This document shows positions 1 through 64,000 of a stretch of 64,000 nt of DNA, piece by piece; position 1 is the first letter of the stretch, and every line of letters begins with the position of its first letter. The notes beneath the pieces were generated by a model, which saw only the letters and a program-made list of their open reading frames with translations, had not been told where the DNA came from and searched no databases. The translations under genes and the position numbers were made by a program. Location: NCBI RefSeq assembly GCF_009769735.1, contig NZ_WSRO01000002.1:2988001-3052000 (forward strand). The letters are read 5' to 3'. The DNA comes from Streptomyces sp. BA2 (GTDB taxonomy: Bacteria > Actinomycetota > Actinomycetes > Streptomycetales > Streptomycetaceae).

Positions 1-351
1 GGGGTCGGCTATCTCCTGAAGGACCGGGTCTTCGACGCCGAACAGTTCATCGACGCCGTACGCCGGGTCGCGGCCGGCGGCACCGCGATGGACCCGCAGG
101 TGATCCAGCAGCTCCTGTCGCGGCGTTCGGCGGACCAGCCGCTCGGCAAGCTGACGCCGCGCGAGCGCGAGGTGCTCGAACTCATGGCGCAGGGACGGTC
201 GAACGCGGCGATCGCGGGCGAGCTCGTCGTGACGGAGCGGGCGATCGCCAAGCACACGTCGAATATCTTCGGGAAACTGGACCTTTCGGTCTCGGACGAC
301 GACAACCGGCGCGTTCTCGCCGTACTCGCCTATCTGGATCAAGGGCGCTGA
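1..351 (+). CDS. LuxR/NarL-type response regulator, C-terminal part (5' end outside window)
   Basis: The reading frame is already open at base 1 and ends at the TGA at 349-351, so only the last 116 residues are present. It starts inside the end of a receiver domain (GVGYLLKDRVFDAEQFIDAV is the usual last strand and helix) and continues into a LuxR-type helix-turn-helix (LTPREREVLELMAQGRSN, then residues of the recognition helix ERAIAKHTSNIF). This is the classic NarL/FixJ layout, a DNA-binding regulator phosphorylated by a two-component histidine kinase. The kinase would be expected upstream, outside the window. The next gene is on the same strand 86 bp later but is a secreted protein of unrelated type. 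The family assignment is firm; the target genes cannot be told. Confidence 0.93.
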   Translation, partial: GVGYLLKDRVFDAEQFIDAVRRVAAGGTAMDPQVIQQLLSRRSADQPLGKLTPREREVLELMAQGRSNAAIAGELVVTERAIAKHTSNIFGKLDLSVSDDDNRRVLAVLAYLDQGR

Positions 352-437
352 GCGCAGCACAGAGGACCGGCGGAGGAATTGGCGGGGAATTCCGCGCGTG
401 ATTGAACGGGGCGGACGCCTGTTGCGTACGTAGTCCC

Positions 438-1949
438 ATGGGACGCACACCACGACGCACATCACGAAAACGATCAAAACTCGCCGGGCGCGCGATCGCC
501 GCCTCGGTGGCTCTCATCCTGGGCGGCGGCGGAATGGTCGCGGTGAATGTCTACGCGAACGCCGGGGAAAGCTCCGGTTCGCCGTCCGCCAGAACCCAGG
601 CCGGCGAGCAGGGCGGCGGTCCGGGGGTGGGGATGGCCACCATCAGCTGCCCGGACGTGGGCACCCAGCTGTCGGACGTGCCGGACGGCGCCCGCGAGGA
701 CGTGGACCGGCGGCTCGCGGAGCTGGACACCCAGATCACCGCCGCCTACGAGAAGTTCGCCGACGCGGAGAACACCGAGCAGGCCGAGGCAGTGCTCGGG
801 CCGCTCGAGGAGCAGCGGCGGCCGACCATCGAGGGCATCGGCTCCTCCATCGACCAGGCGGGCGGACAGCCGCCCCAGGGGATCGACGGCATGGCGCCGT
901 GCACCATGCGGGCCGACGACTCGGCCGGGCAGCAGCCTGGGCAGGACGGGGACGGCGGGCAGCAGCCTGGGCAGGACGGCGAACAGCCGCCCGGTGACGG
1001 CGACGGGGGCGAGCAGCCGCCCGGCGACGGTGCCCAGCAGCCTCCGGGCCAGCAGAACGGCAACGGCCCCGAGGCCGGCGACTTCGTCGACATCGAATCC
1101 ATCCAGCCCAACGTCAACCGCCCCGACAAACAGCGCGGCGCGTCGCGCGGCACCTTCACCACGAAATGCGGGACGAACGAGAACGGCAAGTTCAATCCGG
1201 ACAATGTCATCGCCGCGCCCGGTGTGAGCAATGGCGCTCACCATATGCACGATTACGTCGGAAATCAGGCCACGGACGCTTTCTCCGGTGACGACGATCT
1301 CGCGAACGGCGACACCACGTGCCGGAACCAGGGGGACAAGTCCACCTATTACTGGCCGGTCCTGAGGCTGCAGAACGGAGAGGACGAGAACGACGCCGAC
1401 GCGGACGGCGGCGGCAAGGACCAGAATGTCGGCCAGATCCAGACACCGACCTCGGTCACGCTGAAATTCGCCGGTAATCCGACGGGCAAGGTCGTCGCGA
1501 TGCCGCGCTTCCTGCGCATCATCACCGGTGACGCCAAGGCGCTGACCAACGGTGACGCGAACGCCAACGCGTCCTGGAGCTGCACCGGCTTCGAGAACCG
1601 TCAGCTGAAGGACAAGTATCCGATCTGCCCCGAGGGCAGCCAGGTCGTCCGGACGTTCAATTTCCAGAGCTGCTGGGACGGCCAGAACACCGACAGCGCC
1701 AACCACCGTACGCATGTGGCCTTCGCCGACGCGGAGAGCGGCGCGTGCCCGCAGGGGTTCAAGGCCATTCCGCAGCTGGTGCAGCGCATCGTGTACGACG
1801 TGCCGCCAGGGCCGGGATTCGCCGTCGACTCGTTCCCCGAGCAGCTGCACAAGCCGATCACCGATCACGGTGACTTCATCAACGTCTTCGACGAGGGACT
1901 GATGAACCGCATGGCCAAATGCATCAACAGCGGTCAGCGCTGCAACTGA
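438..1949 (+). CDS. Secreted DUF1996-domain protein
   Basis: 503 residues from the ATG at 438, chosen because it is followed by a basic stretch and a hydrophobic segment (about residues 16-38) that makes a signal peptide or signal anchor. A longer start at 402 would add 12 residues with no signal character. Residues about 160-212 are a Gln/Gly/Asp/Pro linker with repeats of the type [10 protein letters not shown]. From about 214 onward lies a DUF1996 domain: [25 protein letters not shown], and FQSCWDGQN followed by NHRTHVAF are hallmarks of this family of secreted proteins shared by Streptomyces and fungi. The conserved His, Cys and Asp residues suggest a metal-binding or catalytic fold, but the function is not established. 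No clear ribosome site precedes the start. It ends 30 bp before the convergent lipoprotein gene. Confidence 0.85.
927..979 (+). repeat. Direct repeat coding the Gln/Gly/Asp linker of the DUF1996 protein
   Basis: A 23-bp unit beginning gggcagcagcctgggcagga occurs at 927-949 and again at 957-979 (period 30 bp). It is followed by related gagcagccgcccgg-type units to about 1050. The repeat encodes QQPGQDG and EQPPGDG blocks and keeps the frame, so linker length may vary between strains. Confidence 0.8.
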
Positions 1950-1979
1950 GCCGCGCTGACCCCCCGTACCGCTGCGCGG

Positions 1980-2474
1980 TCAGCTCGACTGGTGACCGGA
2001 GTGGCCCGAGTGCCCCGGGCCCGAGTCCTCGTGATCCCCACCACCGCTACTCCCCGAGTGGTGCGAGGACTTCTCCACCGTCCCACCGAGCCGGCCGCGC
2101 AGCCGCATGACCACCTTCTCGTCGCCGACCGCGATCCACTTCTCGCCGACGAGGTACGTGCCGCCGTAATCTGCCGCCTCGTCGAACCATTCGGCCTGGC
2201 CACGGGCATTTGTAAAGGTTACTAGGACGTAGCGGCGGGCACCTTTGTCACAGGTGGCCTGCCGCAGTTCGGCCGCGTCCGTCTGGATGTCCGGCTTGCA
2301 TCGCGCCTTGGCCGCCAGCTGCTCCAGGCTTCCGCTCGCCGTGTCCGGCGGCGCGTCGTCGCCGTCGGAGCCGCATGCCACAAGGATCATCAGCAGTCCC
2401 ACACCCATGCCCGTACGCATGCGCCCCCGCATGCCCCTGCCTGCGCCCGCAAGCGGCTTTCGCGCTGCCTTCAT
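1980..2474 (-). CDS. Putative lipoprotein with His/Ser/Gly-rich C-terminus
   Basis: 164 residues from the ATG at 2474, which follows a purine-rich GGTGGGACG stretch. The N-terminus is basic (RGMRGRMRTGMG), then hydrophobic, then the lipobox L-V-A-C with GSDGD after the cysteine, so a diacylglyceryl-modified surface lipoprotein is expected. A later ATG at the MRGRM segment would also preserve the signal. The middle contains two further cysteines (ARCKPD and ATCDKG) that could pair, and a conserved-looking stretch ending AVGDEKVVMRLRGRLGG. The last about 30 residues are almost only Ser, Gly, His, Asp (HHSGSSGGGDHEDSGPGHSG), which could bind metal ions. It is divergent from the GH89 gene and shares a 111-bp promoter region with it. 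I do not recognise a named family. Confidence 0.75.
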   Translation of the reverse strand: MKAARKPLAGAGRGMRGRMRTGMGVGLLMILVACGSDGDDAPPDTASGSLEQLAAKARCKPDIQTDAAELRQATCDKGARRYVLVTFTNARGQAEWFDEAADYGGTYLVGEKWIAVGDEKVVMRLRGRLGGTVEKSSHHSGSSGGGDHEDSGPGHSGHSGHQSS

Positions 2475-2585
2475 CGTCCCACCAGTCCCTTCAGGCGAGG
2501 TGAACTCGCCATCTCCGTATGCACCGTTGAGCGCACGACGCCACGCGGATACCGTGCGCCGCACCATTCGACCCAGGGGGTACAC

Positions 2586-5500
2586 ATGTCCGTTCCATCC
2601 CGACGTTCCGTGCTCGGCACAGCCGGGGCCATCGGCCTCGGTGCCGCCATCGGCGGGGTGGCGGTTCCATCCCACGCCGCCGACGGGCCCGTCCAGGGCC
2701 CCGTCCTCGCCCTCGATACGGATTCCGCGCGCTCAGCGCTCAACAGACTCCTGCCGCATCACGCGGAACAGTTCCGTCTCAGACTCGTCCCCGCGAAGGG
2801 CGGCGCGGACCGTTTCCGGGTTTCGGGCACGACCGGGCGCATCGATGTGTCCGGTACGACGCCCGCCGTGCTGCTCACCGGGGTCCACTGGTATCTGAAG
2901 TACGTCTGCGGAGCCCATGTCGCGTGGAACGGCAGCCAGCTTGACCTGCCGCGCGGGCTGCCCGCGCCCTCGCGCCCGCTGGAGCGGTCCACATCGCTGC
3001 CGCACCGGTTCGCCCTCAACGACACGAACGACGGGTACACCGCGCCGCACGCCGACTGGGCGTACTGGGAGCGGATGATCGACGTGCTCGCGCTGCACGG
3101 CTGCAACGAGGTCCTGGTGATCGCGGGGGCGGAGGCCGTCTACCACCGGGTTCTCCAGGACTTCGGCTACAGCGACGCGGAGGCGCGCGCGTGGCTGCCC
3201 GCGCCTTCGCACCAGGCGTGGTGGCTGCTGCAGAACCTTTCGGGGTACGGAGGGCCGCTGTCGCCCGAAGTCATCGCGGACCGGGCCGAGCTCGGTCGCA
3301 AGATCGTGGACCGGCTGCGCTCGCTGGGGATGGCGCCGGTGCTTCCCGGCTACTACGGGCACGTCCCCGACGGGTTCGCGGCACGCAACGGCGGGGACGC
3401 GCGGGTGGTGCCGCAGGGCACCTGGCACGGGTTCAAGCGGCCCGACTGGCTCGACCCGAGGACCTCGTCCTTCGCGAAGGTCGCCGCTTCCTTCTACCGG
3501 CACCAGGAGCAGCTCTTCGGGGCCGCCGAGAACTTCAAGATGGACCTGCTGCACGAGGGCGGCACCGCGGGGGACGTGCCGGTGCCGGACGCGGCGCGCG
3601 GCGTGGAAGCGGCCCTGCGCAAGGCGCGCCCCGGTGCGACCTGGGTGATCCTCGGCTGGCAGGCCAATCCGCTGCCCGAGCTGCTCGACGCGATCGACCG
3701 GCGGCGGATGCTGATCGTGGACGGGGTCTCCGACCGGTTCACTAGCGTCACCGACCGCGAGAAGGACTGGGGCGGCACGCCCTACGCGTTCGGGACCATC
3801 CCGAACTTCGGGGGCCGTACGACGATCGGCGCCCGCGCCCACATCTGGAACGAGAAGTTCTTCGCGTGGCGGGACAAGGGCGGCAGCGCGCTCGTGGGCA
3901 CGGCGTTCATGCCGGAGGCGACGGACCGGGACCCGGCCGCCTTCGAGCTCTTCTCCGAACTCGCCTGGTCCAAGGACAAGTTGGACCTGAAGTCGTGGTT
4001 CGACGGATACGCGGGGTTCCGCTACGGCGGCCGTGACTCCGACGCGCTGCGCGCCTGGCGGGCGTTGCACGACACCGCCTACCGGCACACCGCCATCGAG
4101 CGGAGCGACCCGCACGACTCACTGTTCGCAGCCCGTCCCGACCTGGCGGCGAACCGCGCCGCCGAGTACGCGCCGAGTGCGCTGACGTACGACCCGGCCC
4201 GGTTCGACGCGGCGTTCGCCGGGCTCCTCGGGGTACGTGGAGGGCTGCGGGGCAGTGCCGCGTACCGGTACGACCTGGTGGACGTGGCCCGGCAGGCGCT
4301 CGCACACCGGAGCCGGCAGTTGCTGCCGCAGCTTCGGACCGCGTACCGCCGCAAGGACGCGGACACCTTCCGTGCGCTGTCGACGCTGTGGCTGCGGCTG
4401 ATGCGGCTGTCCGACGAGCTGACGGGAACCAACTCGGCTTTCCTGCTCGGCCCTTGGGTGGAATCGGCGCGGAGGATGGGGACGAACGACGCCGAGCGGG
4501 CGGAGTTCGAGCGGACCGCCAAGGTGCTGATCACGGTGTGGGGCGACCGGGCGACGTCCGACGGCGGGAAGCTGCACGAGTACGGGAACCGTGAGTGGTC
4601 AGGACTGATGGCCGACTTCTACGTGCCCCGCTGGCAGAGGTGGCTCGACGAGCTGGCCGACGCGTTGGCCGCGGGGCGTGAGCCGCGGGCGGTGGACTGG
4701 TTCGCGGTGGAGGAGCCGTGGACCCGGGAGCGCAAGGACTATCCCCTGCGGGGAATCGGCGACCCGTACCGGACCGCTTCACGCGTACATGACGTGCTGG
4801 CCCGAGCGCCCTACCAGGGGTCCCTGGAGGTCGTCGCCGACCCGCCGTCGCTGCCGCCCGGCGGGCACGCACGCCTGGAGGCGGTCTTCCGCAACGTCAA
4901 CGGGCTGCGGGCCACGGGCCGCGTCGACTTCCGGCTGACCGGCATCGACGCGGAGCCCTCCGGCCCGGTGTCGCTGCCCCGGGTCGCCCCCGGGGGCACG
5001 GGCAAGGTGGCGTGGCGGGCGAACGCGCCGGGAACGCCACTGGACCGTCCGTTGCGGCCGCATCCGTACGAGATCGAGGTGCGGTACGGGCCTGCGGGCG
5101 AGCGGCGGGTCGAGGCCGTCCACGAGGGCGTGCTGTTCGAGGCGGGGCCGGTGGGCGCGGGCTGGAAGAAGTACTCCAACAACGCGGCGGTCTTCGGGGA
5201 GTTGAACGGCCGCTACGCCATCAACGGAGCGGGCGCGGACCTGTGGAAGGGCACGACGGAGTTCGGCACGCTGTACCGGGAGGGCGCGCTGCGCGGCGGC
5301 GTCTCGGTGACGGTCCGGGTCGACGCCCAGGCGGTCACGGGCCCCTGGGCCAGAGCGGGCCTGATCGCACGCAACGCGATGGAGGTGCCGGGCTCCCCGG
5401 GCTTCCTCAACCTCGCGGTCACTCCGGCGAACGGGGTGGTCATGTCGTACGACACGAACGGCGACGGAACCCTGGACACGTACAAGCGCATCACGGGGAT

Positions 5501-5711
5501 CAAGGCACCGATGCTGCTGCGCCTGGAGCGCGCGGGCAACGCGGTGACGGGCTCGTGCTCGACGGACGACGGGGCCGGCTGGCGGGTGGTGGCGAGTGTG
5601 CCGGTGCCGGGGGTTGCGGCGGCGCAGGACGTGGGCCTGTTCATGAGCGCGACCAATGGCGGCGACGGGGAGCGGGGGACGGTGGAGTTCAGCGGGTGGA
5701 GGGTTGCCTGA
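2586..5711 (+). CDS. Tat-secreted GH89 alpha-N-acetylglucosaminidase
   Basis: 1041 residues. The ATG at 2586 has a good ribosome site (AGGGGG, 5 bases upstream). Residues 1-32 form a twin-arginine signal (SRRSVLGTAGAIGLGAAIGG ending SHA|AD), predicting folded export. The body matches the NAGLU family: NDTNDGYTAPHADWAYWERM, WLPAPSHQAWWLLQNLSGYG and GYYGHVPDGF (about 254) are typical. Candidate catalytic glutamates are E324 (LLHEGG) and E444 (FMPEATDRDP), placed by comparison with the two Glu of human NAGLU; this is inference. The last about 190 residues look like a beta-sandwich (WARAGLIARNAMEV, GVVMSYDTNGDG), possibly a carbohydrate-binding module. The enzyme removes terminal alpha-linked GlcNAc from glycans outside the cell. 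A perfect 14-bp hairpin follows 24 bp after the stop. Confidence 0.93.
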   Translation: MSVPSRRSVLGTAGAIGLGAAIGGVAVPSHAADGPVQGPVLALDTDSARSALNRLLPHHAEQFRLRLVPAKGGADRFRVSGTTGRIDVSGTTPAVLLTGVHWYLKYVCGAHVAWNGSQLDLPRGLPAPSRPLERSTSLPHRFALNDTNDGYTAPHADWAYWERMIDVLALHGCNEVLVIAGAEAVYHRVLQDFGYSDAEARAWLPAPSHQAWWLLQNLSGYGGPLSPEVIADRAELGRKIVDRLRSLGMAPVLPGYYGHVPDGFAARNGGDARVVPQGTWHGFKRPDWLDPRTSSFAKVAASFYRHQEQLFGAAENFKMDLLHEGGTAGDVPVPDAARGVEAALRKARPGATWVILGWQANPLPELLDAIDRRRMLIVDGVSDRFTSVTDREKDWGGTPYAFGTIPNFGGRTTIGARAHIWNEKFFAWRDKGGSALVGTAFMPEATDRDPAAFELFSELAWSKDKLDLKSWFDGYAGFRYGGRDSDALRAWRALHDTAYRHTAIERSDPHDSLFAARPDLAANRAAEYAPSALTYDPARFDAAFAGLLGVRGGLRGSAAYRYDLVDVARQALAHRSRQLLPQLRTAYRRKDADTFRALSTLWLRLMRLSDELTGTNSAFLLGPWVESARRMGTNDAERAEFERTAKVLITVWGDRATSDGGKLHEYGNREWSGLMADFYVPRWQRWLDELADALAAGREPRAVDWFAVEEPWTRERKDYPLRGIGDPYRTASRVHDVLARAPYQGSLEVVADPPSLPPGGHARLEAVFRNVNGLRATGRVDFRLTGIDAEPSGPVSLPRVAPGGTGKVAWRANAPGTPLDRPLRPHPYEIEVRYGPAGERRVEAVHEGVLFEAGPVGAGWKKYSNNAAVFGELNGRYAINGAGADLWKGTTEFGTLYREGALRGGVSVTVRVDAQAVTGPWARAGLIARNAMEVPGSPGFLNLAVTPANGVVMSYDTNGDGTLDTYKRITGIKAPMLLRLERAGNAVTGSCSTDDGAGWRVVASVPVPGVAAAQDVGLFMSATNGGDGERGTVEFSGWRVA

Positions 5712-5735
5712 GGGTCCCCTGCGGGGCTTTGGCGA

Positions 5736-5772
5736 GGGGCGGGTGCCGGGCAGACATACCGGCACCCGCCCC
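5736..5772 (+). terminator. Perfect 14-bp hairpin after the GH89 gene
   Basis: GGGGCGGGTGCCGG (5736-5749) pairs with CCGGCACCCGCCCC (5759-5772) around a 9-base loop GCAGACATA. There is no T-tract, as is common for Streptomyces terminators. It starts 24 bp after the stop codon of the GH89 gene. Confidence 0.75.
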
Positions 5773-5813
5773 CTCGCGCGCGCTGCCGGCTGCGGCTGTT
5801 CGCTGGTCGCTGC

Positions 5814-5840
5814 GGGGCAATCGAGTGGGTGGGCGGGAAA
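5814..5840. repeat. Family B repeat fragment (GTGGGTGGGCGGGAAA)
   Basis: The segment GGGGCAATCGAGTGGGTGGG followed by CGGGAAA is the reverse-orientation half of the family B element also found at 35.3, 41.4, 47.5, 57.2 and 59.4 kb. Here the opposite arm is missing. It lies between the GH89 hairpin and the TPR gene. Confidence 0.7.
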
Positions 5841-5895
5841 GGCCTGTTCGGTGGAGTCACCGCCCGGCACGGTAACCCCGTGCGAAAGTGTGGCC

Positions 5896-6390
5896 ATGGA
5901 TATTGCGTGGGAGCAGCGGTTGGCCGAGGCGTGGGCCACGGTCGAGGAGTACGACGACGACCGGGGCGAGGAGTTCCGGAAGGTCATCGACGCGTTGGTC
6001 GAGGAGTTGCCGGACGGCAGTCCCGTCGCCCCCTTCGAGCGCGCCTGCGCCTTCGACTCCACGGGGCACTCCGACCGCGCCGTTCCCCTGTACCGCGAGG
6101 CGCTGGAGCGGGGTCTCGACGGATACCGGCGGCGCCGCACCGTGATCCAACTCTCCAGTTCGCTGCGGAACACCGGGCACCCGGAGGAAGGCGTAGCACT
6201 ACTCGAAGCCGAACTCGACGGCCCGAGCGACGAGTTGGACGATGCCGTACGCGCCGTCCTCGCCCTCTGCCTCGCCGGCCTCGGCCGCGAGCGTGAAGGT
6301 CTCGCCCTCGTTCTCGGCGCCCTCGCGCCCCATCTCCCGCGGTACCAGCGGTCGATGGGCAACTATGCTCGAGAGCTCACAGACGGGTGA
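5896..6390 (+). CDS. Tetratricopeptide (TPR_5-type) protein
   Basis: 164 residues from the ATG at 5896; a GTG two codons earlier is equally in frame. The protein is cytoplasmic, acidic at the N-terminus and built of helix pairs. The stretch AVPLYREALERGLDGYRRRR followed by TVIQLSSSLRNTGHPEEGVALLEAEL is characteristic of the short TPR_5 family common in Streptomyces. Such proteins are protein-protein adaptors; no partner can be read from the context. The next gene begins only about 30 bp downstream on the same strand, so the two may be co-transcribed. Confidence 0.82.
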   Translation: MDIAWEQRLAEAWATVEEYDDDRGEEFRKVIDALVEELPDGSPVAPFERACAFDSTGHSDRAVPLYREALERGLDGYRRRRTVIQLSSSLRNTGHPEEGVALLEAELDGPSDELDDAVRAVLALCLAGLGREREGLALVLGALAPHLPRYQRSMGNYARELTDG

Positions 6391-6420
6391 CCATCCGACG
6401 ATTCGCTCGTTTTGCTGAAC

Positions 6421-8328
6421 GTGTCGTCGAATGTGAAGTCCCCCTCCCCGCCCCATGATCTCTCCGGCGTCGTCGATGTCGAGCAGGCCGAGGCCGCCCT
6501 CGTCGAGCACTACCCCCGCCTGGTGCGGCTCGCCTACCTGGTGTTGCCGCCCAGCCTCGGGCGCAACCGGCGAGTCCTGACCGCCCACGCCCTGACCCAG
6601 CGCGCGCTGCCCCGCAGTCGCAGGTCGGGCGATGCGGAGGTCGTCCCGGAGCAGCGCTCGGGGAACGGGCGGGGCAGCGACCCCGGGTACGCGTACGTAC
6701 GGCTGCGCGTCGTCGGCACGGCGCTCGACGCGGGGCTTCCGCTCCGGCGGAAGGCCTGGCCCAAGCGCGCGCAGCTGCCGCCGCTGCTGCCGCAGGTCTG
6801 GGGCCTGAGGCTCTTCCCGCGGTCGGGAGGCGCCGACGAACTCGCCCTCGACCAGGAGCTGTCCGCGCTCTCGGGCGCCGCTCGGGCCGCCTTCGTGCTG
6901 CGCGGCCTCGAACGCCTCCCCGACGGCGACGTACGCAAGGTGCTCGCCGCCGCCGGAGTCGACGAGCCCGCGGCAGCGCTGGCCGAGGCCGACGGCGTGG
7001 ACGCGGCGTACGAACTGCTCAGGTCCCCCGAGTTCGACCCCTGCTCGCTCCAGGCGCGGCCCACCGATCTGATGCGCCGCAGGCAGCACATGAAGGCCGC
7101 GGGCGTCGCGCTCGCCGCGGCCCTGGTCTGCGGGGCGCTGCTCGGCCTGCCCGGCGACGGGTGGGGTCCCGACGGGGCCGCCGCGCCCGCGTACGCGATG
7201 AATCCCGCGGGCCAAGCCGCCCTGGATCCAGACCAGTTGACGAAGGTCGCGGCCAGTACGTGGAAGAAGTCCGCCCGCGCCGACTTCTCCGTGTGGCCCG
7301 CAAGGGGCGCGCTCATCGACGACGACGCCCTGCTGCGGCGGGCCCTGGCCGTCTGGGCACGCCCCGGCGGATCGGTCCAGGTCTCCGCGACGCCGGGCAC
7401 AGCGGCGGGCGCGCCTCCCGGGCCCGCGCAACTGCTCTTCGCCGGCGAGGTCGACGCGGCACGGGTCGTGCTGCTGTACGACGGACTGCGCATCGTGCGG
7501 TACGCCGAGCCCAAGGAGGGCACCGGCGGAGCCGCGCTCGACTTCGCGCGTGTGGACGGTGCGACCAGCGCCGAGGCGGGAGCCCTGATCGTCAGCCGCG
7601 TCGACGGCAACGTCCGGTACCTGACCGCGCCTTGGGTCGGCGGAGTCGCCGTACGCGACCTGCTGAAACCCGAGGGGAAAGCCGACGCCCTGAAGCGGGA
7701 CGGCGACGGTGTCACGGAGCCCCTCGCCAGTCCGGCGCAGGCCCGCGCGTGCACCTCGTGGAACGCCCTGCAGCTGCGGGACGAGAGCGGGGTGAACCGT
7801 CTCTCCACCGACCTCGGCGAACTCGTCCCCGCCCATCTCACCGCGGGCCGCCCGCAGGCTCCGCGCGAGGCCACGGCCGCGAACTGGTCGTCGGCCGCCT
7901 GCTCGCTCGCCGACGCACGCTCGAACGGCGTGCGGTCCGTGAACTCCTGGCAGTACGCGCGTCAGGCACTGCCCGAGGCGAACGGCTCCGCGGCCTGGCT
8001 CTGCACCCGGGCCGACACGTGGCGGGGCGACGGAGGCCGGGCACTCGCGCAGTTCCAGGCGGCGGGCGCGGCCGCGGTCGCGGCGAAGGCGGAGGACTCC
8101 GCGGCGTGCGGTGCGCGGGAGCCTTCGGTGCTCGCGGGAGTGCGGTGGAAGTCCCGGGGCGGGAACTGGTACCTGCTGGGAGGCGGCAGCAAGGACGTCG
8201 TCTCGCTCAGGGCGTCCGGCGGTTCGCAGACCCCCGGCAACACCGTGGCCGCGCCCCTGAAGCAGGGCGCTCGCGCCGGGCTCACCGGGCGGCTCGCGGA
8301 CGGCACGAAGGTGTCGACGCTGCGTTGA
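6421..8328 (+). CDS. Sigma-factor-like domain fused to a membrane anchor and an outside domain
   Basis: About 635 residues from the GTG at 6421; TTG at 6412 and GTG at 6433 are alternatives and none has a clear ribosome site. Residues about 20-60 (EAALVEHYPRLVRLAYLVLP, then LTAHALTQRAL) resemble region 2 of ECF sigma factors. Residues about 140-180 (ELSALSGAARAAFVLRGLER followed by LPDGDVRKVLAAAGV) resemble region 4, but both are degraded. One hydrophobic segment at about 224-243 (KAAGVALAAALVCGALLGLP) follows a basic RRRQHMK stretch, so the N-terminal part is expected inside and about 390 residues outside. The outside part holds several cysteines (ARACTSWNAL, SSAACSLADA, SAAWLCTRAD, DSAACGAREP) suited to disulfides. 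I know this only as a conserved actinobacterial hypothetical; direct transcription activity is doubtful. Confidence 0.7.
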   Translation: MSSNVKSPSPPHDLSGVVDVEQAEAALVEHYPRLVRLAYLVLPPSLGRNRRVLTAHALTQRALPRSRRSGDAEVVPEQRSGNGRGSDPGYAYVRLRVVGTALDAGLPLRRKAWPKRAQLPPLLPQVWGLRLFPRSGGADELALDQELSALSGAARAAFVLRGLERLPDGDVRKVLAAAGVDEPAAALAEADGVDAAYELLRSPEFDPCSLQARPTDLMRRRQHMKAAGVALAAALVCGALLGLPGDGWGPDGAAAPAYAMNPAGQAALDPDQLTKVAASTWKKSARADFSVWPARGALIDDDALLRRALAVWARPGGSVQVSATPGTAAGAPPGPAQLLFAGEVDAARVVLLYDGLRIVRYAEPKEGTGGAALDFARVDGATSAEAGALIVSRVDGNVRYLTAPWVGGVAVRDLLKPEGKADALKRDGDGVTEPLASPAQARACTSWNALQLRDESGVNRLSTDLGELVPAHLTAGRPQAPREATAANWSSAACSLADARSNGVRSVNSWQYARQALPEANGSAAWLCTRADTWRGDGGRALAQFQAAGAAAVAAKAEDSAACGAREPSVLAGVRWKSRGGNWYLLGGGSKDVVSLRASGGSQTPGNTVAAPLKQGARAGLTGRLADGTKVSTLR

Positions 8329-8332
8329 GCCG

Positions 8333-8734
8333 TCAGGCGGACGGGACCGGGCCCCGCAGATCCTTCTCCAGGAGCATCACGCCGTACGTGCTCCCGTCCG
8401 CCGCCACCTTCCCCGGCAGCTCCCCCAGCACGGCATAACCCGCCGCCTCGTAGTACTCCCGCAACCGCGGGTTGGCCGACACGCAGTCCAGGCGGCAGCG
8501 CTCCCTGCCCGCCTCCGCGATCCGCCGTTCCGCGCGCGCCAGCATCGCGCGGCCCGTTCCCGCCGGGGCACCGCGCCGGGTCATCAGGCGGTGCACGTAG
8601 CCCGCGACGGGCGGCTGTTCGCCCCAGGCGGGCTCGTCCGCCCACCACACCTCGTACGCACCGGTGACCATCTCGCCGTCGTAGAGGGCGACGAGGGTGG
8701 GGATGTCCTCTTCGCCGGCCAGGCGGTGGGTCAA
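8333..8734 (-). CDS. GNAT-family N-acetyltransferase
   Basis: 133 residues starting with TTG at 8734, which overlaps the TGA of the upstream TetR gene (TTGA). The ribosome site AGGAG lies 8 bases before it and no other in-frame start is available, so translational coupling is likely. The acetyl-CoA binding region is seen in RGAPAGTGRAMLARAERRIA (motif A, R-G-x-G-T/A-G type), followed by CRLDCVSANPRLREYYEAAG, the usual strand 5, helix 4 and N-x-x-x-x-x-Y-Y-x-x-x-G-Y. The family transfers acetyl groups from acetyl-CoA to small amines or protein amino groups; the substrate is unknown. It ends 4 bp from the stop of the convergent sigma-like gene. Confidence 0.85.
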   Translation of the reverse strand: MTHRLAGEEDIPTLVALYDGEMVTGAYEVWWADEPAWGEQPPVAGYVHRLMTRRGAPAGTGRAMLARAERRIAEAGRERCRLDCVSANPRLREYYEAAGYAVLGELPGKVAADGSTYGVMLLEKDLRGPVPSA

Positions 8735-9435
8735 CTGCTCTGCTCCTGCGGGGCGAGGCCGACCAGGCGGGTGATGAGCTCGGCGAACGGTCCGTCCGGG
8801 GGCTCCTCGACGAGGATGCGGCGCAGGATCGCGGCCATCCCGTCGTCGTAGGCGGCGCTCACCGCGGCGAGCGCCGCGAAGTCGTGCACCAGCTGCAGCT
8901 CCAGCTCGGCGCGCGGGATGCGGCGTCCGTCGAGCCAGATGAGTGCCGTGGACTCGGCGAGCGAGATCCAGGAGCGGACCACCAGTTCGAGCCTGGCGGA
9001 CGGGTCCGTGATGCCCAGGTGCGTGAGGATCTGGACGTACGCCGCCTGCCGCACCGAATCGATCAGCGCGTTGGTGGTGGAAGAGCCGACGGCGGGGCCG
9101 CCGCGCATCAGCGCGGAGAAGCCGGGGCCGTGGCCGTCCACGAAGTCCAGGAAGCGTCCCATCACGCGCAGCAGGCGCGCGCCGAGCGGGCCTTCCCTCG
9201 GTTCCACGAAGCGCTCGGCGAGATCGTCGGCCGCGCGCTGCAACGCCGCTTCGTACAGGCTGAGTTTGCCCGGGAAGTAGTGGTAGACCAGCGGTCGCGA
9301 TATGCCCGCGGCCGCTGCTATCTCGTCGATGGACACATCGTCGGGCGAGCGGTGGCTGAACAGGTCGAGCGCGACCCCGATCAACTGCTGCCGCCGCTCC
9401 TCGACACCCATTCTGCGGCGCACCCCGGTAGTCAT
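8731..9435 (-). CDS. TetR/AcrR-family regulator
   Basis: 234 residues from ATG at 9435. The N-terminal HTH is complete: GVEERRQQLIGVALDLFSHR, then DVSIDEIAAAAGISRPLVYHYFPGKLSLY (about residues 10-60). The ligand domain has the TetR_C arrangement of Streptomyces regulators often described near lipid or fatty acid genes (GRFLDFVDGHGPGFSALMRG, and RLELVVRSWISLAESTALIW). It sits 77 bp downstream of the ferredoxin reductase gene on the same strand and is coupled to the GNAT gene, so it probably controls the diiron protein and reductase operon. I found no convincing palindrome in the 77-bp gap. Confidence 0.9.
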   Translation of the reverse strand: MTTGVRRRMGVEERRQQLIGVALDLFSHRSPDDVSIDEIAAAAGISRPLVYHYFPGKLSLYEAALQRAADDLAERFVEPREGPLGARLLRVMGRFLDFVDGHGPGFSALMRGGPAVGSSTTNALIDSVRQAAYVQILTHLGITDPSARLELVVRSWISLAESTALIWLDGRRIPRAELELQLVHDFAALAAVSAAYDDGMAAILRRILVEEPPDGPFAELITRLVGLAPQEQSS

Positions 9436-9512
9436 GCGAACACCTTACCGAGCAGATCCGGCCGTCCAAGGGGCCGGTGCGCCCCAACCGTTCACATCTC
9501 GGCGGCGATGTC

Positions 9513-10583
9513 TCACATGTCCAGGACGATTCGGCCACCGCTCGCCCTCGACACACAGATCAGCATCGAGTCGGCGCGCTCGGCGTCCGTGAGCAGTTCG
9601 TCCCTGTGGTCGATCTCCCCTTCCAGGACCCGCTGTTGGCAGGTTCCGCAGAAGCCCTGCTCGCAGGAGTACGCGGTGTTGGGCAGCTCCGCGCGCACCG
9701 CGGTCAACACCGTGGTGTCCGCGGCCACGGAGAGAGTCCGTCCGCTGCGGCGCAGTTCCACCTCGAAGGTGGCGTTGCCCTCCGTGGAGGTGTGGGGCGT
9801 GAAGCGCTCCAGGTGCAGCTCGGCGCCCTCGGGCAGCGTCGCCGCCACCGCCTCCATCAGGCCCTCGGGGCCGCAGACGTGGACCGCGGTGGAGGGCGCG
9901 AGGTCCGCGAGGAATGCGGCGAGGTCGGGGCGGCCGCCCTCGTCATCCGCGACGACCGTGAGCCGGCCCGCCGTCGTGCCCGCCAGTTTCTCCACGTCCT
10001 CCAGGAACGGCATCGAGGCCCGGGAGCGCCCCCCGTACAGCAGCCGCCACGCACGGCCCGCGGCCTCGACTTCCCTCAGCATGGGGAGGATCGGGGTGAT
10101 GCCGATGCCGCCCGCCACGAAGACGTACGTCTCGGCGTCGGCCAGCGGGAAACGGTTGCGCGGGCCGCGCACCTCGACCTCCGTCCCCTCCTGGAGCTGC
10201 TCGTGCACCTCGCGCGAGCCGCCGCGGCCGCCCTGCTCCTCGCCGATGAGGCGGGTCGCGACGGTGTACGAGGAGGTGTCCTCCGGGTCCCCGCACAGCG
10301 AGTACTGGCGGACGAGGCCGGAGGGGAGGACCAGGTCCAGGTGGGCGCCCGGCTTCCAGGCGGGCAAGTGGTCGCCCTCCAGCCGCAGTTGTACGACTCC
10401 GTCGGCGATCGTCTCGTGCCGGGTGACGGTCAGGCGCAGCGCTCGGGAGCGCGGCCGCCCCGAGACCGGCTCCTGAAGGGCGGGCAGCGGCCACAGCGGG
10501 GAGGCGTCGATGCGCCGCCGCATGGCCCGCTTGGCGAGCAGGGCGGCGCCCGTGACGAGCAGGACAGTGCGGATGCGGGGCAT
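9513..10583 (-). CDS. PDR/VanB-type ferredoxin reductase (FMN/NAD/2Fe-2S)
   Basis: 356 residues from ATG at 10583, one base after the stop of the upstream gene (TGACATG), with AAGGGAG as ribosome site. Residues 1-20 include a short hydrophobic stretch (IRTVLLVTGAALLA) that may tether it to the membrane. Flavin domain about 48-150 with RQYSLCG (92-98); NAD domain with AGGIGITPILPML (157-169) and VHVCGPEGLM; C-terminal plant-type 2Fe-2S domain with C307, C312, C315 (CEQGFCGTC) and C343. This order is that of phthalate dioxygenase reductase, which passes electrons from NAD(P)H to an oxygenase. The partner is very likely the diiron protein encoded directly upstream. Confidence 0.93.
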   Translation of the reverse strand: MPRIRTVLLVTGAALLAKRAMRRRIDASPLWPLPALQEPVSGRPRSRALRLTVTRHETIADGVVQLRLEGDHLPAWKPGAHLDLVLPSGLVRQYSLCGDPEDTSSYTVATRLIGEEQGGRGGSREVHEQLQEGTEVEVRGPRNRFPLADAETYVFVAGGIGITPILPMLREVEAAGRAWRLLYGGRSRASMPFLEDVEKLAGTTAGRLTVVADDEGGRPDLAAFLADLAPSTAVHVCGPEGLMEAVAATLPEGAELHLERFTPHTSTEGNATFEVELRRSGRTLSVAADTTVLTAVRAELPNTAYSCEQGFCGTCQQRVLEGEIDHRDELLTDAERADSMLICVSRASGGRIVLDM

Positions 10584-10584
10584 G

Positions 10585-11511
10585 TCAGCGGGCTCCCTTC
10601 GGCAGCGATTCCGTCGCGGTCCCGGCTGCGGTGGCCGCCGGGGACGAGGCCAGATAGGCGACGGCCTGCGCGGTGCTGCCCTCGTGGGAGGGGTGGTAGG
10701 CGCGGCTGAGATAGCGGGGGATGGAGCGGATCATGTCCTGCGTCGTGGGCAGCGTGCCCTTCTTTCCGCCCTGGTAGAAGTCCTTGAACGACGCCTTGCC
10801 GCCGATGAGTGTCGGGTCGTTCTCCATGAAGAAGCGTGCGCCGCGCTGCCAGAGGAAGACCAGGGCGGTGAAGGCGGTGGCCCAGGTGCGCGCGCGGCGG
10901 CGGTAGCTGCCGTCGACGTGCATGAAGAGCTCGAAGGCGACGGAGCGGTGCTCGACCTCTTCCGCGCCGTGCCAGCGCAGCAGGTCCAGCATCGTCGGGT
11001 CGGCGCCCCTGCGGTCCAGCTCGTCCGCGTTCAGGACCCAGTTGCCGAGGAAGGCGGTGTAGTGCTCGATGGCCGCGATCATCGCGACGCGCTCCATCAG
11101 CCACCACTTGCGGGCCTTGCCGGGCGGCAGCGTCCTGTCGCCGAGCATCTTCTCGAAGAGCCAGTCGACCTGGGCGGTGTAGGGCGTGGGGTCAAGGCCC
11201 TGCTCCTTGAGGTGCGGCAGGACCTCGTCGTGGGCCTGCGCGTGCATGGCTTCCTGGCCGATGAAGCCGATCACGTCCTCGCGGAGCCTGTCGTCACGGA
11301 TGTACGGCAGGACCTGCTTGTAGACGTGGACGAACCAGCGTTCGCCCGCCGGGAGAAGCAGATGCAGCACGTTGATCGTGTGCGTGGCGAAGGGGTCGCC
11401 AGGCACCCAGTGCAGCGGGGTGTCCTCCCAGGAGAAGGAGACTTTGCGTGCCTTGAGCGGTATGTGCTCGGACGCGACGGGCTTCGGCTCCCGGCTCTGC
11501 GTATTAGACAT
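10585..11511 (-). CDS. Ferritin-like diiron protein (annotated family: metal-dependent hydrolase, PF10118)
   Basis: 308 residues from ATG at 11511. The family is usually called predicted metal-dependent hydrolase, but the residues visible form a complete ferritin-like diiron set: E57 (AGERWF), E87 and H90 (GQEAMHAQAH), E149 (AAIEHYTAF), E185 and H188 (AEEVEHRSVAF). The two ExxH motifs and two single Glu on four helices fit an O2-activating carboxylate-bridged diiron site. The gene is translationally coupled to a PDR-type reductase, which would supply electrons. I therefore infer an oxidase, desaturase or oxygenase rather than a hydrolase; the substrate is unknown. The N-terminal KARKVSFSWEDTPLHWVPGD is typical of the family. 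Confidence 0.88.
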   Translation of the reverse strand: MSNTQSREPKPVASEHIPLKARKVSFSWEDTPLHWVPGDPFATHTINVLHLLLPAGERWFVHVYKQVLPYIRDDRLREDVIGFIGQEAMHAQAHDEVLPHLKEQGLDPTPYTAQVDWLFEKMLGDRTLPPGKARKWWLMERVAMIAAIEHYTAFLGNWVLNADELDRRGADPTMLDLLRWHGAEEVEHRSVAFELFMHVDGSYRRRARTWATAFTALVFLWQRGARFFMENDPTLIGGKASFKDFYQGGKKGTLPTTQDMIRSIPRYLSRAYHPSHEGSTAQAVAYLASSPAATAAGTATESLPKGAR

Positions 11512-11604
11512 GGCGTCAATGTACTGACGGGTAAGCGTGTGGGTACAGGCCCGTGCGGCGGTTAATTCGGCGGTTCACCGCAAGCCGACCCGCGCCGCGC
11601 GAGG

Positions 11605-13251
11605 TCAGTTGGTCCTGCGCAGCGCGAGGAGCGCGATGTCGTCCTCGCGTTCGTGCCCGAAGCACGCGAGGAGCGTGTCGCACAGGTCGGCGACGCCTCG
11701 CGGCGCGCCCGCCGCCGCGATCCGCAACTGCTCCATCGACACCGCGAGGTCCATGCCCCGCGTCTCGATGAGGCCGTCCGTGACCATCAGCAGGCGCTCG
11801 GTCCGTTCCAGGGTCAGCTCGCTCGGCTGCGGCCGGTCGAGGCCAAGGCCGAGGAGCGGCCCCCGCACGTCGGCGTACGTGGCCGTGCCCTCGTCCCGCA
11901 CCACGAGCGGCGGGATGTGGCCCGCGTTGGCGATCCGGGTGCGTCCGGTGGCCGGATCGACCAGGCTCAGGCACATCGTGGCCGTCACGCCCGGGTGGTA
12001 GTGCTGCAGCATCCGGTCGAGGCGCCGGGCGAGCGCGCCGGGGTCGGGGTCCTCGACGCAGTACGCGCGCAGTGCGTGCCGGATCTCGACCATCACGGTG
12101 GCCGCCTCCAGCGAGTGCCCGACGACGTCACCGATGCCGGTCAGGACGCCGCCGGGCACCGGAAGCGCCGCGTAGAAGTCGCCGCCGATCTCCGTCTGGC
12201 GCGACGCGGGTTCGTAGCGGACGACGACGTCCGTGCCGGGCAGTTCCGGCAGCTTCGACGGCAGGAAGCTGCGTTGCAGGGTCAGCGCGACGTGGCGCTC
12301 CTCCTCGTACATCAGCAGCGGTTCCGCGGCCAGCGCGGTCGCGTGGGCGAGCCGCTCGACGAGGTGGCCCGTCTCGTCGGAGAGCCCCTCCCGGTACGCG
12401 GGGGTCGCGAGGCATACGAGTGTGCGCCCATCGCGCAGGCGGGCCAGGACGAGGTCGGCCTCCTCAGGCGTCCCGTCGCACCACTGCCCGGCGCCCCCCA
12501 CCGAGCGGAAGAACCCCGCGGGCCACAGCGGAGCGGGCACGACCGTATGGCGCACGCCCGTACGCCCCGACATGACGCGCCGCATCAGCCGGGCCACCGC
12601 CTCGTGCGCCCCGGGGTCCGGCAGCGAAGCGGCGGCTCTGCGCCGGGAGAGACCCCGGTGGATCTCCCCGTCCGCACCGAGCACGAACACCGTCGCGGGG
12701 CAGTCGGTCAGCCGCTCCGTGCCGGTGGCCGCCGCGTCCGCGAGCTCGCCGAGGCAGCGCGCGGACTGCACGGACAGGATCGTCCCGGCGAGCAACGCGA
12801 GGCGCCCCGCCCGTAGTTGGGCGTCGCAGCGGGTGCGGGCCCCGCGCGCGGCGGCCCGCACGACCGCCTGGATCTCCTCGGGTTCGGCGGGCACCGTCAG
12901 ATAGGACTCGCCGCCCGCGTCGAGGCCACGGCACCGGTCGGCGGGCGGGCGTGCCGCCGCCGAGAAGTGGACGACGGGCAGGCTGGCGATGGGCGGCAAC
13001 TGCTTCATGCGGCGGCAGAGTTCATAGCCGCTCATGTCCGGCAGGCCGACGTCGACCAGCGCCACGTCCGGCAGGTCCCCTGCCCGCATCCGCACGTCGA
13101 GTTCGATCAGGGCCTCGCTCGCGCTCGCGGCGAGCAGGACGCGATGGCCGTCCCTGCGCAGGACGGCGCTCAGCGCGTACCTGCTGGCGGGCGCGTCGTC
13201 GACCACCAGGACCGTACTGGCCGTGCTCACTGCCTTGTCCTTGACGCTCAC
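11605..13251 (-). CDS. Receiver-GAF-SpoIIE (PP2C) phosphatase
   Basis: 548 residues from a GTG at 13251. Residues 13-130 are a CheY-like receiver with acidic pair D18-D19 and phosphoacceptor D67 (VALVDVGLPDMSGYEL). The switch lysine usually followed by Pro is replaced by Val (LTVPAEPEE, V119), so signalling through the receiver may be altered. A GAF-like region covers about 150-320. The PP2C/SpoIIE domain runs from about 335 to the end, with LQRSFLPSKLPELPG, GGDFYAALPV, ADVRGPLLGLG, MVTDGLIETRG and EREDDIALLALR carrying the metal-binding aspartates. Enzymes of this kind dephosphorylate anti-anti-sigma factors and so tune partner-switching sigma networks. No anti-sigma or anti-anti-sigma gene is adjacent. 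Confidence 0.92.
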   Translation of the reverse strand: MSVKDKAVSTASTVLVVDDAPASRYALSAVLRRDGHRVLLAASASEALIELDVRMRAGDLPDVALVDVGLPDMSGYELCRRMKQLPPIASLPVVHFSAAARPPADRCRGLDAGGESYLTVPAEPEEIQAVVRAAARGARTRCDAQLRAGRLALLAGTILSVQSARCLGELADAAATGTERLTDCPATVFVLGADGEIHRGLSRRRAAASLPDPGAHEAVARLMRRVMSGRTGVRHTVVPAPLWPAGFFRSVGGAGQWCDGTPEEADLVLARLRDGRTLVCLATPAYREGLSDETGHLVERLAHATALAAEPLLMYEEERHVALTLQRSFLPSKLPELPGTDVVVRYEPASRQTEIGGDFYAALPVPGGVLTGIGDVVGHSLEAATVMVEIRHALRAYCVEDPDPGALARRLDRMLQHYHPGVTATMCLSLVDPATGRTRIANAGHIPPLVVRDEGTATYADVRGPLLGLGLDRPQPSELTLERTERLLMVTDGLIETRGMDLAVSMEQLRIAAAGAPRGVADLCDTLLACFGHEREDDIALLALRRTN

Positions 13252-13384
13252 GCGGGACAGCCCCTCAGCGCGGGACGGGGCAGGCCGACTCGTGCCTGCC
13301 TCATCAAGTTAGCGTGCCGCCGCCCACCTCGGGGAAAGACGGCGTCAGCACGACCCGGATCGGTGGAGGCCATCGAACTCGCCT

Positions 13385-13411
13385 CACGTGCGACGTGCCT
13401 GACAGTAGAAT
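13385..13411 (+). promoter_or_regulatory. Possible promoter and operator of the alpha-glucosidase gene
   Basis: The perfect 13-bp inverted repeat CACGTGCGACGTG (13385-13397) stands 8 bases before TAGAAT (13406-13411), a good -10 hexamer. The -35 region overlapping the repeat is poor, as expected for an activated or repressed promoter. Two ribosome sites follow before the gene (13450 and 13514). This is pattern reading only. Confidence 0.35.
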
Positions 13412-13522
13412 TTTCGACTTCGGCCTGTTTGGGGAACGGGCGAGGAGGACACCCTCGTGACCTTCGCCTTCCGCGGGACGTTCAACGGAGTGCCGCCCGC
13501 CCCCGTACTCCTGAGGGACTTC

Positions 13523-15172
13523 ATGACCCAGCACGTGACCGCCGCCCTTCCCGCAGACGCACCGGACGACGGCTCGGCGCCCCGCGAGTGGTGGCGCGAC
13601 GCCGTCATCTACCAGGTGTATCCGCGCAGCTTCGCCGACGGAAACGGCGACGGCATGGGCGATCTGCCGGGCGTCACGGCCCGCCTCCCCCATCTGAAGC
13701 GGCTCGGCGTGGACGCCGTCTGGCTCTCCCCCTTCTACGCGTCCCCGCAGGCCGACGCCGGGTACGACGTGGCCGACTACCGCGCGGTCGACCCCATGTT
13801 CGGCACCCTGCCGGACGCCGACGACCTCGTACGGGAAGCGCACGCGCTCGGCCTTCGTGTGATCGTCGACGTGGTGCCCAACCACTGCTCGGACCAGCAC
13901 GAGTGGTTCAGGCAGGCGCTGCGCGAGGGCAGGGGTTCGTCGGCGCGCGAACGCTTCCACTTCCGGCCCGGCAAGGGCGAGGAAGGCCAACTGCCGCCCA
14001 ACGACTGGGAGTCCGTCTTCGGCGGGCCCGCCTGGACGCGCGTCGCGGACGGCGAGTGGTACCTCCACCTCTTCGCGCCCGAGCAGCCCGACTTCAACTG
14101 GGACCACCCGGCGGTGCACGACGAGTTCCGCTCCATCCTGCGCTACTGGCTCGACCTCGGCATCGACGGTTTCCGCATCGACGTGGCCCACGGCCTGGTC
14201 AAGGCGGCGGGCCTGCCCGACATCGGCCACGAGGAGCAGGTGAAGCTGCTCGGCAAGCAGGCCGTCCCCTACTTCGACCAGGACGGCGTGCACGAGATCT
14301 ACCGCGACTGGCGGCGGATCCTCGACGAGTACGCGGGCGACCGCATCGCCGTCGCCGAGGCGTGGACACCGACGGTGGAACGCAGCGCGCGGTATCTGCG
14401 CCCGGGCGAGCTGCACCAGGCCTTCAACTTCGAGTATCTGACGACCGATTGGGACGCGCCCGCGCTGCGCGCCGTCATCGACCGCTCCCTCGACGCGATG
14501 AACGCCGTGGGGGCGCCCGCCACCTGGGTGCTCTCCAACCACGACGTCGTGCGCCACTCCACCCGCTTCGCCGACGGCGACGCGGCACGCGGCCTGCGCC
14601 GGGCGAAGGCCGCCACGCTGCTGATGCTGGCGCTGCCCGGCTCGGCGTACATCTACCAGGGCGAGGAGCTCGGCCTGCCCGAGGTGACCGAACTGCCGGA
14701 CGAGGTGCGCCAGGACCCGGCGTTCTTCCGCAGCACGGGGCAGGACGGGACGCGGGACGGGTGCCGGGTTCCGCTGCCGTGGTCCGGGGAGCGGGCGCCG
14801 TTCGGCTTCGGCCCTGTCGAGGGCGGCCCGAGCTGGCTGCCGCAGCCCGCCGGCTGGAAGGACCTCACGGTCCAGGCGCAGGAGGGCGACCCCGCGTCGA
14901 CCCTGGAGTTCTACCGCGGGGCGCTCGCCGTGCGCCGCGAACACCCGGCGCTCGGCGCCGGCCGCGACGTGGAGTGGCTCGACGCCCCCGAGGGCGTCCT
15001 GTCCTTCCGCCGCACGACGCCGCGCGGTTCGATGGTCTGCACGGTGAACCTCACCGCCGGTCCTGTCACGGTCCCCACCCCCGGCGCCGTGCTCCTGTCG
15101 AGCGCCGGGACGACGCCCGGCGCGGACGGGACGGTCGTCCCCGCGGATTCAACGGTCTGGTGGGCAGCCTGA
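13523..15172 (+). CDS. aglA: GH13 alpha-glucosidase / oligo-1,6-glucosidase type
   Basis: 549 residues from the ATG at 13523 (GAGGGA ribosome site; MTQH start as I recall for Streptomyces homologues). A GTG at 13457 with a stronger AGGAGG site would add 22 residues and remains possible. The four GH13 regions are clear: VDVVPNH, GFRIDVAHG with nucleophile D220, VAEAW with acid/base E279, and LSNHDVVRH with D341. There is no signal peptide, so it hydrolyses imported maltose or malto-oligosaccharides in the cytoplasm. A MalR-like repressor gene follows 25 bp later on the same strand. In S. coelicolor, as I recall, the maltose transporter genes malEFG lie between comparable genes; here they are absent. 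Confidence 0.9.
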   Translation: MTQHVTAALPADAPDDGSAPREWWRDAVIYQVYPRSFADGNGDGMGDLPGVTARLPHLKRLGVDAVWLSPFYASPQADAGYDVADYRAVDPMFGTLPDADDLVREAHALGLRVIVDVVPNHCSDQHEWFRQALREGRGSSARERFHFRPGKGEEGQLPPNDWESVFGGPAWTRVADGEWYLHLFAPEQPDFNWDHPAVHDEFRSILRYWLDLGIDGFRIDVAHGLVKAAGLPDIGHEEQVKLLGKQAVPYFDQDGVHEIYRDWRRILDEYAGDRIAVAEAWTPTVERSARYLRPGELHQAFNFEYLTTDWDAPALRAVIDRSLDAMNAVGAPATWVLSNHDVVRHSTRFADGDAARGLRRAKAATLLMLALPGSAYIYQGEELGLPEVTELPDEVRQDPAFFRSTGQDGTRDGCRVPLPWSGERAPFGFGPVEGGPSWLPQPAGWKDLTVQAQEGDPASTLEFYRGALAVRREHPALGAGRDVEWLDAPEGVLSFRRTTPRGSMVCTVNLTAGPVTVPTPGAVLLSSAGTTPGADGTVVPADSTVWWAA

Positions 15173-15197
15173 GATGTGACCGGTACAGTCCAATCCT

Positions 15198-16256
15198 GTG
15201 ACCGCGCGACTGGCCGACATCGCAGCGCAGGCGGGGGTCAGCGAGGCGACGGTCAGCCGGGTGCTCAACGGCAAGCCCGGCGTCGCCGGGGCCACCCGTC
15301 AGTCAGTGCTTGCCGCACTCGACGTGCTCGGCTACGAACGCCCGGTGCGGCTGCGCCAACGCAGCGCGGGCCTGATCGGGCTGATCACGCCGGAGCTGGA
15401 GAACCCGATATTCCCCGCGCTCGCCCAGGTCATCGGGCAGGCCCTGACCCGGCAGGGTTATACGCCGGTCCTCGCCACCCAGACGCCGGGCGGCTCCACG
15501 GAGGACGAGCTGACGGAGATGCTCGTGGACCGCGGCGTCTGCGGCATCATCTTCGTCTCGGGCCTGCACGCGGACACCTCCGCCGACATGCAGCGCTACG
15601 ACCAGCTGCGCGCGCAGGGCGTGCCGTTCGTGCTCGTCGACGGCTTCTCCCCCAAGGTGCAGGCACCCTTCATCTCGCCGGACGACCGGGCCGCGATGCG
15701 CCTCGCGGTCACCCACCTCGTCTCCCTGGGTCATACACGGATCGGACTCGCCCTGGGCCCCAAGCGGTTCGTGCCCGTACAGCGGAAGATCGAGGGCTTC
15801 GTACGCACGGTGCAGGACCAGCTCGCACTGTCCCCGGAGGAGATCGAGTCGGAGCTGGTCCAGCACTCGCTGTACACGCTGGAGGGCGGTCAGGCCGCGG
15901 CGTCCGCACTGCTTGACCGCGGCTGCACGGCCGTGGTGTGTGCGAGCGACATGATGGCCCTCGGGGCGATACGGACGGCGCGGCAGCGCGGATTCGAGGT
16001 CCCGGACGACATCTCGGTGGTGGGATTCGACGATTCCCCGCTGATCGCGTTCACCGATCCGCCCCTGACCACGGTGCGTAAGCCCGTGCCGTCGATGGGG
16101 CAGGCGGCGGTGCGTACACTCCTCGAGGAGATCGGCGGCACTCCCGCCCCGCACAGCGAGTTCGTCTTCATGCCGGAGCTGGTCGTTCGGGGTTCAACCG
16201 CTTCTGCCCCTCGGGGAAACACCCGGGGAAGCACTCAGGGAAGCACTCGTCCATAG
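15198..16256 (+). CDS. malR: LacI-family repressor, MalR-like
   Basis: 352 residues from GTG at 15198. Residues 1-60 contain the LacI HTH and hinge (RLADIAAQAGVSEATVSRVL, then NGKPGVAGATRQSVLAALDVLGYERPVRL). The periplasmic-binding-like core follows, with TPELENPIFPALAQVIGQAL, SDMMALGAIRTARQRG and VVGFDDSPLIAFTDPPLTTV. The sequence corresponds closely to what I remember of Streptomyces MalR, the maltose-responsive repressor. It lies 25 bp after the alpha-glucosidase gene, consistent with control of maltodextrin use. No copy of the CTTGCAG element that I associate with MalR was found in the intergenic regions beside these genes, so the targets may be elsewhere. Confidence 0.9.
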   Translation: MTARLADIAAQAGVSEATVSRVLNGKPGVAGATRQSVLAALDVLGYERPVRLRQRSAGLIGLITPELENPIFPALAQVIGQALTRQGYTPVLATQTPGGSTEDELTEMLVDRGVCGIIFVSGLHADTSADMQRYDQLRAQGVPFVLVDGFSPKVQAPFISPDDRAAMRLAVTHLVSLGHTRIGLALGPKRFVPVQRKIEGFVRTVQDQLALSPEEIESELVQHSLYTLEGGQAAASALLDRGCTAVVCASDMMALGAIRTARQRGFEVPDDISVVGFDDSPLIAFTDPPLTTVRKPVPSMGQAAVRTLLEEIGGTPAPHSEFVFMPELVVRGSTASAPRGNTRGSTQGSTRP

Positions 16257-16331
16257 GGCGTAGAGAATGCGACCTGAACCAGACCTTGGGATGATCGGTC
16301 GGAGGGTCGGTATCTGGCAGACTCTGTGCCT

Positions 16332-17222
16332 ATGGGTGAGATGACTGTGACGACACTGGAAGGCCAGCAGCGGCCCACCACATCACCCATCGCGGGCGAG
16401 CGAGAAGACCGCAATGGGCGGACATTCCTGCGCCGCCTCCGCACGCCCCGCCGCCCTCGGCTCTGGTTCGAGATCCTGCTGATCGCGGTGAGTTACTGGA
16501 CGTACTCCCTGATCCGCAACGCCGTACCGGAACAGAAGTCCCAGGCCCTGCGCAACGCCGACTGGATCTGGCAGGCGGAGCAGCACCTGGGGATCGCCGT
16601 GGAACAGAGCGTCAACCACGCGGTGAACTCGGTGACATGGCTCATCGTCGGCATGAACTACTACTACGCGACGCTGCACTTCGTGGTGACGCTCGGTGTC
16701 CTGGTCTGGCTGTTCCGGTGGCATCCGGGACGTTATGCGGCCACGCGCATGGTTCTCTTCGCGACGACGGCGGTGGCCCTGCTCGGCTACTACCTGTATC
16801 CGCTGGCTCCCCCGCGCCTGATGAACGGCCACGACTTCATCGACACGGTCCTGGTCCACCAGACCTGGGGTTCCATGGCCTCCGGCGACCTCAAGCACAT
16901 GTCGAACCAGTACGCGGCGATGCCGTCGATGCACATCGGCTGGTCCCTGTGGTGCGGCCTGACGATCTTCGCTCTGGCCTCGGTGCCGTGGGCGAAGGTG
17001 CTCGGCCTGCTCTACCCCACGGCGACCCTGATCGTCATCGTGGCCACGGCCAACCACTTCTGGCTCGACGCGGTGGGCGGCATGATCTGCCTGGCGTTCG
17101 GCTTCGCGGTGGCCTGGGCGTGGTACGGGGCGATGCCTTACGCGCTGCCGCGCGAGGTGGCGCTGCGTGAGGACCGGGCTCCGCTCCTGCCGGCCAAGGT
17201 CAGGGCCAGGTTCAAGGCCTGA
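16332..17222 (+). CDS. PAP2-superfamily membrane phosphatase/transferase (PAP2_3 type)
   Basis: 296 residues from ATG at 16332 (GTG at 16326 and ATG at 16341 are in-frame alternatives). Six hydrophobic segments are visible, starting LWFEILLIAVSYWTYSLIRN and ending GGMICLAFGFAVAWAWYGAM. The active-site motifs are YAAMPSMHIGWSLW (catalytic His of motif C2) and NHFWLDAVGG (motif C3 with His and Asp). The short C1 motif and the spacing match the inositolphosphotransferase-like PAP2_3 group rather than classic lipid phosphatases. Expected to act on a phospholipid or polyprenyl phosphate head group at the membrane. It ends 21 bp before the convergent amidohydrolase gene. Confidence 0.85.
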   Translation: MGEMTVTTLEGQQRPTTSPIAGEREDRNGRTFLRRLRTPRRPRLWFEILLIAVSYWTYSLIRNAVPEQKSQALRNADWIWQAEQHLGIAVEQSVNHAVNSVTWLIVGMNYYYATLHFVVTLGVLVWLFRWHPGRYAATRMVLFATTAVALLGYYLYPLAPPRLMNGHDFIDTVLVHQTWGSMASGDLKHMSNQYAAMPSMHIGWSLWCGLTIFALASVPWAKVLGLLYPTATLIVIVATANHFWLDAVGGMICLAFGFAVAWAWYGAMPYALPREVALREDRAPLLPAKVRARFKA

Positions 17223-17243
17223 GCGGAGCCCCGCCCCCCGCTG

Positions 17244-18824
17244 TCACGGGTGACGGTGGGTGATGTGGCCGCCGGACACGGTGAGCCGGACCGGGGCCTG
17301 CGCCACCTCGTCGGCGGGCGCCTCCACCGGGTCGATACCGAAGGCCGTGAGGTCCGCCCTGAACCCCGGTGCGATCCGCCCCGCGACGTCCGCGTCTCCG
17401 GCGGCGATCGCGGCGTGCGAGGTGCAGCCCTCCAGCGCCTGGAGCCCGGTGAGCCCTTGAGCGCGCCCCGCGGCTCCACGAGGCGCTCGCGCGGTGGCCA
17501 GGACCTCGCGCGCGTCGTAGTGCGCGATGGGCCAGTCCGAACCCAGGGCCACGACGGCCCCCGCGTCCCGCAGATCCCGGATGCGCCAGGCCCGTGCGGC
17601 CCGCTCGTCACCAAGACGCCTGGACCACTCGTCGGTGTGGTCGGCGCGCGTGTACGCGGTGTGCGGCGGCTGCATCGAGGCGATCACCCCAAGCTCCGCG
17701 AAGCGCGGGACCGTGTCGTCCGGGACGGTCTCGATGTGCTCGATGCGGTGTGCGAGGCGCCCGCCGGGGCCCAGCGACGCGACGGTGTCGAGCACGTGGC
17801 GCACGGCGGCGTCCCCGATGGCGTGGGTCGCCGTGCGCACTCCGGCCGCGTGCAGGTGCCGTACGGCGGCGGTGTAGGCCTCCGGGTCCGGCCAGAAGGC
17901 GTCGGTGCCCTGCCCGTGGCAGTCCGCGTGCTCCAGCCAGGCGGTGCCGCCCTCGACGGTGCCGTCCATGAAGAACTTGGCCCCGCCGACGCGCCAGTGC
18001 CTGCCCGCGCGCGACTGCAGGGCGATCAGCTCGGCCAGGCCTTCCTCGTCGACGCCCGGCATGCACCAGGGTGCGAGCCGCAGGCGGAGGGGAAGGTGCG
18101 CCTCGCTCTCGACCCCGGCGAGCAGTCCGGGTACGTCATCGCCGCCGAGGTCCATGACATGGGCGCCGGTGAGGCCGGTGGCCGCCATCGCGGAGAGCAG
18201 CTCGACCAGGCGGGTGCGGCGCTGGGCGTGGGAGGGGCGGGGCAGGACGGGGGTGAGGAGATCCATGGCGGCGTGCTCGACGAGGTGGCCGGTGGGGCGC
18301 CCTTCGTCGTCGCAGACGACGGTGGCGCGCTGGGCGAAGGTACGGGGCCCCTCGACGCCCGCCGCGCGGAGGGCGGCGCCGCTGGCCAGGGCGGAGTGGC
18401 CGTCGTAGAGGCGGATGAAGGCGGGGGCGCCGTCGAGTACGTCATCGATGAGCTCGCGGTGGACCGGCCGCCCGCCGAAGGCGTTGTGGTCGAGCCCCCA
18501 GGCGATGACCCACCCTTCGACGCGGGCCGCTGTGCGCAGGGCGGCGCGGAGCTGGTCCAGGTCGGCCACGGCGGAGAGGTCGAGCCCGGTGGCCATCTCC
18601 AGGCCCCAGACGGGGTGACTGTGGGAGTCGACGAGGCCTGGGGTGAGGGTGGCTCCGCCGAGGTGAACGGTTTCGGTCCGGGGGCCGCGCCAGTCGCGTA
18701 CGTCTGCCTCGTGGCCCACTGCCGCGATGTGTCCTTCGTGGACGGCGAGGGCGGTGGCGTGGGGGCTGGTGGGGTCGAGGGTGCGGATGTTGGCGCCGGT
18801 GAGGATGAGGTCGGCGGGGGGCAC
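17244..18824 (-). CDS. YtcJ-like metal-dependent amidohydrolase
   Basis: 526 residues from GTG at 18824 (GGAG six bases upstream). The amidohydrolase superfamily pattern is complete: TPGLVDSHSHPVWGL (metal-binding HxH), GGAKFFMDGTVEGGT (the YtcJ subfamily KxxxDG motif with a Lys), THAIGDAA, HRIEHIE and ALGSDWPIAHYDAREVLATA. Members hydrolyse formamides, imides or hydantoin-like amides, with one or two zinc ions in a TIM barrel. It lies downstream of an APC permease gene on the same strand, separated by a 270-bp repeat region; permease plus amidohydrolase suggests uptake and hydrolysis of an amino-acid-derived amide. The substrate is not known. Confidence 0.9.
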   Translation of the reverse strand: MPPADLILTGANIRTLDPTSPHATALAVHEGHIAAVGHEADVRDWRGPRTETVHLGGATLTPGLVDSHSHPVWGLEMATGLDLSAVADLDQLRAALRTAARVEGWVIAWGLDHNAFGGRPVHRELIDDVLDGAPAFIRLYDGHSALASGAALRAAGVEGPRTFAQRATVVCDDEGRPTGHLVEHAAMDLLTPVLPRPSHAQRRTRLVELLSAMAATGLTGAHVMDLGGDDVPGLLAGVESEAHLPLRLRLAPWCMPGVDEEGLAELIALQSRAGRHWRVGGAKFFMDGTVEGGTAWLEHADCHGQGTDAFWPDPEAYTAAVRHLHAAGVRTATHAIGDAAVRHVLDTVASLGPGGRLAHRIEHIETVPDDTVPRFAELGVIASMQPPHTAYTRADHTDEWSRRLGDERAARAWRIRDLRDAGAVVALGSDWPIAHYDAREVLATARAPRGAAGRAQGLTGLQALEGCTSHAAIAAGDADVAGRIAPGFRADLTAFGIDPVEAPADEVAQAPVRLTVSGGHITHRHP

Positions 18825-18889
18825 GGGGGACTCCGTTCGGGGGGGTGGGTTGTTGCTTGGTTGCGGTCAAAGCGGCCCTGCGGGGCTCT

Positions 18890-19089
18890 CCCCAATCCCG
18901 CCCCTTCCCGAAACTGGGGCTCCGCCCCAGACCCCGCTCCTCAAACGCCGGAGGGGCTGAAAGGCATGTCCGGACCGGCGGGAAATCTCAGCCCGTCCGG
19001 CGTTTGAGGACGAACTCGGCGAAGCCGGTGATGACGGCCACCAGGGCCCCCGCGCCAGAGCGGGTTTTCGGGAAGGGGCGGGGTTGGGG
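18890..19089. repeat. Family A intergenic inverted-repeat element (complete copy)
   Basis: Outer arms: CCCCAATCCCGCCCCTTCCC then GA (18890-18911) and the complementary TCGGGAAGGGGCGGGGTTGG then GG (19068-19089), with one mismatch. Inner arms: TCCTCAAACGCCGGA (18938-18952) and TCCGGCGTTTGAGGA (18996-19010), perfect and extended by GGGCTGA/TCAGCCC. A small hairpin tggggc-tcc-gcccca sits at 18914-18928. It fills almost all of the gap between the permease and amidohydrolase genes, both on the reverse strand. Related copies are at 29.1 kb (outer arms only) and 59.4 kb. Confidence 0.85.
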
Positions 19090-19094
19090 ACAAG

Positions 19095-20543
19095 TCAGTT
19101 CGGCTCGCTGGCGAAGCCCTCGTACACCTCTGGTCTGCGGCGGCGCAGTCGCGCAGCAAGAGCAAGACCGAGGACGAACACGGCAGGAGCAACCCCCACC
19201 AGGACGGCGTTCACGAAGGGGCTCGCCCCGGTGAAGACGTCTATGTGCGTGGCGACCAGCACGAGGGCCGCGCTCAACAGCACCGCCGCCATCACAGGCG
19301 CCACCACCGTCCGCAGCACACCCTCCTGGTGACGTATCCGACGGAAGTAGAAGGGAACCGCGACCGCCGCGATCAGCTGGAGCGCCAACAGGCCGATCAT
19401 CCCGGGGGTGTTGACCCACAGCAGCAGCTGATCGTAAGGATCCGCGCCCGCCACCGCGAAGGCGATCACCACCACCGCTCCAAGCACCGTCTGCGCCGCC
19501 CCCGCCAGATACGGCGACCGATGCCGCCCATGCACCCGCCCGAGAGACTTCGGCAGCACCCCTTCCTCCGCGAGCCCGAGCCCGTACCGGTTGATCGCGT
19601 TGTGGAAGGCCAGCAACGACGCCAGCACGCTCGTCACGATCAGCACGTGCATCAAGTCGGCGGCCCAGCCGCCCACATAGGTCGTGATGGCCGAGAAGAA
19701 GAGGCCCGCCGGGTCCGATCCCGCGGCCTTCACCACCGCTTCGTCGCCGAAGGCCTGGATCACCGTCCAGACGACGAAGGCGTAGAAGAGCCCGAGGAAC
19801 GCCACCGCGATGTACGTCGCGCGCGGCACCGTCCGGTCGGGATCGCGCGCCTCGCGGCGGTAGATGACGGTCGACTCGAATCCGGTGAACGCCGCGAAGG
19901 CGAAGGCGAGTACGGCGGCCGTGCCGGGGACGAAGACGTTCCCCGGGGCGAAGCCGTCCAGGCTGAGTCCCTCCGTGCCGCCTCCCTTGATGAGGACGCC
20001 GCCCGCGAGCAGCACCAGGATTCCGGTCTCGGCGACGAGGAGCACACCGAGCAGCTTCGCGCCGAAGTCGATCGAGCGGTATCCGGCGTACCAGATCAGG
20101 AGCAGCCCGGCGAGGGACACCGGGAGCCAGGGGATGTCCACGCCGAACAGGGCGAGGGCGGTGTCCTGCGTGGCGGTGCCCAGGAGTCCGTAGACGCCTA
20201 TCTCCATGCCGTTGTAGCCCAGCATGGCGAGCAGGGCCGCGGCGATGCCGGCGGGGCGGCCGAGGCCGCGCGTGATGTACGCGTAGAAGGCGCCGCCGCT
20301 GCGGACGTGGCGGCTCATCGCGGTGAACCCGACGGCGAACACGGCGAGCGTGATCCCGGCGAGGAGGTAGCCGACGGGCGCGCCGATGCCGCCCAGGGAG
20401 ATGGCGATGGGGGCGACGCCCGCCATGACGGTGAGCGGTGCGGCGGCGGAGACGACGAAGAAGGCGATGTCGGAGGTGCCGAGGGAGCCGCTGCGGAGCG
20501 TGGGCTCGGGTTCGGCGGGTGGGGTCGGGGTGGTCACGGACAT
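19095..20543 (-). CDS. APC-family amino acid permease
   Basis: 482 residues from ATG at 20543. About twelve hydrophobic segments; the first contains SDIAFFVVSAAAPLTVMAGV and the consensus region GGAFYAYITRGLGRPAGIAA, typical of the amino acid-polyamine-organocation superfamily. AFAFAAFTGFESTVIYRREA is the conserved TM6 to loop region. It should import amino acids or amines by cation symport at the plasma membrane. It is upstream of the YtcJ-like amidohydrolase and divergent from a TetR gene 209 bp away, whose product probably represses it. No good ribosome site is visible directly before the ATG; an in-frame GTG two codons later is an alternative. Confidence 0.9.
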   Translation of the reverse strand: MSVTTPTPPAEPEPTLRSGSLGTSDIAFFVVSAAAPLTVMAGVAPIAISLGGIGAPVGYLLAGITLAVFAVGFTAMSRHVRSGGAFYAYITRGLGRPAGIAAALLAMLGYNGMEIGVYGLLGTATQDTALALFGVDIPWLPVSLAGLLLIWYAGYRSIDFGAKLLGVLLVAETGILVLLAGGVLIKGGGTEGLSLDGFAPGNVFVPGTAAVLAFAFAAFTGFESTVIYRREARDPDRTVPRATYIAVAFLGLFYAFVVWTVIQAFGDEAVVKAAGSDPAGLFFSAITTYVGGWAADLMHVLIVTSVLASLLAFHNAINRYGLGLAEEGVLPKSLGRVHGRHRSPYLAGAAQTVLGAVVVIAFAVAGADPYDQLLLWVNTPGMIGLLALQLIAAVAVPFYFRRIRHQEGVLRTVVAPVMAAVLLSAALVLVATHIDVFTGASPFVNAVLVGVAPAVFVLGLALAARLRRRRPEVYEGFASEPN

Positions 20544-20620
20544 GCGGAGGAGAAGCCCTTCTGCGGCGGACTGGGCAGGCGGGGGCAGGGGCCGCGGAGG
20601 GGGGGAGTGGCCGCCGGGCC

Positions 20621-20641
20621 CCGAAACCTAAAGGCTTTCGG
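20621..20641. promoter_or_regulatory. Candidate TetR operator between permease and TetR genes
   Basis: A 21-bp imperfect palindrome CCGAAACCTAAAGGCTTTCG followed by G. The six outer bases on each side pair perfectly (CCGAAA/TTTCGG) and eight of ten positions pair overall. It lies in the 209-bp divergent region, about 80 bp from the permease start and 112 bp from the TetR start, and is AT-rich compared with its surroundings. Confidence 0.5.
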
Positions 20642-20752
20642 TTGGCGCAATGTAGCCTCCGGCATGGGCGTACGGGAAGACTCTGGCTTCGGGAAGGGCC
20701 TGGCTCCGGGGAGGCCCTGGCTCCGGGGAGACTTGGTGAGGAGATCGGATTC

Positions 20753-21355
20753 ATGGGACGGCCGCGCACACCCCTGCTCGACAGGGACCGCATCACGACG
20801 ACCGCGCTCGCCCTCATCGACGAGAAGGGCGACTTCAGCGTCCCGCAGATCGCCAAGCGCCTCGGCGCGCAGACCGGGTCGGTCTACCACCACGTGGACG
20901 GCCGCGACGGCATCGTGGAGCTGCTGCGCGAGCGGGTGTGCGAGGCGATCGACACCGGCACCCTCGATCCGCGCCGCCCCTGGGACGCGTCCCTGTCCGC
21001 CTGGGCCCGCTCCTACCGCGCCGCCTTCGCCGCCCACCCCCGGGTCATCCCGCTCCTCATGACCTCACCGGTGCGTGCGCCGCGCGTACTCGATCAGTAC
21101 GAGTGCGCGGTGACGCTGCTGATCGACGCCGGGTTCGCCCTCGCCGACGTCATGCCGGTGATCATCGCCCTGGAGAACCTGGTGCTCGGCTCGGCGCTCG
21201 ACCTGGCGGCGCCGGAGGCCATGTGGGAGCTGCCGGACGAGACGTCGACGCCCGCCCTCGCGCGGGCTCTTGACGCGGCACCCCGGGGGCGGGCCGACCG
21301 CGCCTTCGAGCTGGCCCTCACCGGGTTCCTCGCGCACGCGCGGACCCTGCTGTAG
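20753..21355 (+). CDS. TetR-family regulator (TetR_C tetracyclin-repressor-like C-domain)
   Basis: 200 residues from ATG at 20753, chosen for its ribosome site (GAGGAG, 8 bases upstream) and the typical MGRPRTPLLDRDRITTTALA start. HTH at about 25-47 (FSVPQIAKRLGAQTGSVYHH). The C-terminal part (SYRAAFAAHPRVIPLLMTSP, then DAGFALADVMPVIIALENLVLG) matches the TetR_C_1 type. It is transcribed away from the APC permease, so it is the likely local repressor of the permease and perhaps the amidohydrolase. It is convergent with glnE, with 15 bp between stops. Confidence 0.9.
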   Translation: MGRPRTPLLDRDRITTTALALIDEKGDFSVPQIAKRLGAQTGSVYHHVDGRDGIVELLRERVCEAIDTGTLDPRRPWDASLSAWARSYRAAFAAHPRVIPLLMTSPVRAPRVLDQYECAVTLLIDAGFALADVMPVIIALENLVLGSALDLAAPEAMWELPDETSTPALARALDAAPRGRADRAFELALTGFLAHARTLL

Positions 21356-21370
21356 GACCCAGGAGAGCCC

Positions 21371-24300
21371 TTACGCCCCGTAGAACCTCTCCTCCATCAC
21401 GGCCCGCGCCCTGCGCGTGGTCCGCCGGTAGTCGTCCAGCATGTCCCCCACGTGCCCGGGGTCGTAGCCCAAGTACCGTCCCACCGCGGCGAGTTCACGC
21501 CCGTCCGAGGGGAAGGTGTCCCCGGCCCTGCCGCGTACCAGCATCACCGCGTTGCGCACCCGGGCGGCAAGGACCCACGCCTCGTCCAGGATCGCCGCCT
21601 CCTCGGTCGGGATCAGCTCGGCCGCGCAGGCCGCGGCGAGCGCTTCACGGGTGCGGGTCGTGCGCAGGCCCGGTTCGACCCATCCATGGGTCAACTGCAT
21701 GAGCTGCACGGTCCATTCGACGTCCGAGAGACCGCCGCGGCCCAGCTTGGCGTGCAGGGTGGGGTCGGCGCCGCGCGGCATGCGTTCCGCCTCCATGCGG
21801 GCCTTCAGGCGGCGGATCTCGCGGACGGCGTCGTCGCCGAGGCCCTCCGCCGGGTAACGCAGTGGGTCGATGAGGTCGATGAAGGCGCGGCCCAACTCGA
21901 CGTCACCCGCGACCGGTTCGGCCCTCAGCAGCGCCTGGGACTCCCAGACGAGTGACCAGCGGCGGTAGTAGGCCTCGTACGAGCCGAGAGTGCGCACCAG
22001 CGGGCCGCTCTTGCCCTCCGGGCGCAGGTCCGTGTCGATCAGCAACGGCGGGTCGGAGCTGGGGAGTTGGAGGAGTCTGCGCATCTCGGAGACCACCTGC
22101 GAGGCCGCCTTCGCCGCCTCGTGGTCGCCGACGCCCTCGCGCGGCTCGTGGACGAAGAGGACGTCCGCGTCCGAGCCGTAGCCCAGTTCGTGGCCGCCGA
22201 AGCGGCCCATGCCGATCACCGCGAACCGCACCGGCAGCGTGTCGCCCCAGCCTTCGCGGACCACCGCGCGCAGCGTCCCCGCGATCGTGGCCGCCGTGAG
22301 GTCGGAGACCGCGTCGCCCACCCGGTCGAGCAGCGCCCCGGGGTCGGCCGCCGCGGGGCTCTCCTCCGTGCCGTACGAGCCGATGATGTCCGCGGCCGTC
22401 GTGCGGAACAGCTCGCGGCGGCGGACGCCTCGCGCCGCCGTCACCGCCTGTTCGGCGCCGTCCGCGCGGCCCACCGCGGCCAGGACCTCCTGCTCCAGGT
22501 GGGCGTGGTCGCGCGGTTCGAGGCCGCGCTGGTCGCCGAGCAGGGCCACCGCTTCGGGGGCTCGCAGGAGGAGGTCGGGGGCCAGGCGCCCGGCGGACAG
22601 GACGCGGGCGAGGTTCTCGGCCGCGGCGCCCTCGTCGCGCAGGAGCCTCAGATACCAGGGGGTCTTGCCCAGCGCGTCCGACACCTTGCGGAAGTTGAAG
22701 AGGCCCGCGTCGGGGTCCGCCGAGTCGGCGAACCAGCCGAGGAGCACGGGGAGCAGGGTGCGCTGGATCGCCGCCTTGCGGGTGACGCCGGACGCGAGGG
22801 CCTCCAGGTGGCGCAGGGCGGCCGCGGGGTCGTGATAGCCGAGGGCGACCAGGCGTTCGCGGGCGGCTTCGGTGCTCAACCGGGTCTCTACGGGGGCGAG
22901 TTGGGCCACGGCGTCCAGGAGCGGGCGGTAGAAGAGCTTCTCGTGCAGGCGGCGCACGACCGAGGTGTGCCGCTTCAGCGCGCGGTTCAGCTCGGTGATC
23001 GGCTCCGTGCGCATGCCCAGGGAGCGGCCGATGCGCCGCAGGTCCGCGTCGTCCTCGGGGACCAGGTGGGTGCGCCGCATCTTGAACAGCTGGATGCGGT
23101 GCTCCAGGGAGCGAAGGAAGCGGTAGGCGTCGTCGAGCTGGACCGCGTCCACGCGCCCCACGTAGCCGCCGGCCGCGAGCGCCTCCAGGGCCGCCAGGGT
23201 CGAGCCGCTGCGGATCGAGGTGTCGCCGCGGCCGTGCACCAACTGGAGGAGCTGTACGGCGAATTCGACGTCCCGCAGGCCGCCGGGACCCAGCTTCAGC
23301 TCGCGGTCGACCTCGCCCGCCGGGATGTTCTCCACGACCCGGCGGCGCATCTTCTGCACGTCGGGCACGAAGTTGTCGCGCTCGGCCGCGTGCCAGACGA
23401 GGGGCGCGAGGGTGTCGACGTACTCCTTGCCGAGCTCCAGGTCACCGGCCACCGGGCGGGCCTTGAGCAGCGCCTGGAACTCCCAGGTCTTGGCCCAGCG
23501 CTGGTAGTAGGCGAGATGGCTGCTGAGGGTGCGCACCAGGGGGCCGTTGCGGCCCTCGGGGCGGAGGTTGGCGTCGACCGGCCAGATCGTGCCCTCGACC
23601 GTGGTCTCCGAGCAGATCCGCATCATGTGCGAGGCGAGCCGGGTGGCGGCCTGCAGCGCCTTGCCCTCGTCGGCGGGGTCCGTGCCGTCCGCCGCCTCGC
23701 CGACGAAGATGACGTCGACGTCCGACACGTAATTCAGCTCGTGGCCACCGCACTTGCCCATCGCGATGACGGCGAGCCTGCACTGCGCGGCGTCCGCGGG
23801 GGCCGCCTGCTCGGCCATGGTGAGCGCGGCGCGCAGGGTCGCCGTCGCGAGGTCCGCGAGCTCGGCGGCCGCCTCGGCCAGGTCCGTCGTGCCGCAGACG
23901 TCACGGGCCGCAATGGCAAGGAGGCAGCGCCGGTAGGAGACGCGCAGCGAGACCGGGTCGGTGGCGTCGGCCAGGCCGCGCTCGAACTCCTCGACGCCGG
24001 GGTGCAGGTCGGCGAGTTCGTACGTGACCAGGGCGCGCCAGTCGCGGGGATGCCGGGCCAGGTGGTCGGCGAGGGCCTCGGACGCGCCGAGCACGCCGAG
24101 CAGCCGGTCACGCAGCGGCTTGGCGCTGACCAGGGTGTCGAGCAGCTCCCGGCGGCTGGTGTCGTCGGGCTGCCCCTCGACCAGGCGTACGAGGCCCAGG
24201 AGCGCCAGGTCCGGGTCGGCGGCGGCGCCGAGGGCGTCGAGGAGCACCGGGTCAGTGCGCACCGCGGACAGCTCGGGAGCGCCGAGCAGCCGCTCGGCCG

Positions 24301-24373
24301 CGGACGGATCGGTGAAGCCGTGCCGCAGCAGCCGCGTGAACGTACTGCTTCTGCGCCCTTGCGGCACCGTCAT
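21371..24373 (-). CDS. glnE: Glutamine synthetase adenylyltransferase / deadenylylase GlnE
   Basis: 1000 residues from ATG at 24373 with GGAGGCGCGAGG before it. Two nucleotidyltransferase domains are seen in order: N-terminal deadenylylating half with GKCGGHELNYVSDVDVIFV (about 205-225) and C-terminal adenylylating half with GMGRFGGHELGYGSDADVLF (about 720-740); each keeps the G-G-x-E-L and D-x-D metal motifs. Each is followed by a conserved LRPEGRNGPLVRT or LRPEGKSGPLVRT segment. The enzyme adds and removes AMP on GlnA to tune glutamine synthesis to nitrogen supply. A glnA2-type gene is 1.8 kb downstream in window coordinates, on the same strand. Confidence 0.97.
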   Translation of the reverse strand: MTVPQGRRSSTFTRLLRHGFTDPSAAERLLGAPELSAVRTDPVLLDALGAAADPDLALLGLVRLVEGQPDDTSRRELLDTLVSAKPLRDRLLGVLGASEALADHLARHPRDWRALVTYELADLHPGVEEFERGLADATDPVSLRVSYRRCLLAIAARDVCGTTDLAEAAAELADLATATLRAALTMAEQAAPADAAQCRLAVIAMGKCGGHELNYVSDVDVIFVGEAADGTDPADEGKALQAATRLASHMMRICSETTVEGTIWPVDANLRPEGRNGPLVRTLSSHLAYYQRWAKTWEFQALLKARPVAGDLELGKEYVDTLAPLVWHAAERDNFVPDVQKMRRRVVENIPAGEVDRELKLGPGGLRDVEFAVQLLQLVHGRGDTSIRSGSTLAALEALAAGGYVGRVDAVQLDDAYRFLRSLEHRIQLFKMRRTHLVPEDDADLRRIGRSLGMRTEPITELNRALKRHTSVVRRLHEKLFYRPLLDAVAQLAPVETRLSTEAARERLVALGYHDPAAALRHLEALASGVTRKAAIQRTLLPVLLGWFADSADPDAGLFNFRKVSDALGKTPWYLRLLRDEGAAAENLARVLSAGRLAPDLLLRAPEAVALLGDQRGLEPRDHAHLEQEVLAAVGRADGAEQAVTAARGVRRRELFRTTAADIIGSYGTEESPAAADPGALLDRVGDAVSDLTAATIAGTLRAVVREGWGDTLPVRFAVIGMGRFGGHELGYGSDADVLFVHEPREGVGDHEAAKAASQVVSEMRRLLQLPSSDPPLLIDTDLRPEGKSGPLVRTLGSYEAYYRRWSLVWESQALLRAEPVAGDVELGRAFIDLIDPLRYPAEGLGDDAVREIRRLKARMEAERMPRGADPTLHAKLGRGGLSDVEWTVQLMQLTHGWVEPGLRTTRTREALAAACAAELIPTEEAAILDEAWVLAARVRNAVMLVRGRAGDTFPSDGRELAAVGRYLGYDPGHVGDMLDDYRRTTRRARAVMEERFYGA

Positions 24374-24492
24374 CCTCGCGCCTCCGTTCGATCATTCCTG
24401 GCCCGAGCCTACGGCCTGACCGATGAGTTCTGCCCGCGTGCGGAGTCCGTCCTTGGACAGGAGCATTGGTGTCGGCGTTCAGGAGGCGGACC

Positions 24493-25005
24493 ATGCCGAG
24501 CAAGGAACCCCGTACGGAACTGGATTCCCGGTACAGCAGCACGGGAGCGGTAGCGACCCCGTGGGCCGACGCCGTGCGGCAGCTGAAGGCCGCCGAGCTC
24601 TTCTGGATCTCGTCCGTACGCCCCGACGGGCGCCCGCACGTCACACCGCTGCCCGCGGTCTGGCTGGACGGGGCGCTGCACTTCTGCACGGGCCCCGATG
24701 AGCGCAAGGCGCGGAACGTGGCGGCCAACCCCGAGGTCGTGCTGACCACGGGCGTCAACCTCTGGGACAAGGGCCACGATCTGGTCGTCGAGGGCTCCGC
24801 GGTCCGGATCACCGACGAGGACAGGCTGCGGCGCCTCGCGGCGGCATGGGAGGAGAAGTACGGCAGCTTCTGGCACTACGAGGTGCGGGACGGCTGCTTC
24901 CACCACGGGGCCGGCCACGCGTACGTCTTCGAGGTGGCCCCCCGCACCGCGTTCGGCTTCGGCAAGGGGGAGCCGTTCAGCCAGACGCGCTGGCGCTTCA
25001 CGTGA
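24493..25005 (+). CDS. Pyridoxamine 5'-phosphate oxidase-like (PPOX) flavin/F420 protein
   Basis: 170 residues. ATG at 24493 is fixed by an ideal ribosome site (AGGAGG, 6 bases). The split-barrel fold is recognised from LFWISSVRPDGRPHVTPLPA followed by VWLDGALHFCTGPDERKARN and VVLTTGVNLW. Relatives bind FMN or the deazaflavin F420 and reduce small substrates; this group often has general F420H2- or FMN-dependent reductase annotation without known substrate. It is divergent from glnE and is followed by a 17-bp tandem repeat and two VOC genes on the same strand. Confidence 0.85.
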   Translation: MPSKEPRTELDSRYSSTGAVATPWADAVRQLKAAELFWISSVRPDGRPHVTPLPAVWLDGALHFCTGPDERKARNVAANPEVVLTTGVNLWDKGHDLVVEGSAVRITDEDRLRRLAAAWEEKYGSFWHYEVRDGCFHHGAGHAYVFEVAPRTAFGFGKGEPFSQTRWRFT

Positions 25006-25020
25006 CGCACGAGAAGAGAC

Positions 25021-25071
25021 CTGAGAAGACAGCCGACCCGAGAAAACAGCCGACCCGAGAAGACAGCCGAG
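25021..25071 (+). repeat. Three 17-bp tandem repeats upstream of the first VOC gene
   Basis: Units ctgagaagacagccgac (25021-25037), ccgagaaaacagccgac (25038-25054) and ccgagaagacagccgag (25055-25071). The last unit runs into GAGGAGAACC, the ribosome site of the gene at 25084. The units are purine-rich and could only make weak structure; they may be a recent slippage expansion of the leader. Confidence 0.85.
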
Positions 25072-25083
25072 GAGAACCACCTG

Positions 25084-25515
25084 ATGGACTGGACACTCGA
25101 AGTGGTGATGGTCCCTGTCGCCGACATGGACCGCGCCAAGGACTTCTACGAGCACAAGTGCGGCTTCAAGGCGGACCTGGACACGGCGATCGCCCCGGGC
25201 GTGCGCGTCATGCAGTTCACCCCGCCCGGCTCGCGCTGCTCGTTCGCCATGATGACCGGCATGCCGCCCGCTCCCGGCGTCTCGGAGATGACGCCGGGCT
25301 CGCTGCACGGCCTGCAGCTGTGCGTCACGGACATCGTGGCCGCGCGGGCCGAGCTCGCGGAGCGCGGCGTGGACGTCACGCCCGTCCTGCACGTGGGCGC
25401 CGAAGGCTGGGCCGAGGGGACGGGCGGGACGTGGAACGGCTTCTGTTTCTTCAAGGATCCGGACGGAAACGGCTGGGCGGTGCAGGAGGCTCCGAGTCCG
25501 CTTTCGGAGCGGTGA
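25084..25515 (+). CDS. VOC-family (glyoxalase/dioxygenase-like) protein, copy 1
   Basis: 143 residues from ATG at 25084 (GGAGAACC upstream). Two beta-alpha-beta-beta-beta modules typical of the vicinal oxygen chelate fold: VVMVPVADMDRAKDFYEHKC (residues 7-26) and HGLQLCVTDIVAARAELAER, ending in FFKDPDGNGWAVQE. The family binds a divalent metal and includes glyoxalase I, fosfomycin-resistance proteins and antibiotic-binding proteins. The normal first-module His is not evident (Val at VVMVPV), so catalysis is uncertain. It is paralogous to the next gene, 54 bp later. Confidence 0.88.
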   Translation: MDWTLEVVMVPVADMDRAKDFYEHKCGFKADLDTAIAPGVRVMQFTPPGSRCSFAMMTGMPPAPGVSEMTPGSLHGLQLCVTDIVAARAELAERGVDVTPVLHVGAEGWAEGTGGTWNGFCFFKDPDGNGWAVQEAPSPLSER

Positions 25516-25569
25516 CATGGGGTGCGGCGTCGCGCTGACAGGGCCATCGCGCCCTGATGTACTCGGCGC

Positions 25570-26004
25570 ATGGAATACACACTCGAGGTGATCCCGCTCC
25601 CTGTCAGTGACGTCGACCGGGCCATGGAGTTCTACCGCGACAAGCTCGGCTTCCACGTGGACATCGACCAGGAGGTCATGCCGGGCATGCGCATCGTCCA
25701 GCTGACCCCGCCGGGGTCCGGCTGTTCCATCGCCCTCGCCGACACCCTCTGGGACACGATGGACGGACCGACCCCGGCCCCCGGTTCCTACCAGGGCCTT
25801 CAACTGTGCGTCGCCGACGCGAAGGCGGCGCACGCCGAGCTGACGGCGCGCGGCCTGGACGTCACGGAGCCGGTGGCTCACGCGCCGCAGGACGGCGGCA
25901 CGTTCATGTACTTCAAGGACCCGGACGGCAATGGCTGGGCGATCCAGGAGTACCGGGTCCGCGGGACTACGCCACTGCGGGAGGCGATCGTCAGCGCCCC
26001 GTAA
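25570..26004 (+). CDS. VOC-family protein, copy 2
   Basis: 144 residues from ATG at 25570. It aligns along its full length with copy 1 (LEVIPLPVSDVDRAMEFYRD, QLTPPGSGCSIALADTLWD, YQGLQLCVADAKAAHAELTA, FMYFKDPDGNGWAIQEYRVR), so the pair arose by tandem duplication. Position 8 is Ile/Pro-rich where classic VOC enzymes carry a metal-binding His. Function is unknown; binding of a small hydrophobic ligand is as likely as catalysis. The stop codon overlaps the first base pair of a large two-part inverted repeat that separates it from convergent glnA2. Confidence 0.88.
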   Translation: MEYTLEVIPLPVSDVDRAMEFYRDKLGFHVDIDQEVMPGMRIVQLTPPGSGCSIALADTLWDTMDGPTPAPGSYQGLQLCVADAKAAHAELTARGLDVTEPVAHAPQDGGTFMYFKDPDGNGWAIQEYRVRGTTPLREAIVSAP

Positions 26005-26121
26005 GGGGCGCGGGGAACTGCGCGCTCAGCCAACGAAAAGCCGCAGTCGCGTCTGCCGGGACACCGAGCAGATGCGACTGCGGCTTTTCTGTGGTTGCTC
26101 GCGCAGTTCCCCGCGCCCCTT
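26003..26121. terminator. Nested double hairpin, bidirectional terminator
   Basis: Outer arms: 22 bp, beginning AAGGGGCGCGGGGAACTGCG at 26003-26024, pair perfectly with 26100-26121. Inner arms: AAAAGCCGCAGTCGC (26036-26050) pair perfectly with GCGACTGCGGCTTTT (26074-26088), giving a T-tract after the stem on both strands. It separates the convergent VOC and glnA2 genes. The GGGGCGCGGGGAACTGCGCG element is, as I recall, a common Streptomyces intergenic repeat. Confidence 0.9.
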
Positions 26122-26130
26122 CCAGGGGCT

Positions 26131-27492
26131 TTACAGCACCGGGAGGTTCTTCCTCAGCTCGAAGGCCGTCACCTCTGACCTGTACTCCTCCCACTCCTGC
26201 TTCTTGTTCCGGAGGAAAAAGTCGTACACGTGCTCGCCGAGCGTCTCGGCGACCAGTTCCGACCGCTCCATCAGAGCAATCGCCTCGCCCAGGTTCTGCG
26301 GCAGCGGCTCGATGCCCATCGCGCGGCGTTCGGCGTCCGAGAGGGCCCAGACGTCGTCGTCGGCGCCCGGCGGGAGCTCGTAGCCCTCCTCGATGCCCTT
26401 GAGGCCCGCGGCGAGCAGCACCGCGTACGTCAGGTACGGGTTCGCGCCCGAGTCGATCGAGCGGACCTCCACCCGTGCCGAGCCGGTCTTGCCGGGCTTG
26501 TACATCGGGACGCGGATCAGCGCCGAGCGGTTGTTGTGGCCCCAGCAGATGTACGAGGGTGCCTCGCCGCCCGCGCCCGCCGTGCGCTCCGAGCCGCCCC
26601 AGATGCGCTTGTAGGAGTTCACCCACTGGTTGGTGACCGCGGAGATCTCGGCCGCGTGCTTCAGGAGGCCCGCGATGAAGGAGCGGCCGACCTTGGAGAG
26701 CTGGTACTCGGAGCCGGACTCGTAGAAGGCGTTGCGGTCGCCCTCGAAGAGGGAGAGGTGCGTGTGCATGCCCGAGCCGGGGTGCTCGGAGAACGGTTTC
26801 GGCATGAACGTCGCGTTCACGCCCTGCTCCAGCGCGACCTGCTTCATGACCAGGCGGAACGTCATGATGTTGTCGGCCGTGGAGAGCGCGTCCGCGTAAC
26901 GGAGGTCGATCTCCTGCTGGCCTGGCGCGCCCTCGTGGTGGCTGAACTCGACCGAGATGCCCATGGATTCGAGCATCGTGATGGCCTGGCGGCGGAAGTC
27001 CATCCCGACGTTCTGCGGGGTGTGGTCGAAGTAGCCGGAGTTGTCGGCGGGGGTGGGCCGCGAGCCGTCCAGCGGCTTGTCCTTCAGGAGGAAGAACTCG
27101 ATCTCGGGGTGGGTGTAAAAGGTGAACCCGAGGTCGGAGGTCTTCGCCAGGGCCCGCTTCAGGACGTAACGCGGGTCGGCGAAGGACGGGGAGCCGTCCG
27201 GCATGAGGATGTCGCAGAACATGCGGGCGGTGCCGGGGGCCTCCGCGCGCCAGGGCAGGACCTGGAACGTCGACGGGTCCGGCTTGGCGATCATGTCCGA
27301 CTCGTACACCCGGGCGAATCCCTCGATTGCCGAGCCGTCGAAGCCGATGCCCTCGTCGAAGGCCTGCTCCAGCTCGGCGGGAGCCACCGCGACCGATTTC
27401 AGGAAGCCGAGGACATCCGTGAACCACAGGCGTACGAACCGGATGTCGCGCTCCTCCAGTGTCCGGAGCACGAATTCCTGCTGCTTGTCCAT
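26131..27492 (-). CDS. glnA2: Glutamine synthetase-like protein GlnA2 (possible gamma-glutamylpolyamine synthetase)
   Basis: 453 residues from ATG at 27492; the length equals what I recall for S. coelicolor GlnA2. GGAAGCGGAAG precedes the start, and the upstream in-frame ATG would add an unlikely 35 residues. GSI-type motifs: GFDGSAIEGF near the N-terminus, HPEIEFFLL, PGSGMHTHLSLFEGDRNAFY (ATP/glutamate region) and VEVRSIDSGANPYL. The usual adenylylation tyrosine region reads GYELPP, so a Tyr precedes E-L-P-P. In S. coelicolor, GlnA2 has been reported to glutamylate polyamines rather than make glutamine; the same role is inferred here. glnE lies downstream on the same strand. Confidence 0.92.
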   Translation of the reverse strand: MDKQQEFVLRTLEERDIRFVRLWFTDVLGFLKSVAVAPAELEQAFDEGIGFDGSAIEGFARVYESDMIAKPDPSTFQVLPWRAEAPGTARMFCDILMPDGSPSFADPRYVLKRALAKTSDLGFTFYTHPEIEFFLLKDKPLDGSRPTPADNSGYFDHTPQNVGMDFRRQAITMLESMGISVEFSHHEGAPGQQEIDLRYADALSTADNIMTFRLVMKQVALEQGVNATFMPKPFSEHPGSGMHTHLSLFEGDRNAFYESGSEYQLSKVGRSFIAGLLKHAAEISAVTNQWVNSYKRIWGGSERTAGAGGEAPSYICWGHNNRSALIRVPMYKPGKTGSARVEVRSIDSGANPYLTYAVLLAAGLKGIEEGYELPPGADDDVWALSDAERRAMGIEPLPQNLGEAIALMERSELVAETLGEHVYDFFLRNKKQEWEEYRSEVTAFELRKNLPVL

Positions 27493-27797
27493 CTTCCGCT
27501 TCCACCCATCATTGCTGGTCAGGCCGCCTGCGTCCGCGCCGTGTTCGAGCTGTCTCCTCGTCTGGGGACGCATCGGGGCACATGAGCATCCCACCACACC
27601 GTTTCGGGCGCGTTGCGGGCCATGTGCCGCCCTGTGCCCATAGTGCCTGCTGATCGGCGCGCCCGTAACAGCGGGCGGCTCAGACTGCCCCTACAGCCCG
27701 CGACGCTCGCCCATTACGATCAGCGAACCGCACCACCATGTTCCGCCAGCGCGTCCCGCCCTTTCCGTCGTATCGCCGTATCGCCGAAGGACACATC
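27493..27797. other. Divergent intergenic region glnA2 / DUF3105 gene (305 bp)
   Basis: No coding sequence is supported. It must hold two divergent promoters. I looked for a GlnR-type GTnAC-GnAAC pattern and found only an isolated GTAAC at about 27665, not convincing. No strong hairpin or repeat is seen. Confidence 0.6.
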
Positions 27798-28463
27798 ATG
27801 GGTTCCGCCAAGAACACGAGCGCCGCTTCCCGCAAGGCCCGGATAGAGGAGATGCGCCGGGCAGAGCGCGCACGCGATCGCCGTGGCCGCGCCATCACGA
27901 TCACTCTCAGCGCGGTGGTGGTCGCCGCGCTCGCCGTGGGCGGTGTGGTCCTCTTCCAGCAGGCCGACGACGACTCCGGCACGGTCGCCGACGGGAACGC
28001 CGCGCCGAAGTTCAAGACGACCGCGGACGGCGAGAAGGTCTGGGACGCGAAGAAGCTGGGCCGTACGCACGTCACCAAGGACGTCAGCTACTCGATGACC
28101 CCGCCGGTGGGCGGCGACCACGACCAGGCGTGGATGAACTGCAACGGCGACGTCTACAAGGACGAGATCCCGGAGCGCCACGCCGTGCACTCCCTGGAGC
28201 ACGGGGCCGTCTGGGTGACGTACAACGACAAGGCGAAGGCCGCGGACCTGAAGAAGCTGGAGCAGAAGGTCAAGCAGACGCCGTACTCGCTGATGAGTCC
28301 CGTCAAGGACCAGAAGGACCCGGTCACGCTGACGGCCTGGGGCCACCAGCGCACGGTGACCGGCGCGTCCGACCCGAAGGTCGCCTCCTTCTTCTCCACG
28401 TACGTGCAGGGCAAGCAGACCCCTGAGCCGGGGGCCGCCTGCACGGGTGGCAAGTCCCAGTGA
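27798..28463 (+). CDS. DUF3105 membrane-anchored protein
   Basis: 221 residues from ATG at 27798 (GAAGGA, 7 bases upstream); an upstream GTG-type extension of 20 residues is not needed. The N-terminus is highly basic (ASRKARIEEMRRAERARDRR) followed by one membrane helix at about 33-54 (AITITLSAVVVAALAVGGVV). The outside domain has the DUF3105 features YSMTPPVGGDHDQAWMNCNG and PERHAVHSLEHGAVWVTYND, with several His and a Cys that could bind metal. Its stop codon overlaps the GTG of the DUF305 gene, so the two are translated as a unit. The role is unknown; a metal-related envelope function is inferred. Confidence 0.9.
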   Translation: MGSAKNTSAASRKARIEEMRRAERARDRRGRAITITLSAVVVAALAVGGVVLFQQADDDSGTVADGNAAPKFKTTADGEKVWDAKKLGRTHVTKDVSYSMTPPVGGDHDQAWMNCNGDVYKDEIPERHAVHSLEHGAVWVTYNDKAKAADLKKLEQKVKQTPYSLMSPVKDQKDPVTLTAWGHQRTVTGASDPKVASFFSTYVQGKQTPEPGAACTGGKSQ

Positions 28464-29083
28464 GGCGGCGCACCTGCTGGGTGGTCGGGGCCCTCGCGGC
28501 GGTGGCCGTGGCCGGCGGCGGGATCACCGTCGCGGTCGCCTCGTCGGACGGCTCGTCCGGCACGTCGTCCCCCGCCACGGAGTCGGCCGACGCGGGCTTC
28601 GCCCGGGACATGGCGACGCATCACCAGCAGGCCGTGGAGATGTCGTACATCGTGCGCGACCGCACGAAGGACGAGGAGATCCGTCGCCTCGCGTACGACA
28701 TCGCCCAGACGCAGGCGAACCAGCGGGGCATGCTGCTCGGCTGGCTCGACCTGTGGGAGCTGCCGAAGGTGCCCGAGCGGGCGCCGATGGAGTGGATGGG
28801 GATGGGGGACATGCCGCCGGGCAAGGACGGCGCGCTGATGCCGGGGATGGCGACGAACACCGAGCTCAAGGAGCTCGGGAAGCTGCGGGGGCGGGCTGCT
28901 GAGGTGCGGTACCTCCAGCTGATGACCGAGCACCACAAGGGCGGGGTCCATATGGCCCAGGGGTGTGTGGAGCGGTGCGAGGTGGGGGCGGAGGTGCGGC
29001 TTGCTCGGGGGATGGTGGAGTCGCAGGAGTCGGAGATGGAGCTGATGGCGGACTTGCTGAAGGCGCGGGGAGCAAAGCCGTAA
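28460..29083 (+). CDS. DUF305 ferritin-like envelope protein
   Basis: 207 residues from GTG at 28460, overlapping the upstream stop (GTGA). Residues 1-30 are a signal peptide or signal anchor (RRRTCWVVGALAAVAVAGGG). The DUF305 domain has its two helical signature segments FARDMATHHQQAVEMS and LMTEHHKGGVHMAQG, plus a Met-rich middle (EWMGMGDMPPGKDGALMPGM). The His and Met residues suggest copper or other metal binding; members are often found near copper-handling genes. The pairing with DUF3105 is seen in many actinobacteria as I recall. A 22-bp inverted repeat follows immediately and separates it from the convergent dehydrogenase gene. Confidence 0.92.
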   Translation: MRRRTCWVVGALAAVAVAGGGITVAVASSDGSSGTSSPATESADAGFARDMATHHQQAVEMSYIVRDRTKDEEIRRLAYDIAQTQANQRGMLLGWLDLWELPKVPERAPMEWMGMGDMPPGKDGALMPGMATNTELKELGKLRGRAAEVRYLQLMTEHHKGGVHMAQGCVERCEVGAEVRLARGMVESQESEMELMADLLKARGAKP

Positions 29084-29087
29084 TTCT

Positions 29088-29206
29088 CCCCAACCCCGCC
29101 CCTTCCCGAAAACCTGCTTGGCGCGGAGCCCCAGGTAGGCCCGGGGTGCAGGCACGCCACGCGGCGGAGCCGCAAATGTCACTGTCGGGAAGGGGCGGGG
29201 TTGGGG
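29088..29206. terminator. Family A outer-arm inverted repeat, bidirectional terminator
   Basis: CCCCAACCCCGCCCCTTCCC then GA (29088-29109) is perfectly complementary to 29185-29206. The 75-base loop contains none of the inner family A arms. It occupies the gap between the convergent DUF305 and dehydrogenase genes. Confidence 0.85.
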
Positions 29207-29218
29207 AAAAGAAACCGC

Positions 29219-30238
29219 TCACGCCATCCGCGGCAACTCCTCCCGCAACAACCGCCCCCGCAGCTCCTCCCCCCGCACGAACCTCTCCACCTCCCCCACC
29301 GCGAACTCCCCGAGCCGCCGCACCTCACTCCCCTGCGCCCCCGCGACATGCGGAGTGACCAGCACATTCGGCAGCACCAGCAAGGGATGCCCCACGGGCA
29401 GCGGCTCGGGGTCCGTCACGTCCAGGAACGCGTCCAGGCGCCCCGCCCCGCACTCCCTGGCCAGTGCCTCCGTGTCGAGAAGTGAGCCGCGCGCCGTGTT
29501 GATGACGGTGCCCCCGTCGGGGATCAGCTTGAGCATCTCCTCGCTCACCATGCCCCGCGTCTCGGGCAGTTGGGGCGCGTGGACGCTGACGATCGAGCTG
29601 CGCCTGCACAGCTCCGAGAGGTCGACCAGTTCCACGCCGAGTCCGGCGGCCTCCTCCCCCGTGACGTAGGGGTCGGTCAGCAGTACGCGCCAGCCCACGT
29701 CGGACGCGCGCAGCGCCGCGATCACACCCCTCCCGATGCGGGACGCGCCGATGATGCCGATGGTGCGGGCGTCGGCGCCCGTCCGCTCGGTGAACGATGG
29801 CCACCCGGCGGCGTAGCCCGCCGCGGTCGGCAGCGCGCCCTTCGCCGCGAAGGTGATCGCGGCGAGCGTGTAGGCCACGACGGGCCCCGCGTTGGCGTCG
29901 GCCGCCGATGAGACGACCACGCCCCGGTCCCACAGCGCGTCCGTCACCACGGGTTTCACGGATCCGGCGGCGTGCACGAGGGCCCGGAGCCGAGGGGCGC
30001 CTGCGAGGACATCCGCCGTGATGGGCGGGCAGTTCCAGCCGGTGACCAGGATCTCCGCGTCGGCGAGCACCGCGAGCGCCCCGGTCCCGGTGAGCGACCC
30101 GGTGAGCAGGGCGGGCGCCAACTCCACGCTGCGCGCGAGGCGTTCGCGGATGTCGGGCGCGAACACCCGGTCCGCCACGTCCGCGCTCATGGCGAGCACC
30201 GCGTTCAGTCGGCCTTTCAACTCTGCCTGGTCTGCCAC
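29219..30238 (-). CDS. D-isomer-specific 2-hydroxyacid dehydrogenase
   Basis: 339 residues from GTG at 30238 (GAGGGA about 10 bases upstream). The Rossmann glycine motif is IGIIGASRIGRGVIAALRAS (G-x-S-x-x-G), followed by the family's second signature DGGTVINTARGSLLDTEALA with catalytic Arg; HPLLVLPNVLVTPHVAGAQG holds the catalytic His. The usual middle acidic residue is in DVTDPEPLP. The enzyme reduces or oxidises a 2-keto/2-hydroxy acid using NAD(P). It is divergent from a sugar ABC transporter operon and shares LacI-type operators with it, so the substrate is probably a sugar acid derived from the imported oligosaccharide. Confidence 0.9.
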   Translation of the reverse strand: MADQAELKGRLNAVLAMSADVADRVFAPDIRERLARSVELAPALLTGSLTGTGALAVLADAEILVTGWNCPPITADVLAGAPRLRALVHAAGSVKPVVTDALWDRGVVVSSAADANAGPVVAYTLAAITFAAKGALPTAAGYAAGWPSFTERTGADARTIGIIGASRIGRGVIAALRASDVGWRVLLTDPYVTGEEAAGLGVELVDLSELCRRSSIVSVHAPQLPETRGMVSEEMLKLIPDGGTVINTARGSLLDTEALARECGAGRLDAFLDVTDPEPLPVGHPLLVLPNVLVTPHVAGAQGSEVRRLGEFAVGEVERFVRGEELRGRLLREELPRMA

Positions 30239-30256
30239 GCGTGACCATCCCTCGTA

Positions 30257-30268
30257 GTAACCGGTTAC
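30257..30268. promoter_or_regulatory. LacI-type operator O1, perfect palindrome
   Basis: GTAACCGGTTAC, a perfect 12-bp palindrome with the central CG typical of LacI-family operators. It lies 18 bp upstream of the dehydrogenase start and just downstream of that gene's predicted -10. A second related site lies 79 bp away in the opposite promoter. Confidence 0.75.
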
Positions 30269-30282
30269 CCAACAGCGCCTGG

Positions 30283-30312
30283 AGGCTAGGCCGAAGTCGG
30301 GACAGCGGTCAA
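30283..30312 (-). promoter_or_regulatory. Predicted promoter of the 2-hydroxyacid dehydrogenase
   Basis: On the reverse strand, -35 TTGACC (30312-30307), an 18-bp spacer and -10 TAGCCT (30288-30283). The operator at 30257-30268 would cover the start region and so block transcription when bound. Confidence 0.5.
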
Positions 30313-30333
30313 GAGATCGCCGGGCCAAGGGGG

Positions 30334-30362
30334 TTGACCGGGGTTAGTAACCGCTTTAGATT
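30334..30362 (+). promoter_or_regulatory. Predicted promoter and operator O2 of the sugar ABC operon
   Basis: -35 TTGACC (30334-30339), 17-bp spacer and -10 TAGATT (30357-30362), close to the vegetative consensus. Inside the spacer and -10 lies GTAACCGCTTTA (30347-30358), which shares GTAACCG and a TT step with the perfect operator O1. It is 35 bp before the first permease start. Confidence 0.65.
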
Positions 30363-30396
30363 CCGGTCACCTTGTTCCGACAACGGAGGGGCTGCC

Positions 30397-31392
30397 GTGT
30401 CAGCGGTGACGAAGGAACGGACGGAAACCGAGGCGGTGAAGCCGCCCGGCAAGCGCAGTAACAGGCCAAATGGCAACAAAATCAAGCGTGATGAGCGATG
30501 GAAACGGTTTCGCTCCTCGCGAGTCCTGCTGCTGCTCATGGTGCCGGGGGTCGCGTACTTCCTGGTGTTCCACTACGGCGCGTTCATCGGGAACGCCGTC
30601 GCCTTCAAGGAGTACGTCCCCTTCGACGGCCTCTGGGCCAGCCCCTGGGTCGGCTTCGAGAACTTCGACCGGATGTTCGGCGACCCGGACTTCTGGCACG
30701 CGACCTGGAACACGCTCTTCCTCGCGGTACTCCAGCTGGTCTTCTTCTTCCCGGTCCCGCTCGGCCTGGCCCTGCTCCTGCACAGCCTGACCTCGGACCT
30801 GACGCGGCGCTTCGTGCAGTCGGTGGTCTACCTGCCGCACTTCCTGTCGTGGGTCATCGTCGTCGCCCTGTTCCAGCAGGTGCTCGCCGACACCGGGCTG
30901 CTCAACTCCGTCCTGGGGCAGGCGGGTCTGACTTCCGTCGACATCATCGGCAACCCTGACGCGTACCCGGCGCTCGTCGTCGCGCAAGTCGTCTGGAAGG
31001 ACGCCGGCTGGGGCACGATCATCTTCCTCGCCGCGCTGATGCAGGTGGACGAGCAGCAGTACGAGGCCGCCGCGATCGACGGGGCCGGCCCCTTGCGCCG
31101 CTTCTGGCACGTGACGCTGCCGTCGATCCGGCCGGTCGTCATCCTGCTCCTGATCATGCGGCTCGGCGACATCCTCTCCGTCGGCTTCGAACAGATGCTG
31201 CTGCAACGGCAGTCGGTCGGGCCCGAGGCCGGTGAGGTGCTCGACACCTTCGTCTTCTGGCAGGGCATCGTCGGCGGCGACACCGGATACGCCGCGGCGG
31301 CGGGCCTGTTCAAGGGCGTGGTCGGCGCGATTCTCGTCTTCGCGGCCAACAAGGTCGCCCATCGCCTCGGCGAGCAGGGGGTCTACAAGTGA
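30397..31392 (+). CDS. Oligosaccharide ABC transporter permease, LplB type
   Basis: 331 residues from GTG at 30397, supported by GGAGGGG five bases upstream. After a basic, disordered N-terminus the protein has six membrane segments, the first VLLLLMVPGVAYFLVFHYGA. The ABC permease EAA loop reads YEAAAIDGAGPLRRFWHVTL (EAA---G---------I-LP), the docking site for the ATPase. LplB/YtcP-type transporters import complex oligosaccharides, often from plant cell walls, and, as here, usually have no own ATPase gene and rely on a shared MsiK-like ATPase; this last point is known for Streptomyces sugar transporters. It is followed by the second permease with GTGA overlap. Confidence 0.93.
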   Translation: MSAVTKERTETEAVKPPGKRSNRPNGNKIKRDERWKRFRSSRVLLLLMVPGVAYFLVFHYGAFIGNAVAFKEYVPFDGLWASPWVGFENFDRMFGDPDFWHATWNTLFLAVLQLVFFFPVPLGLALLLHSLTSDLTRRFVQSVVYLPHFLSWVIVVALFQQVLADTGLLNSVLGQAGLTSVDIIGNPDAYPALVVAQVVWKDAGWGTIIFLAALMQVDEQQYEAAAIDGAGPLRRFWHVTLPSIRPVVILLLIMRLGDILSVGFEQMLLQRQSVGPEAGEVLDTFVFWQGIVGGDTGYAAAAGLFKGVVGAILVFAANKVAHRLGEQGVYK

Positions 31393-32339
31393 GCACGAGC
31401 ACGAAAACCGCCGCGATACGCCCCGGACGTCCTGCGCGTCGCGCACGCCCCGCACGCCCCCCGCGCCCCTCCTGGATGGAGAAGCCGAAGCCCGTCACCC
31501 AGGTGGCCAAGGCCCTCGCCATCGTCACCATCCTGGTCATGGTCTTCGTGCCGTTCCTGGTCATCGTCTCGACGTCGTTCGCCTCCAACCGCGAGGTCAT
31601 CGCCAACGGCGGCTGGGTCCTGTGGCCGACGCACCCGACCCTGCGCGCCTACGAGCAGGTCTTCGCGGGCGGCATCGTCACCAAGGCGCTCGGCGTCAGC
31701 GCCGGCATCACCGTCATCGGGACCCTCGCCTCGCTCGCGTGCACGACGTTCCTCGCGTACGCGCTGAGCCGCCCCAAGGTGTACGGCGGCAAGCCGATCC
31801 TGCTGATCGTCCTGTTCACCTTCCTCTTCCCGCCCGGCATGATCCCCGCGTTCCTGCTGGTCAAGGGCATGGGGATGCTGGAGAGTTACAGCGCCCTGAT
31901 CGTCCCCGTCCTCATCAACGTCTTCAATCTGGTCGTCCTGCGCGGCTTCTTCCAGGGCGTGCCCGAGGAGCTGTACGAGGCGGCGCGGCTCGACGGCGCG
32001 AACGACTGGCAGATCCTGTGGCGGGTCGTGCTGCCGCTCTCCAAGGCGGCTCTCGCCGTCGTCGGCCTCTTCTACGCGGTGAGCTACTGGAACGCCTGGT
32101 TCCATGCCTCGATCTACCTGGAGTCCGACCACTGGCCGCTCCAGCAGGTCCTGCGTACGTACGTCATGGGCGGATCGCAGATCGCGGACACCGGGCTGAG
32201 CGACGCGGCGAACGTCTCGGCCCCGCAGACGATGCAGATGGCCGTTCTGGTGATCGCCACCGTGCCGATCCTGATCGTCTACCCCTTCCTGCAGAAGTAC
32301 TTCACCAAGGGCGTGCTCACAGGCGCCATCAAGAGCTGA
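31389..32339 (+). CDS. Oligosaccharide ABC transporter permease, YtcP type
   Basis: 316 residues from GTG at 31389, overlapping the previous stop (GTGA), so translation is coupled. The N-terminal 30 residues are Arg/Pro-rich and cytoplasmic. Six membrane segments follow, the first ALAIVTILVMVFVPFLVIVS. EAA loop: YEAARLDGANDWQILWRVVL. The C-terminus FLQKYFTKGVLTGAIKS is characteristic of the YtcP/CUT1 family. It pairs with the LplB-type permease to form the membrane channel, with the binding lipoprotein encoded next. Confidence 0.94.
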   Translation: MSTSTKTAAIRPGRPARRARPARPPRPSWMEKPKPVTQVAKALAIVTILVMVFVPFLVIVSTSFASNREVIANGGWVLWPTHPTLRAYEQVFAGGIVTKALGVSAGITVIGTLASLACTTFLAYALSRPKVYGGKPILLIVLFTFLFPPGMIPAFLLVKGMGMLESYSALIVPVLINVFNLVVLRGFFQGVPEELYEAARLDGANDWQILWRVVLPLSKAALAVVGLFYAVSYWNAWFHASIYLESDHWPLQQVLRTYVMGGSQIADTGLSDAANVSAPQTMQMAVLVIATVPILIVYPFLQKYFTKGVLTGAIKS

Positions 32340-32373
32340 GCCAACTCCCCCGCATCTCCGAAAGGTTGACACT

Positions 32374-34026
32374 GTGTCCGGTTCCTCGATGTCGCGCCGT
32401 ACGCTGCTGCGCTCCATAGCCGTCGGCGGCGCCGCGGTCGCGGCCCCCTCCCTGCTCACCGCCTGCTCCACCGACTCGGGCGGCGGCGGTTCGGTCAGTA
32501 ACGCCAACAAGAAGGCGGCGCCCTGGCCGACGTACACGCCGGCCAAGGGCCCGACGCCCGACCTCGCGCCCAGCGCCGATGGCGTACAGCCCGGGTTCAC
32601 CAAGTACCCCCAGAAGCTGGTCGCCGCGACGGCCGAGAAGCCGGGCACCGGCAAGCAGAAGATCAAGGTCATGACCATCACCTACGGCACCCCGCCGAAG
32701 CCGGTCGGATCGAACAAGTACTGGCAGGCGATGAACGAGGCCCTCGGCGTCGAGGTCGAGTTCTCCGTGGTGCCCGACGCGGACTTCCGCTCCAAGATGT
32801 CCACCCTGATGTCCGGTGACGACCTGCCCGACATGATCAACTTCGGTGGCGGCTACGTCCTGCCGCGCGAGTCGCAGTTCGTGAAGTCGCGGTGCGCGGA
32901 CCTCTCGGAGCACCTGTCCGGGGACGCGGTCAAGGACTACCCGAACCTCGCCAACATCCCCACGTACGCCTGGGAGGGCATGGGCCGCGTCGCCGGGCGC
33001 ATCTACGGCCTCCCCGTCGAGCGTGCCAAGGTGCAGGGCGCGATGTTCATCAACCGCGAGGCCTTCGACAGGGCGGGTTACAAGCCGGGCATGGCGGCGG
33101 CCGACTTCCAGGCGATGGCTCGCGAGGCCTCGCGGAACAAGAAGTCCGCGCTCGGCGCCTCGTCGGTCGGCTTCTTCGGCTACCTCTACCACGCGATGTG
33201 GCACGGCGCGCCGAACCAGTGGCAGATCAAGAACGGCAAGGTCACCGACATGTACGGGACCGACGAGTTCAGGGCCGCCCTGGAGTACATGTCCAAGCTG
33301 CGCAAGGCGGGCTCGTACAACTCCGACGCCACCTCGATCTCCCAGGTCGACCTCAAGACGCAGTTCTACAACGGCACGGTCCGCTCGATGACGGACGGCT
33401 GGGGCGCGGCGATCTCCAACGCGCAAGGCATCAAGGACGAGTTCACGCTGGACGCCGCCGTGCCGTACGTGGTCGACGGCGTGACGCCCGTCTACCAGCA
33501 GAACCGCGGCTGTTTCGGCTACACCGTCATCAAGAAGGCCTCCAAGGACCGCGTCAAGCTGATGCTGCGGGTCCTCGACTGGCTGGCGTCGCCGTTCGGC
33601 TCCAAGGAGTACGAGCTGATGCACTCGGGCGTCGAGGGCACACACTTCGAGTACGACAAGAGCGGTGACCCGATCCCCACCTCGCTCGGCCTGGTGGAGA
33701 ACCGGACGAACCTCCCCTTCGCCTACCTCATGGACGCGCCGCAGCCGCTGTACTTCCCCGGGTTCGCCGATCTCACCAAGCGGCTGCACACGTGGGAGAA
33801 GGCAGTCGTGCCGAACCTCGTCCGTGACGACCACTGGGGCCTGATGTCGGACACGTACAACCGGCAGGGCGCGTCCATGCAGCAGGTCGTCGAGGACGGT
33901 GTCACGGCGATCGTCTCCGGCCGCAAGAAGCTGTCCGACTGGGACGCCGTCTACAAGAAGTGGCAGACGCAGGGCGGCGAGAAGGCGCGCGAGGAGTTCG
34001 CGAAGGAGTACGAAGCCGCGCACTGA
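32374..34026 (+). CDS. Extracellular solute-binding lipoprotein of the LplA type
   Basis: 550 residues from GTG at 32374 (AAAGG, 8 bases upstream). The signal SRRTLLRSIAVGGAAVAAPS ending LLTAC|S combines a twin-arginine motif and a lipobox with lipidated Cys at about 31. At over 500 residues it matches the large LplA/YtcQ binding proteins for oligosaccharides rather than the about 430-residue maltose type. Conserved regions include VSDD-like MSGDDLPDMINFGG and GAAISNAQGIKDEFTLDAAV. It captures the sugar outside the membrane for the two permeases encoded upstream. The exact ligand is unknown; pectin or rhamnogalacturonan fragments are one possibility by family habit. Confidence 0.93.
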   Translation: MSGSSMSRRTLLRSIAVGGAAVAAPSLLTACSTDSGGGGSVSNANKKAAPWPTYTPAKGPTPDLAPSADGVQPGFTKYPQKLVAATAEKPGTGKQKIKVMTITYGTPPKPVGSNKYWQAMNEALGVEVEFSVVPDADFRSKMSTLMSGDDLPDMINFGGGYVLPRESQFVKSRCADLSEHLSGDAVKDYPNLANIPTYAWEGMGRVAGRIYGLPVERAKVQGAMFINREAFDRAGYKPGMAAADFQAMAREASRNKKSALGASSVGFFGYLYHAMWHGAPNQWQIKNGKVTDMYGTDEFRAALEYMSKLRKAGSYNSDATSISQVDLKTQFYNGTVRSMTDGWGAAISNAQGIKDEFTLDAAVPYVVDGVTPVYQQNRGCFGYTVIKKASKDRVKLMLRVLDWLASPFGSKEYELMHSGVEGTHFEYDKSGDPIPTSLGLVENRTNLPFAYLMDAPQPLYFPGFADLTKRLHTWEKAVVPNLVRDDHWGLMSDTYNRQGASMQQVVEDGVTAIVSGRKKLSDWDAVYKKWQTQGGEKAREEFAKEYEAAH

Positions 34027-34143
34027 TCCGGCGGGGGCGCGGGATGATGGTCCGGGGCGGGAGGCCGCCGTGGGGGCAGCTGCTGTGAGGACAACCCCGA
34101 TGGGGGCAACACCGCCCCGGATACTGCTACTTGAGGAGACAGT

Positions 34144-35208
34144 GTGGGTGAGCGAGTCACCATCCGCGATGTGGCGGCGCGGGCGGGCGTCTCGGTCGCG
34201 ACCGTCTCGCGGGTCCTCGCGGGCAACTACCCGACGTCGACGGCGTCGCGGGCGAAGGTGTTGAGGGCCGTCAAGGACCTCGACTACGTCGCCAACGCGC
34301 ATGCGCGCGCTTTGGCGGGCGCGGGCCGCAAGACGATCGCGGTGCTCATGTTCGAGTTGGTGAGCTCCTTCTACGCGCATGTCGCACACGGGGTCGAGAT
34401 GGAGGCCGCCCAGCGGGGCAGGCTCACCCTGGTCGCGTCGACGGGCAGCGATCCGGCCCGCGAGCTCGCTCTGGTGCAGATGATGCGCGAACAGGCCGCA
34501 GAGGCCGTGGTGTTGGTCGGCGGCGTCATCGAGGACGACGAGTACCGCGAGCGGATGGCGCGGTACGCGGAGGCCCTCGCCGCGGCGGGCTCCCGGCTTG
34601 TGCTGTGCGGGCGTCCGGCGCCGGCGCCGGATGTCCCCGCGCTGGTCGTCGAGTACGACAACGAGGCGGGCGCGTACGCGATCACGAGCCACCTGCTGGG
34701 CGCGGGCCACCGCAAGATAGCCCTGATCGGCTACCAGCCAGGCCACACCACGGGCGAGGACCGTGTCGCCGGCTACCTGCGGGCGCTGGCCGACCACGGG
34801 GTGCCGCGCGATGAGGCGATCCTGCACGGCATCGGCTTCGGACAGAACCACGGGTACGAGGCGATCATGGACCTCCTCAAGAAGGCGGACGGCAGGCCGG
34901 ACTTCACGGCGGTGTTCGCGGGCGACGACAGGGTGGCGGCGGCCACGGTGATCGCGCTGCGGGAGCACGGGCTGCGGGTGCCGGAGGACATCTCGGTGGT
35001 CGGCTACAACGACGACCCCGTGGCGGCGGACATCACCCCCGGCCTGACGACGGTGCACATCCCCGCGGAGGAGATGGGCAGAACGGCGGTCCGCCTCGCT
35101 CTGGCGGGGGCGCCTCGGGCGGGCCAGGAGAGGCATCTGCTGGGGACGCACATTGTGATCCGGGAGAGTGTGCGGGGGCTCCGGGGGAGCCGGGGGGCCA
35201 CTTCCTAG
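34144..35208 (+). CDS. LacI-family repressor of the sugar ABC operon
   Basis: 354 residues from GTG at 34144 (TTGAGGAGA upstream). HTH and hinge in VTIRDVAARAGVSVATVSRV and ASRAKVLRAVKDLDYVANAH; the sugar-binding core includes FAGDDRVAAATVIALREHG and VVGYNDDPVAADITPGLTTV. It is the last gene after the binding protein, 117 bp later, and probably regulates its own operon and the divergent dehydrogenase through the GTAACCG operators at 30257 and 30347. The 117-bp gap may contain a separate weak promoter. It is followed by family B repeats. Confidence 0.93.
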   Translation: MGERVTIRDVAARAGVSVATVSRVLAGNYPTSTASRAKVLRAVKDLDYVANAHARALAGAGRKTIAVLMFELVSSFYAHVAHGVEMEAAQRGRLTLVASTGSDPARELALVQMMREQAAEAVVLVGGVIEDDEYRERMARYAEALAAAGSRLVLCGRPAPAPDVPALVVEYDNEAGAYAITSHLLGAGHRKIALIGYQPGHTTGEDRVAGYLRALADHGVPRDEAILHGIGFGQNHGYEAIMDLLKKADGRPDFTAVFAGDDRVAAATVIALREHGLRVPEDISVVGYNDDPVAADITPGLTTVHIPAEEMGRTAVRLALAGAPRAGQERHLLGTHIVIRESVRGLRGSRGATS

Positions 35209-35584
35209 TGGCCCTGCGGTATCTCTTCCGGGGGCGGGGGCTTCGGGGGGCGCTTGTCTGGGTGGCCCGGCGGTATCCCCTGAACCGCCGCTGCGCGGCG
35301 GGTGTCTCCCACCCACCCGCCCGACCCCCCGCAGCCGCCTCCGCCCGAACAAGCCTTTCCCGCCCACCCACCCGATTGCCCGGTCGCGGGTCGTGGGCCA
35401 CGGCGCCTGGCAGCCCGTTTCCACTGCCGGGTGATCAGGTGGGTGGGTGGGAAGAACGCCGCGAAGCGGCGACCCAGGGCCGGGAGCCGCACGAACAGCA
35501 CGCACCGCACCCGCACCCACGTGGCCAATGTGCGCTGCCGGGTAACGGGTAGGTGGGTGGGAAAAACCGGCGCGGAGCGCTGGG
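35209..35584. repeat. 376-bp convergent gap filled with four family B repeat copies
   Basis: There is no gene here. Copies: 35285-35325 (CCGCCGCTGCGCGGCGGGTG with CCCACCCACCCGCCCG), 35358-35381 (TTTCCCGCCCACCCACCCGA then TTGCCC), 35428-35466 reversed (CCGGGTGATCAGGTGGGTGG and onward through CGCCGCGAAGCGGCG), and 35538-35565 reversed (CCGGGTAACGGGTAGGTGGG and onward). Forward and reversed copies can pair with one another in several ways. It separates the convergent LacI and alpha/beta-hydrolase genes and is the densest cluster of the family in the window. Confidence 0.8.
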
Positions 35585-36406
35585 TCAGGGGGCGTCGCCG
35601 GGGGCAAGGACCGCCTCCGCCACGCCCCCCGGGGCGTCCCGCATCACCAGATGGCCCGAAGGTTCCGCGACGCGGAAGGTCGCGTCCAGGGAGGCGGCCA
35701 GGGCCCGCTGCCGGGCCAGCCACCTCACCCCCGCACCCCCGGAGTACGCAGCAAGCACCGTCACGGGCAGCCCCCGGAGAGGGAACTCCCGCCGCAGAGC
35801 TGTGAGTTGCAGCGCGGCGTCGCCGTAGGTGGCGTACTCCAGAAGCGACCCCCGCAGCACACGGCTCGACCCGTAGACCTGCCCCACCGCAGCCGCCGAC
35901 GCCACGTCACCCCGCACCGCCACCCTCCGAAGGAGCGGACCCACCGCCCGCGGCAGCCCCGCCCCGCTCAGCACCGCCCCCACCATCCGCGCCGCCCCCA
36001 CCCGCACCCCACGCGGCACCCGCACCCGCGGTCGTTCCTCGACGCTGGAGTCGACCAGGACCAGGCCCGACGTCCGCTCCGGGAAGAGGCGGGCGAAGGC
36101 CTCGCAGTGGAAGCCCGCGAGCGAGTGGCCGACCACCGTGGCGGGACAGCCGCCGAAGCCCACCGCGCCCAGGACCCGCGCAATCCGCTCGGCCTCGCCC
36201 ACCAACGTGGGCGCCACGCGCGCGTGCCCGCTCAGCCCCGCCCCCGGCCGGTCGAAGCGGACGATCGTCCGCCACGGGGCGAGCAGTTCCACCACCGGGT
36301 CCCAGTCGAACCACGCGAGACCGAGCCCCGAACTCAGCACGCACACCGGCCCGCTCCCCGTCACCCGTACGTGGTGCGGCACTCCCCCGATCCGTACGAA
36401 ACTCAC
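35585..36406 (-). CDS. Alpha/beta-hydrolase
   Basis: 273 residues from GTG at 36406, which overlaps the stop of the upstream DUF998 gene (GTGA). The alpha/beta-hydrolase core is visible: oxyanion region SSGLGLAWFDW, FDRPGAGLSG, nucleophile elbow GHSLAG with S95, a probable acid after PVTVLAAYSG, and the catalytic His in PSGHLVMRDAPG. No signal peptide. Likely an esterase or a related hydrolase acting on a small ester; the substrate is unknown. Codon use is as in neighbouring genes. Coupling to DUF998 suggests a membrane-associated role. Confidence 0.88.
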   Translation of the reverse strand: MSFVRIGGVPHHVRVTGSGPVCVLSSGLGLAWFDWDPVVELLAPWRTIVRFDRPGAGLSGHARVAPTLVGEAERIARVLGAVGFGGCPATVVGHSLAGFHCEAFARLFPERTSGLVLVDSSVEERPRVRVPRGVRVGAARMVGAVLSGAGLPRAVGPLLRRVAVRGDVASAAAVGQVYGSSRVLRGSLLEYATYGDAALQLTALRREFPLRGLPVTVLAAYSGGAGVRWLARQRALAASLDATFRVAEPSGHLVMRDAPGGVAEAVLAPGDAP

Positions 36407-37137
36407 CCGCGCCGCACCACCGCACGCGCGAGCAGGCCCAGCCAGACCGCGATCAGCAGCACCTGGAGCCGCTGCCCCACCCCAAGACCCCACGTGCCGT
36501 GCCCCGCGTCGAAGGCGGCGACAGCGGCCAACGTCCAGGCGGTGGCGGCCAGTTCGAGGAGTACGAGGAGGAGGGCGAGGGAGCCCGCGAGGGAGGGCGG
36601 GAATCCGTACCTCCGGGCCGTGAGCGTCAGCGCCACCATCCCCACCAGCGCCCCCGTCACCGCGACACTGCTGCTCACCGCGTGCGCCTCGTGCGCCGCG
36701 GGCACGAGCCCCGCGCCCTCCCTGGCCACGCAGGCCGCGTCGGCGGTCGGCGCGCAGCTCAGCGGCAGCCGGGAGTCCACGGCGGTGGCCGCCCCGAACA
36801 GGCCGAGCCCCGCCCACCCCACGACCGTGCTCCACCGTCGCGGCAGCCACAGCAGCGCGCCCACCGCGCCCGCGAGGATCAGCAGCCCGGCGGTCAGGTC
36901 GGCCGTGCGGAACAGCGTGCCGTACGGCTGGTCCTGGGCGGCGAGTTCACTGACGTACGAACTCAGCGGCGAGAGCCCCGTGCCGAGGAAGGCTTCGAGG
37001 ATCCACGTGCTGTAAGCGACCGCGCCGAGTGCCAGGAGCGCCGAGACGGCGATGGCGCGGGCGGGGCGGGGCTCCGTCGGTGTGGGGGGCACGGCAGTGG
37101 ACTCGGCTGGGAGGACGGCGCTAGTCGGCGGCAGCAC
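36403..37137 (-). CDS. DUF998 membrane protein
   Basis: 244 residues if translation starts at the GTG at 37137, which has GGGGA seven bases upstream; a TTG at 37170 and a GTG at 37092 are alternatives. Six hydrophobic segments are visible, beginning AIAVSALLALGAVAYSTWIL. The DUF998 signature LSPLSSYVSELAAQDQPYGT and DSRLPLSCAPTADAACVAREG between segments is clear, with two Cys that may pair outside. Function unknown. It overlaps the start of the alpha/beta-hydrolase gene by 4 bp and is divergent from the copper-type genes. Confidence 0.82.
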   Translation of the reverse strand: MLPPTSAVLPAESTAVPPTPTEPRPARAIAVSALLALGAVAYSTWILEAFLGTGLSPLSSYVSELAAQDQPYGTLFRTADLTAGLLILAGAVGALLWLPRRWSTVVGWAGLGLFGAATAVDSRLPLSCAPTADAACVAREGAGLVPAAHEAHAVSSSVAVTGALVGMVALTLTARRYGFPPSLAGSLALLLVLLELAATAWTLAAVAAFDAGHGTWGLGVGQRLQVLLIAVWLGLLARAVVRRG

Positions 37138-37254
37138 GCGTGGTCCCCGGCGAGGGACGCAGGCCCTCAACAGGTGATGTGGTCTGCGCCGGTTTGTACG
37201 TAGTCGTCATGGGCTCATGATCAGTGGAGTGCCGGGGGCCCGCATGTCGCGGGA

Positions 37255-37269
37255 TACCCGCCGGGGGTA
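37255..37269. promoter_or_regulatory. CsoR-like copper operator candidate
   Basis: TACCCGCCGGGGGTA: inverted TACCC and GGGTA around a GC core, the pattern of Cu(I)-sensing CsoR sites in actinobacteria as I recall them. It lies 11 bp before the DUF6153 start, upstream of a multicopper oxidase. Confidence 0.55.
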
Positions 37270-37280
37270 AGCTTTCGCCC

Positions 37281-37760
37281 ATGGCGGCCCTGAAGAGATC
37301 AGCGAACGGCGGCAGGCAGCTCGTGCTGCTCGCGGCGCTGCTCTTCGGCATCGTGACGATGCATACGCTGGGCCATCCGACCAGCCACTCGTCGAGCCCC
37401 ACGCCAGGCCACTCGTCGAGCCACGTGCCGAGCCACCCGAGCGGGCCCGAACAGGCCGCCGCCCGGCATGAGATGAGCTCGGGCGAATCGGCGCCACCGG
37501 AGATGCCCGAAGTCACCGGCCACGCGCGCGTGGCGACAGCCGTGGGCGAAGGGCTCGGCATGGACGGGATGGACCCGCTGTCCGTCTGCCTGGCCGTCCT
37601 CGCCGCACTCACCCTCGTCCTGCTGCTGAAGGCGGGCCTGCTGCGGCCCGGCGGCTTCGCCGTCCCCGCGCGTGCGCTCGCCCGGCTGCTCGACGGGCTG
37701 CGGCCCAATCCGCCGCCGCCTCGCATACTCCTCTCCCACCTCTCAGTGCTGCGCATTTAG
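37281..37760 (+). CDS. DUF6153 small membrane protein
   Basis: 159 residues from ATG at 37281. A first hydrophobic segment (QLVLLAALLFGIVTMHTLGH, about 13-32) is followed by a Ser/His/Pro-rich outside stretch (SHSSSPTPGHSSSHVPSHPS) and Met-rich residues (DGMDP), then a second segment (VCLAVLAALTLVLLLKAGLL). This layout is that of DUF6153 proteins, which often sit beside copper-resistance genes. His and Met residues could bind copper outside the membrane. A CsoR-like site precedes the gene and a multicopper oxidase follows 134 bp later. Confidence 0.8.
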   Translation: MAALKRSANGGRQLVLLAALLFGIVTMHTLGHPTSHSSSPTPGHSSSHVPSHPSGPEQAAARHEMSSGESAPPEMPEVTGHARVATAVGEGLGMDGMDPLSVCLAVLAALTLVLLLKAGLLRPGGFAVPARALARLLDGLRPNPPPPRILLSHLSVLRI

Positions 37761-37846
37761 GCCGACGCACCGGCTGCTTCACGCTGCCCGCGTCCTGGTG
37801 GGCCCTTGATGGGAACCTCCGGGCGTCGAGCGGTGTACCAGAAGCA

Positions 37847-37864
37847 GCAGATGCGCCCATCTGC
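37847..37864 (+). other. Small hairpin in the leader of the multicopper oxidase gene
   Basis: GCAGATG (37847-37853) and CATCTGC (37858-37864) form a perfect 7-bp stem with loop CGCC, 30 bp before the start codon. It may stabilise the mRNA or attenuate expression. Confidence 0.5.
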
Positions 37865-37894
37865 ACGCACCACTACGACGAGGTGTACTCAGCC

Positions 37895-39538
37895 ATGCGC
37901 AATCAACCCCTGCGCACCCCTTCGCGCCGCGCCCTGCTCGGCGCCGCGACCGCAGTCGCCGGTTCGGGAATCCTGACGGCCTGTTCCGGCTCCGGCTCCG
38001 GTTCGGACTCCGGCCACGCCGGACACGGCAGCGGCTCCGCACCCAAGGACAAGCCCGAGGGCTATGTCGACCCCGCAGGCGAGGAAGTAGCCACCTCGGA
38101 GAAGAAGCGAGCCGGCGGCGGCACGGTCCGTGAGGTGAAGCTCATGGCCATGAAGGCCAAGCTCGACCTCGGCGGCCGCACGGTCAACACCTGGGCGTAC
38201 GGCGACCGGCTGCCCGGCAAGGAAGTCCGCGTCACCGCGGGCGACACCCTCGCCCTCACGCTCGCCAACCACCTCCCCCAGGCCACGTCCCTGCACTGGC
38301 ACGGCCTGGCCCTGCGCAACGACATGGACGGCGTCCCCGGCCTCACCCAGAAGAGCATCAAGCCGGGCGCCGACTTCACCTACCGGTTCGCGGTGCCGCA
38401 CCCGGGGACGTACTGGTTCCATCCCCACTCGGGCACACAGCAGGACCGCGGTCTGTACGCACCACTGATCGTCGAGGACCCCAAGGAGCCCTTGAAGTAC
38501 GACAAGGAGTGGGTCGTCGTCCTGGACGACTGGGTCGACGGCGTGGACGGCTCGACACCGGACGCCGTGCTCGCGGAGCTCGGCAAGGGCATGAGCGGCC
38601 ACGACATGGGCGGCGGCATGGACCACAGCGGCCACTCCATGTCGAACATGTCGCTGCGCACCGACGCGTCCCCCAAGCCGAAGCCCACCCCGGGCTCCTC
38701 CGGCCCCTCCCGCATGATGATGGGCGCCAAGAGCGACCTGCTGGGCGGCGACGCGGGCGACGTCGCCTACCCGCACTACTTGATCAACGGCCGCACACCG
38801 GACGCCCCTTCCTCCTTCAAGGCCCGCCCCGGCGACCGCATCCGCCTGCGCATCATCAACGCGGGCGGTGACACGGCCTTCCGGGTGGCGCTCGGCGGCC
38901 ACGAGATGACGGTGACGCACACGGACGGCTTCCCGGTGGAGCACGCGAAGACGGACGCGCTGCTGCTCGGCATGGGCGAGCGCTATGACGTCCTGGTCAC
39001 CGCCAAGGACGGCGCGTTCCCGCTGACGGCGGCGGCCGAGGGCAAGAAGGCAGCAGCCCTGGCAGTCCTCCGCACGGGCGGCGGCGCGACCCCCGCTCCC
39101 TCGACCCGCCCCAAGGAGCTGAAGGGCCGCCTCCTGACGGCGGACAAGCTGCGGGCGGCACGGTCGGTGGCACTCCCGTCCCGTGAGCCGGACCGCACGA
39201 TCAGGCTCCGGCTGACCGGCGGAATGGCGAAGTACGACTGGGCCTTCGACAAGAAGCCGTACTCCCCCGACCGCCGCCACCCGATCCGCGCGGGCGAACG
39301 GGTCCGCCTGGTCTTCGCCAACTCGACGACGATGTGGCACCCGATCCACCTGCACGGCCACACCTTCACCCTGGCGAACACACCGAACGGCCCCCGCAAG
39401 GACACCGCGATCATCTTGCCGAACGGCACCCTGACGGTGGACTTCGAAGCCGACAACCCGGGCCTGTGGATGATCCACTGCCACAACGTGTACCACTCGG
39501 AGGCAGGAATGATGACGGTCCTGGGCTACCGCAGCTGA
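37895..39538 (+). CDS. Tat-type lipoprotein multicopper oxidase
   Basis: 547 residues from ATG at 37895; a GTG at 37883 is four codons earlier. The signal TPSRRALLGAATAVAGSGIL ending LTACSG holds both a twin-arginine motif and a lipobox. Four copper-binding regions are intact: HWHG (134-137), HPHSG (176-180), HPIHLHGHTF (from 482) and HCHNVYHSEAGM (from 528), giving type 1, 2 and 3 copper ligands. An insertion at about 232-252 is Met/His-rich (GMSGHDMGGGMDHSGHSMSN), as in copper-resistance oxidases. It probably oxidises Cu(I) or phenolic compounds at the cell surface. Regulated together with DUF6153 by a copper sensor is inferred from the upstream site. Confidence 0.93.
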   Translation: MRNQPLRTPSRRALLGAATAVAGSGILTACSGSGSGSDSGHAGHGSGSAPKDKPEGYVDPAGEEVATSEKKRAGGGTVREVKLMAMKAKLDLGGRTVNTWAYGDRLPGKEVRVTAGDTLALTLANHLPQATSLHWHGLALRNDMDGVPGLTQKSIKPGADFTYRFAVPHPGTYWFHPHSGTQQDRGLYAPLIVEDPKEPLKYDKEWVVVLDDWVDGVDGSTPDAVLAELGKGMSGHDMGGGMDHSGHSMSNMSLRTDASPKPKPTPGSSGPSRMMMGAKSDLLGGDAGDVAYPHYLINGRTPDAPSSFKARPGDRIRLRIINAGGDTAFRVALGGHEMTVTHTDGFPVEHAKTDALLLGMGERYDVLVTAKDGAFPLTAAAEGKKAAALAVLRTGGGATPAPSTRPKELKGRLLTADKLRAARSVALPSREPDRTIRLRLTGGMAKYDWAFDKKPYSPDRRHPIRAGERVRLVFANSTTMWHPIHLHGHTFTLANTPNGPRKDTAIILPNGTLTVDFEADNPGLWMIHCHNVYHSEAGMMTVLGYRS

Positions 39539-39650
39539 CCACCCCCAGCTGTCGCAGCTGACCGGCGGCCGGCCCGTGGGGCGTCCCAGTGGGGCGCCCC
39601 ACACCCTCCCTGCAGGGCATCGCGTCGCTCTGACGATTACACTGGGCTCC

Positions 39651-41405
39651 GTGCCTCAACTACGCCTCGCCCTGAATCAGATCGACTCGACCGTCGGCGA
39701 TCTCGCCGGGAACGTCGAGGCGATCGTCCATTGGACCCGGCACTCCGCCGAGCAGGGAGCGCACCTCGTCGCGTTCCCCGAGATGGCGCTGACCGGCTAT
39801 CCCGTCGAGGACCTGGCCCTGCGGTCGTCCTTCGTCGACGCCTCACGGGAGGCGCTGCGCGCGCTCGCCGTGCGTCTTGACGACGAGGGGTACGGCGAGC
39901 TGCCGGTCGTCGTCGGCTATCTCGACCGCACGGAGGAGGCCAAGCCGAAGTACGGCCAGCCCGCGGGCGCCCCGCGTGACGCCGCCGCCGTGCTGCACCG
40001 CGGCGAGGCCATCCTGACGTACTCCAAGCACCACCTGCCGAACTACGGCGTCTTCGACGAGTTCCGCTACTTCGTGCCGGGCGAGACCCTGCCGATCCTG
40101 CGCGTGCACGGCGTCGACGTCGCGCTCGCCATCTGCGAGGACCTCTGGCAGGACGGCGGCCGCGTCCCCGCGACGCGCACCGCGGGCGCGGGTCTTCTGC
40201 TCTCCATCAACGCCTCGCCGTACGAGCAGAACAAGGACGACGTACGGCTCGAGCTGGTGCGCAAGCGTGCGCAGGAGGCCGGCTGCACCACCGCCTACCT
40301 CGCCATGATCGGCGGCCAGGACGAGATCGTCTTCGACGGTGACTCGGTCGTCGTGGACCGGGACGGCGAAGTCATCGCGCGGGCCCCGCAGTTCGCCGAG
40401 GGCTGCGTGGTCCTCGACCTGGATCTGCCGGCCGCCGCCCCCCAGCCGCCGTCGGGCATCGTGGACGACGGGCTGCGCATCGAGCACGTCACCGTCTCCG
40501 AGGAGCCCCTGGCCGCGTACGAGCCGGAACTCACCGGCGGGTACGCCGAGCGGCTCGACGACGACGAAGAGGTGTACTCGGCGCTGGTCGTGGGGCTGCG
40601 TGCGTACGCCGCGAAGAACGGCTTCAGCAGCGTCCTGATCGGCCTCTCCGGAGGCATCGACTCCGCCATCACCGCCGCGATCGCCTGCGACGCGCTCGGC
40701 GCGCAGAACGTGTACGGCGTCGCCATGCCGTCGCGCTACTCCTCGGACCACTCCATCAGTGACGCGGAGGAGCTTGCCCGGCGTACGGGGCTGAACTTCC
40801 GTACCGTGCCGATCGCCCCGATGTTCGACGCGTACATGGGGTCGCTCGGCCTCACCGGGCTCGCCGAGGAGAACCTCCAGTCGCGGCTGCGCGGCACGAT
40901 GCTGATGGCCATCTCCAACCAGGAGGGCCACATCGTCCTCGCGCCGGGCAACAAGTCCGAGCTCGCGGTGGGGTATTCGACGCTCTACGGCGACTCGGTC
41001 GGGGCGTACGGGCCGATCAAGGACGTCTACAAGTCCCTGATCTTCCGGCTCGCCGAGTGGCGCAACCGCGCGGCCGTCGACCGCGGCCAGACGCCGCCGA
41101 TCCCCGAGAACTCCATCAGCAAGCCGCCGAGCGCGGAGCTGCGCCCCGACCAGGTGGACACGGACTCGCTGCCGGACTATCCGGTGCTCGACGGGATCCT
41201 GGCGCTCTACGTCGACCGCGACCAGGGCGCGGACGCGATCGTCGCCGCCGGGTACGACCGGGAGCTCGTCGTGAAGACGCTGCGGATGGTCGACACCGCC
41301 GAGTACAAGCGGCGGCAGTACCCGCCGGGCACGAAGATCTCCGCGAAGGGGTTCGGCAAGGACCGGCGCCTTCCGATCACCAATCGTTGGCGGGAGTCTG
41401 TCTGA
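39651..41405 (+). CDS. nadE: Glutamine-dependent NAD+ synthetase
   Basis: 584 residues from GTG at 39651; a longer in-frame start at 39576 lies in non-conserved sequence. The N-terminal nitrilase-type glutaminase domain carries the triad E44 (FPEMALTGYP), K126 (YSKHHLPNYG) and C162 (ICEDLW). The C-terminal ATP-pyrophosphatase domain has LSGGIDSAITAAI (P-loop), SRYSSDHSISDAEELA and GNKSELAVGYSTLYGDSVG. It makes NAD+ from nicotinate adenine dinucleotide, ATP and glutamine. A family B hairpin follows and separates it from the convergent MFS gene. Confidence 0.97.
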   Translation: MPQLRLALNQIDSTVGDLAGNVEAIVHWTRHSAEQGAHLVAFPEMALTGYPVEDLALRSSFVDASREALRALAVRLDDEGYGELPVVVGYLDRTEEAKPKYGQPAGAPRDAAAVLHRGEAILTYSKHHLPNYGVFDEFRYFVPGETLPILRVHGVDVALAICEDLWQDGGRVPATRTAGAGLLLSINASPYEQNKDDVRLELVRKRAQEAGCTTAYLAMIGGQDEIVFDGDSVVVDRDGEVIARAPQFAEGCVVLDLDLPAAAPQPPSGIVDDGLRIEHVTVSEEPLAAYEPELTGGYAERLDDDEEVYSALVVGLRAYAAKNGFSSVLIGLSGGIDSAITAAIACDALGAQNVYGVAMPSRYSSDHSISDAEELARRTGLNFRTVPIAPMFDAYMGSLGLTGLAEENLQSRLRGTMLMAISNQEGHIVLAPGNKSELAVGYSTLYGDSVGAYGPIKDVYKSLIFRLAEWRNRAAVDRGQTPPIPENSISKPPSAELRPDQVDTDSLPDYPVLDGILALYVDRDQGADAIVAAGYDRELVVKTLRMVDTAEYKRRQYPPGTKISAKGFGKDRRLPITNRWRESV

Positions 41406-41433
41406 CCCCCGGGGTGGGCGGGCTGATCCTGTA

Positions 41434-41481
41434 CCGCCGCTTCGCGGCGGATCTTTCCCGCCCACCCACCCGATTACCCGG
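41434..41481. repeat. Family B element, also terminator between nadE and MFS gene
   Basis: A perfect 7-bp hairpin CCGCCGC-TTC-GCGGCGG (41434-41450) is followed by ATCTTTCCCGCCCACCCACC then CGATTACCCGG (to 41481). The stop codon of the reverse-strand MFS gene (41474-41476) lies inside the element, so its last codons come from repeat sequence. Confidence 0.8.
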
Positions 41482-42712
41482 CGTGAGACGTCTCTCGAAG
41501 GGGCTCGCCCGAAGCCACGAGCCGCTCACTGCCAACCGCGGGCGACCGCAGGTCCACCAGATACGCCACCGCGGCCACCCCGAGGCCGAGCACGGCAAGA
41601 CCCGCGCCCACCACCGCCGGAGAGGTGACCCCGAAGCCCGCGGCGAGCGCGAGACCGCCGACCCACGCGCCTCCCGCGTTGGCGAGGTTGAACGCGGCCT
41701 GGTTGGCGGAGGAGGCCAGGGACGGGGCCGCCGACGCCTTCTCCATGACCATCAGCTGCAGGGGCGACCCCGTCGTGAACGCGGCCATGCCGAGCAGCGT
41801 CACCGCGAGCGCCGCGCTCCACGCCGTCCCCATCAGGACCGGGAACAGGGCGAGGACCACGACGAGGGCCGTGAGCCCGCCGAAGAGCGTGCCCCGCAGG
41901 GAGTGGTCGGCGAGGCGGCCGCCGAGAAGGTTGCCCGCGGTCGCGCCGACACCGAACAGCGCGAGCAGCAACGTAACGCTGGATTCGGCGTAGCCCGCGG
42001 CGTCGGTCAGCATCGGCGTCACATAGCTGTACGCGGAGAACAGCGCTCCGAAGCCCGCCACGGTCGTGCCGAGTGCGAGCCAGACCGGAACGCTGCGCAG
42101 GGCCCGGAGCTCCCCGCGCAGACCGCCGCTCTCGCCGTGGCCGTGGTCGGCGGGGACGAGGAGGGCAAGCGCGGCGATCGCCGCGAGGCCGATCGCGCTG
42201 ACCGCGAGGAACGTCGCGCGCCAGCCGAGCTGCTGTCCCATCGCCGTGGCGACGGGCACGCCCACGATGTTGGCGACGGTCAGGCCGAGGAACATGAGCG
42301 AGACCGAGCGTGCCTTGCGCTCGGGGGCCACGAGGCCGGTCGCGACCACGGCGCCGACGCCGAAGAACGCGCCGTGCGGGAGGCCGCTCAGGAAGCGGGC
42401 GGCCATCAGCCAGTGGTAGTCGGGCGCCGCGGCCGACAGCGCGTTGCCCGTGACGAAGAGCACCATCAGGCCGATGAGGACCCGGCGGCGCGGCATGCGC
42501 GCGGTGACCGCGGCGAGCAGCGGGGCGCCGATGACGACACCCAGGGCGTACGCCGAGACCAGGTGTCCTGCGGTGGGGATGGATATGTGCAGGTCGTCCG
42601 CGACGTTGGGCAGCAGGCCCATCATCACGAACTCGGTCGTGCCGATGCCGAAGGCGCCCACGGCGAGGGCGAGCAGGGCCAGGGGCATGAAGAACCTTCC
42701 GGGGGAGCGCAT
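41474..42712 (-). CDS. MFS transporter, DHA1 (AraJ-like)
   Basis: 412 residues from ATG at 42712. Twelve hydrophobic segments; the first includes ALAVGAFGIGTTEFVMMGLL, whose G-T-T-E-F-V-M-M-G is typical of the DHA1 arabinose-efflux-like subgroup; RMPRRRVLIG is motif A between TM2 and TM3. Proteins of this type export sugars or drugs with protons. No ribosome site is seen directly upstream; instead a 22-bp inverted repeat at 42725-42746 sits just before the start. The C-terminal end overlaps a family B repeat. No regulator gene is adjacent. Confidence 0.9.
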   Translation of the reverse strand: MRSPGRFFMPLALLALAVGAFGIGTTEFVMMGLLPNVADDLHISIPTAGHLVSAYALGVVIGAPLLAAVTARMPRRRVLIGLMVLFVTGNALSAAAPDYHWLMAARFLSGLPHGAFFGVGAVVATGLVAPERKARSVSLMFLGLTVANIVGVPVATAMGQQLGWRATFLAVSAIGLAAIAALALLVPADHGHGESGGLRGELRALRSVPVWLALGTTVAGFGALFSAYSYVTPMLTDAAGYAESSVTLLLALFGVGATAGNLLGGRLADHSLRGTLFGGLTALVVVLALFPVLMGTAWSAALAVTLLGMAAFTTGSPLQLMVMEKASAAPSLASSANQAAFNLANAGGAWVGGLALAAGFGVTSPAVVGAGLAVLGLGVAAVAYLVDLRSPAVGSERLVASGEPLRETSHAG

Positions 42713-42724
42713 GAGGGAGTGGAG

Positions 42725-42746
42725 TTCCGTAAGTTTACGTACGGAA
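42725..42746. promoter_or_regulatory. Inverted repeat upstream of the MFS gene, operator candidate
   Basis: TTCCGTA and TACGGAA flank AGTTTACG; a second overlapping repeat CGTAA-GT-TTACG lies inside. The site is AT-rich compared with the surroundings and 13 bp from the start codon, suitable for a MarR-, HxlR- or TetR-type repressor encoded elsewhere. Confidence 0.5.
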
Positions 42747-42877
42747 CAAAGTCTCTCAGGCCCAGTATTCCGTGAGGTTACGAGCGGATGTGCCGCGCGC
42801 CAAGAACAGCCGCCCCAGCGGCCACATCCAGCCCAGCGGTCACATCCGGCCCGGGGCTGGCCCTGTCGTCAAACTCC

Positions 42878-43900
42878 CTAGAGCTCGACGCGCGCCGCGA
42901 TCGGCAAGTGATCGCTGCCCGTCTCCGGGAGCGTCCACGACGACAGCGGCTCGACGCCCTTCACCATGATCTGGTCGATCCGCGCCATCGGGAACGACGC
43001 GGGCCAGCTGAAGCCGAAGCCGTCGCCCGCCGCGCCCTGCGTGGAGCGCATCTGCGAGGTGACCGCGTTCAGGGCCCGGTCGTTCATCGTGCCGTTCAGA
43101 TCCCCGAGCAGCACGACCTTGGAGACCTGCTCGTCGGCGATCGCCTCGCCCAGCGCGTCCGCGCTGTCGTCACGCTGGTTGGCGGTGAAGCCCGCGTCCA
43201 GCTTGACCCGCACCGACGGCAGGTGGGCGACGTAGACGGCGACCTCGCCCTTGGGGCTGTTGACCGTCGTCCGCATCGCGCGCGTCCAGCCCAGCTTGAT
43301 GTCGACGGGCTTGGTGCCGGTCAGGGGGTACTTGCTCCACAGACCGACCGTGCCCTGCACCGAGTGGTACTTGTACGTGCCGGCAAGCGCCTTCTCGTAC
43401 GTCGGCACGGCGTCCGCCGTGAGCTCCTCGAGCGCCACGACGTCGGCGCCGGAAGCGGCGACGTCACGGGCGGTGCCCGCCGGGTCGGCGTTCTCCGCGT
43501 TCACGTTGTGGGTGGCGACCGTCAGATCGCCGCCGGCGGCGGACTTGCCGGTGATCAGACCGCCGAAGGAGCTGACCCAGATGACCGCGGGCAGCAGCAC
43601 GGCGATCAGCGCCGTGGCGGACTTGCGGACGAAGCCGATGACGAGCAGCACCGGGATCAGGACGCCGAGCCAGGGCAGGAACGTCTCGATGAGGCTGCCG
43701 AGGTTGCCGACGCCGTTCGGGATCTGCGCGTGGAAGAGCATCACCAGGGCGAGCAGCACCGCGACACCGGCCGTGACGAGCCCACGCCTCCAGATGCCCC
43801 GGTCGCCCCGCCATCCGTCGGCCAGGCGCCGGAACCGAGACCCCTGGCGGTCAGGTTCCGAGCCGCCGCTGCCCGTCTCCGTCACATACGCCTGCGCCAT
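42878..43900 (-). CDS. Membrane-anchored endonuclease/exonuclease/phosphatase-family protein
   Basis: 340 residues from ATG at 43900. Three N-terminal hydrophobic segments (RGLVTAGVAVLLALVMLFHA, FLPWLGVLIPVLLVIGFV, ATALIAVLLPAVIWVSSFGG) place the catalytic domain outside. EEP motifs: VATHNVNAENA (Asn), VVALEEL (metal-binding Glu), KVVLLGDLNGTMND (Asp and Asn) and TGSDHLPIAA (Asp-His). Related proteins act as nucleases or sphingomyelinase-like phosphodiesterases. It is upstream of the MFS gene on the same strand, 165 bp away, and downstream of the TetR/MFS pair. Confidence 0.9.
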   Translation of the reverse strand: MAQAYVTETGSGGSEPDRQGSRFRRLADGWRGDRGIWRRGLVTAGVAVLLALVMLFHAQIPNGVGNLGSLIETFLPWLGVLIPVLLVIGFVRKSATALIAVLLPAVIWVSSFGGLITGKSAAGGDLTVATHNVNAENADPAGTARDVAASGADVVALEELTADAVPTYEKALAGTYKYHSVQGTVGLWSKYPLTGTKPVDIKLGWTRAMRTTVNSPKGEVAVYVAHLPSVRVKLDAGFTANQRDDSADALGEAIADEQVSKVVLLGDLNGTMNDRALNAVTSQMRSTQGAAGDGFGFSWPASFPMARIDQIMVKGVEPLSSWTLPETGSDHLPIAARVEL

Positions 43901-44072
43901 ACGCTCGTCGCCTCACTGGTGCCGTGCAACCGTCCTCGCCCCTGAAACCCTAGGCGATGATCCGGTGTCTCCCCGCCGTCCGTGACGGCCGTACGGGACG
44001 AGGACGAGCGGGGCGACGCGGCGGGTTCCGCATCTCCCCGCACAACGGGCCGCTGTGACGAAACGCGCACAT

Positions 44073-44684
44073 TCACCCCGTGGGCCGCAGCGGGGGCCGC
44101 AGCCCCGCGAGCACGGTGTCCACGATCCGCTCGGCGAGGTCGTCGTCGAGCGGCGCGTCGGAGCGCAGGACGGTACGCGCGAGCATGGGTCCGACGATGA
44201 GGTCGTTGGCCAGCAGCAGGTCGACGTCCGCGCGCAGTTCGCCGTTCTCGACGCCCCGGCGCAGCACGTCGAGCATGACGCGGCGCTGCGGCTCGATGAC
44301 GATCTGCTGGTAGGCGTCCCACAGCTTCGGCAGGCTCTTCGCCTGCGCGAAGACGTTGTGCAGCAGCGCGGATGACCGCAGGTTCACGCCGCGTCTGCGC
44401 ACGTGGTCGAGGAGAGTGGTGAGATCGCCGCGCATGGATTCCCCGGCCAGCTCGGGCGGTGGGTCGTCCAGGCTGCGCATGACGTCGACGAAGAGTTCCT
44501 CCTTGCCGCTCCAGCGGCGGTAGATGGTGGCCTTGCCCACGCCCGCCGTGCGGGCGATCCGCTCGATGGAGAGATCGGTGAGGGGCACACCGTCCTCGAT
44601 CATCTTCAGGACGCCCTCGACGATCGACCGCTCCACGGCCTCGCTGCGGGGGCGCCCCCGGACGCCTTTGGCGATGCTGGCCAC
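44073..44684 (-). CDS. TetR-family repressor of the adjacent MFS exporter
   Basis: 203 residues from GTG at 44684 (GGAG five bases upstream); the in-frame extension to 44765 lacks family character. HTH: LTDLSIERIARTAGVGKATI followed by YRRWSGKEELF. The C-terminal half matches TetR_C_16/11-like forms with LRRGVENGELRADVDLLLAN. It is encoded 88 bp downstream of the EmrB-type exporter on the same strand, and the palindrome at 46390-46408 in front of the exporter is its likely operator. Confidence 0.92.
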   Translation of the reverse strand: MASIAKGVRGRPRSEAVERSIVEGVLKMIEDGVPLTDLSIERIARTAGVGKATIYRRWSGKEELFVDVMRSLDDPPPELAGESMRGDLTTLLDHVRRRGVNLRSSALLHNVFAQAKSLPKLWDAYQQIVIEPQRRVMLDVLRRGVENGELRADVDLLLANDLIVGPMLARTVLRSDAPLDDDLAERIVDTVLAGLRPPLRPTG

Positions 44685-44772
44685 ATCAACTCCGTCTCTC
44701 GTCGTCCGGCGCTCTGCCAGGCCCGATTGTCCCTGCCGGGACTCGCGGCGCGGCCGACACCCCACGCCCCGG

Positions 44773-46365
44773 TCAGTGCCCCGCGCCCACGGGGTCGACC
44801 TCCGGCCGCTGTGCCTCCGGCTCCTGGGGCGCGCGGCCCGGCAGGAACAGGGCGACGACCACGACGCCGATCAGGGCTACGCCCGCGCCGCAGAGCGCGG
44901 TGATGTGCATGGCGTGCAGGAAGGAGTCGTGGGCCGCGGTCACCAGCGGTTCGCCGCGCGGGCCGAGCTCGGCGGCGACGCCGAGGGTGGCCTCGATGGA
45001 CTCGCCCGCGGTGTGCCGTACGTCGGCGGGCAGCACCGTGAGCTTGTCCTCGACGCCGCTGCGGTAGGCCGCGGAGAGCACGGAGCCGAGCACCGCGATG
45101 CCCAGGGCGCCGCCGACCTGCCGGAAGGTGTTGCTCAGGGCGGAGGCGGAGCCCGCCTTCTCGCGGGGCAGCGCCTGCATGATGACGACGCTGGCGGGCG
45201 TCATGATGTGCGCCATGCCGGTGCCCATCAGGAAGAAGATGACCTCCAGGATCCAGATCGGCGTATCGGCCTCCAGGGTCGTGAAGGCGGCGAGCATCGC
45301 GGCCAGGAGCAGCAGCCCGCCCGTGCACACGGCGCGTACACCGAAACGGTCCACGACGAGACGGGCGCGCGGCGCGAAGATGAGCTGCGCCGCGGCGAGC
45401 GGCAGCATCAACAGGCCGGTCTGCAGCGGTGAGTAGCCGCGCACGCTCTGCGTGTAGAAGACCGCGAAGAACGTCACGCCCATCAGCGCGAAGAAGACGA
45501 GCGCGAGGGAGCTGATAGCCGCCGAGAAGACGCGGTTCTTGAAGTACGAGATGTCGATGGACGGATGGTCGCTGCGCTTCTCGTACAGCACGAAGCCGAC
45601 GAGTACGGCGAGGCCCAGGGCGACGGTCCCGAGGACGGCGGGGTCGGTGAAGTCGGCCAGCTGGCCGCCCTTGATGATGCCGTAGACGAGCAGGACGAGG
45701 CCGACGACGGACAGGGCCACGCCGACCAGGTCGATCCGGCCCGGCTTCGGGTCGCGGGATTCGGGCACGAGCCAGATCATCAGGCCGATCGCGACGATCA
45801 CGATCGGCACGTTCACCAGGAAGACCGAGCCCCACCAGAAGTGGTCGAGGAGTACGCCGCCGGTGATGGGCCCGATCGCGATGGCGAGGCCGACGCCGCC
45901 CGCCCAGATGCCGATGGCCTTGGGCTGTTCGTCGCGCTCGAAGACGTTCATCAGGACGGCGAGGGTGGCGGGCATCACGAAGGCGGCGCCGAGGCCCATC
46001 ACCGCGCGGAACAGGATGAGTTGGACGGGTGAGCCGGATTCGGCGGCGAGGGCGGAGCCGATGCCGAAGACGGCGAGGCCCGCGATCAGTATCTTCTTGC
46101 GGCCGAGCCGGTCGCCGAGCAGGCCCGCCGTGAAGAGCAGCCCGGCGAAGACCAGGGTGTAGGAGTTGATGGCCCACTCCAGGTCGCCCTGGGTGGCGCC
46201 GAGGCCCGTGGGCTCCGGGGTCGAGATCGTCTTGATGGCGACGTTCAGGATCGAGTTGTCGAGCACCACGATCAGCAGGCTCAGCATCAGGACGCCGAGG
46301 ATCGCCCACCGGCGCCGGTGGACGGCTTCCGGTATGCGTGGGGTGGTGACGGCGGGAGTAGACAT
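44773..46365 (-). CDS. MFS multidrug exporter, DHA2 (EmrB/QacA) type
   Basis: 530 residues from ATG at 46365. Fourteen hydrophobic segments. Family motifs: [17 protein letters not shown] (motif D1, V-L-D-x-S/T), [20 protein letters not shown] (motif A), [20 protein letters not shown] (motif C, antiporter signature) and [20 protein letters not shown] near TM13. It exports lipophilic drugs in exchange for protons. Transcribed with the TetR gene downstream; promoter and operator lie within 60 bp upstream. Confidence 0.95.
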
Positions 46366-46386
46366 GGCTCCCACACTAAAGGCATT

Positions 46387-46422
46387 TCGATACGACACCG
46401 TCTCGTATTGTAAAGACTTTAC
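46387..46422 (-). promoter_or_regulatory. Promoter and TetR operator of the EmrB-type exporter
   Basis: A 19-bp palindrome ATACGACACCGTCTCGTAT (46390-46408) pairs in all positions except the middle base and one pair. On the reverse strand it fills the spacer between -35 TTTACA (46414-46409) and -10 TATCGA (46392-46387). A second perfect palindrome GTAAAGACTTTAC (46410-46422) overlaps the -35. Start codon at 46365. The first palindrome has the form typical of TetR-family sites. Confidence 0.8.
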
Positions 46423-46521
46423 CGAAGAGCCCACTAGCCGACGGGCGGCGCGCGGTGCCACCATGGAAGTGATCCGGGGACGCCGTCAGGGCGCCTCGAG
46501 ATAAGAGAAGGAGCCGTTGCG

Positions 46522-47412
46522 ATGACGCAACTTTCGGCTGCCCAGAACCAGCCTGCGGGTCCCGCCGCGAGCCAGTCCACCGACAGCAGCAAGGCGCTGT
46601 ACGGAGGCAAGAGCACCCGCCGCATCACCGTGCGGGACATCGCCGCCGCCAAGGAGCGGGGCGAGAAGTGGCCCATGCTCACCGCGTACGACGCGATGAC
46701 CGCGTCCGTCTTCGACGAGGCCGGCATCCCCGTGATGCTGGTCGGCGACTCGGCGGGCAACTGCCACCTCGGGTACGAGACGACCGTGCCCGTCACCCTC
46801 GACGAGATGACCATGCTCTCCGCGGCCGTCGTACGGGGCACGTCGCGTGCCCTGATCGTCGGCGACCTGCCCTTCGGGTCGTACCAGGAAGGCCCGGTCC
46901 AGGCCCTTCGCTCGGCGACGCGCCTGGTGAAGGAGGCCGGGGTCGGCGCGGTGAAGCTGGAGGGCGGCGAACGCTCGCTCCCCCAGACCGAGCTGCTCGT
47001 CTCCTCCGGCATCCCCGTCATGTCCCACCTCGGCCTCACGCCGCAGTCCGTGAACACCATGGGCTACCGCGTCCAGGGCCGCGGCGACGAGGCGGCGCAC
47101 CGCCTTCTGAGCGATGCCAAGGCCGCGCAGGACGCGGGCGCGTTCGCGGTGGTCCTCGAACTGGTTCCCGCGGAGCTGGCGGCCGAGGTCACCCGCTCCC
47201 TGCACATCCCGACGGTCGGGATCGGAGCGGGCGCGGCGTGCGACGCGCAGGTCCTTGTCTGGACGGACATGCTGGGCCTGACCGGCGGCAAGATGCCGCG
47301 CTTCGTGAAGCAGTACGCGGACCTGCGGGGCGTGATGAGTGGCGCGGCCAAGGCGTTCGCGGAGGATGTGGTGGGCGGCGCGTTTCCCTCCGGGGAGCAT
47401 GCGGTCCACTAG
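46522..47412 (+). CDS. panB: 3-methyl-2-oxobutanoate hydroxymethyltransferase
   Basis: 296 residues from ATG at 46522 (AAGGAG, 8 bases upstream). It catalyses transfer of a hydroxymethyl group from methylene-tetrahydrofolate to 2-oxoisovalerate, first step of pantothenate and coenzyme A synthesis. The (beta/alpha)8 barrel landmarks are seen: ITVRDIAAAKERGEKWPMLT, MLVGDSAGNCHLGY (metal-binding D of GDS), GDLPFGSY (second D), AVKLEGG (Lys, Glu) and VPAELAAEVT (catalytic E). N-terminal 25 residues are a variable extension. The GDSAGNCHLGY segment departs from the usual GDSLGMVVLGY. A hairpin and T-tract follow. Confidence 0.96.
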   Translation: MTQLSAAQNQPAGPAASQSTDSSKALYGGKSTRRITVRDIAAAKERGEKWPMLTAYDAMTASVFDEAGIPVMLVGDSAGNCHLGYETTVPVTLDEMTMLSAAVVRGTSRALIVGDLPFGSYQEGPVQALRSATRLVKEAGVGAVKLEGGERSLPQTELLVSSGIPVMSHLGLTPQSVNTMGYRVQGRGDEAAHRLLSDAKAAQDAGAFAVVLELVPAELAAEVTRSLHIPTVGIGAGAACDAQVLVWTDMLGLTGGKMPRFVKQYADLRGVMSGAAKAFAEDVVGGAFPSGEHAVH

Positions 47413-47462
47413 TACCGCGAGGCGGTTCCTCACCGCCGTATGAGCCATAGCGGCACCACCGG

Positions 47463-47527
47463 CAGCCCGTCGAACTTCCCCCGTCGACGGGCTGTCCGTT
47501 TCCCTGCGGGCCGGCGCGGGCTTTTTT
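47463..47527 (+). terminator. Terminator region after panB
   Basis: CAGCCCGTCGA (47463-47473) and TCGACGGGCTG (47484-47494) form a perfect 11-bp stem with a 10-base loop. A second GC-rich stretch then ends in a T6 tract at 47522-47527, unusual in this GC-rich genome. A family B element follows directly. Confidence 0.75.
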
Positions 47528-47530
47528 GTC

Positions 47531-47573
47531 CGCCGCTTCGCGGCGATGTCTCTCGCCCACCCACCCGTTACCC
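47531..47573. repeat. Family B element between panB and ABC exporter genes
   Basis: CGCCGC-TTC-GCGGCG hairpin (47531-47545) followed by ATGTCTCTCGCCCACCCACC then CGTTACCCC (to 47574). Same order as the copy at 41434, with small differences. Confidence 0.75.
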
Positions 47574-47627
47574 CGCGTGTAGGAAGGCTGTCGGTGGTTT
47601 GTCGGTGGGGGCTGACACTCTTGCGGC

Positions 47628-48647
47628 ATGACGCGAATCAACAACACCCCCGGCGGCGCCGGAAGCGCCGTCACCGTGAGGGGACTGGTCAAGCACTACG
47701 GCGAGACCAAAGCACTGGACGGCGTGGACGTCGACGTACGCGAGGGCACCGTCCTCGGCGTGCTCGGCCCGAACGGCGCCGGCAAGACCACCCTCGTACG
47801 CTGCCTCTCCACCCTCGTCGTCCCGGACTCGGGCTCGGCCTTCGTGGCCGGGTACGACGTCGTGAAGCAGCCCCGCCAGCTCCGCCGGGTCATAGGCCTC
47901 ACCGGCCAGTACGCCTCCGTGGACGAGAAGCTCTCCGGGCGCGAGAACCTCTACATGATCGGGCGGCTCCTCGACCTCTCCCGCAAGGAGGCCAGGTCGA
48001 GGGCCGACGCCCTCCTTGAGCGGTTCTCCCTCACCGACGCGGCGGGCCGGCCCGCCAAGACGTACTCCGGCGGCATGCGCCGCCGCCTCGACCTCGCGGC
48101 GTCGATGATCGGCAGCCCCTCGGTCCTCTACCTGGACGAGCCGACCACCGGCCTCGACCCCCGCACCCGCAACGAGGTGTGGGCCGAGGTCAAGCGGATG
48201 GTCACCGACGGCGTCACCGTGCTGCTCACCACGCAGTACATGGAGGAGGCCGAGCAGCTCGCATCCGAGCTGACCGTCATCGACCGCGGCAAGGTCATCG
48301 CCAACGGCGGCATCGACGAGCTGAAGGCGAAGGTCGGCGGCCGCACCCTGCGCATCCGCCCGGCCGACCCGCTGGAGCTGCGCCCGCTGGCCGGCGCGCT
48401 CGACGACATGGGCCTGACCGGCCTCGCGAGTTCGACGGTGGACGCCGAGTCCGGCACGGTCCTCGTGCCGATCCTCAGCGACGAGCAGCTCACCGCCGTG
48501 GTCGGCGCGGTCACCGCGCGCGGCATCACGATCGGCTCGATAGCCACCGAACTGCCCAGCCTGGACGAGGTGTTCCTCTCCATCACCGGCCAGAAGGCCA
48601 GCGCCCCGCAGGACGCCCGCCCCGAACTCGAGGAGGTTGCCGTATGA
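47628..48647 (+). CDS. ABC exporter ATPase, DrrA type
   Basis: 339 residues from ATG at 47628. Walker A GPNGAGKTTL (about 46-55), Q-loop LTGQYASVDEKLSGRENLYM, signature YSGGMRRRLDLA, Walker B VLYLDEPTTGLD and switch His region replaced by LLTTQYMEEAEQL, as in daunorubicin-resistance DrrA. A C-terminal DUF4162-like tail (about 245-320) is present. It powers the permease encoded by the overlapping next gene. Exports an unknown lipophilic compound. The AfsR-like regulator gene is convergent to this pair. Confidence 0.94.
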   Translation: MTRINNTPGGAGSAVTVRGLVKHYGETKALDGVDVDVREGTVLGVLGPNGAGKTTLVRCLSTLVVPDSGSAFVAGYDVVKQPRQLRRVIGLTGQYASVDEKLSGRENLYMIGRLLDLSRKEARSRADALLERFSLTDAAGRPAKTYSGGMRRRLDLAASMIGSPSVLYLDEPTTGLDPRTRNEVWAEVKRMVTDGVTVLLTTQYMEEAEQLASELTVIDRGKVIANGGIDELKAKVGGRTLRIRPADPLELRPLAGALDDMGLTGLASSTVDAESGTVLVPILSDEQLTAVVGAVTARGITIGSIATELPSLDEVFLSITGQKASAPQDARPELEEVAV

Positions 48648-49471
48648 GCAGCACCACTCTCACGCCGCCCCTCCACGAGGGAGAGGCCGACGCCCGCATA
48701 GGCCTTCGCGACCACGTGCGCCACACCAGCGCCCTGGTCCGCCGCAATCTGCTCTGGATCCGCCAGGACCCGGAGTCGATGCTCGACGCGATCCTGATGC
48801 CGATCATCTTCACGCTCCTGTTCGTGTACGTCTTCGGCGGCTCCATCGGGCAGGCGCTCGGCGGCGGTCAGGACGCGTACGTGCAGTACGTGGTGCCGGG
48901 CATGATGGCGATGATGAGCATGAACATCGCCATGGCCGTCGGCACCGGCTTCAACCAGGACTTCCAGAACGGCATCATGGACCGCTTCCGCACCCTGCCG
49001 ATCGGCCAGGGCTCGGTGCTCTTCGCCAAGATCGTGGTGGAGCTGATGCGGCTGCTCCTCGCGACGACGGTCATGATGATCGTCGGTGTCCTGGTGGGAT
49101 TCGACATCACCAACTGGGGCGGCCTGCTTGCCGCCGTGGGCCTGTCCGCGCTCTTCGGCACGTCCATCATGTGGATCTTCCTGGTCCTCGGCGTCGCGAT
49201 GAAGAGCGCCCAGTCCGTGCAGGCGATGGGCTTCCTGGTCCTGATGCCGCTGCAGTTCGGTTCGTCGATCTTCGCGCCGACGCAGTCGATGCCGGGCTGG
49301 CTGCAGGCCTTCACCGACTACAACCCGCTGTCGTCGCTCGCGGACTCCGCGCGTGGCCTGATGGTGGGCGGCCCGGTCGCCCACGACATCTGGGTGACGG
49401 TCGGCTGGTCGGCGGTGCTCACCCTGGTGATGGCGCCGATCGCGATTCACAAGTTCCGCACGAAGAGCTGA
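48644..49471 (+). CDS. ABC exporter permease, DrrB type (ABC-2)
   Basis: 275 residues from ATG at 48644, overlapping the ATPase stop by 4 bp (ATGA), ribosome site AGGAGG seven bases upstream. ABC-2 type membrane domain with six hydrophobic segments: AILMPIIFTLLFVYVFGGSI, GMMAMMSMNIAMAVGTGFNQ, LLATTVMMIVGVLVGFDITN, GTSIMWIFLVLGVAMK and others. The segment FNQDFQNGIMDRFRTLPIGQ is the ABC-2 signature region. Together with the DrrA-like ATPase it forms a drug or lipid exporter. Confidence 0.94.
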   Translation: MSSTTLTPPLHEGEADARIGLRDHVRHTSALVRRNLLWIRQDPESMLDAILMPIIFTLLFVYVFGGSIGQALGGGQDAYVQYVVPGMMAMMSMNIAMAVGTGFNQDFQNGIMDRFRTLPIGQGSVLFAKIVVELMRLLLATTVMMIVGVLVGFDITNWGGLLAAVGLSALFGTSIMWIFLVLGVAMKSAQSVQAMGFLVLMPLQFGSSIFAPTQSMPGWLQAFTDYNPLSSLADSARGLMVGGPVAHDIWVTVGWSAVLTLVMAPIAIHKFRTKS

Positions 49472-49512
49472 TTCCGCACGGAGTGCTGAGCGCGGATCCA
49501 ACGGACAGCGGG

Positions 49513-52500
49513 CTAGCCGATGTACGTGTCACAGAGGGCGGCGGCCTCCTCCACGGAGAGGCTGCCGCCTTCCGCGTACGCGGCCTCGTACGCGGTGTCG
49601 CCCAGTGCCCCGCGTGCCGACTCCTCGGCGGCCGTGCGGATTTCGCGCTCAGCGGCGGGCGCGAAGTGGCCGGGCGGCAGCTCACGGTCGGCGACCGCGA
49701 TCAGCCGCGCCGCGTCATGGGCGTACCGGCCACCGTCGAGGGCGGCCAGGGCGCGGGCGGCTGTGGTGAGGTGGACCGAGGTCATCTGCGGGGCCATCAT
49801 CTTGCTGAGCGGGTCGAGGGACTTGTCGAGCGCGGCGCGCGACGTGGCGAGGGCCTCGGCATGACGGCCCTCCACGGCGCTGATCCAGGCCTCCGCGCCC
49901 AGCATGAAGCCCTCGAAGATGACGAAGTCGACGGCCTTGAACTCTTCCCGGAGCAGCCGGAGTTGTTCCCGCGCCTCGACGGTGCGGCCGGTGCGGGTGA
50001 GCAGGTCGACGAGGAAGAAGCGGGCGGCGGGCAGGGACTCGCTGGAGTTCGCGGCGGCCTTGCCGTCGCGCTCCATGACCGACCAGAGCAGTTCCTCGCC
50101 CCGGGCCAGTTCGCCCGCCTCGGCGAGCACCGCGCCGAGCCGCGCCGTGAGCACGCTCACCTGCGCGGGGGCGCCGAGCCGCTCCGCGTGCTCGATGGCG
50201 GCGCCGAAGTCCTCGGCGGCCAGGGTGAACCGGCCGCGCCGCTCATGGGCCTCGCCGCGCGAGGAGAGCGCCTCGGCCATGCCCCACACATCGCCGAGCC
50301 GGGTGAAGATCTCCAGGGACTCGTCGGCGTCACGGCGGGCGTCGCCCGCCCGGTCGGCGCGGTTGGCGAGGATGTTGGCGCGCTGCTGCAAGGACGCGGC
50401 GAGCTCCCAGTCGTACCCCCGCTCGCGGCAGGTGGCGATGGTCGCGTCGATGATGACGTGCAGCTGGTCGATGTCCCCGTCGAGCAGCACAGCGAAGAAC
50501 CACAGGCTCCCCGGCGACCAGCAGGTCTGCGGAAGACCCGGCCGGTAGGCCTCCCTGATGCCCGCGAGTTTCTCGGCGGCCTCGGGTGTCTGCCAGACCT
50601 CCAGGTTCATGTCCATGCAGGAGAGCTGGATGAGGTGGACACCGCGCCGCGCCTCTTCAAGCACCTCGGGGCGCATGGGCGGCGGGTTGTCCGTGCAGCG
50701 TTCGTAGAGCGGTTCCACCGGGGTGACGGGGCGCACGAAGGGGTCGGGGCCGAGGGCGACGACATCGCGCGACCAGTTGCGGATCTCGATGCGCAGGTCA
50801 CGGATCGTCCAGAACCAGGAGAGCGAGAGGACGAGGCAGAGCGCCTCCTGCTCCTCCCCGGCGGCGACGGCGTGCCGCAGGGCGGTGCGCAGATTCTCGT
50901 ACTCGACCTCGAGCCGTTCGACGGCCTCCCGCTGTCCGCCGCCCCGCAGCCGTGGTTCGGTCAGCCGGGCCAGCTCACGGAAGTACACCAGGTGGGCCCG
51001 TTCGGCGGCGGCGCGGTCACCGGCCTCGTCGAGCCGCTCCCTCGCGTACTCGCCGACGGTTTCGAGCTGTCGGTAGCGCATGACGCCTTGCGGCGAAGGG
51101 GCGGCGACGACAAGGGACTTGTCGACGAGGGAGCCGAGCACGTCGGCGACGTCGGGCGACTCGGCAGGCGCCCCGCACACCGCTTCGGCGGCGGCCAGGT
51201 CGCAGCCGCCCGCGAAGACGGAGAGGCGGCGCAGGACGGTGCGTTCGGGGGTGTCGAGGAGGTCCCAGGACCAGTCGACGACCGCGCGCAGCGTCTGCTG
51301 GCGGGGCAGGACCGTGCGGGCGCCGTTCGTCAGGAGGCGGAAGCGGTCGTCGAGGCGGTCGGCGATCTGACGGGGGGTGAGCATGCGCAGGCGGGCCGCG
51401 GCCAGTTCGATGGCCAGCGGCAGGCCGTCGAGGCGCCGGCAAATCTCCGCTGCAGCCGCCCGGTCGTCCTCGATACGGAAGTCAGGCCGCGCCGCCGCGC
51501 CGCGGTCCGCGAGCAGGCGCAGCGCGATCGGCTCCGGCAACGGCTCCACGGGGTGCAGCAACTCCCCCGGTACGCCGAGGGGTTCACGGCTCGTGGCGAG
51601 GACCGTGAGGCCGGGGCAGTGGGCGAGCAGCCGGTCCGCGAGGCGGGCCGCGGCGTCGATGACATGCTCGCAGTTGTCGAGGATCAGGAGCATGCGGCGT
51701 GGCGCGCAGTGCTCGGTGAGGCGGACGACGGGGTCGTCGCCGTGCCATTCCGACACCGCCCGCAGCTCTTCGGCGCCCGCGCCGCGCAGCACCGTCTCGC
51801 GGGCGCCGAGCGCGGTGAGGACCGCCTCGGGCACGGCGTCCGGGTCCTCGACCGGCGCGAGCTCGGCCAGCCATACGCCGTCGGGCACGCCACCGGCGTG
51901 GGCCTCGGCGGCCTCCTGCGAGAGCCGCGTCTTCCCGGCGCCGCCGGGCCCGAGCAGCGTGACGAGGCGGGCCCGCGCCAGGTCGCCCCGGATGGCGTCG
52001 ATGTCGTCCTCGCGGCCGACGAAGGAGGTGAGCCTGGCCCGCAGGTTGCCCTGCGGTCTCTGTGCCGTGCGGGTCCTTGCGGGAGGCGCCTTCGGGGCGT
52101 CGGCGTGCAGCAACTCCTCGTGGAGGGCGCGGAGTTCGGGTCCTGGGTCGGCGCCGATGCGGTCCGCGATGAGGCGGCGTACTCCGTCGTACGCGGCGAG
52201 CGCCTGCGCCGGGCGGCCCGCGTCGCGCAGCGCCCGCAGCCGCAGGGCCTGGAGCGGCTCGTCGAGGGGGTGGCTTTCGCACAGGGCGGCGAGCTCGGGC
52301 AGCACCTGCTCGGCCCGGCCGAGGGCGAGGGCCGCGGCCAGCCTGGCGCGGCGGGCTTCGAGGCGGCGGGACTCCCACCGGGCCGCCTCCGCCGTGCGGT
52401 CCGGGAGGTCGGCGAGCGCGGGGCCCTGCCAGAGGGCCAGCGCGTCGTCCAGGATGGCCGCCGCCTTGGCGGCGTCGCTGTCGGCGAGGGCGTTCGTCCC

Positions 52501-52827
52501 CTCGGTGGCGAGGCGGTCGAAGCGGTAGAGGTCGATGTCGTCCGGCGCGGCGCACAGCTGGTAGCCGCCGTCGGTGGAGGTGATCGCCCCGGCGCCGATG
52601 GCCCGGCGCAGGCGGCCCACCAGGGCCTGCAGCGCGCCGGTCGCGTCGGCGGGCGGATCGCCGTGCCACACCTCGTCGACGAGCGCCTGGGCCGGGACGG
52701 TCCGGGGGACGCGGAGGGCGAGGATCGTCAGGAGGGCGCGCAGCCTCGGGCCGCCGACGGCGATGAGGGTGCCGTCGGCGTGGACTGCCTGGGTGGTGCC
52801 GAGAATGCGGTAGCGCACGGGGTCCAT
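49513..52827 (-). CDS. AfsR/SARP-like transcriptional regulator (wHTH-BTAD-NB-ARC-TPR)
   Basis: 1104 residues from ATG at 52827. Order of domains: winged helix of OmpR/SARP type (about 5-93; PRLRALLTILALRVPRTVPA), bacterial transcriptional activation domain BTAD (about 98-245), STAND NTPase with P-loop GPGGAGKT (293-300) and Walker B RMLLILDNCEHV, SREPLGVPGE, then helical TPR-like repeats to the end. This is the layout of large ATP-dependent activators such as AfsR that control secondary metabolism. It is convergent with the DrrAB-type exporter (41-bp gap), which could be a target. A 205-bp upstream region shows no clear operator. Confidence 0.95.
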   Translation of the reverse strand: MDPVRYRILGTTQAVHADGTLIAVGGPRLRALLTILALRVPRTVPAQALVDEVWHGDPPADATGALQALVGRLRRAIGAGAITSTDGGYQLCAAPDDIDLYRFDRLATEGTNALADSDAAKAAAILDDALALWQGPALADLPDRTAEAARWESRRLEARRARLAAALALGRAEQVLPELAALCESHPLDEPLQALRLRALRDAGRPAQALAAYDGVRRLIADRIGADPGPELRALHEELLHADAPKAPPARTRTAQRPQGNLRARLTSFVGREDDIDAIRGDLARARLVTLLGPGGAGKTRLSQEAAEAHAGGVPDGVWLAELAPVEDPDAVPEAVLTALGARETVLRGAGAEELRAVSEWHGDDPVVRLTEHCAPRRMLLILDNCEHVIDAAARLADRLLAHCPGLTVLATSREPLGVPGELLHPVEPLPEPIALRLLADRGAAARPDFRIEDDRAAAAEICRRLDGLPLAIELAAARLRMLTPRQIADRLDDRFRLLTNGARTVLPRQQTLRAVVDWSWDLLDTPERTVLRRLSVFAGGCDLAAAEAVCGAPAESPDVADVLGSLVDKSLVVAAPSPQGVMRYRQLETVGEYARERLDEAGDRAAAERAHLVYFRELARLTEPRLRGGGQREAVERLEVEYENLRTALRHAVAAGEEQEALCLVLSLSWFWTIRDLRIEIRNWSRDVVALGPDPFVRPVTPVEPLYERCTDNPPPMRPEVLEEARRGVHLIQLSCMDMNLEVWQTPEAAEKLAGIREAYRPGLPQTCWSPGSLWFFAVLLDGDIDQLHVIIDATIATCRERGYDWELAASLQQRANILANRADRAGDARRDADESLEIFTRLGDVWGMAEALSSRGEAHERRGRFTLAAEDFGAAIEHAERLGAPAQVSVLTARLGAVLAEAGELARGEELLWSVMERDGKAAANSSESLPAARFFLVDLLTRTGRTVEAREQLRLLREEFKAVDFVIFEGFMLGAEAWISAVEGRHAEALATSRAALDKSLDPLSKMMAPQMTSVHLTTAARALAALDGGRYAHDAARLIAVADRELPPGHFAPAAEREIRTAAEESARGALGDTAYEAAYAEGGSLSVEEAAALCDTYIG

Positions 52828-53032
52828 TGTCTCTGGTGGCGGTGAGGAGCGGTGCAGGGCGCTGCCCTGGGCAGGCGCACCTCGATCACCGTCCGGTGCC
52901 GGGGGCGCTCTTCGGCGTCATCGGGCTGCGTTCCGGTGTGCCTGTGCCCACGAAGAAGGAAACTGCCGGTCCCGGCTTCGATCGCTGGGCAGGCCGCTGT
53001 CCTCCCGGTCCGCGGATCAGGAAAGACGCCGG

Positions 53033-53398
53033 TCACTCGGCATCATCCGGTACGTCGAGCGAAACCAGCACCCCCACCTCCCGCCGGAAGTACCCCTGCT
53101 CCCGGCTCCCCTCCACCGGGTCCACGAACCACTTCGGGCAGCTCTCCACCGGGCGGAGCCACTCCTCGCCCTTCACCGGCTCGAAGGTGTCCGTGCCGGC
53201 CGCCCGCGCGAAGCCCCACGTCACCATCTGGACCGACCGCACCCGCCCCACGGTGTCCGGCCCTTCCTCCCCGTGCCGCTCCACGGAGTACAGCTGCGGC
53301 CCGCCGCCCAGCTGCCACGCCACCTCGTCCCCCACGGAGAACGGTGTCCCGCAGCACTCCATCTGCCAGTCCTCGTACATCACGTTCCACAGCGCCAT
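53033..53398 (-). CDS. DUF6578 small protein
   Basis: 121 residues from ATG at 53398; the nine-residue upstream extension (MGSSGEGGG) is non-conserved in character. Recognisable start MALWNVMYEDWQMECCGTPF with an adjacent Cys pair, then SVGDEVAWQL, as in the DUF6578 family of actinobacteria. The middle contains HGEEGPDTVGRV and the end FRREVGVLVSLDVPDD. No signal or membrane segment. Function unknown. It is divergent from the M50 protease gene with 107 bp between them. Confidence 0.8.
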   Translation of the reverse strand: MALWNVMYEDWQMECCGTPFSVGDEVAWQLGGGPQLYSVERHGEEGPDTVGRVRSVQMVTWGFARAAGTDTFEPVKGEEWLRPVESCPKWFVDPVEGSREQGYFRREVGVLVSLDVPDDAE

Positions 53399-53505
53399 GC
53401 CCCCACCCTCCCCGGAACTCCCCACGGAGTGCGAGACGTTTTCTCCGTACGCCGGGGTACGGTCCCGTACGACAACCGGCCCGCCACCTCCAGGAGCCCC
53501 GCCCC

Positions 53506-54309
53506 ATGACCACCGCTCCCACCCGACGCAGCGACCGGCGGATCAGCCCCGTCTTCCTCGGGATCGCCGCCGTCACCGCGGTCTCCGGCTGGGCCGCATG
53601 GACCGGATTCGCGGACAATCCGGGGCTGGCGGTCTTCCTCTTCGTGACGGCGGCCTGGATCGTCTCGCTCTGTCTGCACGAGTACGCGCACGCGCGCACC
53701 GCCCTGCACAGCGGCGACATCTCCGTCGGCGCGAAGGGCTATCTGACCCTCAACCCGCTGAAGTACACGCACGCGCTGCTCAGCATCGTGCTTCCGGTGC
53801 TCTTCGTGATCCTGGGCGGCATCGGCCTGCCCGGCGGCGCCGTCTTCATCGAGCGGGGCCGCATCAGGGGCAAGTGGAAGCACAGTCTGATCTCGGCTGC
53901 GGGGCCGCTCACGAACGTGCTCTTCGCGGTCGTCTGCACCGCGCCTTTCTGGCTCGACTCGCTCTCCGGCGTCCCGGACACCTTCCGGTTCGCGCTCGCG
54001 TTCCTTGCCCTGCTCCAGGTGACGGCCGCGATCCTGAACTCGTTGCCCATCCCGGGCCTGGACGGGTACGGCGTCATCGAGCCCTGGCTGTCGCACAAGA
54101 TCCGCCGCCAGGTGGAGCCGTTCGCGCCGTTCGGCCTGATCGCCGTCTTCGGCATCCTGTGGATCCCCGAGGTCAACGGCGCCTTCTTCGACGCGATCGA
54201 CGCGATCCTGCGCGGCCTCGGAGTCACCGATCTGGAGACGTACTGCGGCCAGGACTTCTACCGCTTCTGGGACGGCGACACGAGCCAGTACTGCACGCTC
54301 AACCCGTAG
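53506..54309 (+). CDS. M50 (site-2 protease type) intramembrane metalloprotease
   Basis: 267 residues from ATG at 53506 (AGGAG about ten bases upstream). Zinc motif H58-E59-Y-A-H62 inside a membrane segment, preceded by AVFLFVTAAWIVSLCL, and second motif NSLPIPGLDGYG (N-x-x-P-x-x-x-x-D-G) supplying the third ligand Asp. Four to six hydrophobic segments; no PDZ domain, so a minimal form. Site-2 proteases cut membrane-bound regulators, for example anti-sigma factors. The substrate is unknown. Its stop overlaps the convergent small membrane protein gene by 11 bp. Confidence 0.92.
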   Translation: MTTAPTRRSDRRISPVFLGIAAVTAVSGWAAWTGFADNPGLAVFLFVTAAWIVSLCLHEYAHARTALHSGDISVGAKGYLTLNPLKYTHALLSIVLPVLFVILGGIGLPGGAVFIERGRIRGKWKHSLISAAGPLTNVLFAVVCTAPFWLDSLSGVPDTFRFALAFLALLQVTAAILNSLPIPGLDGYGVIEPWLSHKIRRQVEPFAPFGLIAVFGILWIPEVNGAFFDAIDAILRGLGVTDLETYCGQDFYRFWDGDTSQYCTLNP

Positions 54310-54490
54310 CGGTGCGCGCGGCGTCCCGCTCGGCCTTCGCGCGACGCAGGTAGTACCACGCCATGTTCGAGGAGAGTCCGGCCAGCAGCACCCAGATGGC
54401 GCCGATCCAGTAGCCCTGGACGAAGGAGACCACGGCCGCGACGACGGCGAGGGCGCAGACCGTGAGGGCGTAGAGAGCGAGGCGGGGCAT
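54299..54490 (-). CDS. Small two-segment membrane protein
   Basis: 63 residues from ATG at 54490 with AGGAG nine bases upstream. Two hydrophobic helices (LALYALTVCALAVVAAVVSF and YWIGAIWVLLAGLSSNMAWY) followed by a basic tail RRAKAERDAARTATG. Its 3' end overlaps the M50 gene by 11 bp on the opposite strand. No named family recognised. Confidence 0.75.
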   Translation of the reverse strand: MPRLALYALTVCALAVVAAVVSFVQGYWIGAIWVLLAGLSSNMAWYYLRRAKAERDAARTATG

Positions 54491-54605
54491 GGGGGTCGGC
54501 TCCTGTCGGGGGTCGGTCCGGGTGGTTCGGCTGTCGGTCCGGATGCTGAGCGGGCCTCCGTACGAAACGGCGCCCGCACCCAGTGTCCCCCATGCCCGCT
54601 ACGCC

Positions 54606-55310
54606 CTAGACGTCGGTCACGCGCAGTCCCGCGTGCGCCTTGTAGCGCCGGTTCACGGAGATCAGGTTGGCCACGAGGGACTCGACCTGGTGCGCGTTGC
54701 GCAGCCGTCCGGCGAAGACGCCCCGCATGCCGGGGATCCGCGCGGCGAGCGCCTGGACGAGGTCCGTGTCGGCGCGGACCTCGCCGAGCACCATCACGTC
54801 GGTGTCGATCTCCTCGACGGCCGGGTCCTGGAGCAGGACCGCCGACAGGTGGTGGAAGGCGGCCGTGACCCGGGAGTCCGGAAGGAGGGCGGCGGCCTGC
54901 TCGGCGGCGCTGCCCTCCTCGGGCTTCAGGGCGTAGGCGCCCTTCTTGTCGAAGCCGAGCGGGTTCACGCAGTCGATGACGAGCTTGCCGCTCAGTTCCT
55001 CACGCAGCGCCTCCAGAGTCTTGCCGTGCCCGTCCCACGGCACGGCGACGATCACGATGTCGCTGCGCCGCGCGCACTCCGCGTTCTCGGCGCCCTCGAC
55101 GCCGAGGCCGAGCTCGTCGGCGGCGGTCCGCGCGCGCTCGGCGGCACGGGAGCCGATGATCACCTTCTGGCCGGCGCGGGCCAGGCGGTAGGCGAGGCCG
55201 CGGCCCTGGTCACCGGTGCCGCCGAGCACGCCGACGACGAGCCCGGAGACGTCGGGCAGCTCCCAGGGATCCTTGGCGGGAGCCTTCTGCACACTGTCGT
55301 TAGAGGTCAT
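54606..55310 (-). CDS. npdG: NADPH-dependent F420 reductase
   Basis: 234 residues from ATG at 55310; an in-frame GTG at 55328 adds six residues. NADP-binding Rossmann motif VGVLGGTGDQGRGLAYRLAR (about 27-46) with IIGSR at the end of strand 2, followed by IVIVAVPWDGHGKTLEAL and VIDCVNPLGFDKKG, typical of F420:NADP oxidoreductase. The enzyme exchanges hydride between NADPH and cofactor F420, feeding F420-dependent reductases, possibly including the PPOX-like protein at 24.5 kb. It is close behind the sialidase gene on the same strand (37 bp). Confidence 0.93.
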   Translation of the reverse strand: MTSNDSVQKAPAKDPWELPDVSGLVVGVLGGTGDQGRGLAYRLARAGQKVIIGSRAAERARTAADELGLGVEGAENAECARRSDIVIVAVPWDGHGKTLEALREELSGKLVIDCVNPLGFDKKGAYALKPEEGSAAEQAAALLPDSRVTAAFHHLSAVLLQDPAVEEIDTDVMVLGEVRADTDLVQALAARIPGMRGVFAGRLRNAHQVESLVANLISVNRRYKAHAGLRVTDV

Positions 55311-55347
55311 GCGGCCGACCTTACTCACCGCCCGTCCCGCGCCCGAG

Positions 55348-56424
55348 TCAGGCCAGCGCGGCCACCGGTATCCGCCGGAACGTGATGGTCTCGTACGCGC
55401 TGAAGTCTCCCGTCTCGTAGAGGAGTCCGACGGTCTCGTCGTCGACGCGGACGAGGTCGGAGTACGCGGCGGGCAGCCCGTCCACGGTGTACGCGTCCTG
55501 CCACGTGGTGCCTGAGTCCCGGCTGCGGCGCACCGTCATCAGGGCGCGGAAGCCGGGGTCGGCGGGCCCGGAGAACAGCAGCACGTCCGGCGTACGCAGC
55601 TGCAGCACGCTGCACTCGACGACGGGACCGACGAGACCGGCCTGCGGCCGGAAGGGCTTGACGAGACTCCGGCCGCCGTCGAGGGAGTGGGCGTCGGCGC
55701 GGGTGCCGGGGGCCGGGGAGTCGTTGCGGGTGTTGAAGTAGAGCCGCCCGTCGGGGAGTTCGGCCGCGGTGGTCTCGTTCACGTTCACGTAGCCGTTGGT
55801 GTTGTCGTCGACGTAGCCGATGCGCCAGGTCTGGCCGAGGTCGTCGCTGAGCAGGCAGTGGCCGCCGTTGTACTTGCCCTCGGTGCCGTTGTCCGTCCCG
55901 GTGGGCGGCAGGGAGTGGTTGGCGGGTACGACGACCCGGCCCGATGCGGTCTGCACGGCGTGCCCGGGGGTGGTGGCGTACCACCGCCAACTCGTCTTCT
56001 TCACCTGCGAGGTGATCTCCCTGGCGGCCGACCAGGTCAGCCCGTCGTCGTCGCTGTGCCGCACCCAGATCCGCCGCCCGTTCGCGGCGGACACCTTGCC
56101 GCGGCGGATGGCGTCCTCGGTCGCGGCGGCGGCGTTGCGGACGTGGACGAGGAGGATCCGTCCGGTGGTGAGGACGACGGGGGCGGGGTTGCCCGCGAGG
56201 TCGGCGCCGTTCTGGACGACGACCTGGAGCGGGCCCCAGGTGCGGCCGCCGTCGCTGGACCGCTTCAGTACGACGTCGATGTTGCCGAAGTCCTCCTGCG
56301 AGCCGACCCTCCCCTCGCAGAAGGCCAGCAGGGTGCCGGAGGCGGTGCGGACGACGGCGGGGATCCGGAAGCTCGCGTAGCCCTCGCGTCCGGCGCGGAA
56401 GGGAACAGTTGTCTCATCAGCCAT
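55348..56424 (-). CDS. Sialidase-like exo-glycosidase (GH33 type), no signal peptide
   Basis: 358 residues from ATG at 56424. Six-bladed propeller features: Y/FRIP motif ASFRIPAVV (about 17-25), Asp boxes SSDGGRTW, SDDDGLTW, SDDLGQTW and SRDSGTTW, catalytic-type Glu in NETTAAEL and a Tyr in LLYETGDFS. The start is directly at the propeller with no secretion signal, so it would be cytoplasmic as read. Real sialidases are normally secreted. Either a non-classical route, a missed upstream exon-like start (none seen), or a different substrate. It is transcribed with npdG downstream and is divergent from the next gene (78 bp). Confidence 0.88.
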   Translation of the reverse strand: MADETTVPFRAGREGYASFRIPAVVRTASGTLLAFCEGRVGSQEDFGNIDVVLKRSSDGGRTWGPLQVVVQNGADLAGNPAPVVLTTGRILLVHVRNAAAATEDAIRRGKVSAANGRRIWVRHSDDDGLTWSAAREITSQVKKTSWRWYATTPGHAVQTASGRVVVPANHSLPPTGTDNGTEGKYNGGHCLLSDDLGQTWRIGYVDDNTNGYVNVNETTAAELPDGRLYFNTRNDSPAPGTRADAHSLDGGRSLVKPFRPQAGLVGPVVECSVLQLRTPDVLLFSGPADPGFRALMTVRRSRDSGTTWQDAYTVDGLPAAYSDLVRVDDETVGLLYETGDFSAYETITFRRIPVAALA

Positions 56425-56502
56425 CCCCGGTCAGTCCCACCCCGGGCGAATTCCCGGTGAACTCCGCCTGACGACTCGCCCGTTGAGGCAGGATGCGACC
56501 CC

Positions 56503-57117
56503 ATGGACGCCGTACGGGTAGCGCTGCTGCGCGAAGTGCTCGCGGGAACCGAGTGGGTGGGCGCGACGCGCCGCTTCGCGGGGACGCTGCGTTCCTCGGT
56601 CGTGCCGCACGGCGGGGGTCTCCTCCTCGTGGGCACTCAGGAGTACGAGCCGTGGCATCTGGCCGCGCATCTCGTGGACGAGGCGGCGTGGTCCGGGACG
56701 CCGGAACTGACGCCGACGCTCGTACGCCACCGGGTGCGGGACGGCGATCCCGTGCACCTTTCGACCGGGCTCGGCCGGATCGAGGCGGCGAGGCGGGGAG
56801 AGACCCTGCTGGTGGTGGCGCCGGACACGCCCGCTCCGCCGCCGGGGGCGGACCTCCTTGAGCGGGTCCACGACGCCCGCGCGGCGGGCGCGACGGTACT
56901 GTCCCTGGGTCCGGGGCACGGTGATCTGCGGGCCATGGCCCACGAAGCCCTGCCGGTGCCGGAGTCGCCCGACATCGACCTGGACATGGTCCAGCACCTG
57001 GTGAGCGCGGCGGCGGGCGAGAACTCGCTCCCGGCGGCGCGAGGTCGCCGACGGCTTCGTGACCGGTTGTCCCGCCTGGCCGACCAGCTGACGGCGCCGC
57101 CACCGGCGCGGTGGTGA
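56503..57117 (+). CDS. Conserved actinobacterial protein of unknown function, SIS-like C-terminal half
   Basis: 204 residues from ATG at 56503. Alternating hydrophobic strands such as GGGLLLVGTQEYEPWHLAAH and GETLLVVAPDTP, then AAGATVLSLGPGHGDLRAMA and MVQHLVSAAAGENSLPAARG, suggest a Rossmann-type sandwich, possibly SIS-related. No signal or membrane segment. I do not recognise it with certainty. Placed upstream of the strongest family B hairpin. Confidence 0.7.
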   Translation: MDAVRVALLREVLAGTEWVGATRRFAGTLRSSVVPHGGGLLLVGTQEYEPWHLAAHLVDEAAWSGTPELTPTLVRHRVRDGDPVHLSTGLGRIEAARRGETLLVVAPDTPAPPPGADLLERVHDARAAGATVLSLGPGHGDLRAMAHEALPVPESPDIDLDMVQHLVSAAAGENSLPAARGRRRLRDRLSRLADQLTAPPPARW

Positions 57118-57150
57118 GGCTTCTGGCGGGGGCGCCTTCTGCGGTGAACC

Positions 57151-57256
57151 CTGAGCCGCCGCTGCGCGGCGGATGTCTCCCGCCCACCCACCCGTTTGCC
57201 CTGCGGGGTAATCGGGTGGGTGGGCGGGAAAGATCCGCCGCGCAGCGGCGGCTCAG
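57151..57256. terminator. Family B perfect-form element: 51-bp near-perfect inverted repeat
   Basis: Bases 57151-57201 pair with 57206-57256 around a 4-base loop; I count only about four mismatches. Each arm itself contains the CCGCCGCTGCGCGGCGG hairpin and GCCCACCCACCCG. It lies between the convergent gene at 56503 and the gene at 57380, so it can end transcription both ways. Confidence 0.92.
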
Positions 57257-57379
57257 TTCCCACGGTGCTGGCGGCGGGCGTCGGGCGGCCTCGCGCGCGT
57301 GGCCTCGGTCGCCGCTCTGACGGCGGTACTGCCGAAGCTGCTGTCCACCGCGGGGTGACGGGCCGTCCCGGCGGCGGGG

Positions 57380-57613
57380 TCAGGCCTTGCCCCCCTCGCC
57401 CCGGGCGTCCTTGTCATGCCACTTCGGGTCGGTCTCCCACTCCAGGTTCCGCTCGGCGGCGGTCTCCATCGCCCGCTGGGCCTCCTCCCGGGAGGCGTAC
57501 GGCCCGAAGCGGTCCTTGCCCGGACAGTCGGGGCCCTCCTCGACCTTCTTGTGCTCCAGGCAGTAGAACCACTCGCCCGGTTTACCGACGGTCCGCTTCT
57601 TGAACAGTGGCAT
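57380..57613 (-). CDS. Small conserved actinobacterial protein
   Basis: 77 residues from ATG at 57613, fixed by GAGGAG six bases upstream; the eight-residue extension upstream is non-coding-like. It contains [20 protein letters not shown], with two Cys about 15 apart and His, which could bind zinc, and [20 protein letters not shown], a short SPOR-like alpha/beta repeat. No signal. Divergent from map, with only 57 bp between starts. Confidence 0.8.
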
Positions 57614-57670
57614 GGTCTGCTCCTCTCTCTCCGCCATGCTGCCCCACCACCGCTGGTTAGACTCGCTTGC

Positions 57671-58528
57671 ATGTCTGGCCAGTCACTGCTCGTACCAGGG
57701 GAGCTCTCTCCCATCCGCCCCGTTCCGGGAAACATCAGGCGCCCGGAGTACGTGGGGAAACCCGCGCCCACCCCGTACACCGGGCCCGAGGTGCAGACCC
57801 CCGAGACCATCGAGCTGATGCGCACCGCGGGCCGTATCGCTGCCCGCGCGATGGCCGAGGCCGCCAAGCACATCGCGCCCGGGGTGACCACCGACGAGCT
57901 GGACCGCGTCGCCCACGAGTACATGTGCGACCACGGCGCCTACCCCTCCACGCTCGGCTACCGCGGCTTCAAGAAGTCGCTGTGCACCTCCGTCAACGAG
58001 GTCATCTGCCACGGCATCCCGGACTCCACCGTCCTGGGCGACGGCGACATCATCAACCTCGACGTGACCGCGTACATCGGCGGGGTGCACGGCGACAACA
58101 ACGCCACGTACCTGGTCGGGGACGTCGACGAGGAGTCCACCCTGCTCGTGGAGCGGACCCGCGAGTCCCTCGACCGCGCCATCAAGGCGGTCAAGCCCGG
58201 CCGCCAGATCAACATCATCGGCCGCGTCATCGAGTCGTACGCCAAGCGCTTCGGCTACGGCGTCGTCCGCGACTTCACCGGCCACGGCATCAACACGTCC
58301 TTCCACTCCGGCCTGATCGTCCCGCACTACGACAGCCCGCACGCGACGACCACCATCCAGCCCGGCATGACGTTCACGATCGAGCCGATGCTGACCCTCG
58401 GCACGTACGAGTACGACATGTGGGAGGACGGCTGGACCGTGGTGACGAAGGACCGCAAGCGGACCGCGCAGTTCGAGCACACGCTCGTGGTGACGGACAG
58501 CGGGGCGGAGATCCTTACGCTTCCCTGA
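57671..58528 (+). CDS. map: Methionine aminopeptidase, type I
   Basis: 285 residues from ATG at 57671. It removes the initiator methionine from new proteins. Dinuclear metal ligands all present: D131 and D142 ([12 protein letters not shown]), H205 (TGHGI), E238 (IEPML) and E269 (FEHT). The N-terminal 40-residue extension ([20 protein letters not shown]) is the actinobacterial type 1c form with a proline-rich linker. Followed by the iron-regulated heme locus. Confidence 0.96.
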
Positions 58529-58573
58529 GCTCTGAGCGGGTAGCGTTTTTACCGACAGGACGTCGGGAACCAG

Positions 58574-58602
58574 TTGACTTAGGTAAGCCTAACTTGGATG
58601 AT
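58574..58602 (+). promoter_or_regulatory. Iron-box promoter of heme oxygenase
   Basis: -35 TTGACT (58574-58579), 17-bp spacer, -10 GATGAT (58597-58602). TTAGGTAAGCCTAA (58579-58592) in the spacer matches the DtxR/IdeR/DmdR iron box half (TTAGG-4-CCTAA). Iron-loaded repressor would block it. Confidence 0.8.
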
Positions 58603-58678
58603 CGGTAGCGGTCGCACTGGTTCCCGCCTTTCGTCGGCTCTTCGCGTTCCTCGCTTTCTTCGGCTTCGGAGGTCCCTC

Positions 58679-59335
58679 ATGGATCCGTTCTCCACGGTCA
58701 TCCGCACCGCGTCGCACGAGCAGCACACGGAGGCGGAGACCTCGACGTTCATGAGCGACCTGCTCGGCGGCAGGCTCGGCGTCGACGCGTACGCGCGCTA
58801 CACGGAACAGCTGTGGTTCGTGTACCGCGCCCTGGAGGAGGGCGCGGAGGCCCTGAAGGGCGATCCGGTCGCGGGACCGTTCATACAGCCCGAGCTGCTG
58901 CGCGTCGCGGAGCTGGAGCGGGACCTCACGCATCTGCGGGGCGCGGGCTGGAAGTCTTCCGCCGCTCCCCTGCCGGCCACGGCGGCGTACGCGGCGCGGG
59001 TCGCGGAGTGCGCGCGGGAGTGGCCCGGCGGTTATGTCGCCCACCACTACACCCGCTACCTCGGCGATCTCTCCGGCGGCCAGATCATCCGCGGCAAGGC
59101 GGAGCAGACGTGGGGGTTCGCCCGGAAGGGCGACGGTGTCCGGTTCTACGTCTTCGAGGGCATCGCCAACCCGGCCGCGTTCAAGCGGGGCTATCGGGAG
59201 CTGCTGGACGGGCTGGGGGAAGTGGTCCCGGATGAGCTGGAGAGGCAGCGGATCGTGGACGAGTGCAAGCGCGCTTTCGCTTTGAATACGGGGGTTTTCC
59301 GTGAGCTGGGGGAGGAGTTCCCGCTGTCGGCGTAG
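58679..59335 (+). CDS. hmuO: Heme oxygenase (biliverdin-producing)
   Basis: 218 residues from ATG at 58679 (GGAGG, 6 bases upstream). Helical heme-oxygenase fold: proximal histidine region IRTASHEQHTEAE (His at about 12-16), AHHYTRYLGDLSGGQIIRGK (distal helix with the flexible G-D-L-S-G-G). It splits heme to biliverdin, CO and free iron using O2 and electrons. The iron-box promoter shows it is expressed in iron limitation, in line with heme as iron source. The HtaA genes and binding protein nearby deliver the heme. Confidence 0.95.
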   Translation: MDPFSTVIRTASHEQHTEAETSTFMSDLLGGRLGVDAYARYTEQLWFVYRALEEGAEALKGDPVAGPFIQPELLRVAELERDLTHLRGAGWKSSAAPLPATAAYAARVAECAREWPGGYVAHHYTRYLGDLSGGQIIRGKAEQTWGFARKGDGVRFYVFEGIANPAAFKRGYRELLDGLGEVVPDELERQRIVDECKRAFALNTGVFRELGEEFPLSA

Positions 59336-59385
59336 GGCGTCCCTGCGGGCCCCCGAAACTGGGGGCTCCGCCCCCAGACCCCCGC

Positions 59386-59548
59386 TCCTCAAACGCCGGA
59401 GGGGCTATTTTTCCCGCCCACCCACCCGATTGCCCCGCAGCTGATTTTCCAGCCCGTCCGGCGTTTGAGGACGAACTCGGCGGAGCCGGTGATGACGGCA
59501 ACCAAGGCCCTCGCGCCAGCGAGTTTTCGGGAAGGGGCGGGGTTGGGG
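59386..59548. repeat. Family A element with family B inserted in its loop
   Basis: Inner arms TCCTCAAACGCCGGA (59386-59400) and TCCGGCGTTTGAGGA (59457-59471) as in the copy at 18.9 kb. The loop holds TTTTTCCCGCCCACCCACCC then GATTGCCCC (59408-59437), a piece of family B. The right outer arm TCGGGAAGGGGCGGGGTTGG then GG is at 59527-59548; the left outer arm is missing. It separates the convergent heme oxygenase and PhzF genes. Confidence 0.85.
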
Positions 59549-59569
59549 AAAAGACCGCCGGAGGCAACC

Positions 59570-60229
59570 TCAGCCCCTCGCGAGCCGCACCCGTCCCCCC
59601 ACCTCAATCACCCCACCCGGCGCCGGCGCCGTAAGGATCTGCGAGCCACGCCCCTGCGTGATGTTGAGCGCACGGCCAAGACGCTCCGTCAGGAGCAGCG
59701 CCGCCGCCCCCGTGGCCTCGTCCTCCCGGATGCCGTCGTCCCGCCCAGGAAAGCCCCGCGCACGGACCCGCCCCGCCGCCTCGTCCTCCCACGCCCACGC
59801 GTACACCCACTCCCCTGGCGGGGGCACCGCGAGGGCGTCCACCTCGGCCGGGGTTCCGTACGGACGAAGGACGCGACCCGGCGCCCAATCCGCCCGCGCA
59901 GCGATCCAGCTGAACTCCCCGTCCTGGCGGGCCTCCACGACCCCCGCGGGCGTGACCAGTTCAGGGACGTCGAGGAGCCAGGACGTACCTACGCAGGGGT
60001 GCCCGGCGAAGGGCAGCCGCAGCGTAGGGGTGTAGATGTCGATGACCCCGCGCTCGGGGTCATCCACGAACACCGTCTCGCTGAAGCCGAGCTTCGCCGC
60101 GACCTCCTGCCGCTCACCACGCCCAGGGACGCGGGCCCCGTCCCGCACGACACCCAGCTCATTGCCGTGCCGACCGTCGGGCCCGCAGAACACCCGGAGT
60201 ACATCGAGACCGTCAGGCAGTTGCGTCAT
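59570..60229 (-). CDS. PhzF-family isomerase-like protein
   Basis: 219 residues from ATG at 60229. PhzF fold: VFCGPDGRHGNELGVV near the start (normally a catalytic Glu follows the G-N), RLPFAGHPCVGTSWLL (typical G-H-P-x-x-G) and DGIREDEATGAAALLLTERL (GxxExxATGSA). Shorter than usual PhzF (about 270-300). Isomerases of this family act on small ring or chain compounds, as in phenazine synthesis, but most have unknown substrates. It lies 25 bp after the HtaA gene and may be in its operon. The usual Glu in the first motif is at N-E-L here. Confidence 0.85.
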   Translation of the reverse strand: MTQLPDGLDVLRVFCGPDGRHGNELGVVRDGARVPGRGERQEVAAKLGFSETVFVDDPERGVIDIYTPTLRLPFAGHPCVGTSWLLDVPELVTPAGVVEARQDGEFSWIAARADWAPGRVLRPYGTPAEVDALAVPPPGEWVYAWAWEDEAAGRVRARGFPGRDDGIREDEATGAAALLLTERLGRALNITQGRGSQILTAPAPGGVIEVGGRVRLARG

Positions 60230-60254
60230 CCCGGCATTCAAGCACCCCGGGGTT

Positions 60255-61733
60255 TCAGGAGGAGGCCCGGCGGCGAGCCACGTACACCGCCCCGGCGCCC
60301 GCTGCGGCGATCGCCCCCGCGGCCCCGAGCAGCGCACCCGTCGGCACCGACGAACCGGTGGACGCCAGCGAGCCCCCCGTACCGCCGCCGACCGAGCCGC
60401 CTCCGCCGAGGTCGGAAGAACCCCCGCCGGTGGAACCGGAGTCGGTCGAGCCGCCCGTCGAGCCGCCCGTCGATCCGCCGCTGCCACCCGGCAGTTCCGC
60501 GCCTTCGGCGACGGAGAGCGCCACCGTCACGGGGTCGATCGCGTCGCCCTCCTTGTAGCCGGACGGCGCGTCCTCGCTCTCGAACTGCTTCGCGCCCGCC
60601 GCGGTGAACGCCGCCGGCACCTTGTCGAGGACGACGACGTCGTCCTTCGCCGCGTACGACGCCTTGGAGAGGTCGAGCGTCGCGAACTTCACGTCGCTGT
60701 TGGTGCCCTTGGGCGTGGTGACGTCCACGGTCAGCGTGCCCTTGGTGCCGTCAGCCGCCACCTTGATGTCGCTGAACTTCATGTCGATGCCGTGCGCCTT
60801 GTACTGGAAGCGGACGGCGCCGCCGAAGGACGCGTTCAGCTTCTTCGCGTCGCTGTCCACGTCGCCCTTGGCGTACGGGAAGTCGTAGCCGTTGTCGTTC
60901 TTCTCGGCGCCGCCGGAGAGCGTGGCGCCGCCGCCGGACTCGATGTAGCGGCGGAAGCTCTCCTTCACGCCCCAGGCGAGCGAGCCGTCGTGGACCTTGC
61001 CCGCCTCCTCCGAAGGCGCGGGCTTCGAGGTGGACGACGTGGGAGCGGGAGTGGGCGAGGCCGTCGTCGAACCGGACGGCGTGGGAGTCGCCGTCGGCTT
61101 CGGCGTCGGGGTCGAGGTCGGCTTACCCGTGGGCGTCGGGGTGGGCGTCGGCGACGGGGTGCCCGTCGGAGGCGTCTTCTGCGCGACCGTCAGCGGGTCG
61201 CCGTCCGCGCCGGTATAGCGGCCACCGCCGCCGAGCGCCTCGTCCGCCTCCTTCGTCAGTTTGGTCTTCATGTCGGTCATGGTGCGTGTGACGGTGACAT
61301 CGGCGAGGGGCACGTCGTCCTTGGGCGTACCGCCGTCTCTGGTGACGTCGGCGGTGATCTTCGCCTTCGCGCTGTCGAAGCGGACGTCCGCGAGCTTGAC
61401 GTCGAAGCCGTGCAGCTTGGAGGTGAAGTTCACGCTCCCCTTGAAGGCCAGGTCTACGGTGTGCTTCTCGGAATCGTAGGTCCCCGCACCATCGACGAAG
61501 CTCAACGGGCCGTTGTCCGCGGCCTGTTCGGCACCGTCAGCGACAGTGATCTTCCCTGCCGCCATACCGGTCACGTAGCTGCGGTAGCTCTCCTTGACGC
61601 CCCACGTCAGCCGGTAGTCCTTCAGCGGCACTTCGGCCGCGGACGCGGGGACGGCCGCCAGGACGGTGGCACCGAGCGCCACAGCGGTGGCGGCTGCTGC
61701 GGCGAGGGCTATCGGGCGGCGAATGGCTGCCAT
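60255..61733 (-). CDS. HtaA-domain heme-binding surface protein with LASTG sortase signal
   Basis: 492 residues from ATG at 61733 (AAGGAG, nine bases upstream). Signal peptide 1-33. Two HtaA-type domains (about 38-185 and 250-410), each starting with the conserved TWGVKESYRSYVTG or AWGVKESFRRYIES; the tyrosine of this motif is, in Corynebacterium HtaA, linked to heme binding. A Thr/Pro linker joins them. The C-terminus has Gly/Ser repeats, then LASTG (about 456-460), a membrane stretch and ARRRASS: a LAXTG sorting signal for class E sortase. The protein would be covalently bound to the peptidoglycan as first heme receiver. Confidence 0.93.
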   Translation of the reverse strand: MAAIRRPIALAAAAATAVALGATVLAAVPASAAEVPLKDYRLTWGVKESYRSYVTGMAAGKITVADGAEQAADNGPLSFVDGAGTYDSEKHTVDLAFKGSVNFTSKLHGFDVKLADVRFDSAKAKITADVTRDGGTPKDDVPLADVTVTRTMTDMKTKLTKEADEALGGGGRYTGADGDPLTVAQKTPPTGTPSPTPTPTPTGKPTSTPTPKPTATPTPSGSTTASPTPAPTSSTSKPAPSEEAGKVHDGSLAWGVKESFRRYIESGGGATLSGGAEKNDNGYDFPYAKGDVDSDAKKLNASFGGAVRFQYKAHGIDMKFSDIKVAADGTKGTLTVDVTTPKGTNSDVKFATLDLSKASYAAKDDVVVLDKVPAAFTAAGAKQFESEDAPSGYKEGDAIDPVTVALSVAEGAELPGGSGGSTGGSTGGSTDSGSTGGGSSDLGGGGSVGGGTGGSLASTGSSVPTGALLGAAGAIAAAGAGAVYVARRRASS

Positions 61734-61768
61734 GGTCAGTGGTCTCCTTGAACTGAGGCGAAGTGAAG

Positions 61769-61819
61769 TGCTGTGCAGAGCAGTGCGATGCTGTGCTGTG
61801 CAGTGCAGTAGTGCTGTGC
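61769..61819. repeat. TGCTGTGC-type low-complexity repeat between the two HtaA genes
   Basis: Copies of TGCTGTGC and GTGCAGTGCAG are run together in 51 bp (for example 61769-61776, 61789-61796, 61812-61819). They can form several alternative hairpins. It lies in the 93-bp gap after the upstream HtaA gene and before the downstream one and may attenuate or stabilise the mRNA. Confidence 0.65.
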
Positions 61820-61826
61820 GGCGACG

Positions 61827-63296
61827 TCAGGTCTGGTCGGCGCCGCGCCGTTTGCGTACGACTCCGAACGTGACCGCCGCTGCGAGCAGCACCGCCACGC
61901 CCGCCCCGACACCGATCGGCACGGCGGGCGACGAGGAGTCGGACGAGTCGGCGGCGTTCTCGGTCTTCGGCTCGGCGGGCTTCTTCGCCTGCGGTGTCGG
62001 GCTCGCGGACGAGCCGAGGTCCGGCAGGGCGGGCAGCTTCGCCTCGGCGTCGAGGGCGACGGCGAGAGAGAGCGGGTCCATCTCGGAGCCCGCCTTGTAC
62101 ATGCCGCCGAACGCCTTGGCACCGTCAGCGGTGAGCTTCGACGGCACTTCGGTGAGGGAGACGAGCCCGTCCTTCGGCTTCAGCTCCTTGGCCGCGAAGG
62201 TGATCAGCGGGGCCTTCTTCAGCGTGACGCCCTTGTCGCCCTTGCTTTTCGAGCCCTTGCTTTTCGAGCCCTTGCTTTTCGAGCCCTTGCTGTCGACGTC
62301 GGCGAAGAGCGTGCCCTTGCCGTCCTCCTTCACCTCGACGGCGACCTTGCTCAGGGCGAGGTCGAGGCCGTGCTCGCCGGTGAAGCGCACCGTGCCCGCG
62401 AAGTCCGCGTCGAGGGTCTGCTTCTTCTTGTCGTACGTCCCCTCGCCCTGCGGGAAGCGGAAGAGCGCGCCGCCGTCCTGGGCCCCGGCGGACAGTTTCC
62501 ATTCACCCTTGGCGATGGAGCCGGTGACGTACTCGCGGAAGGTGCGGCGCACGCCCCAGTCGACGGCGGCGTCCTCGATCCGGCCGGTCTTCACCTCCGC
62601 CTTCTTCCCGGACTCCGAGGGCTTCGGCGAGGGCTTCTTCGACGGCTTGCCGGAGCCGGGCTTCGCCGCGAGGTCCGTGGACAGGCTCACCCGGTCGAGC
62701 TCGGTGCCCGCCGTGTAGTACCCGGCGAAGGCCTTCGCTCCCTGGGAAGTGAGCGTGGCGGGGAGGTTGTTGAGGGCGATCGGTCCTGAGCCGCCCTTCA
62801 TGTCGATGCCGGACATGCCGAGGGTCGCGAGCGGCACCTGGGCGGTGGATGTGACCTTGCCCGTGCCCTTCTCCTTGCTGACCATGTCGGCGTAGAGCGT
62901 GCCGGAGCCGCCGGAGATCTTGACGGTGGGGCGGCTGATGGTGAGGTCGAGCTCGTACGAGCCGCCCTTCTTGTGGCCGAGGAAGTGCACCCCGCCGGAG
63001 AACCCGGCGCTGAAGGCCCCGCTGTCCGGGTCGTACGAGCCCTTCGCCGAGTGGAAGCGGAACTGGCTGCCGCCGACCGTGGCGGCGCCGCCCCGCAGCG
63101 TCGAACTCCCCTGGGCGATGGGCCCGGTGACGTAGCTCTGGAAGGAGGATTTGATGCCCCAGTCGAGCCGTCCGCCCTGGACCGTGCGGTCATCGGCGTG
63201 CGCGGCGGCCGCGGGAAGCAGTGCTCCGACGAGTGCGGTGAGCACGGCCACGGCTCCGGCGCGGGCGATGGCTCGCGCCTGTCTTGACGACGACAT
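61827..63296 (-). CDS. HtaA-domain heme-binding protein with C-terminal membrane anchor
   Basis: 489 residues from ATG at 63296 (GGAGGGG upstream). Signal peptide 1-35. Two HtaA domains (about 40-210 and 245-410) starting LDWGIKSSFQSYVTGPIAQG and VDWGVRRTFREYVTGSIAKG. A Lys/Ser-rich insert in the second domain (SKGSKSKGSKSKGSKSKGDK) is encoded by a 15-bp tandem repeat. The end is a membrane helix (VPIGVGAGVAVLLAAAVTFG) and RKRRG, without LPXTG/LAXTG, so it stays in the membrane. It would take heme from the wall-bound partner and hand it to the binding protein of the ABC transporter. Iron box upstream at 63320. Confidence 0.92.
   Translation of the reverse strand: MSSSRQARAIARAGAVAVLTALVGALLPAAAAHADDRTVQGGRLDWGIKSSFQSYVTGPIAQGSSTLRGGAATVGGSQFRFHSAKGSYDPDSGAFSAGFSGGVHFLGHKKGGSYELDLTISRPTVKISGGSGTLYADMVSKEKGTGKVTSTAQVPLATLGMSGIDMKGGSGPIALNNLPATLTSQGAKAFAGYYTAGTELDRVSLSTDLAAKPGSGKPSKKPSPKPSESGKKAEVKTGRIEDAAVDWGVRRTFREYVTGSIAKGEWKLSAGAQDGGALFRFPQGEGTYDKKKQTLDADFAGTVRFTGEHGLDLALSKVAVEVKEDGKGTLFADVDSKGSKSKGSKSKGSKSKGDKGVTLKKAPLITFAAKELKPKDGLVSLTEVPSKLTADGAKAFGGMYKAGSEMDPLSLAVALDAEAKLPALPDLGSSASPTPQAKKPAEPKTENAADSSDSSSPAVPIGVGAGVAVLLAAAVTFGVVRKRRGADQT
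62238..62290. repeat. 15-bp tandem repeat inside the membrane HtaA gene
   Basis: gcccttgcttttcga occurs three times without a mismatch (62238-62252, 62253-62267, 62268-62282), then partially to 62290. On the coding strand it gives SKGSK blocks. The frame is preserved, so copy number may vary. Confidence 0.9.
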
Positions 63297-63319
63297 GGGA
63301 CCCCTCCGGGTGTGGCTAA

Positions 63320-63338
63320 TGAGGTAAGGCTAACCTAA
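63320..63338. promoter_or_regulatory. Iron box between divergent heme-uptake genes
   Basis: TGAGGTAAGGCTAACCTAA (63320-63338) differs in few positions from the DmdR/IdeR consensus TTAGGTTAGGCTAACCTAA. It lies 24 bp before the HtaA start on the reverse strand and 109 bp before the binding protein on the forward strand. A -10-like TACGAT follows at 63341-63346. Confidence 0.9.
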
Positions 63339-63446
63339 ACTACGATCACTCGGGCTGGAACCCCCATCCCGGCCACCCGGGCACCAGGTACCTCACAGCA
63401 CCTTCGACAGCAGACCTTCAACAGCACGACAGGACGGTGGACTTCG

Positions 63447-64000
63447 GTGCATAGGCCGCGCTCACTCCGTATCGCCGGCGCGTGGACCGCCGTCCTCGCC
63501 CTGGCCCTCACGGGCTGTGGATCATCGTCGGACGGCGGTGGCGACACATCGCCGAAGACGAAGGCAGCAGCCTCAGCGCCCGACCGGGTCGAACCGCTGA
63601 AGTCCCGCCCCTCCCCCGCGCTCCCCGCCACCGTCACATCGGCCGACGGCAAGAAGGTCACCGTCGAGGACACCAGCCGGATCATGCCGCTCACCGGCAG
63701 CCTGAACGAGATCGTCTTCACGCTCGGCCTCGGCAAGAACGTCGTGGCCCGCGACATCACCGCCACCTTCGAGCAGGCGAAGAAGCTGCCGGTGGTGACA
63801 CGTGCGCACGACGTCTCGGCGGAGAGCGTCCTCTCCCTGAAGCCGACGGTCGTCCTCGCGGACACCACGACGGGGCCCGCGGAGGCCATCGATCAGATAC
63901 GTGACGCGGGCATCCCGCTGGTCGTGTTCGACCCGGCGAAGGGCCTCGACGACGTGGGCCCCCGGATCGACGCGGTGGCCAGGACGCTGGGGGTCGAGAA
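63447..64000 (+). CDS. hmuT: Hemin/siderophore-type ABC binding lipoprotein, 3' end outside window
   Basis: 184 residues visible from GTG at 63447. Basic start, hydrophobic stretch and lipobox LTGC (Cys 24). After a Pro/Ser linker the class III helical-backbone binding domain begins: DTSRIMPLTGSLNEIVFTLG, VARDITATFEQAKKLPVVTR, LSLKPTVVLADTTTGPAEAI, PLVVFDPAKGLDDVGPRIDA. Similar to HmuT-type heme receptors or BtuF. Its place opposite the HtaA genes with a shared iron box supports heme; permease and ATPase genes are expected just after the window. Confidence 0.88.
   Translation, partial: MHRPRSLRIAGAWTAVLALALTGCGSSSDGGGDTSPKTKAAASAPDRVEPLKSRPSPALPATVTSADGKKVTVEDTSRIMPLTGSLNEIVFTLGLGKNVVARDITATFEQAKKLPVVTRAHDVSAESVLSLKPTVVLADTTTGPAEAIDQIRDAGIPLVVFDPAKGLDDVGPRIDAVARTLGVE

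Follow-up and report, generated by a model that had tools for sequence, protein, structure and literature searches.

Why should two convergent genes of Streptomyces sp. BA2 be separated by a long palindrome, and what kind of element is it? The initial annotation of the window (the whole 64,000-nucleotide stretch of DNA that was analysed) described a 51-bp near-perfect inverted repeat with a 4-base loop between convergent genes, and this description held. The arms (57151-57201 and 57206-57256, 51 nt each) are 92% complementary around a 4-nt loop. The repeat is flanked by a plus-strand gene (56503-57117, 204 aa) and a minus-strand gene (57380-57637, 85 aa), neither assigned to a Pfam family, and ranks second in length among the 13 inverted repeats listed for the window. 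The predicted fold of 57141-57266 had an energy of -119.2 kcal/mol, compared to a shuffle mean of -60.5 (z = -15.5), and none of 200 shuffles equalled it. Rfam returned nine matches on 56800-57700 up to E 5, none of which reached the gathering score; the likeness of the palindrome to miRNA precursors was discounted as one of long-hairpin shape only. A terminator scan of 56900-57700 left the palindrome unflagged.

A doublet of a dispersed intergenic unit

Two copies of a dispersed intergenic unit of about 50 nt, placed head to head, make up the palindrome. The earlier reading overlooked this composite build, in which two inverted units each carry a nearly invariant four-tract quadruplex or i-motif sequence. 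The left arm is one unit in plus orientation (hairpin, spacer and C tracts; unit HMM match 57155-57202) and the right arm is a second unit on the minus strand (HMM match 57205-57252). In each, a 7-bp hairpin is followed by a short spacer rich in T and C and then by four CCC tracts separated by single-base loops, the tracts reading GGG on the opposite strand. The full order begins with the hairpin CCGCCGC-TNC-GCGGCGG and continues through a spacer resembling ATCTTT or ATGTCT to CCCNCCCNCCCNCCC, GATTRCCC and often CGCAG. In the left arm the hairpin (CCGCCGC-TGC-GCGGCGG, 57156-57172) and the four tracts (57179-57193) are read on the plus strand, with the G strand on the minus; in the right arm the hairpin (57235-57251) and tracts (57214-57228) are read on the minus strand, which places GGG on the plus. 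Other copies vary in that the stem is CCCGCGC/GCGCGGG, the 5' part resembles CGAACAAGC or the hairpin is CTCCTCAAACGCCGGAGG. Downstream of the unit hairpin, the longest T run varies among copies from about 3 to 6, and GTAG, judged by eye in the 12 nt before the hairpin, was present at none of 49 sites.

The window holds ten units by the unit HMM, which bears out the earlier claim that the palindrome is the full form of a repeat family. In addition to the focal two (57155 and 57205), a cluster of four related units in the order + + - - occupies a convergent gap (35284-35579), and single plus-strand units are found at 41433-41481 and at 47530-47573, the latter directly behind another hairpin with a T run. 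At 59407-59437 (plus) the core is joined to another hairpin family, CTCCTCAAACGCCGGAGG, and at 5813-5840 (minus) there is a core-type copy without the CCGCCGC hairpin. Only the focal two units abut (3-nt gap); the other inward pair, within the cluster, is 45 nt apart.

Other repeats were noted in the window. A longer inverted repeat of a different family (25997-26127; 60-nt arms, 87%) contains GGGGCGCGGGGAACTGCGCG, and S. phaeochromogenes (L192) has a similar palindrome in its counterpart of the gap near 57.2 kb. A TCCTCAAACGCCGGAGGGGCTGA inverted repeat is found at 18938-19010 and 59380-59520 and is repeated directly over 70 nt at 59450; at 59384-59439 a member of this family is joined to the core, and the same gap of two other loci (L151 and L206) contains related palindromes. 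A 15-bp tandem repeat, GCCCTTGCTTTTCGA, spans 62238-62291.

The earlier note had also proposed a copy count, and in the BA2 genome itself further copies proved to be many, the opposite of the lack of copies that the note had named as one ground for refutation. The unit HMM, seeded from halves in the window, found 64 units in 1.2 Mb (E up to 0.1) and 76 in 1.612 Mb of the 10-Mb genome (E up to 0.02). BLAST with 126 bp gave 143 matches, many spanning one half only, in a search that scored 40 of 162 first-look candidates and in which a palindrome counts on both strands. Allowing one mismatch, CCCGCCCACCCACCCG occurred at 161 places, compared to 30 for the reversed control; CCCNCCCNCCCNCCCG occurred at 182 places, compared to 7. 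Exact matches within the window numbered 6, with 0.06 expected. One minisatellite (L035 1000-2208, G000:C2 about 2446873-2448081) is built of 12.5 copies of a 97-bp repeat, and this repeat includes the GGG-tract core.

Placement and orientation between genes

Genes were called with a purpose-built codon-usage caller, units were assigned by their midpoints, and expectation was taken from placement by intergenic bases. None of the 76 midpoints in 1.612 Mb fell inside a called gene; 74 units lie in 45 called intergenic regions, and the other two, at the start of a block, fall in no called region. The 45 regions comprise 18 convergent, 23 same-direction and 4 divergent gaps. Convergent gaps are enriched (18 compared to 9.6 by chance, p 0.003) and divergent gaps depleted (4 compared to 12.8, p 0.001). 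The same trend was seen in 0.8 Mb of S. longisporoflavus, where 40 of 41 units lie in 25 regions (10 convergent, 13 same-direction and 2 divergent; convergent p 0.006, divergent p 0.025).

Adjacent units in a gap follow a stricter rule. The pairs were ++ 6, +- 16, -- 7 and -+ 0 in BA2 and ++ 3, +- 4, -- 8 and -+ 0 in S. longisporoflavus, and none of 14 pairs on 15 motif-chosen pieces of Streptomyces WAC 01529 was -+. Over the three genomes all 58 adjacent pairs are thus tandem or inward and none faces outward, so that in a convergent gap the hairpin is the first part of a unit that a polymerase reaches, whichever side it comes from. Inward pairs are also found in same-direction gaps, which indicates that the rule belongs to the element. 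Single units are less regular: in same-direction gaps of both species, 10 of 13 hairpin singlets read from the gene end and 3 point away, and for core-type singlets the figures are 2 and 5 of 7. Strict orientation by gene direction, which held for hairpin singlets in the first 1.2 Mb, was abandoned when more DNA brought the score to 10 of 13 over both species.

Constraint, turnover and distribution

Conservation within the unit was examined at sites anchored by the hairpin only. There were 49 (36 in BA2 and 13 in S. longisporoflavus), of which 46 have the core, taken as a match to the template at 14 or more of 20 positions; the other three were left out. In the 46 units, whose copies are not independent, 551 of the 552 tract bases are C, while the loops depart from the majority in 33 of 138 and the GATTA stretch in 64 of 230. 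All twelve tract bases are present, in the register used, at 45 of the 46 core-bearing sites. Nearly invariant tracts with drifting loops are the pattern that a conserved quadruplex or i-motif would produce.

An ortholog comparison with S. longisporoflavus was restricted to cores with intact tracts in BA2 and gap-free alignments, which favours conservation; of 17 rows, two (19 aligned flank bases; 7 tract differences) were dropped. In the 15 cores counted, tracts differ at 12 of 180 positions, loops at 20 of 45 and flanks at 71 of 399. Ten of the 12 tract differences stem from two mispaired rows, in which one core is paired with non-unit DNA; without these rows tracts differ at 2 of 156 positions and loops at 16 of 39. 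At fixed orthologous sites the loops have changed around tracts that stayed intact, which suggests constraint after insertion. The one-base-loop motif is itself concentrated in the family: of 88 occurrences in 1.612 Mb, 67 are in units, none is in a called gene and 21 are elsewhere in intergenic DNA (mostly core-type relatives and a few homopolymer runs), compared to 2 in the 1.18 Mb taken from other Streptomyces (79 loci). A run of some 40 G in block O5600 (G000:C2 about 5633057-5633100) is possibly an assembly feature.

The energy model favoured a quadruplex for the single G strand (RNA, -53.2 compared to -22.1 kcal/mol), the long hairpin over the quadruplex for full-doublet RNA, and a mixed form for doublet DNA (-76.6 compared to -68.6). 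The unit hairpin was assessed in 103 distinct units chosen by their core, leaving out 31 CGAACAAGC-type units of 145 and 11 duplicates. Pairing was retained in 588 of 708 cells, compared to at most 580 with shuffled partners and at most 65% with slid partners. Changes on both sides of the stem affected 16 cells, no excess over the 12 to 27 of the slid controls, and covariation therefore contributes little. A stem of at least 6 bp ending 3-14 nt before the core was present for 81 of 145 cores, compared to 400 of 3000 random intergenic pieces.

The focal site was compared across 80 named loci, of which 70 keep the 85-aa gene downstream, and 47 of those have 1.3-1.9 kb between the two genes; the core is present in the gap at 1 of the 70 scoreable loci, that of S. 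longisporoflavus (L150), and an ancient conserved site was accordingly rejected. L150 has one plus-strand unit followed by an MFS gene (8900-10010 reads as MFS). The window keeps only about 66 bp of that gene, the end of the transporter (57280-57345, plus; 88% to L150 9946-10011), and the inverted unit stands at the junction. From this arrangement, the palindrome probably arose together with, or later than, the deletion of the MFS gene. Behind the unit in L150, at 8649-8780, shortened repeats of the core stand in tandem at about 25 bp.

Turnover is rapid. Among 45 BA2 unit regions, 21 were syntenic in the S. longisporoflavus DNA fetched, a sample in which several contigs were picked for carrying matches; 10 of the 21 hold a unit, one of them a decayed relic, and 11 are empty. 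In the reverse direction 10 of 11 syntenic places hold a unit in BA2. On contig C5, which was chosen by synteny, 11 units at 7 BA2 places compare to one good unit and one relic. The initial annotation had suggested checking whether the element varies in position among related strains; between close relatives the positions do vary, about half of the places being unshared with the closest relative found. No target duplication could be made out at the six places that were aligned to S. longisporoflavus, where the flanks are mostly diverged or rearranged, and none of the six was a clean empty site.

The family is confined to a few Streptomyces lineages. In 150 genomes of the genus the strict core occurred 83 times in BA2, 28 times in S. 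longisporoflavus (G123) and twice at one place in a third genome (G058), with a control of 0; it was absent from the remaining 147 and from the other 395 of a 396-genome sample of the phylum, 11 of which are of the same genus. A looser core, sought at 50 of the 80 named loci, occurred 39 times in S. longisporoflavus and not in the 49 other named Streptomyces. The four-tract motif stood out in S. longisporoflavus (77, control 2) and WAC 01529 (G093; 131, control 6) and was high in G014, G121 and G122 but with equally high controls; a few genomes had a small excess. WAC 01529 carries a sister subfamily with the same hairpin followed by ...CCCGTTCACCCCGCG. Another genome (G106; five pieces, L369-L373) has a repeat of other build, in which a hairpin, often GGGGCTCCGCCCC, precedes a four-tract core and GACTCGGTGGG or a like sequence; this hints at more than one origin of the architecture.

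Function and comparison with known systems

We favour a REPIN-like repeat acting as a two-way barrier at gene ends, with a probability of about 0.45. The analysis establishes the anatomy, copy number, location, inward pairing, tract constraint and restriction to few lineages, whereas blocking, termination and a quadruplex in the cell are all inferred. A polymerase from either gene would transcribe the unit hairpin first and then AUCUUU-like RNA, and would next meet a template strand able to form a very stable quadruplex. Hairpin and quadruplex-prone template would both favour pausing and release, and the arrangement would be mirrored for the opposing polymerase. Read-through of a close doublet would yield an RNA hairpin of about 51 bp as a backstop, defining or protecting the 3' end. 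Extrusion of the palindrome as a cruciform and cutting by RNase III, both raised in the initial annotation, are possible. The family would have spread in REPIN-like fashion, as singlets and inward doublets.

Convergent enrichment, divergent depletion and the lack of outward pairs among 58 argue for the barrier, as do the tract constraint, hairpin pairing above shuffles and the predicted quadruplex of the G strand. Against it stand the silence of the terminator scan on the palindrome and the short T run, the inward rule in same-direction gaps, which gene direction alone does not explain, and the singlets that point away from the gene end (3 of 13 hairpin and 5 of 7 core-type). Also against it are the preference of doublet RNA for the long hairpin, the placement of at least one unit (47530) directly behind another hairpin with a T run, the roughly half of places unshared with the closest relative and the double hairpin changes that do not exceed slid controls.

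The main rival, which we consider a substantial possibility though well short of probable, is a selfish REPIN- or MITE-like non-autonomous repeat without host function. Its copying machinery would recognise the hairpin and tracts, and its copies would survive where least harmful, at gene ends and in convergent gaps. Such a repeat would account for the lineage-restricted expansions, the fast turnover, with no unit at 11 of the 21 syntenic places of S. longisporoflavus, the avoidance of genes and divergent gaps and the inward doublets regardless of gene direction. It accords poorly with intact tracts beside changed loops at orthologous fixed sites and with the searches for a mobile source. No Y1/RAYT transposase (PF01797) was found in the BA2 genome or in WAC 01529, plasmid, phage and viral-contig searches gave no matching copy, which speaks against such a source, and no target duplication was seen at the six aligned places, most of them with diverged or rearranged flanks. 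S. longisporoflavus has three PF01797 fragments, two lying at the start of a contig and one in the interior, with no credible unit in the 1.6-3.2 kb fetched around each. Mobilisation of the family by Y1/RAYT is unsupported for BA2, and a search of the Y1 family found no parent transposon.

An ordinary Rho-independent terminator that is long by chance would suit the convergent position and the hairpin followed by ATCTTT-like DNA. It is nonetheless improbable, given near-identical sequence at dozens of places in only a few species, no core in the gap at any of the 69 further loci that keep both genes, no flag in the terminator scan and invariant GGG tracts that termination does not need. A putative protein-binding or nucleoid-structuring site, at which G/C tracts or the hairpin are recognised as DNA and transcription effects are incidental, fits the strong sequence constraint and the inward arrangement independent of gene direction but is very improbable, since depletion at divergent (promoter) gaps and convergent enrichment point to gene ends.

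A broader form of the barrier reading, that a few Streptomyces lineages separately filled gene ends with a modular inward hairpin and one-base-loop quadruplex acting as a two-sided polymerase barrier, is unlikely as a whole. Selected roles for quadruplexes in bacteria are an open question. If this form were true, the family would offer, across a whole genome, a natural collection of selected quadruplexes, and what a quadruplex does in a bacterial cell could be read from their place and orientation. Dozens of copies, with GGG tracts kept and loops drifting, positions outside called genes, no outward pair among 58 and presence or absence at orthologous gaps of close species, form a natural allelic series, suited to testing the effect of hairpin plus quadruplex on transcription ends.

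REP, BIME and REPIN elements with RAYT transposases are short extragenic stem-loop units in many lineage-specific copies, as singlets and inverted doublets, and a GTAG tetranucleotide before the stem is a feature of REP and REPIN. The BA2 unit is likewise a short extragenic stem-loop (74 of 76 in called intergenic regions) with inverted doublets (16 +- pairs in BA2, 4 in S. longisporoflavus, no -+), but its genome has no Y1/RAYT protein, its hairpins are without GTAG (0 of 49) and its most constrained part is the four-tract quadruplex motif. Like MITEs it is short, non-coding and dispersed, with an inverted-symmetric doublet; unlike them, single units have no terminal inverted repeats. Target duplication was not recognised at the six aligned places, whose flanks are mostly diverged or rearranged. 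It shares with intrinsic and bidirectional terminators a GC-rich hairpin, a T/C-rich stretch, location at gene ends and convergent enrichment, and differs from intrinsic terminators in its short T run, the silent scan, its spread as a family in few species and its four-tract motif. The definition of a quadruplex motif, four GGG tracts with short loops, applies to 46 of the 49 hairpin-anchored sites, with folding predicted by the energy model only. Quadruplex-forming repeats are enriched in single bacterial groups such as Xanthomonas and Nostoc, and the BA2 repeat resembles these in being dispersed, with intact G tracts, far above other genomes. Unlike those repeats as described, the BA2 tracts are joined to a hairpin and set in inward-facing pairs.
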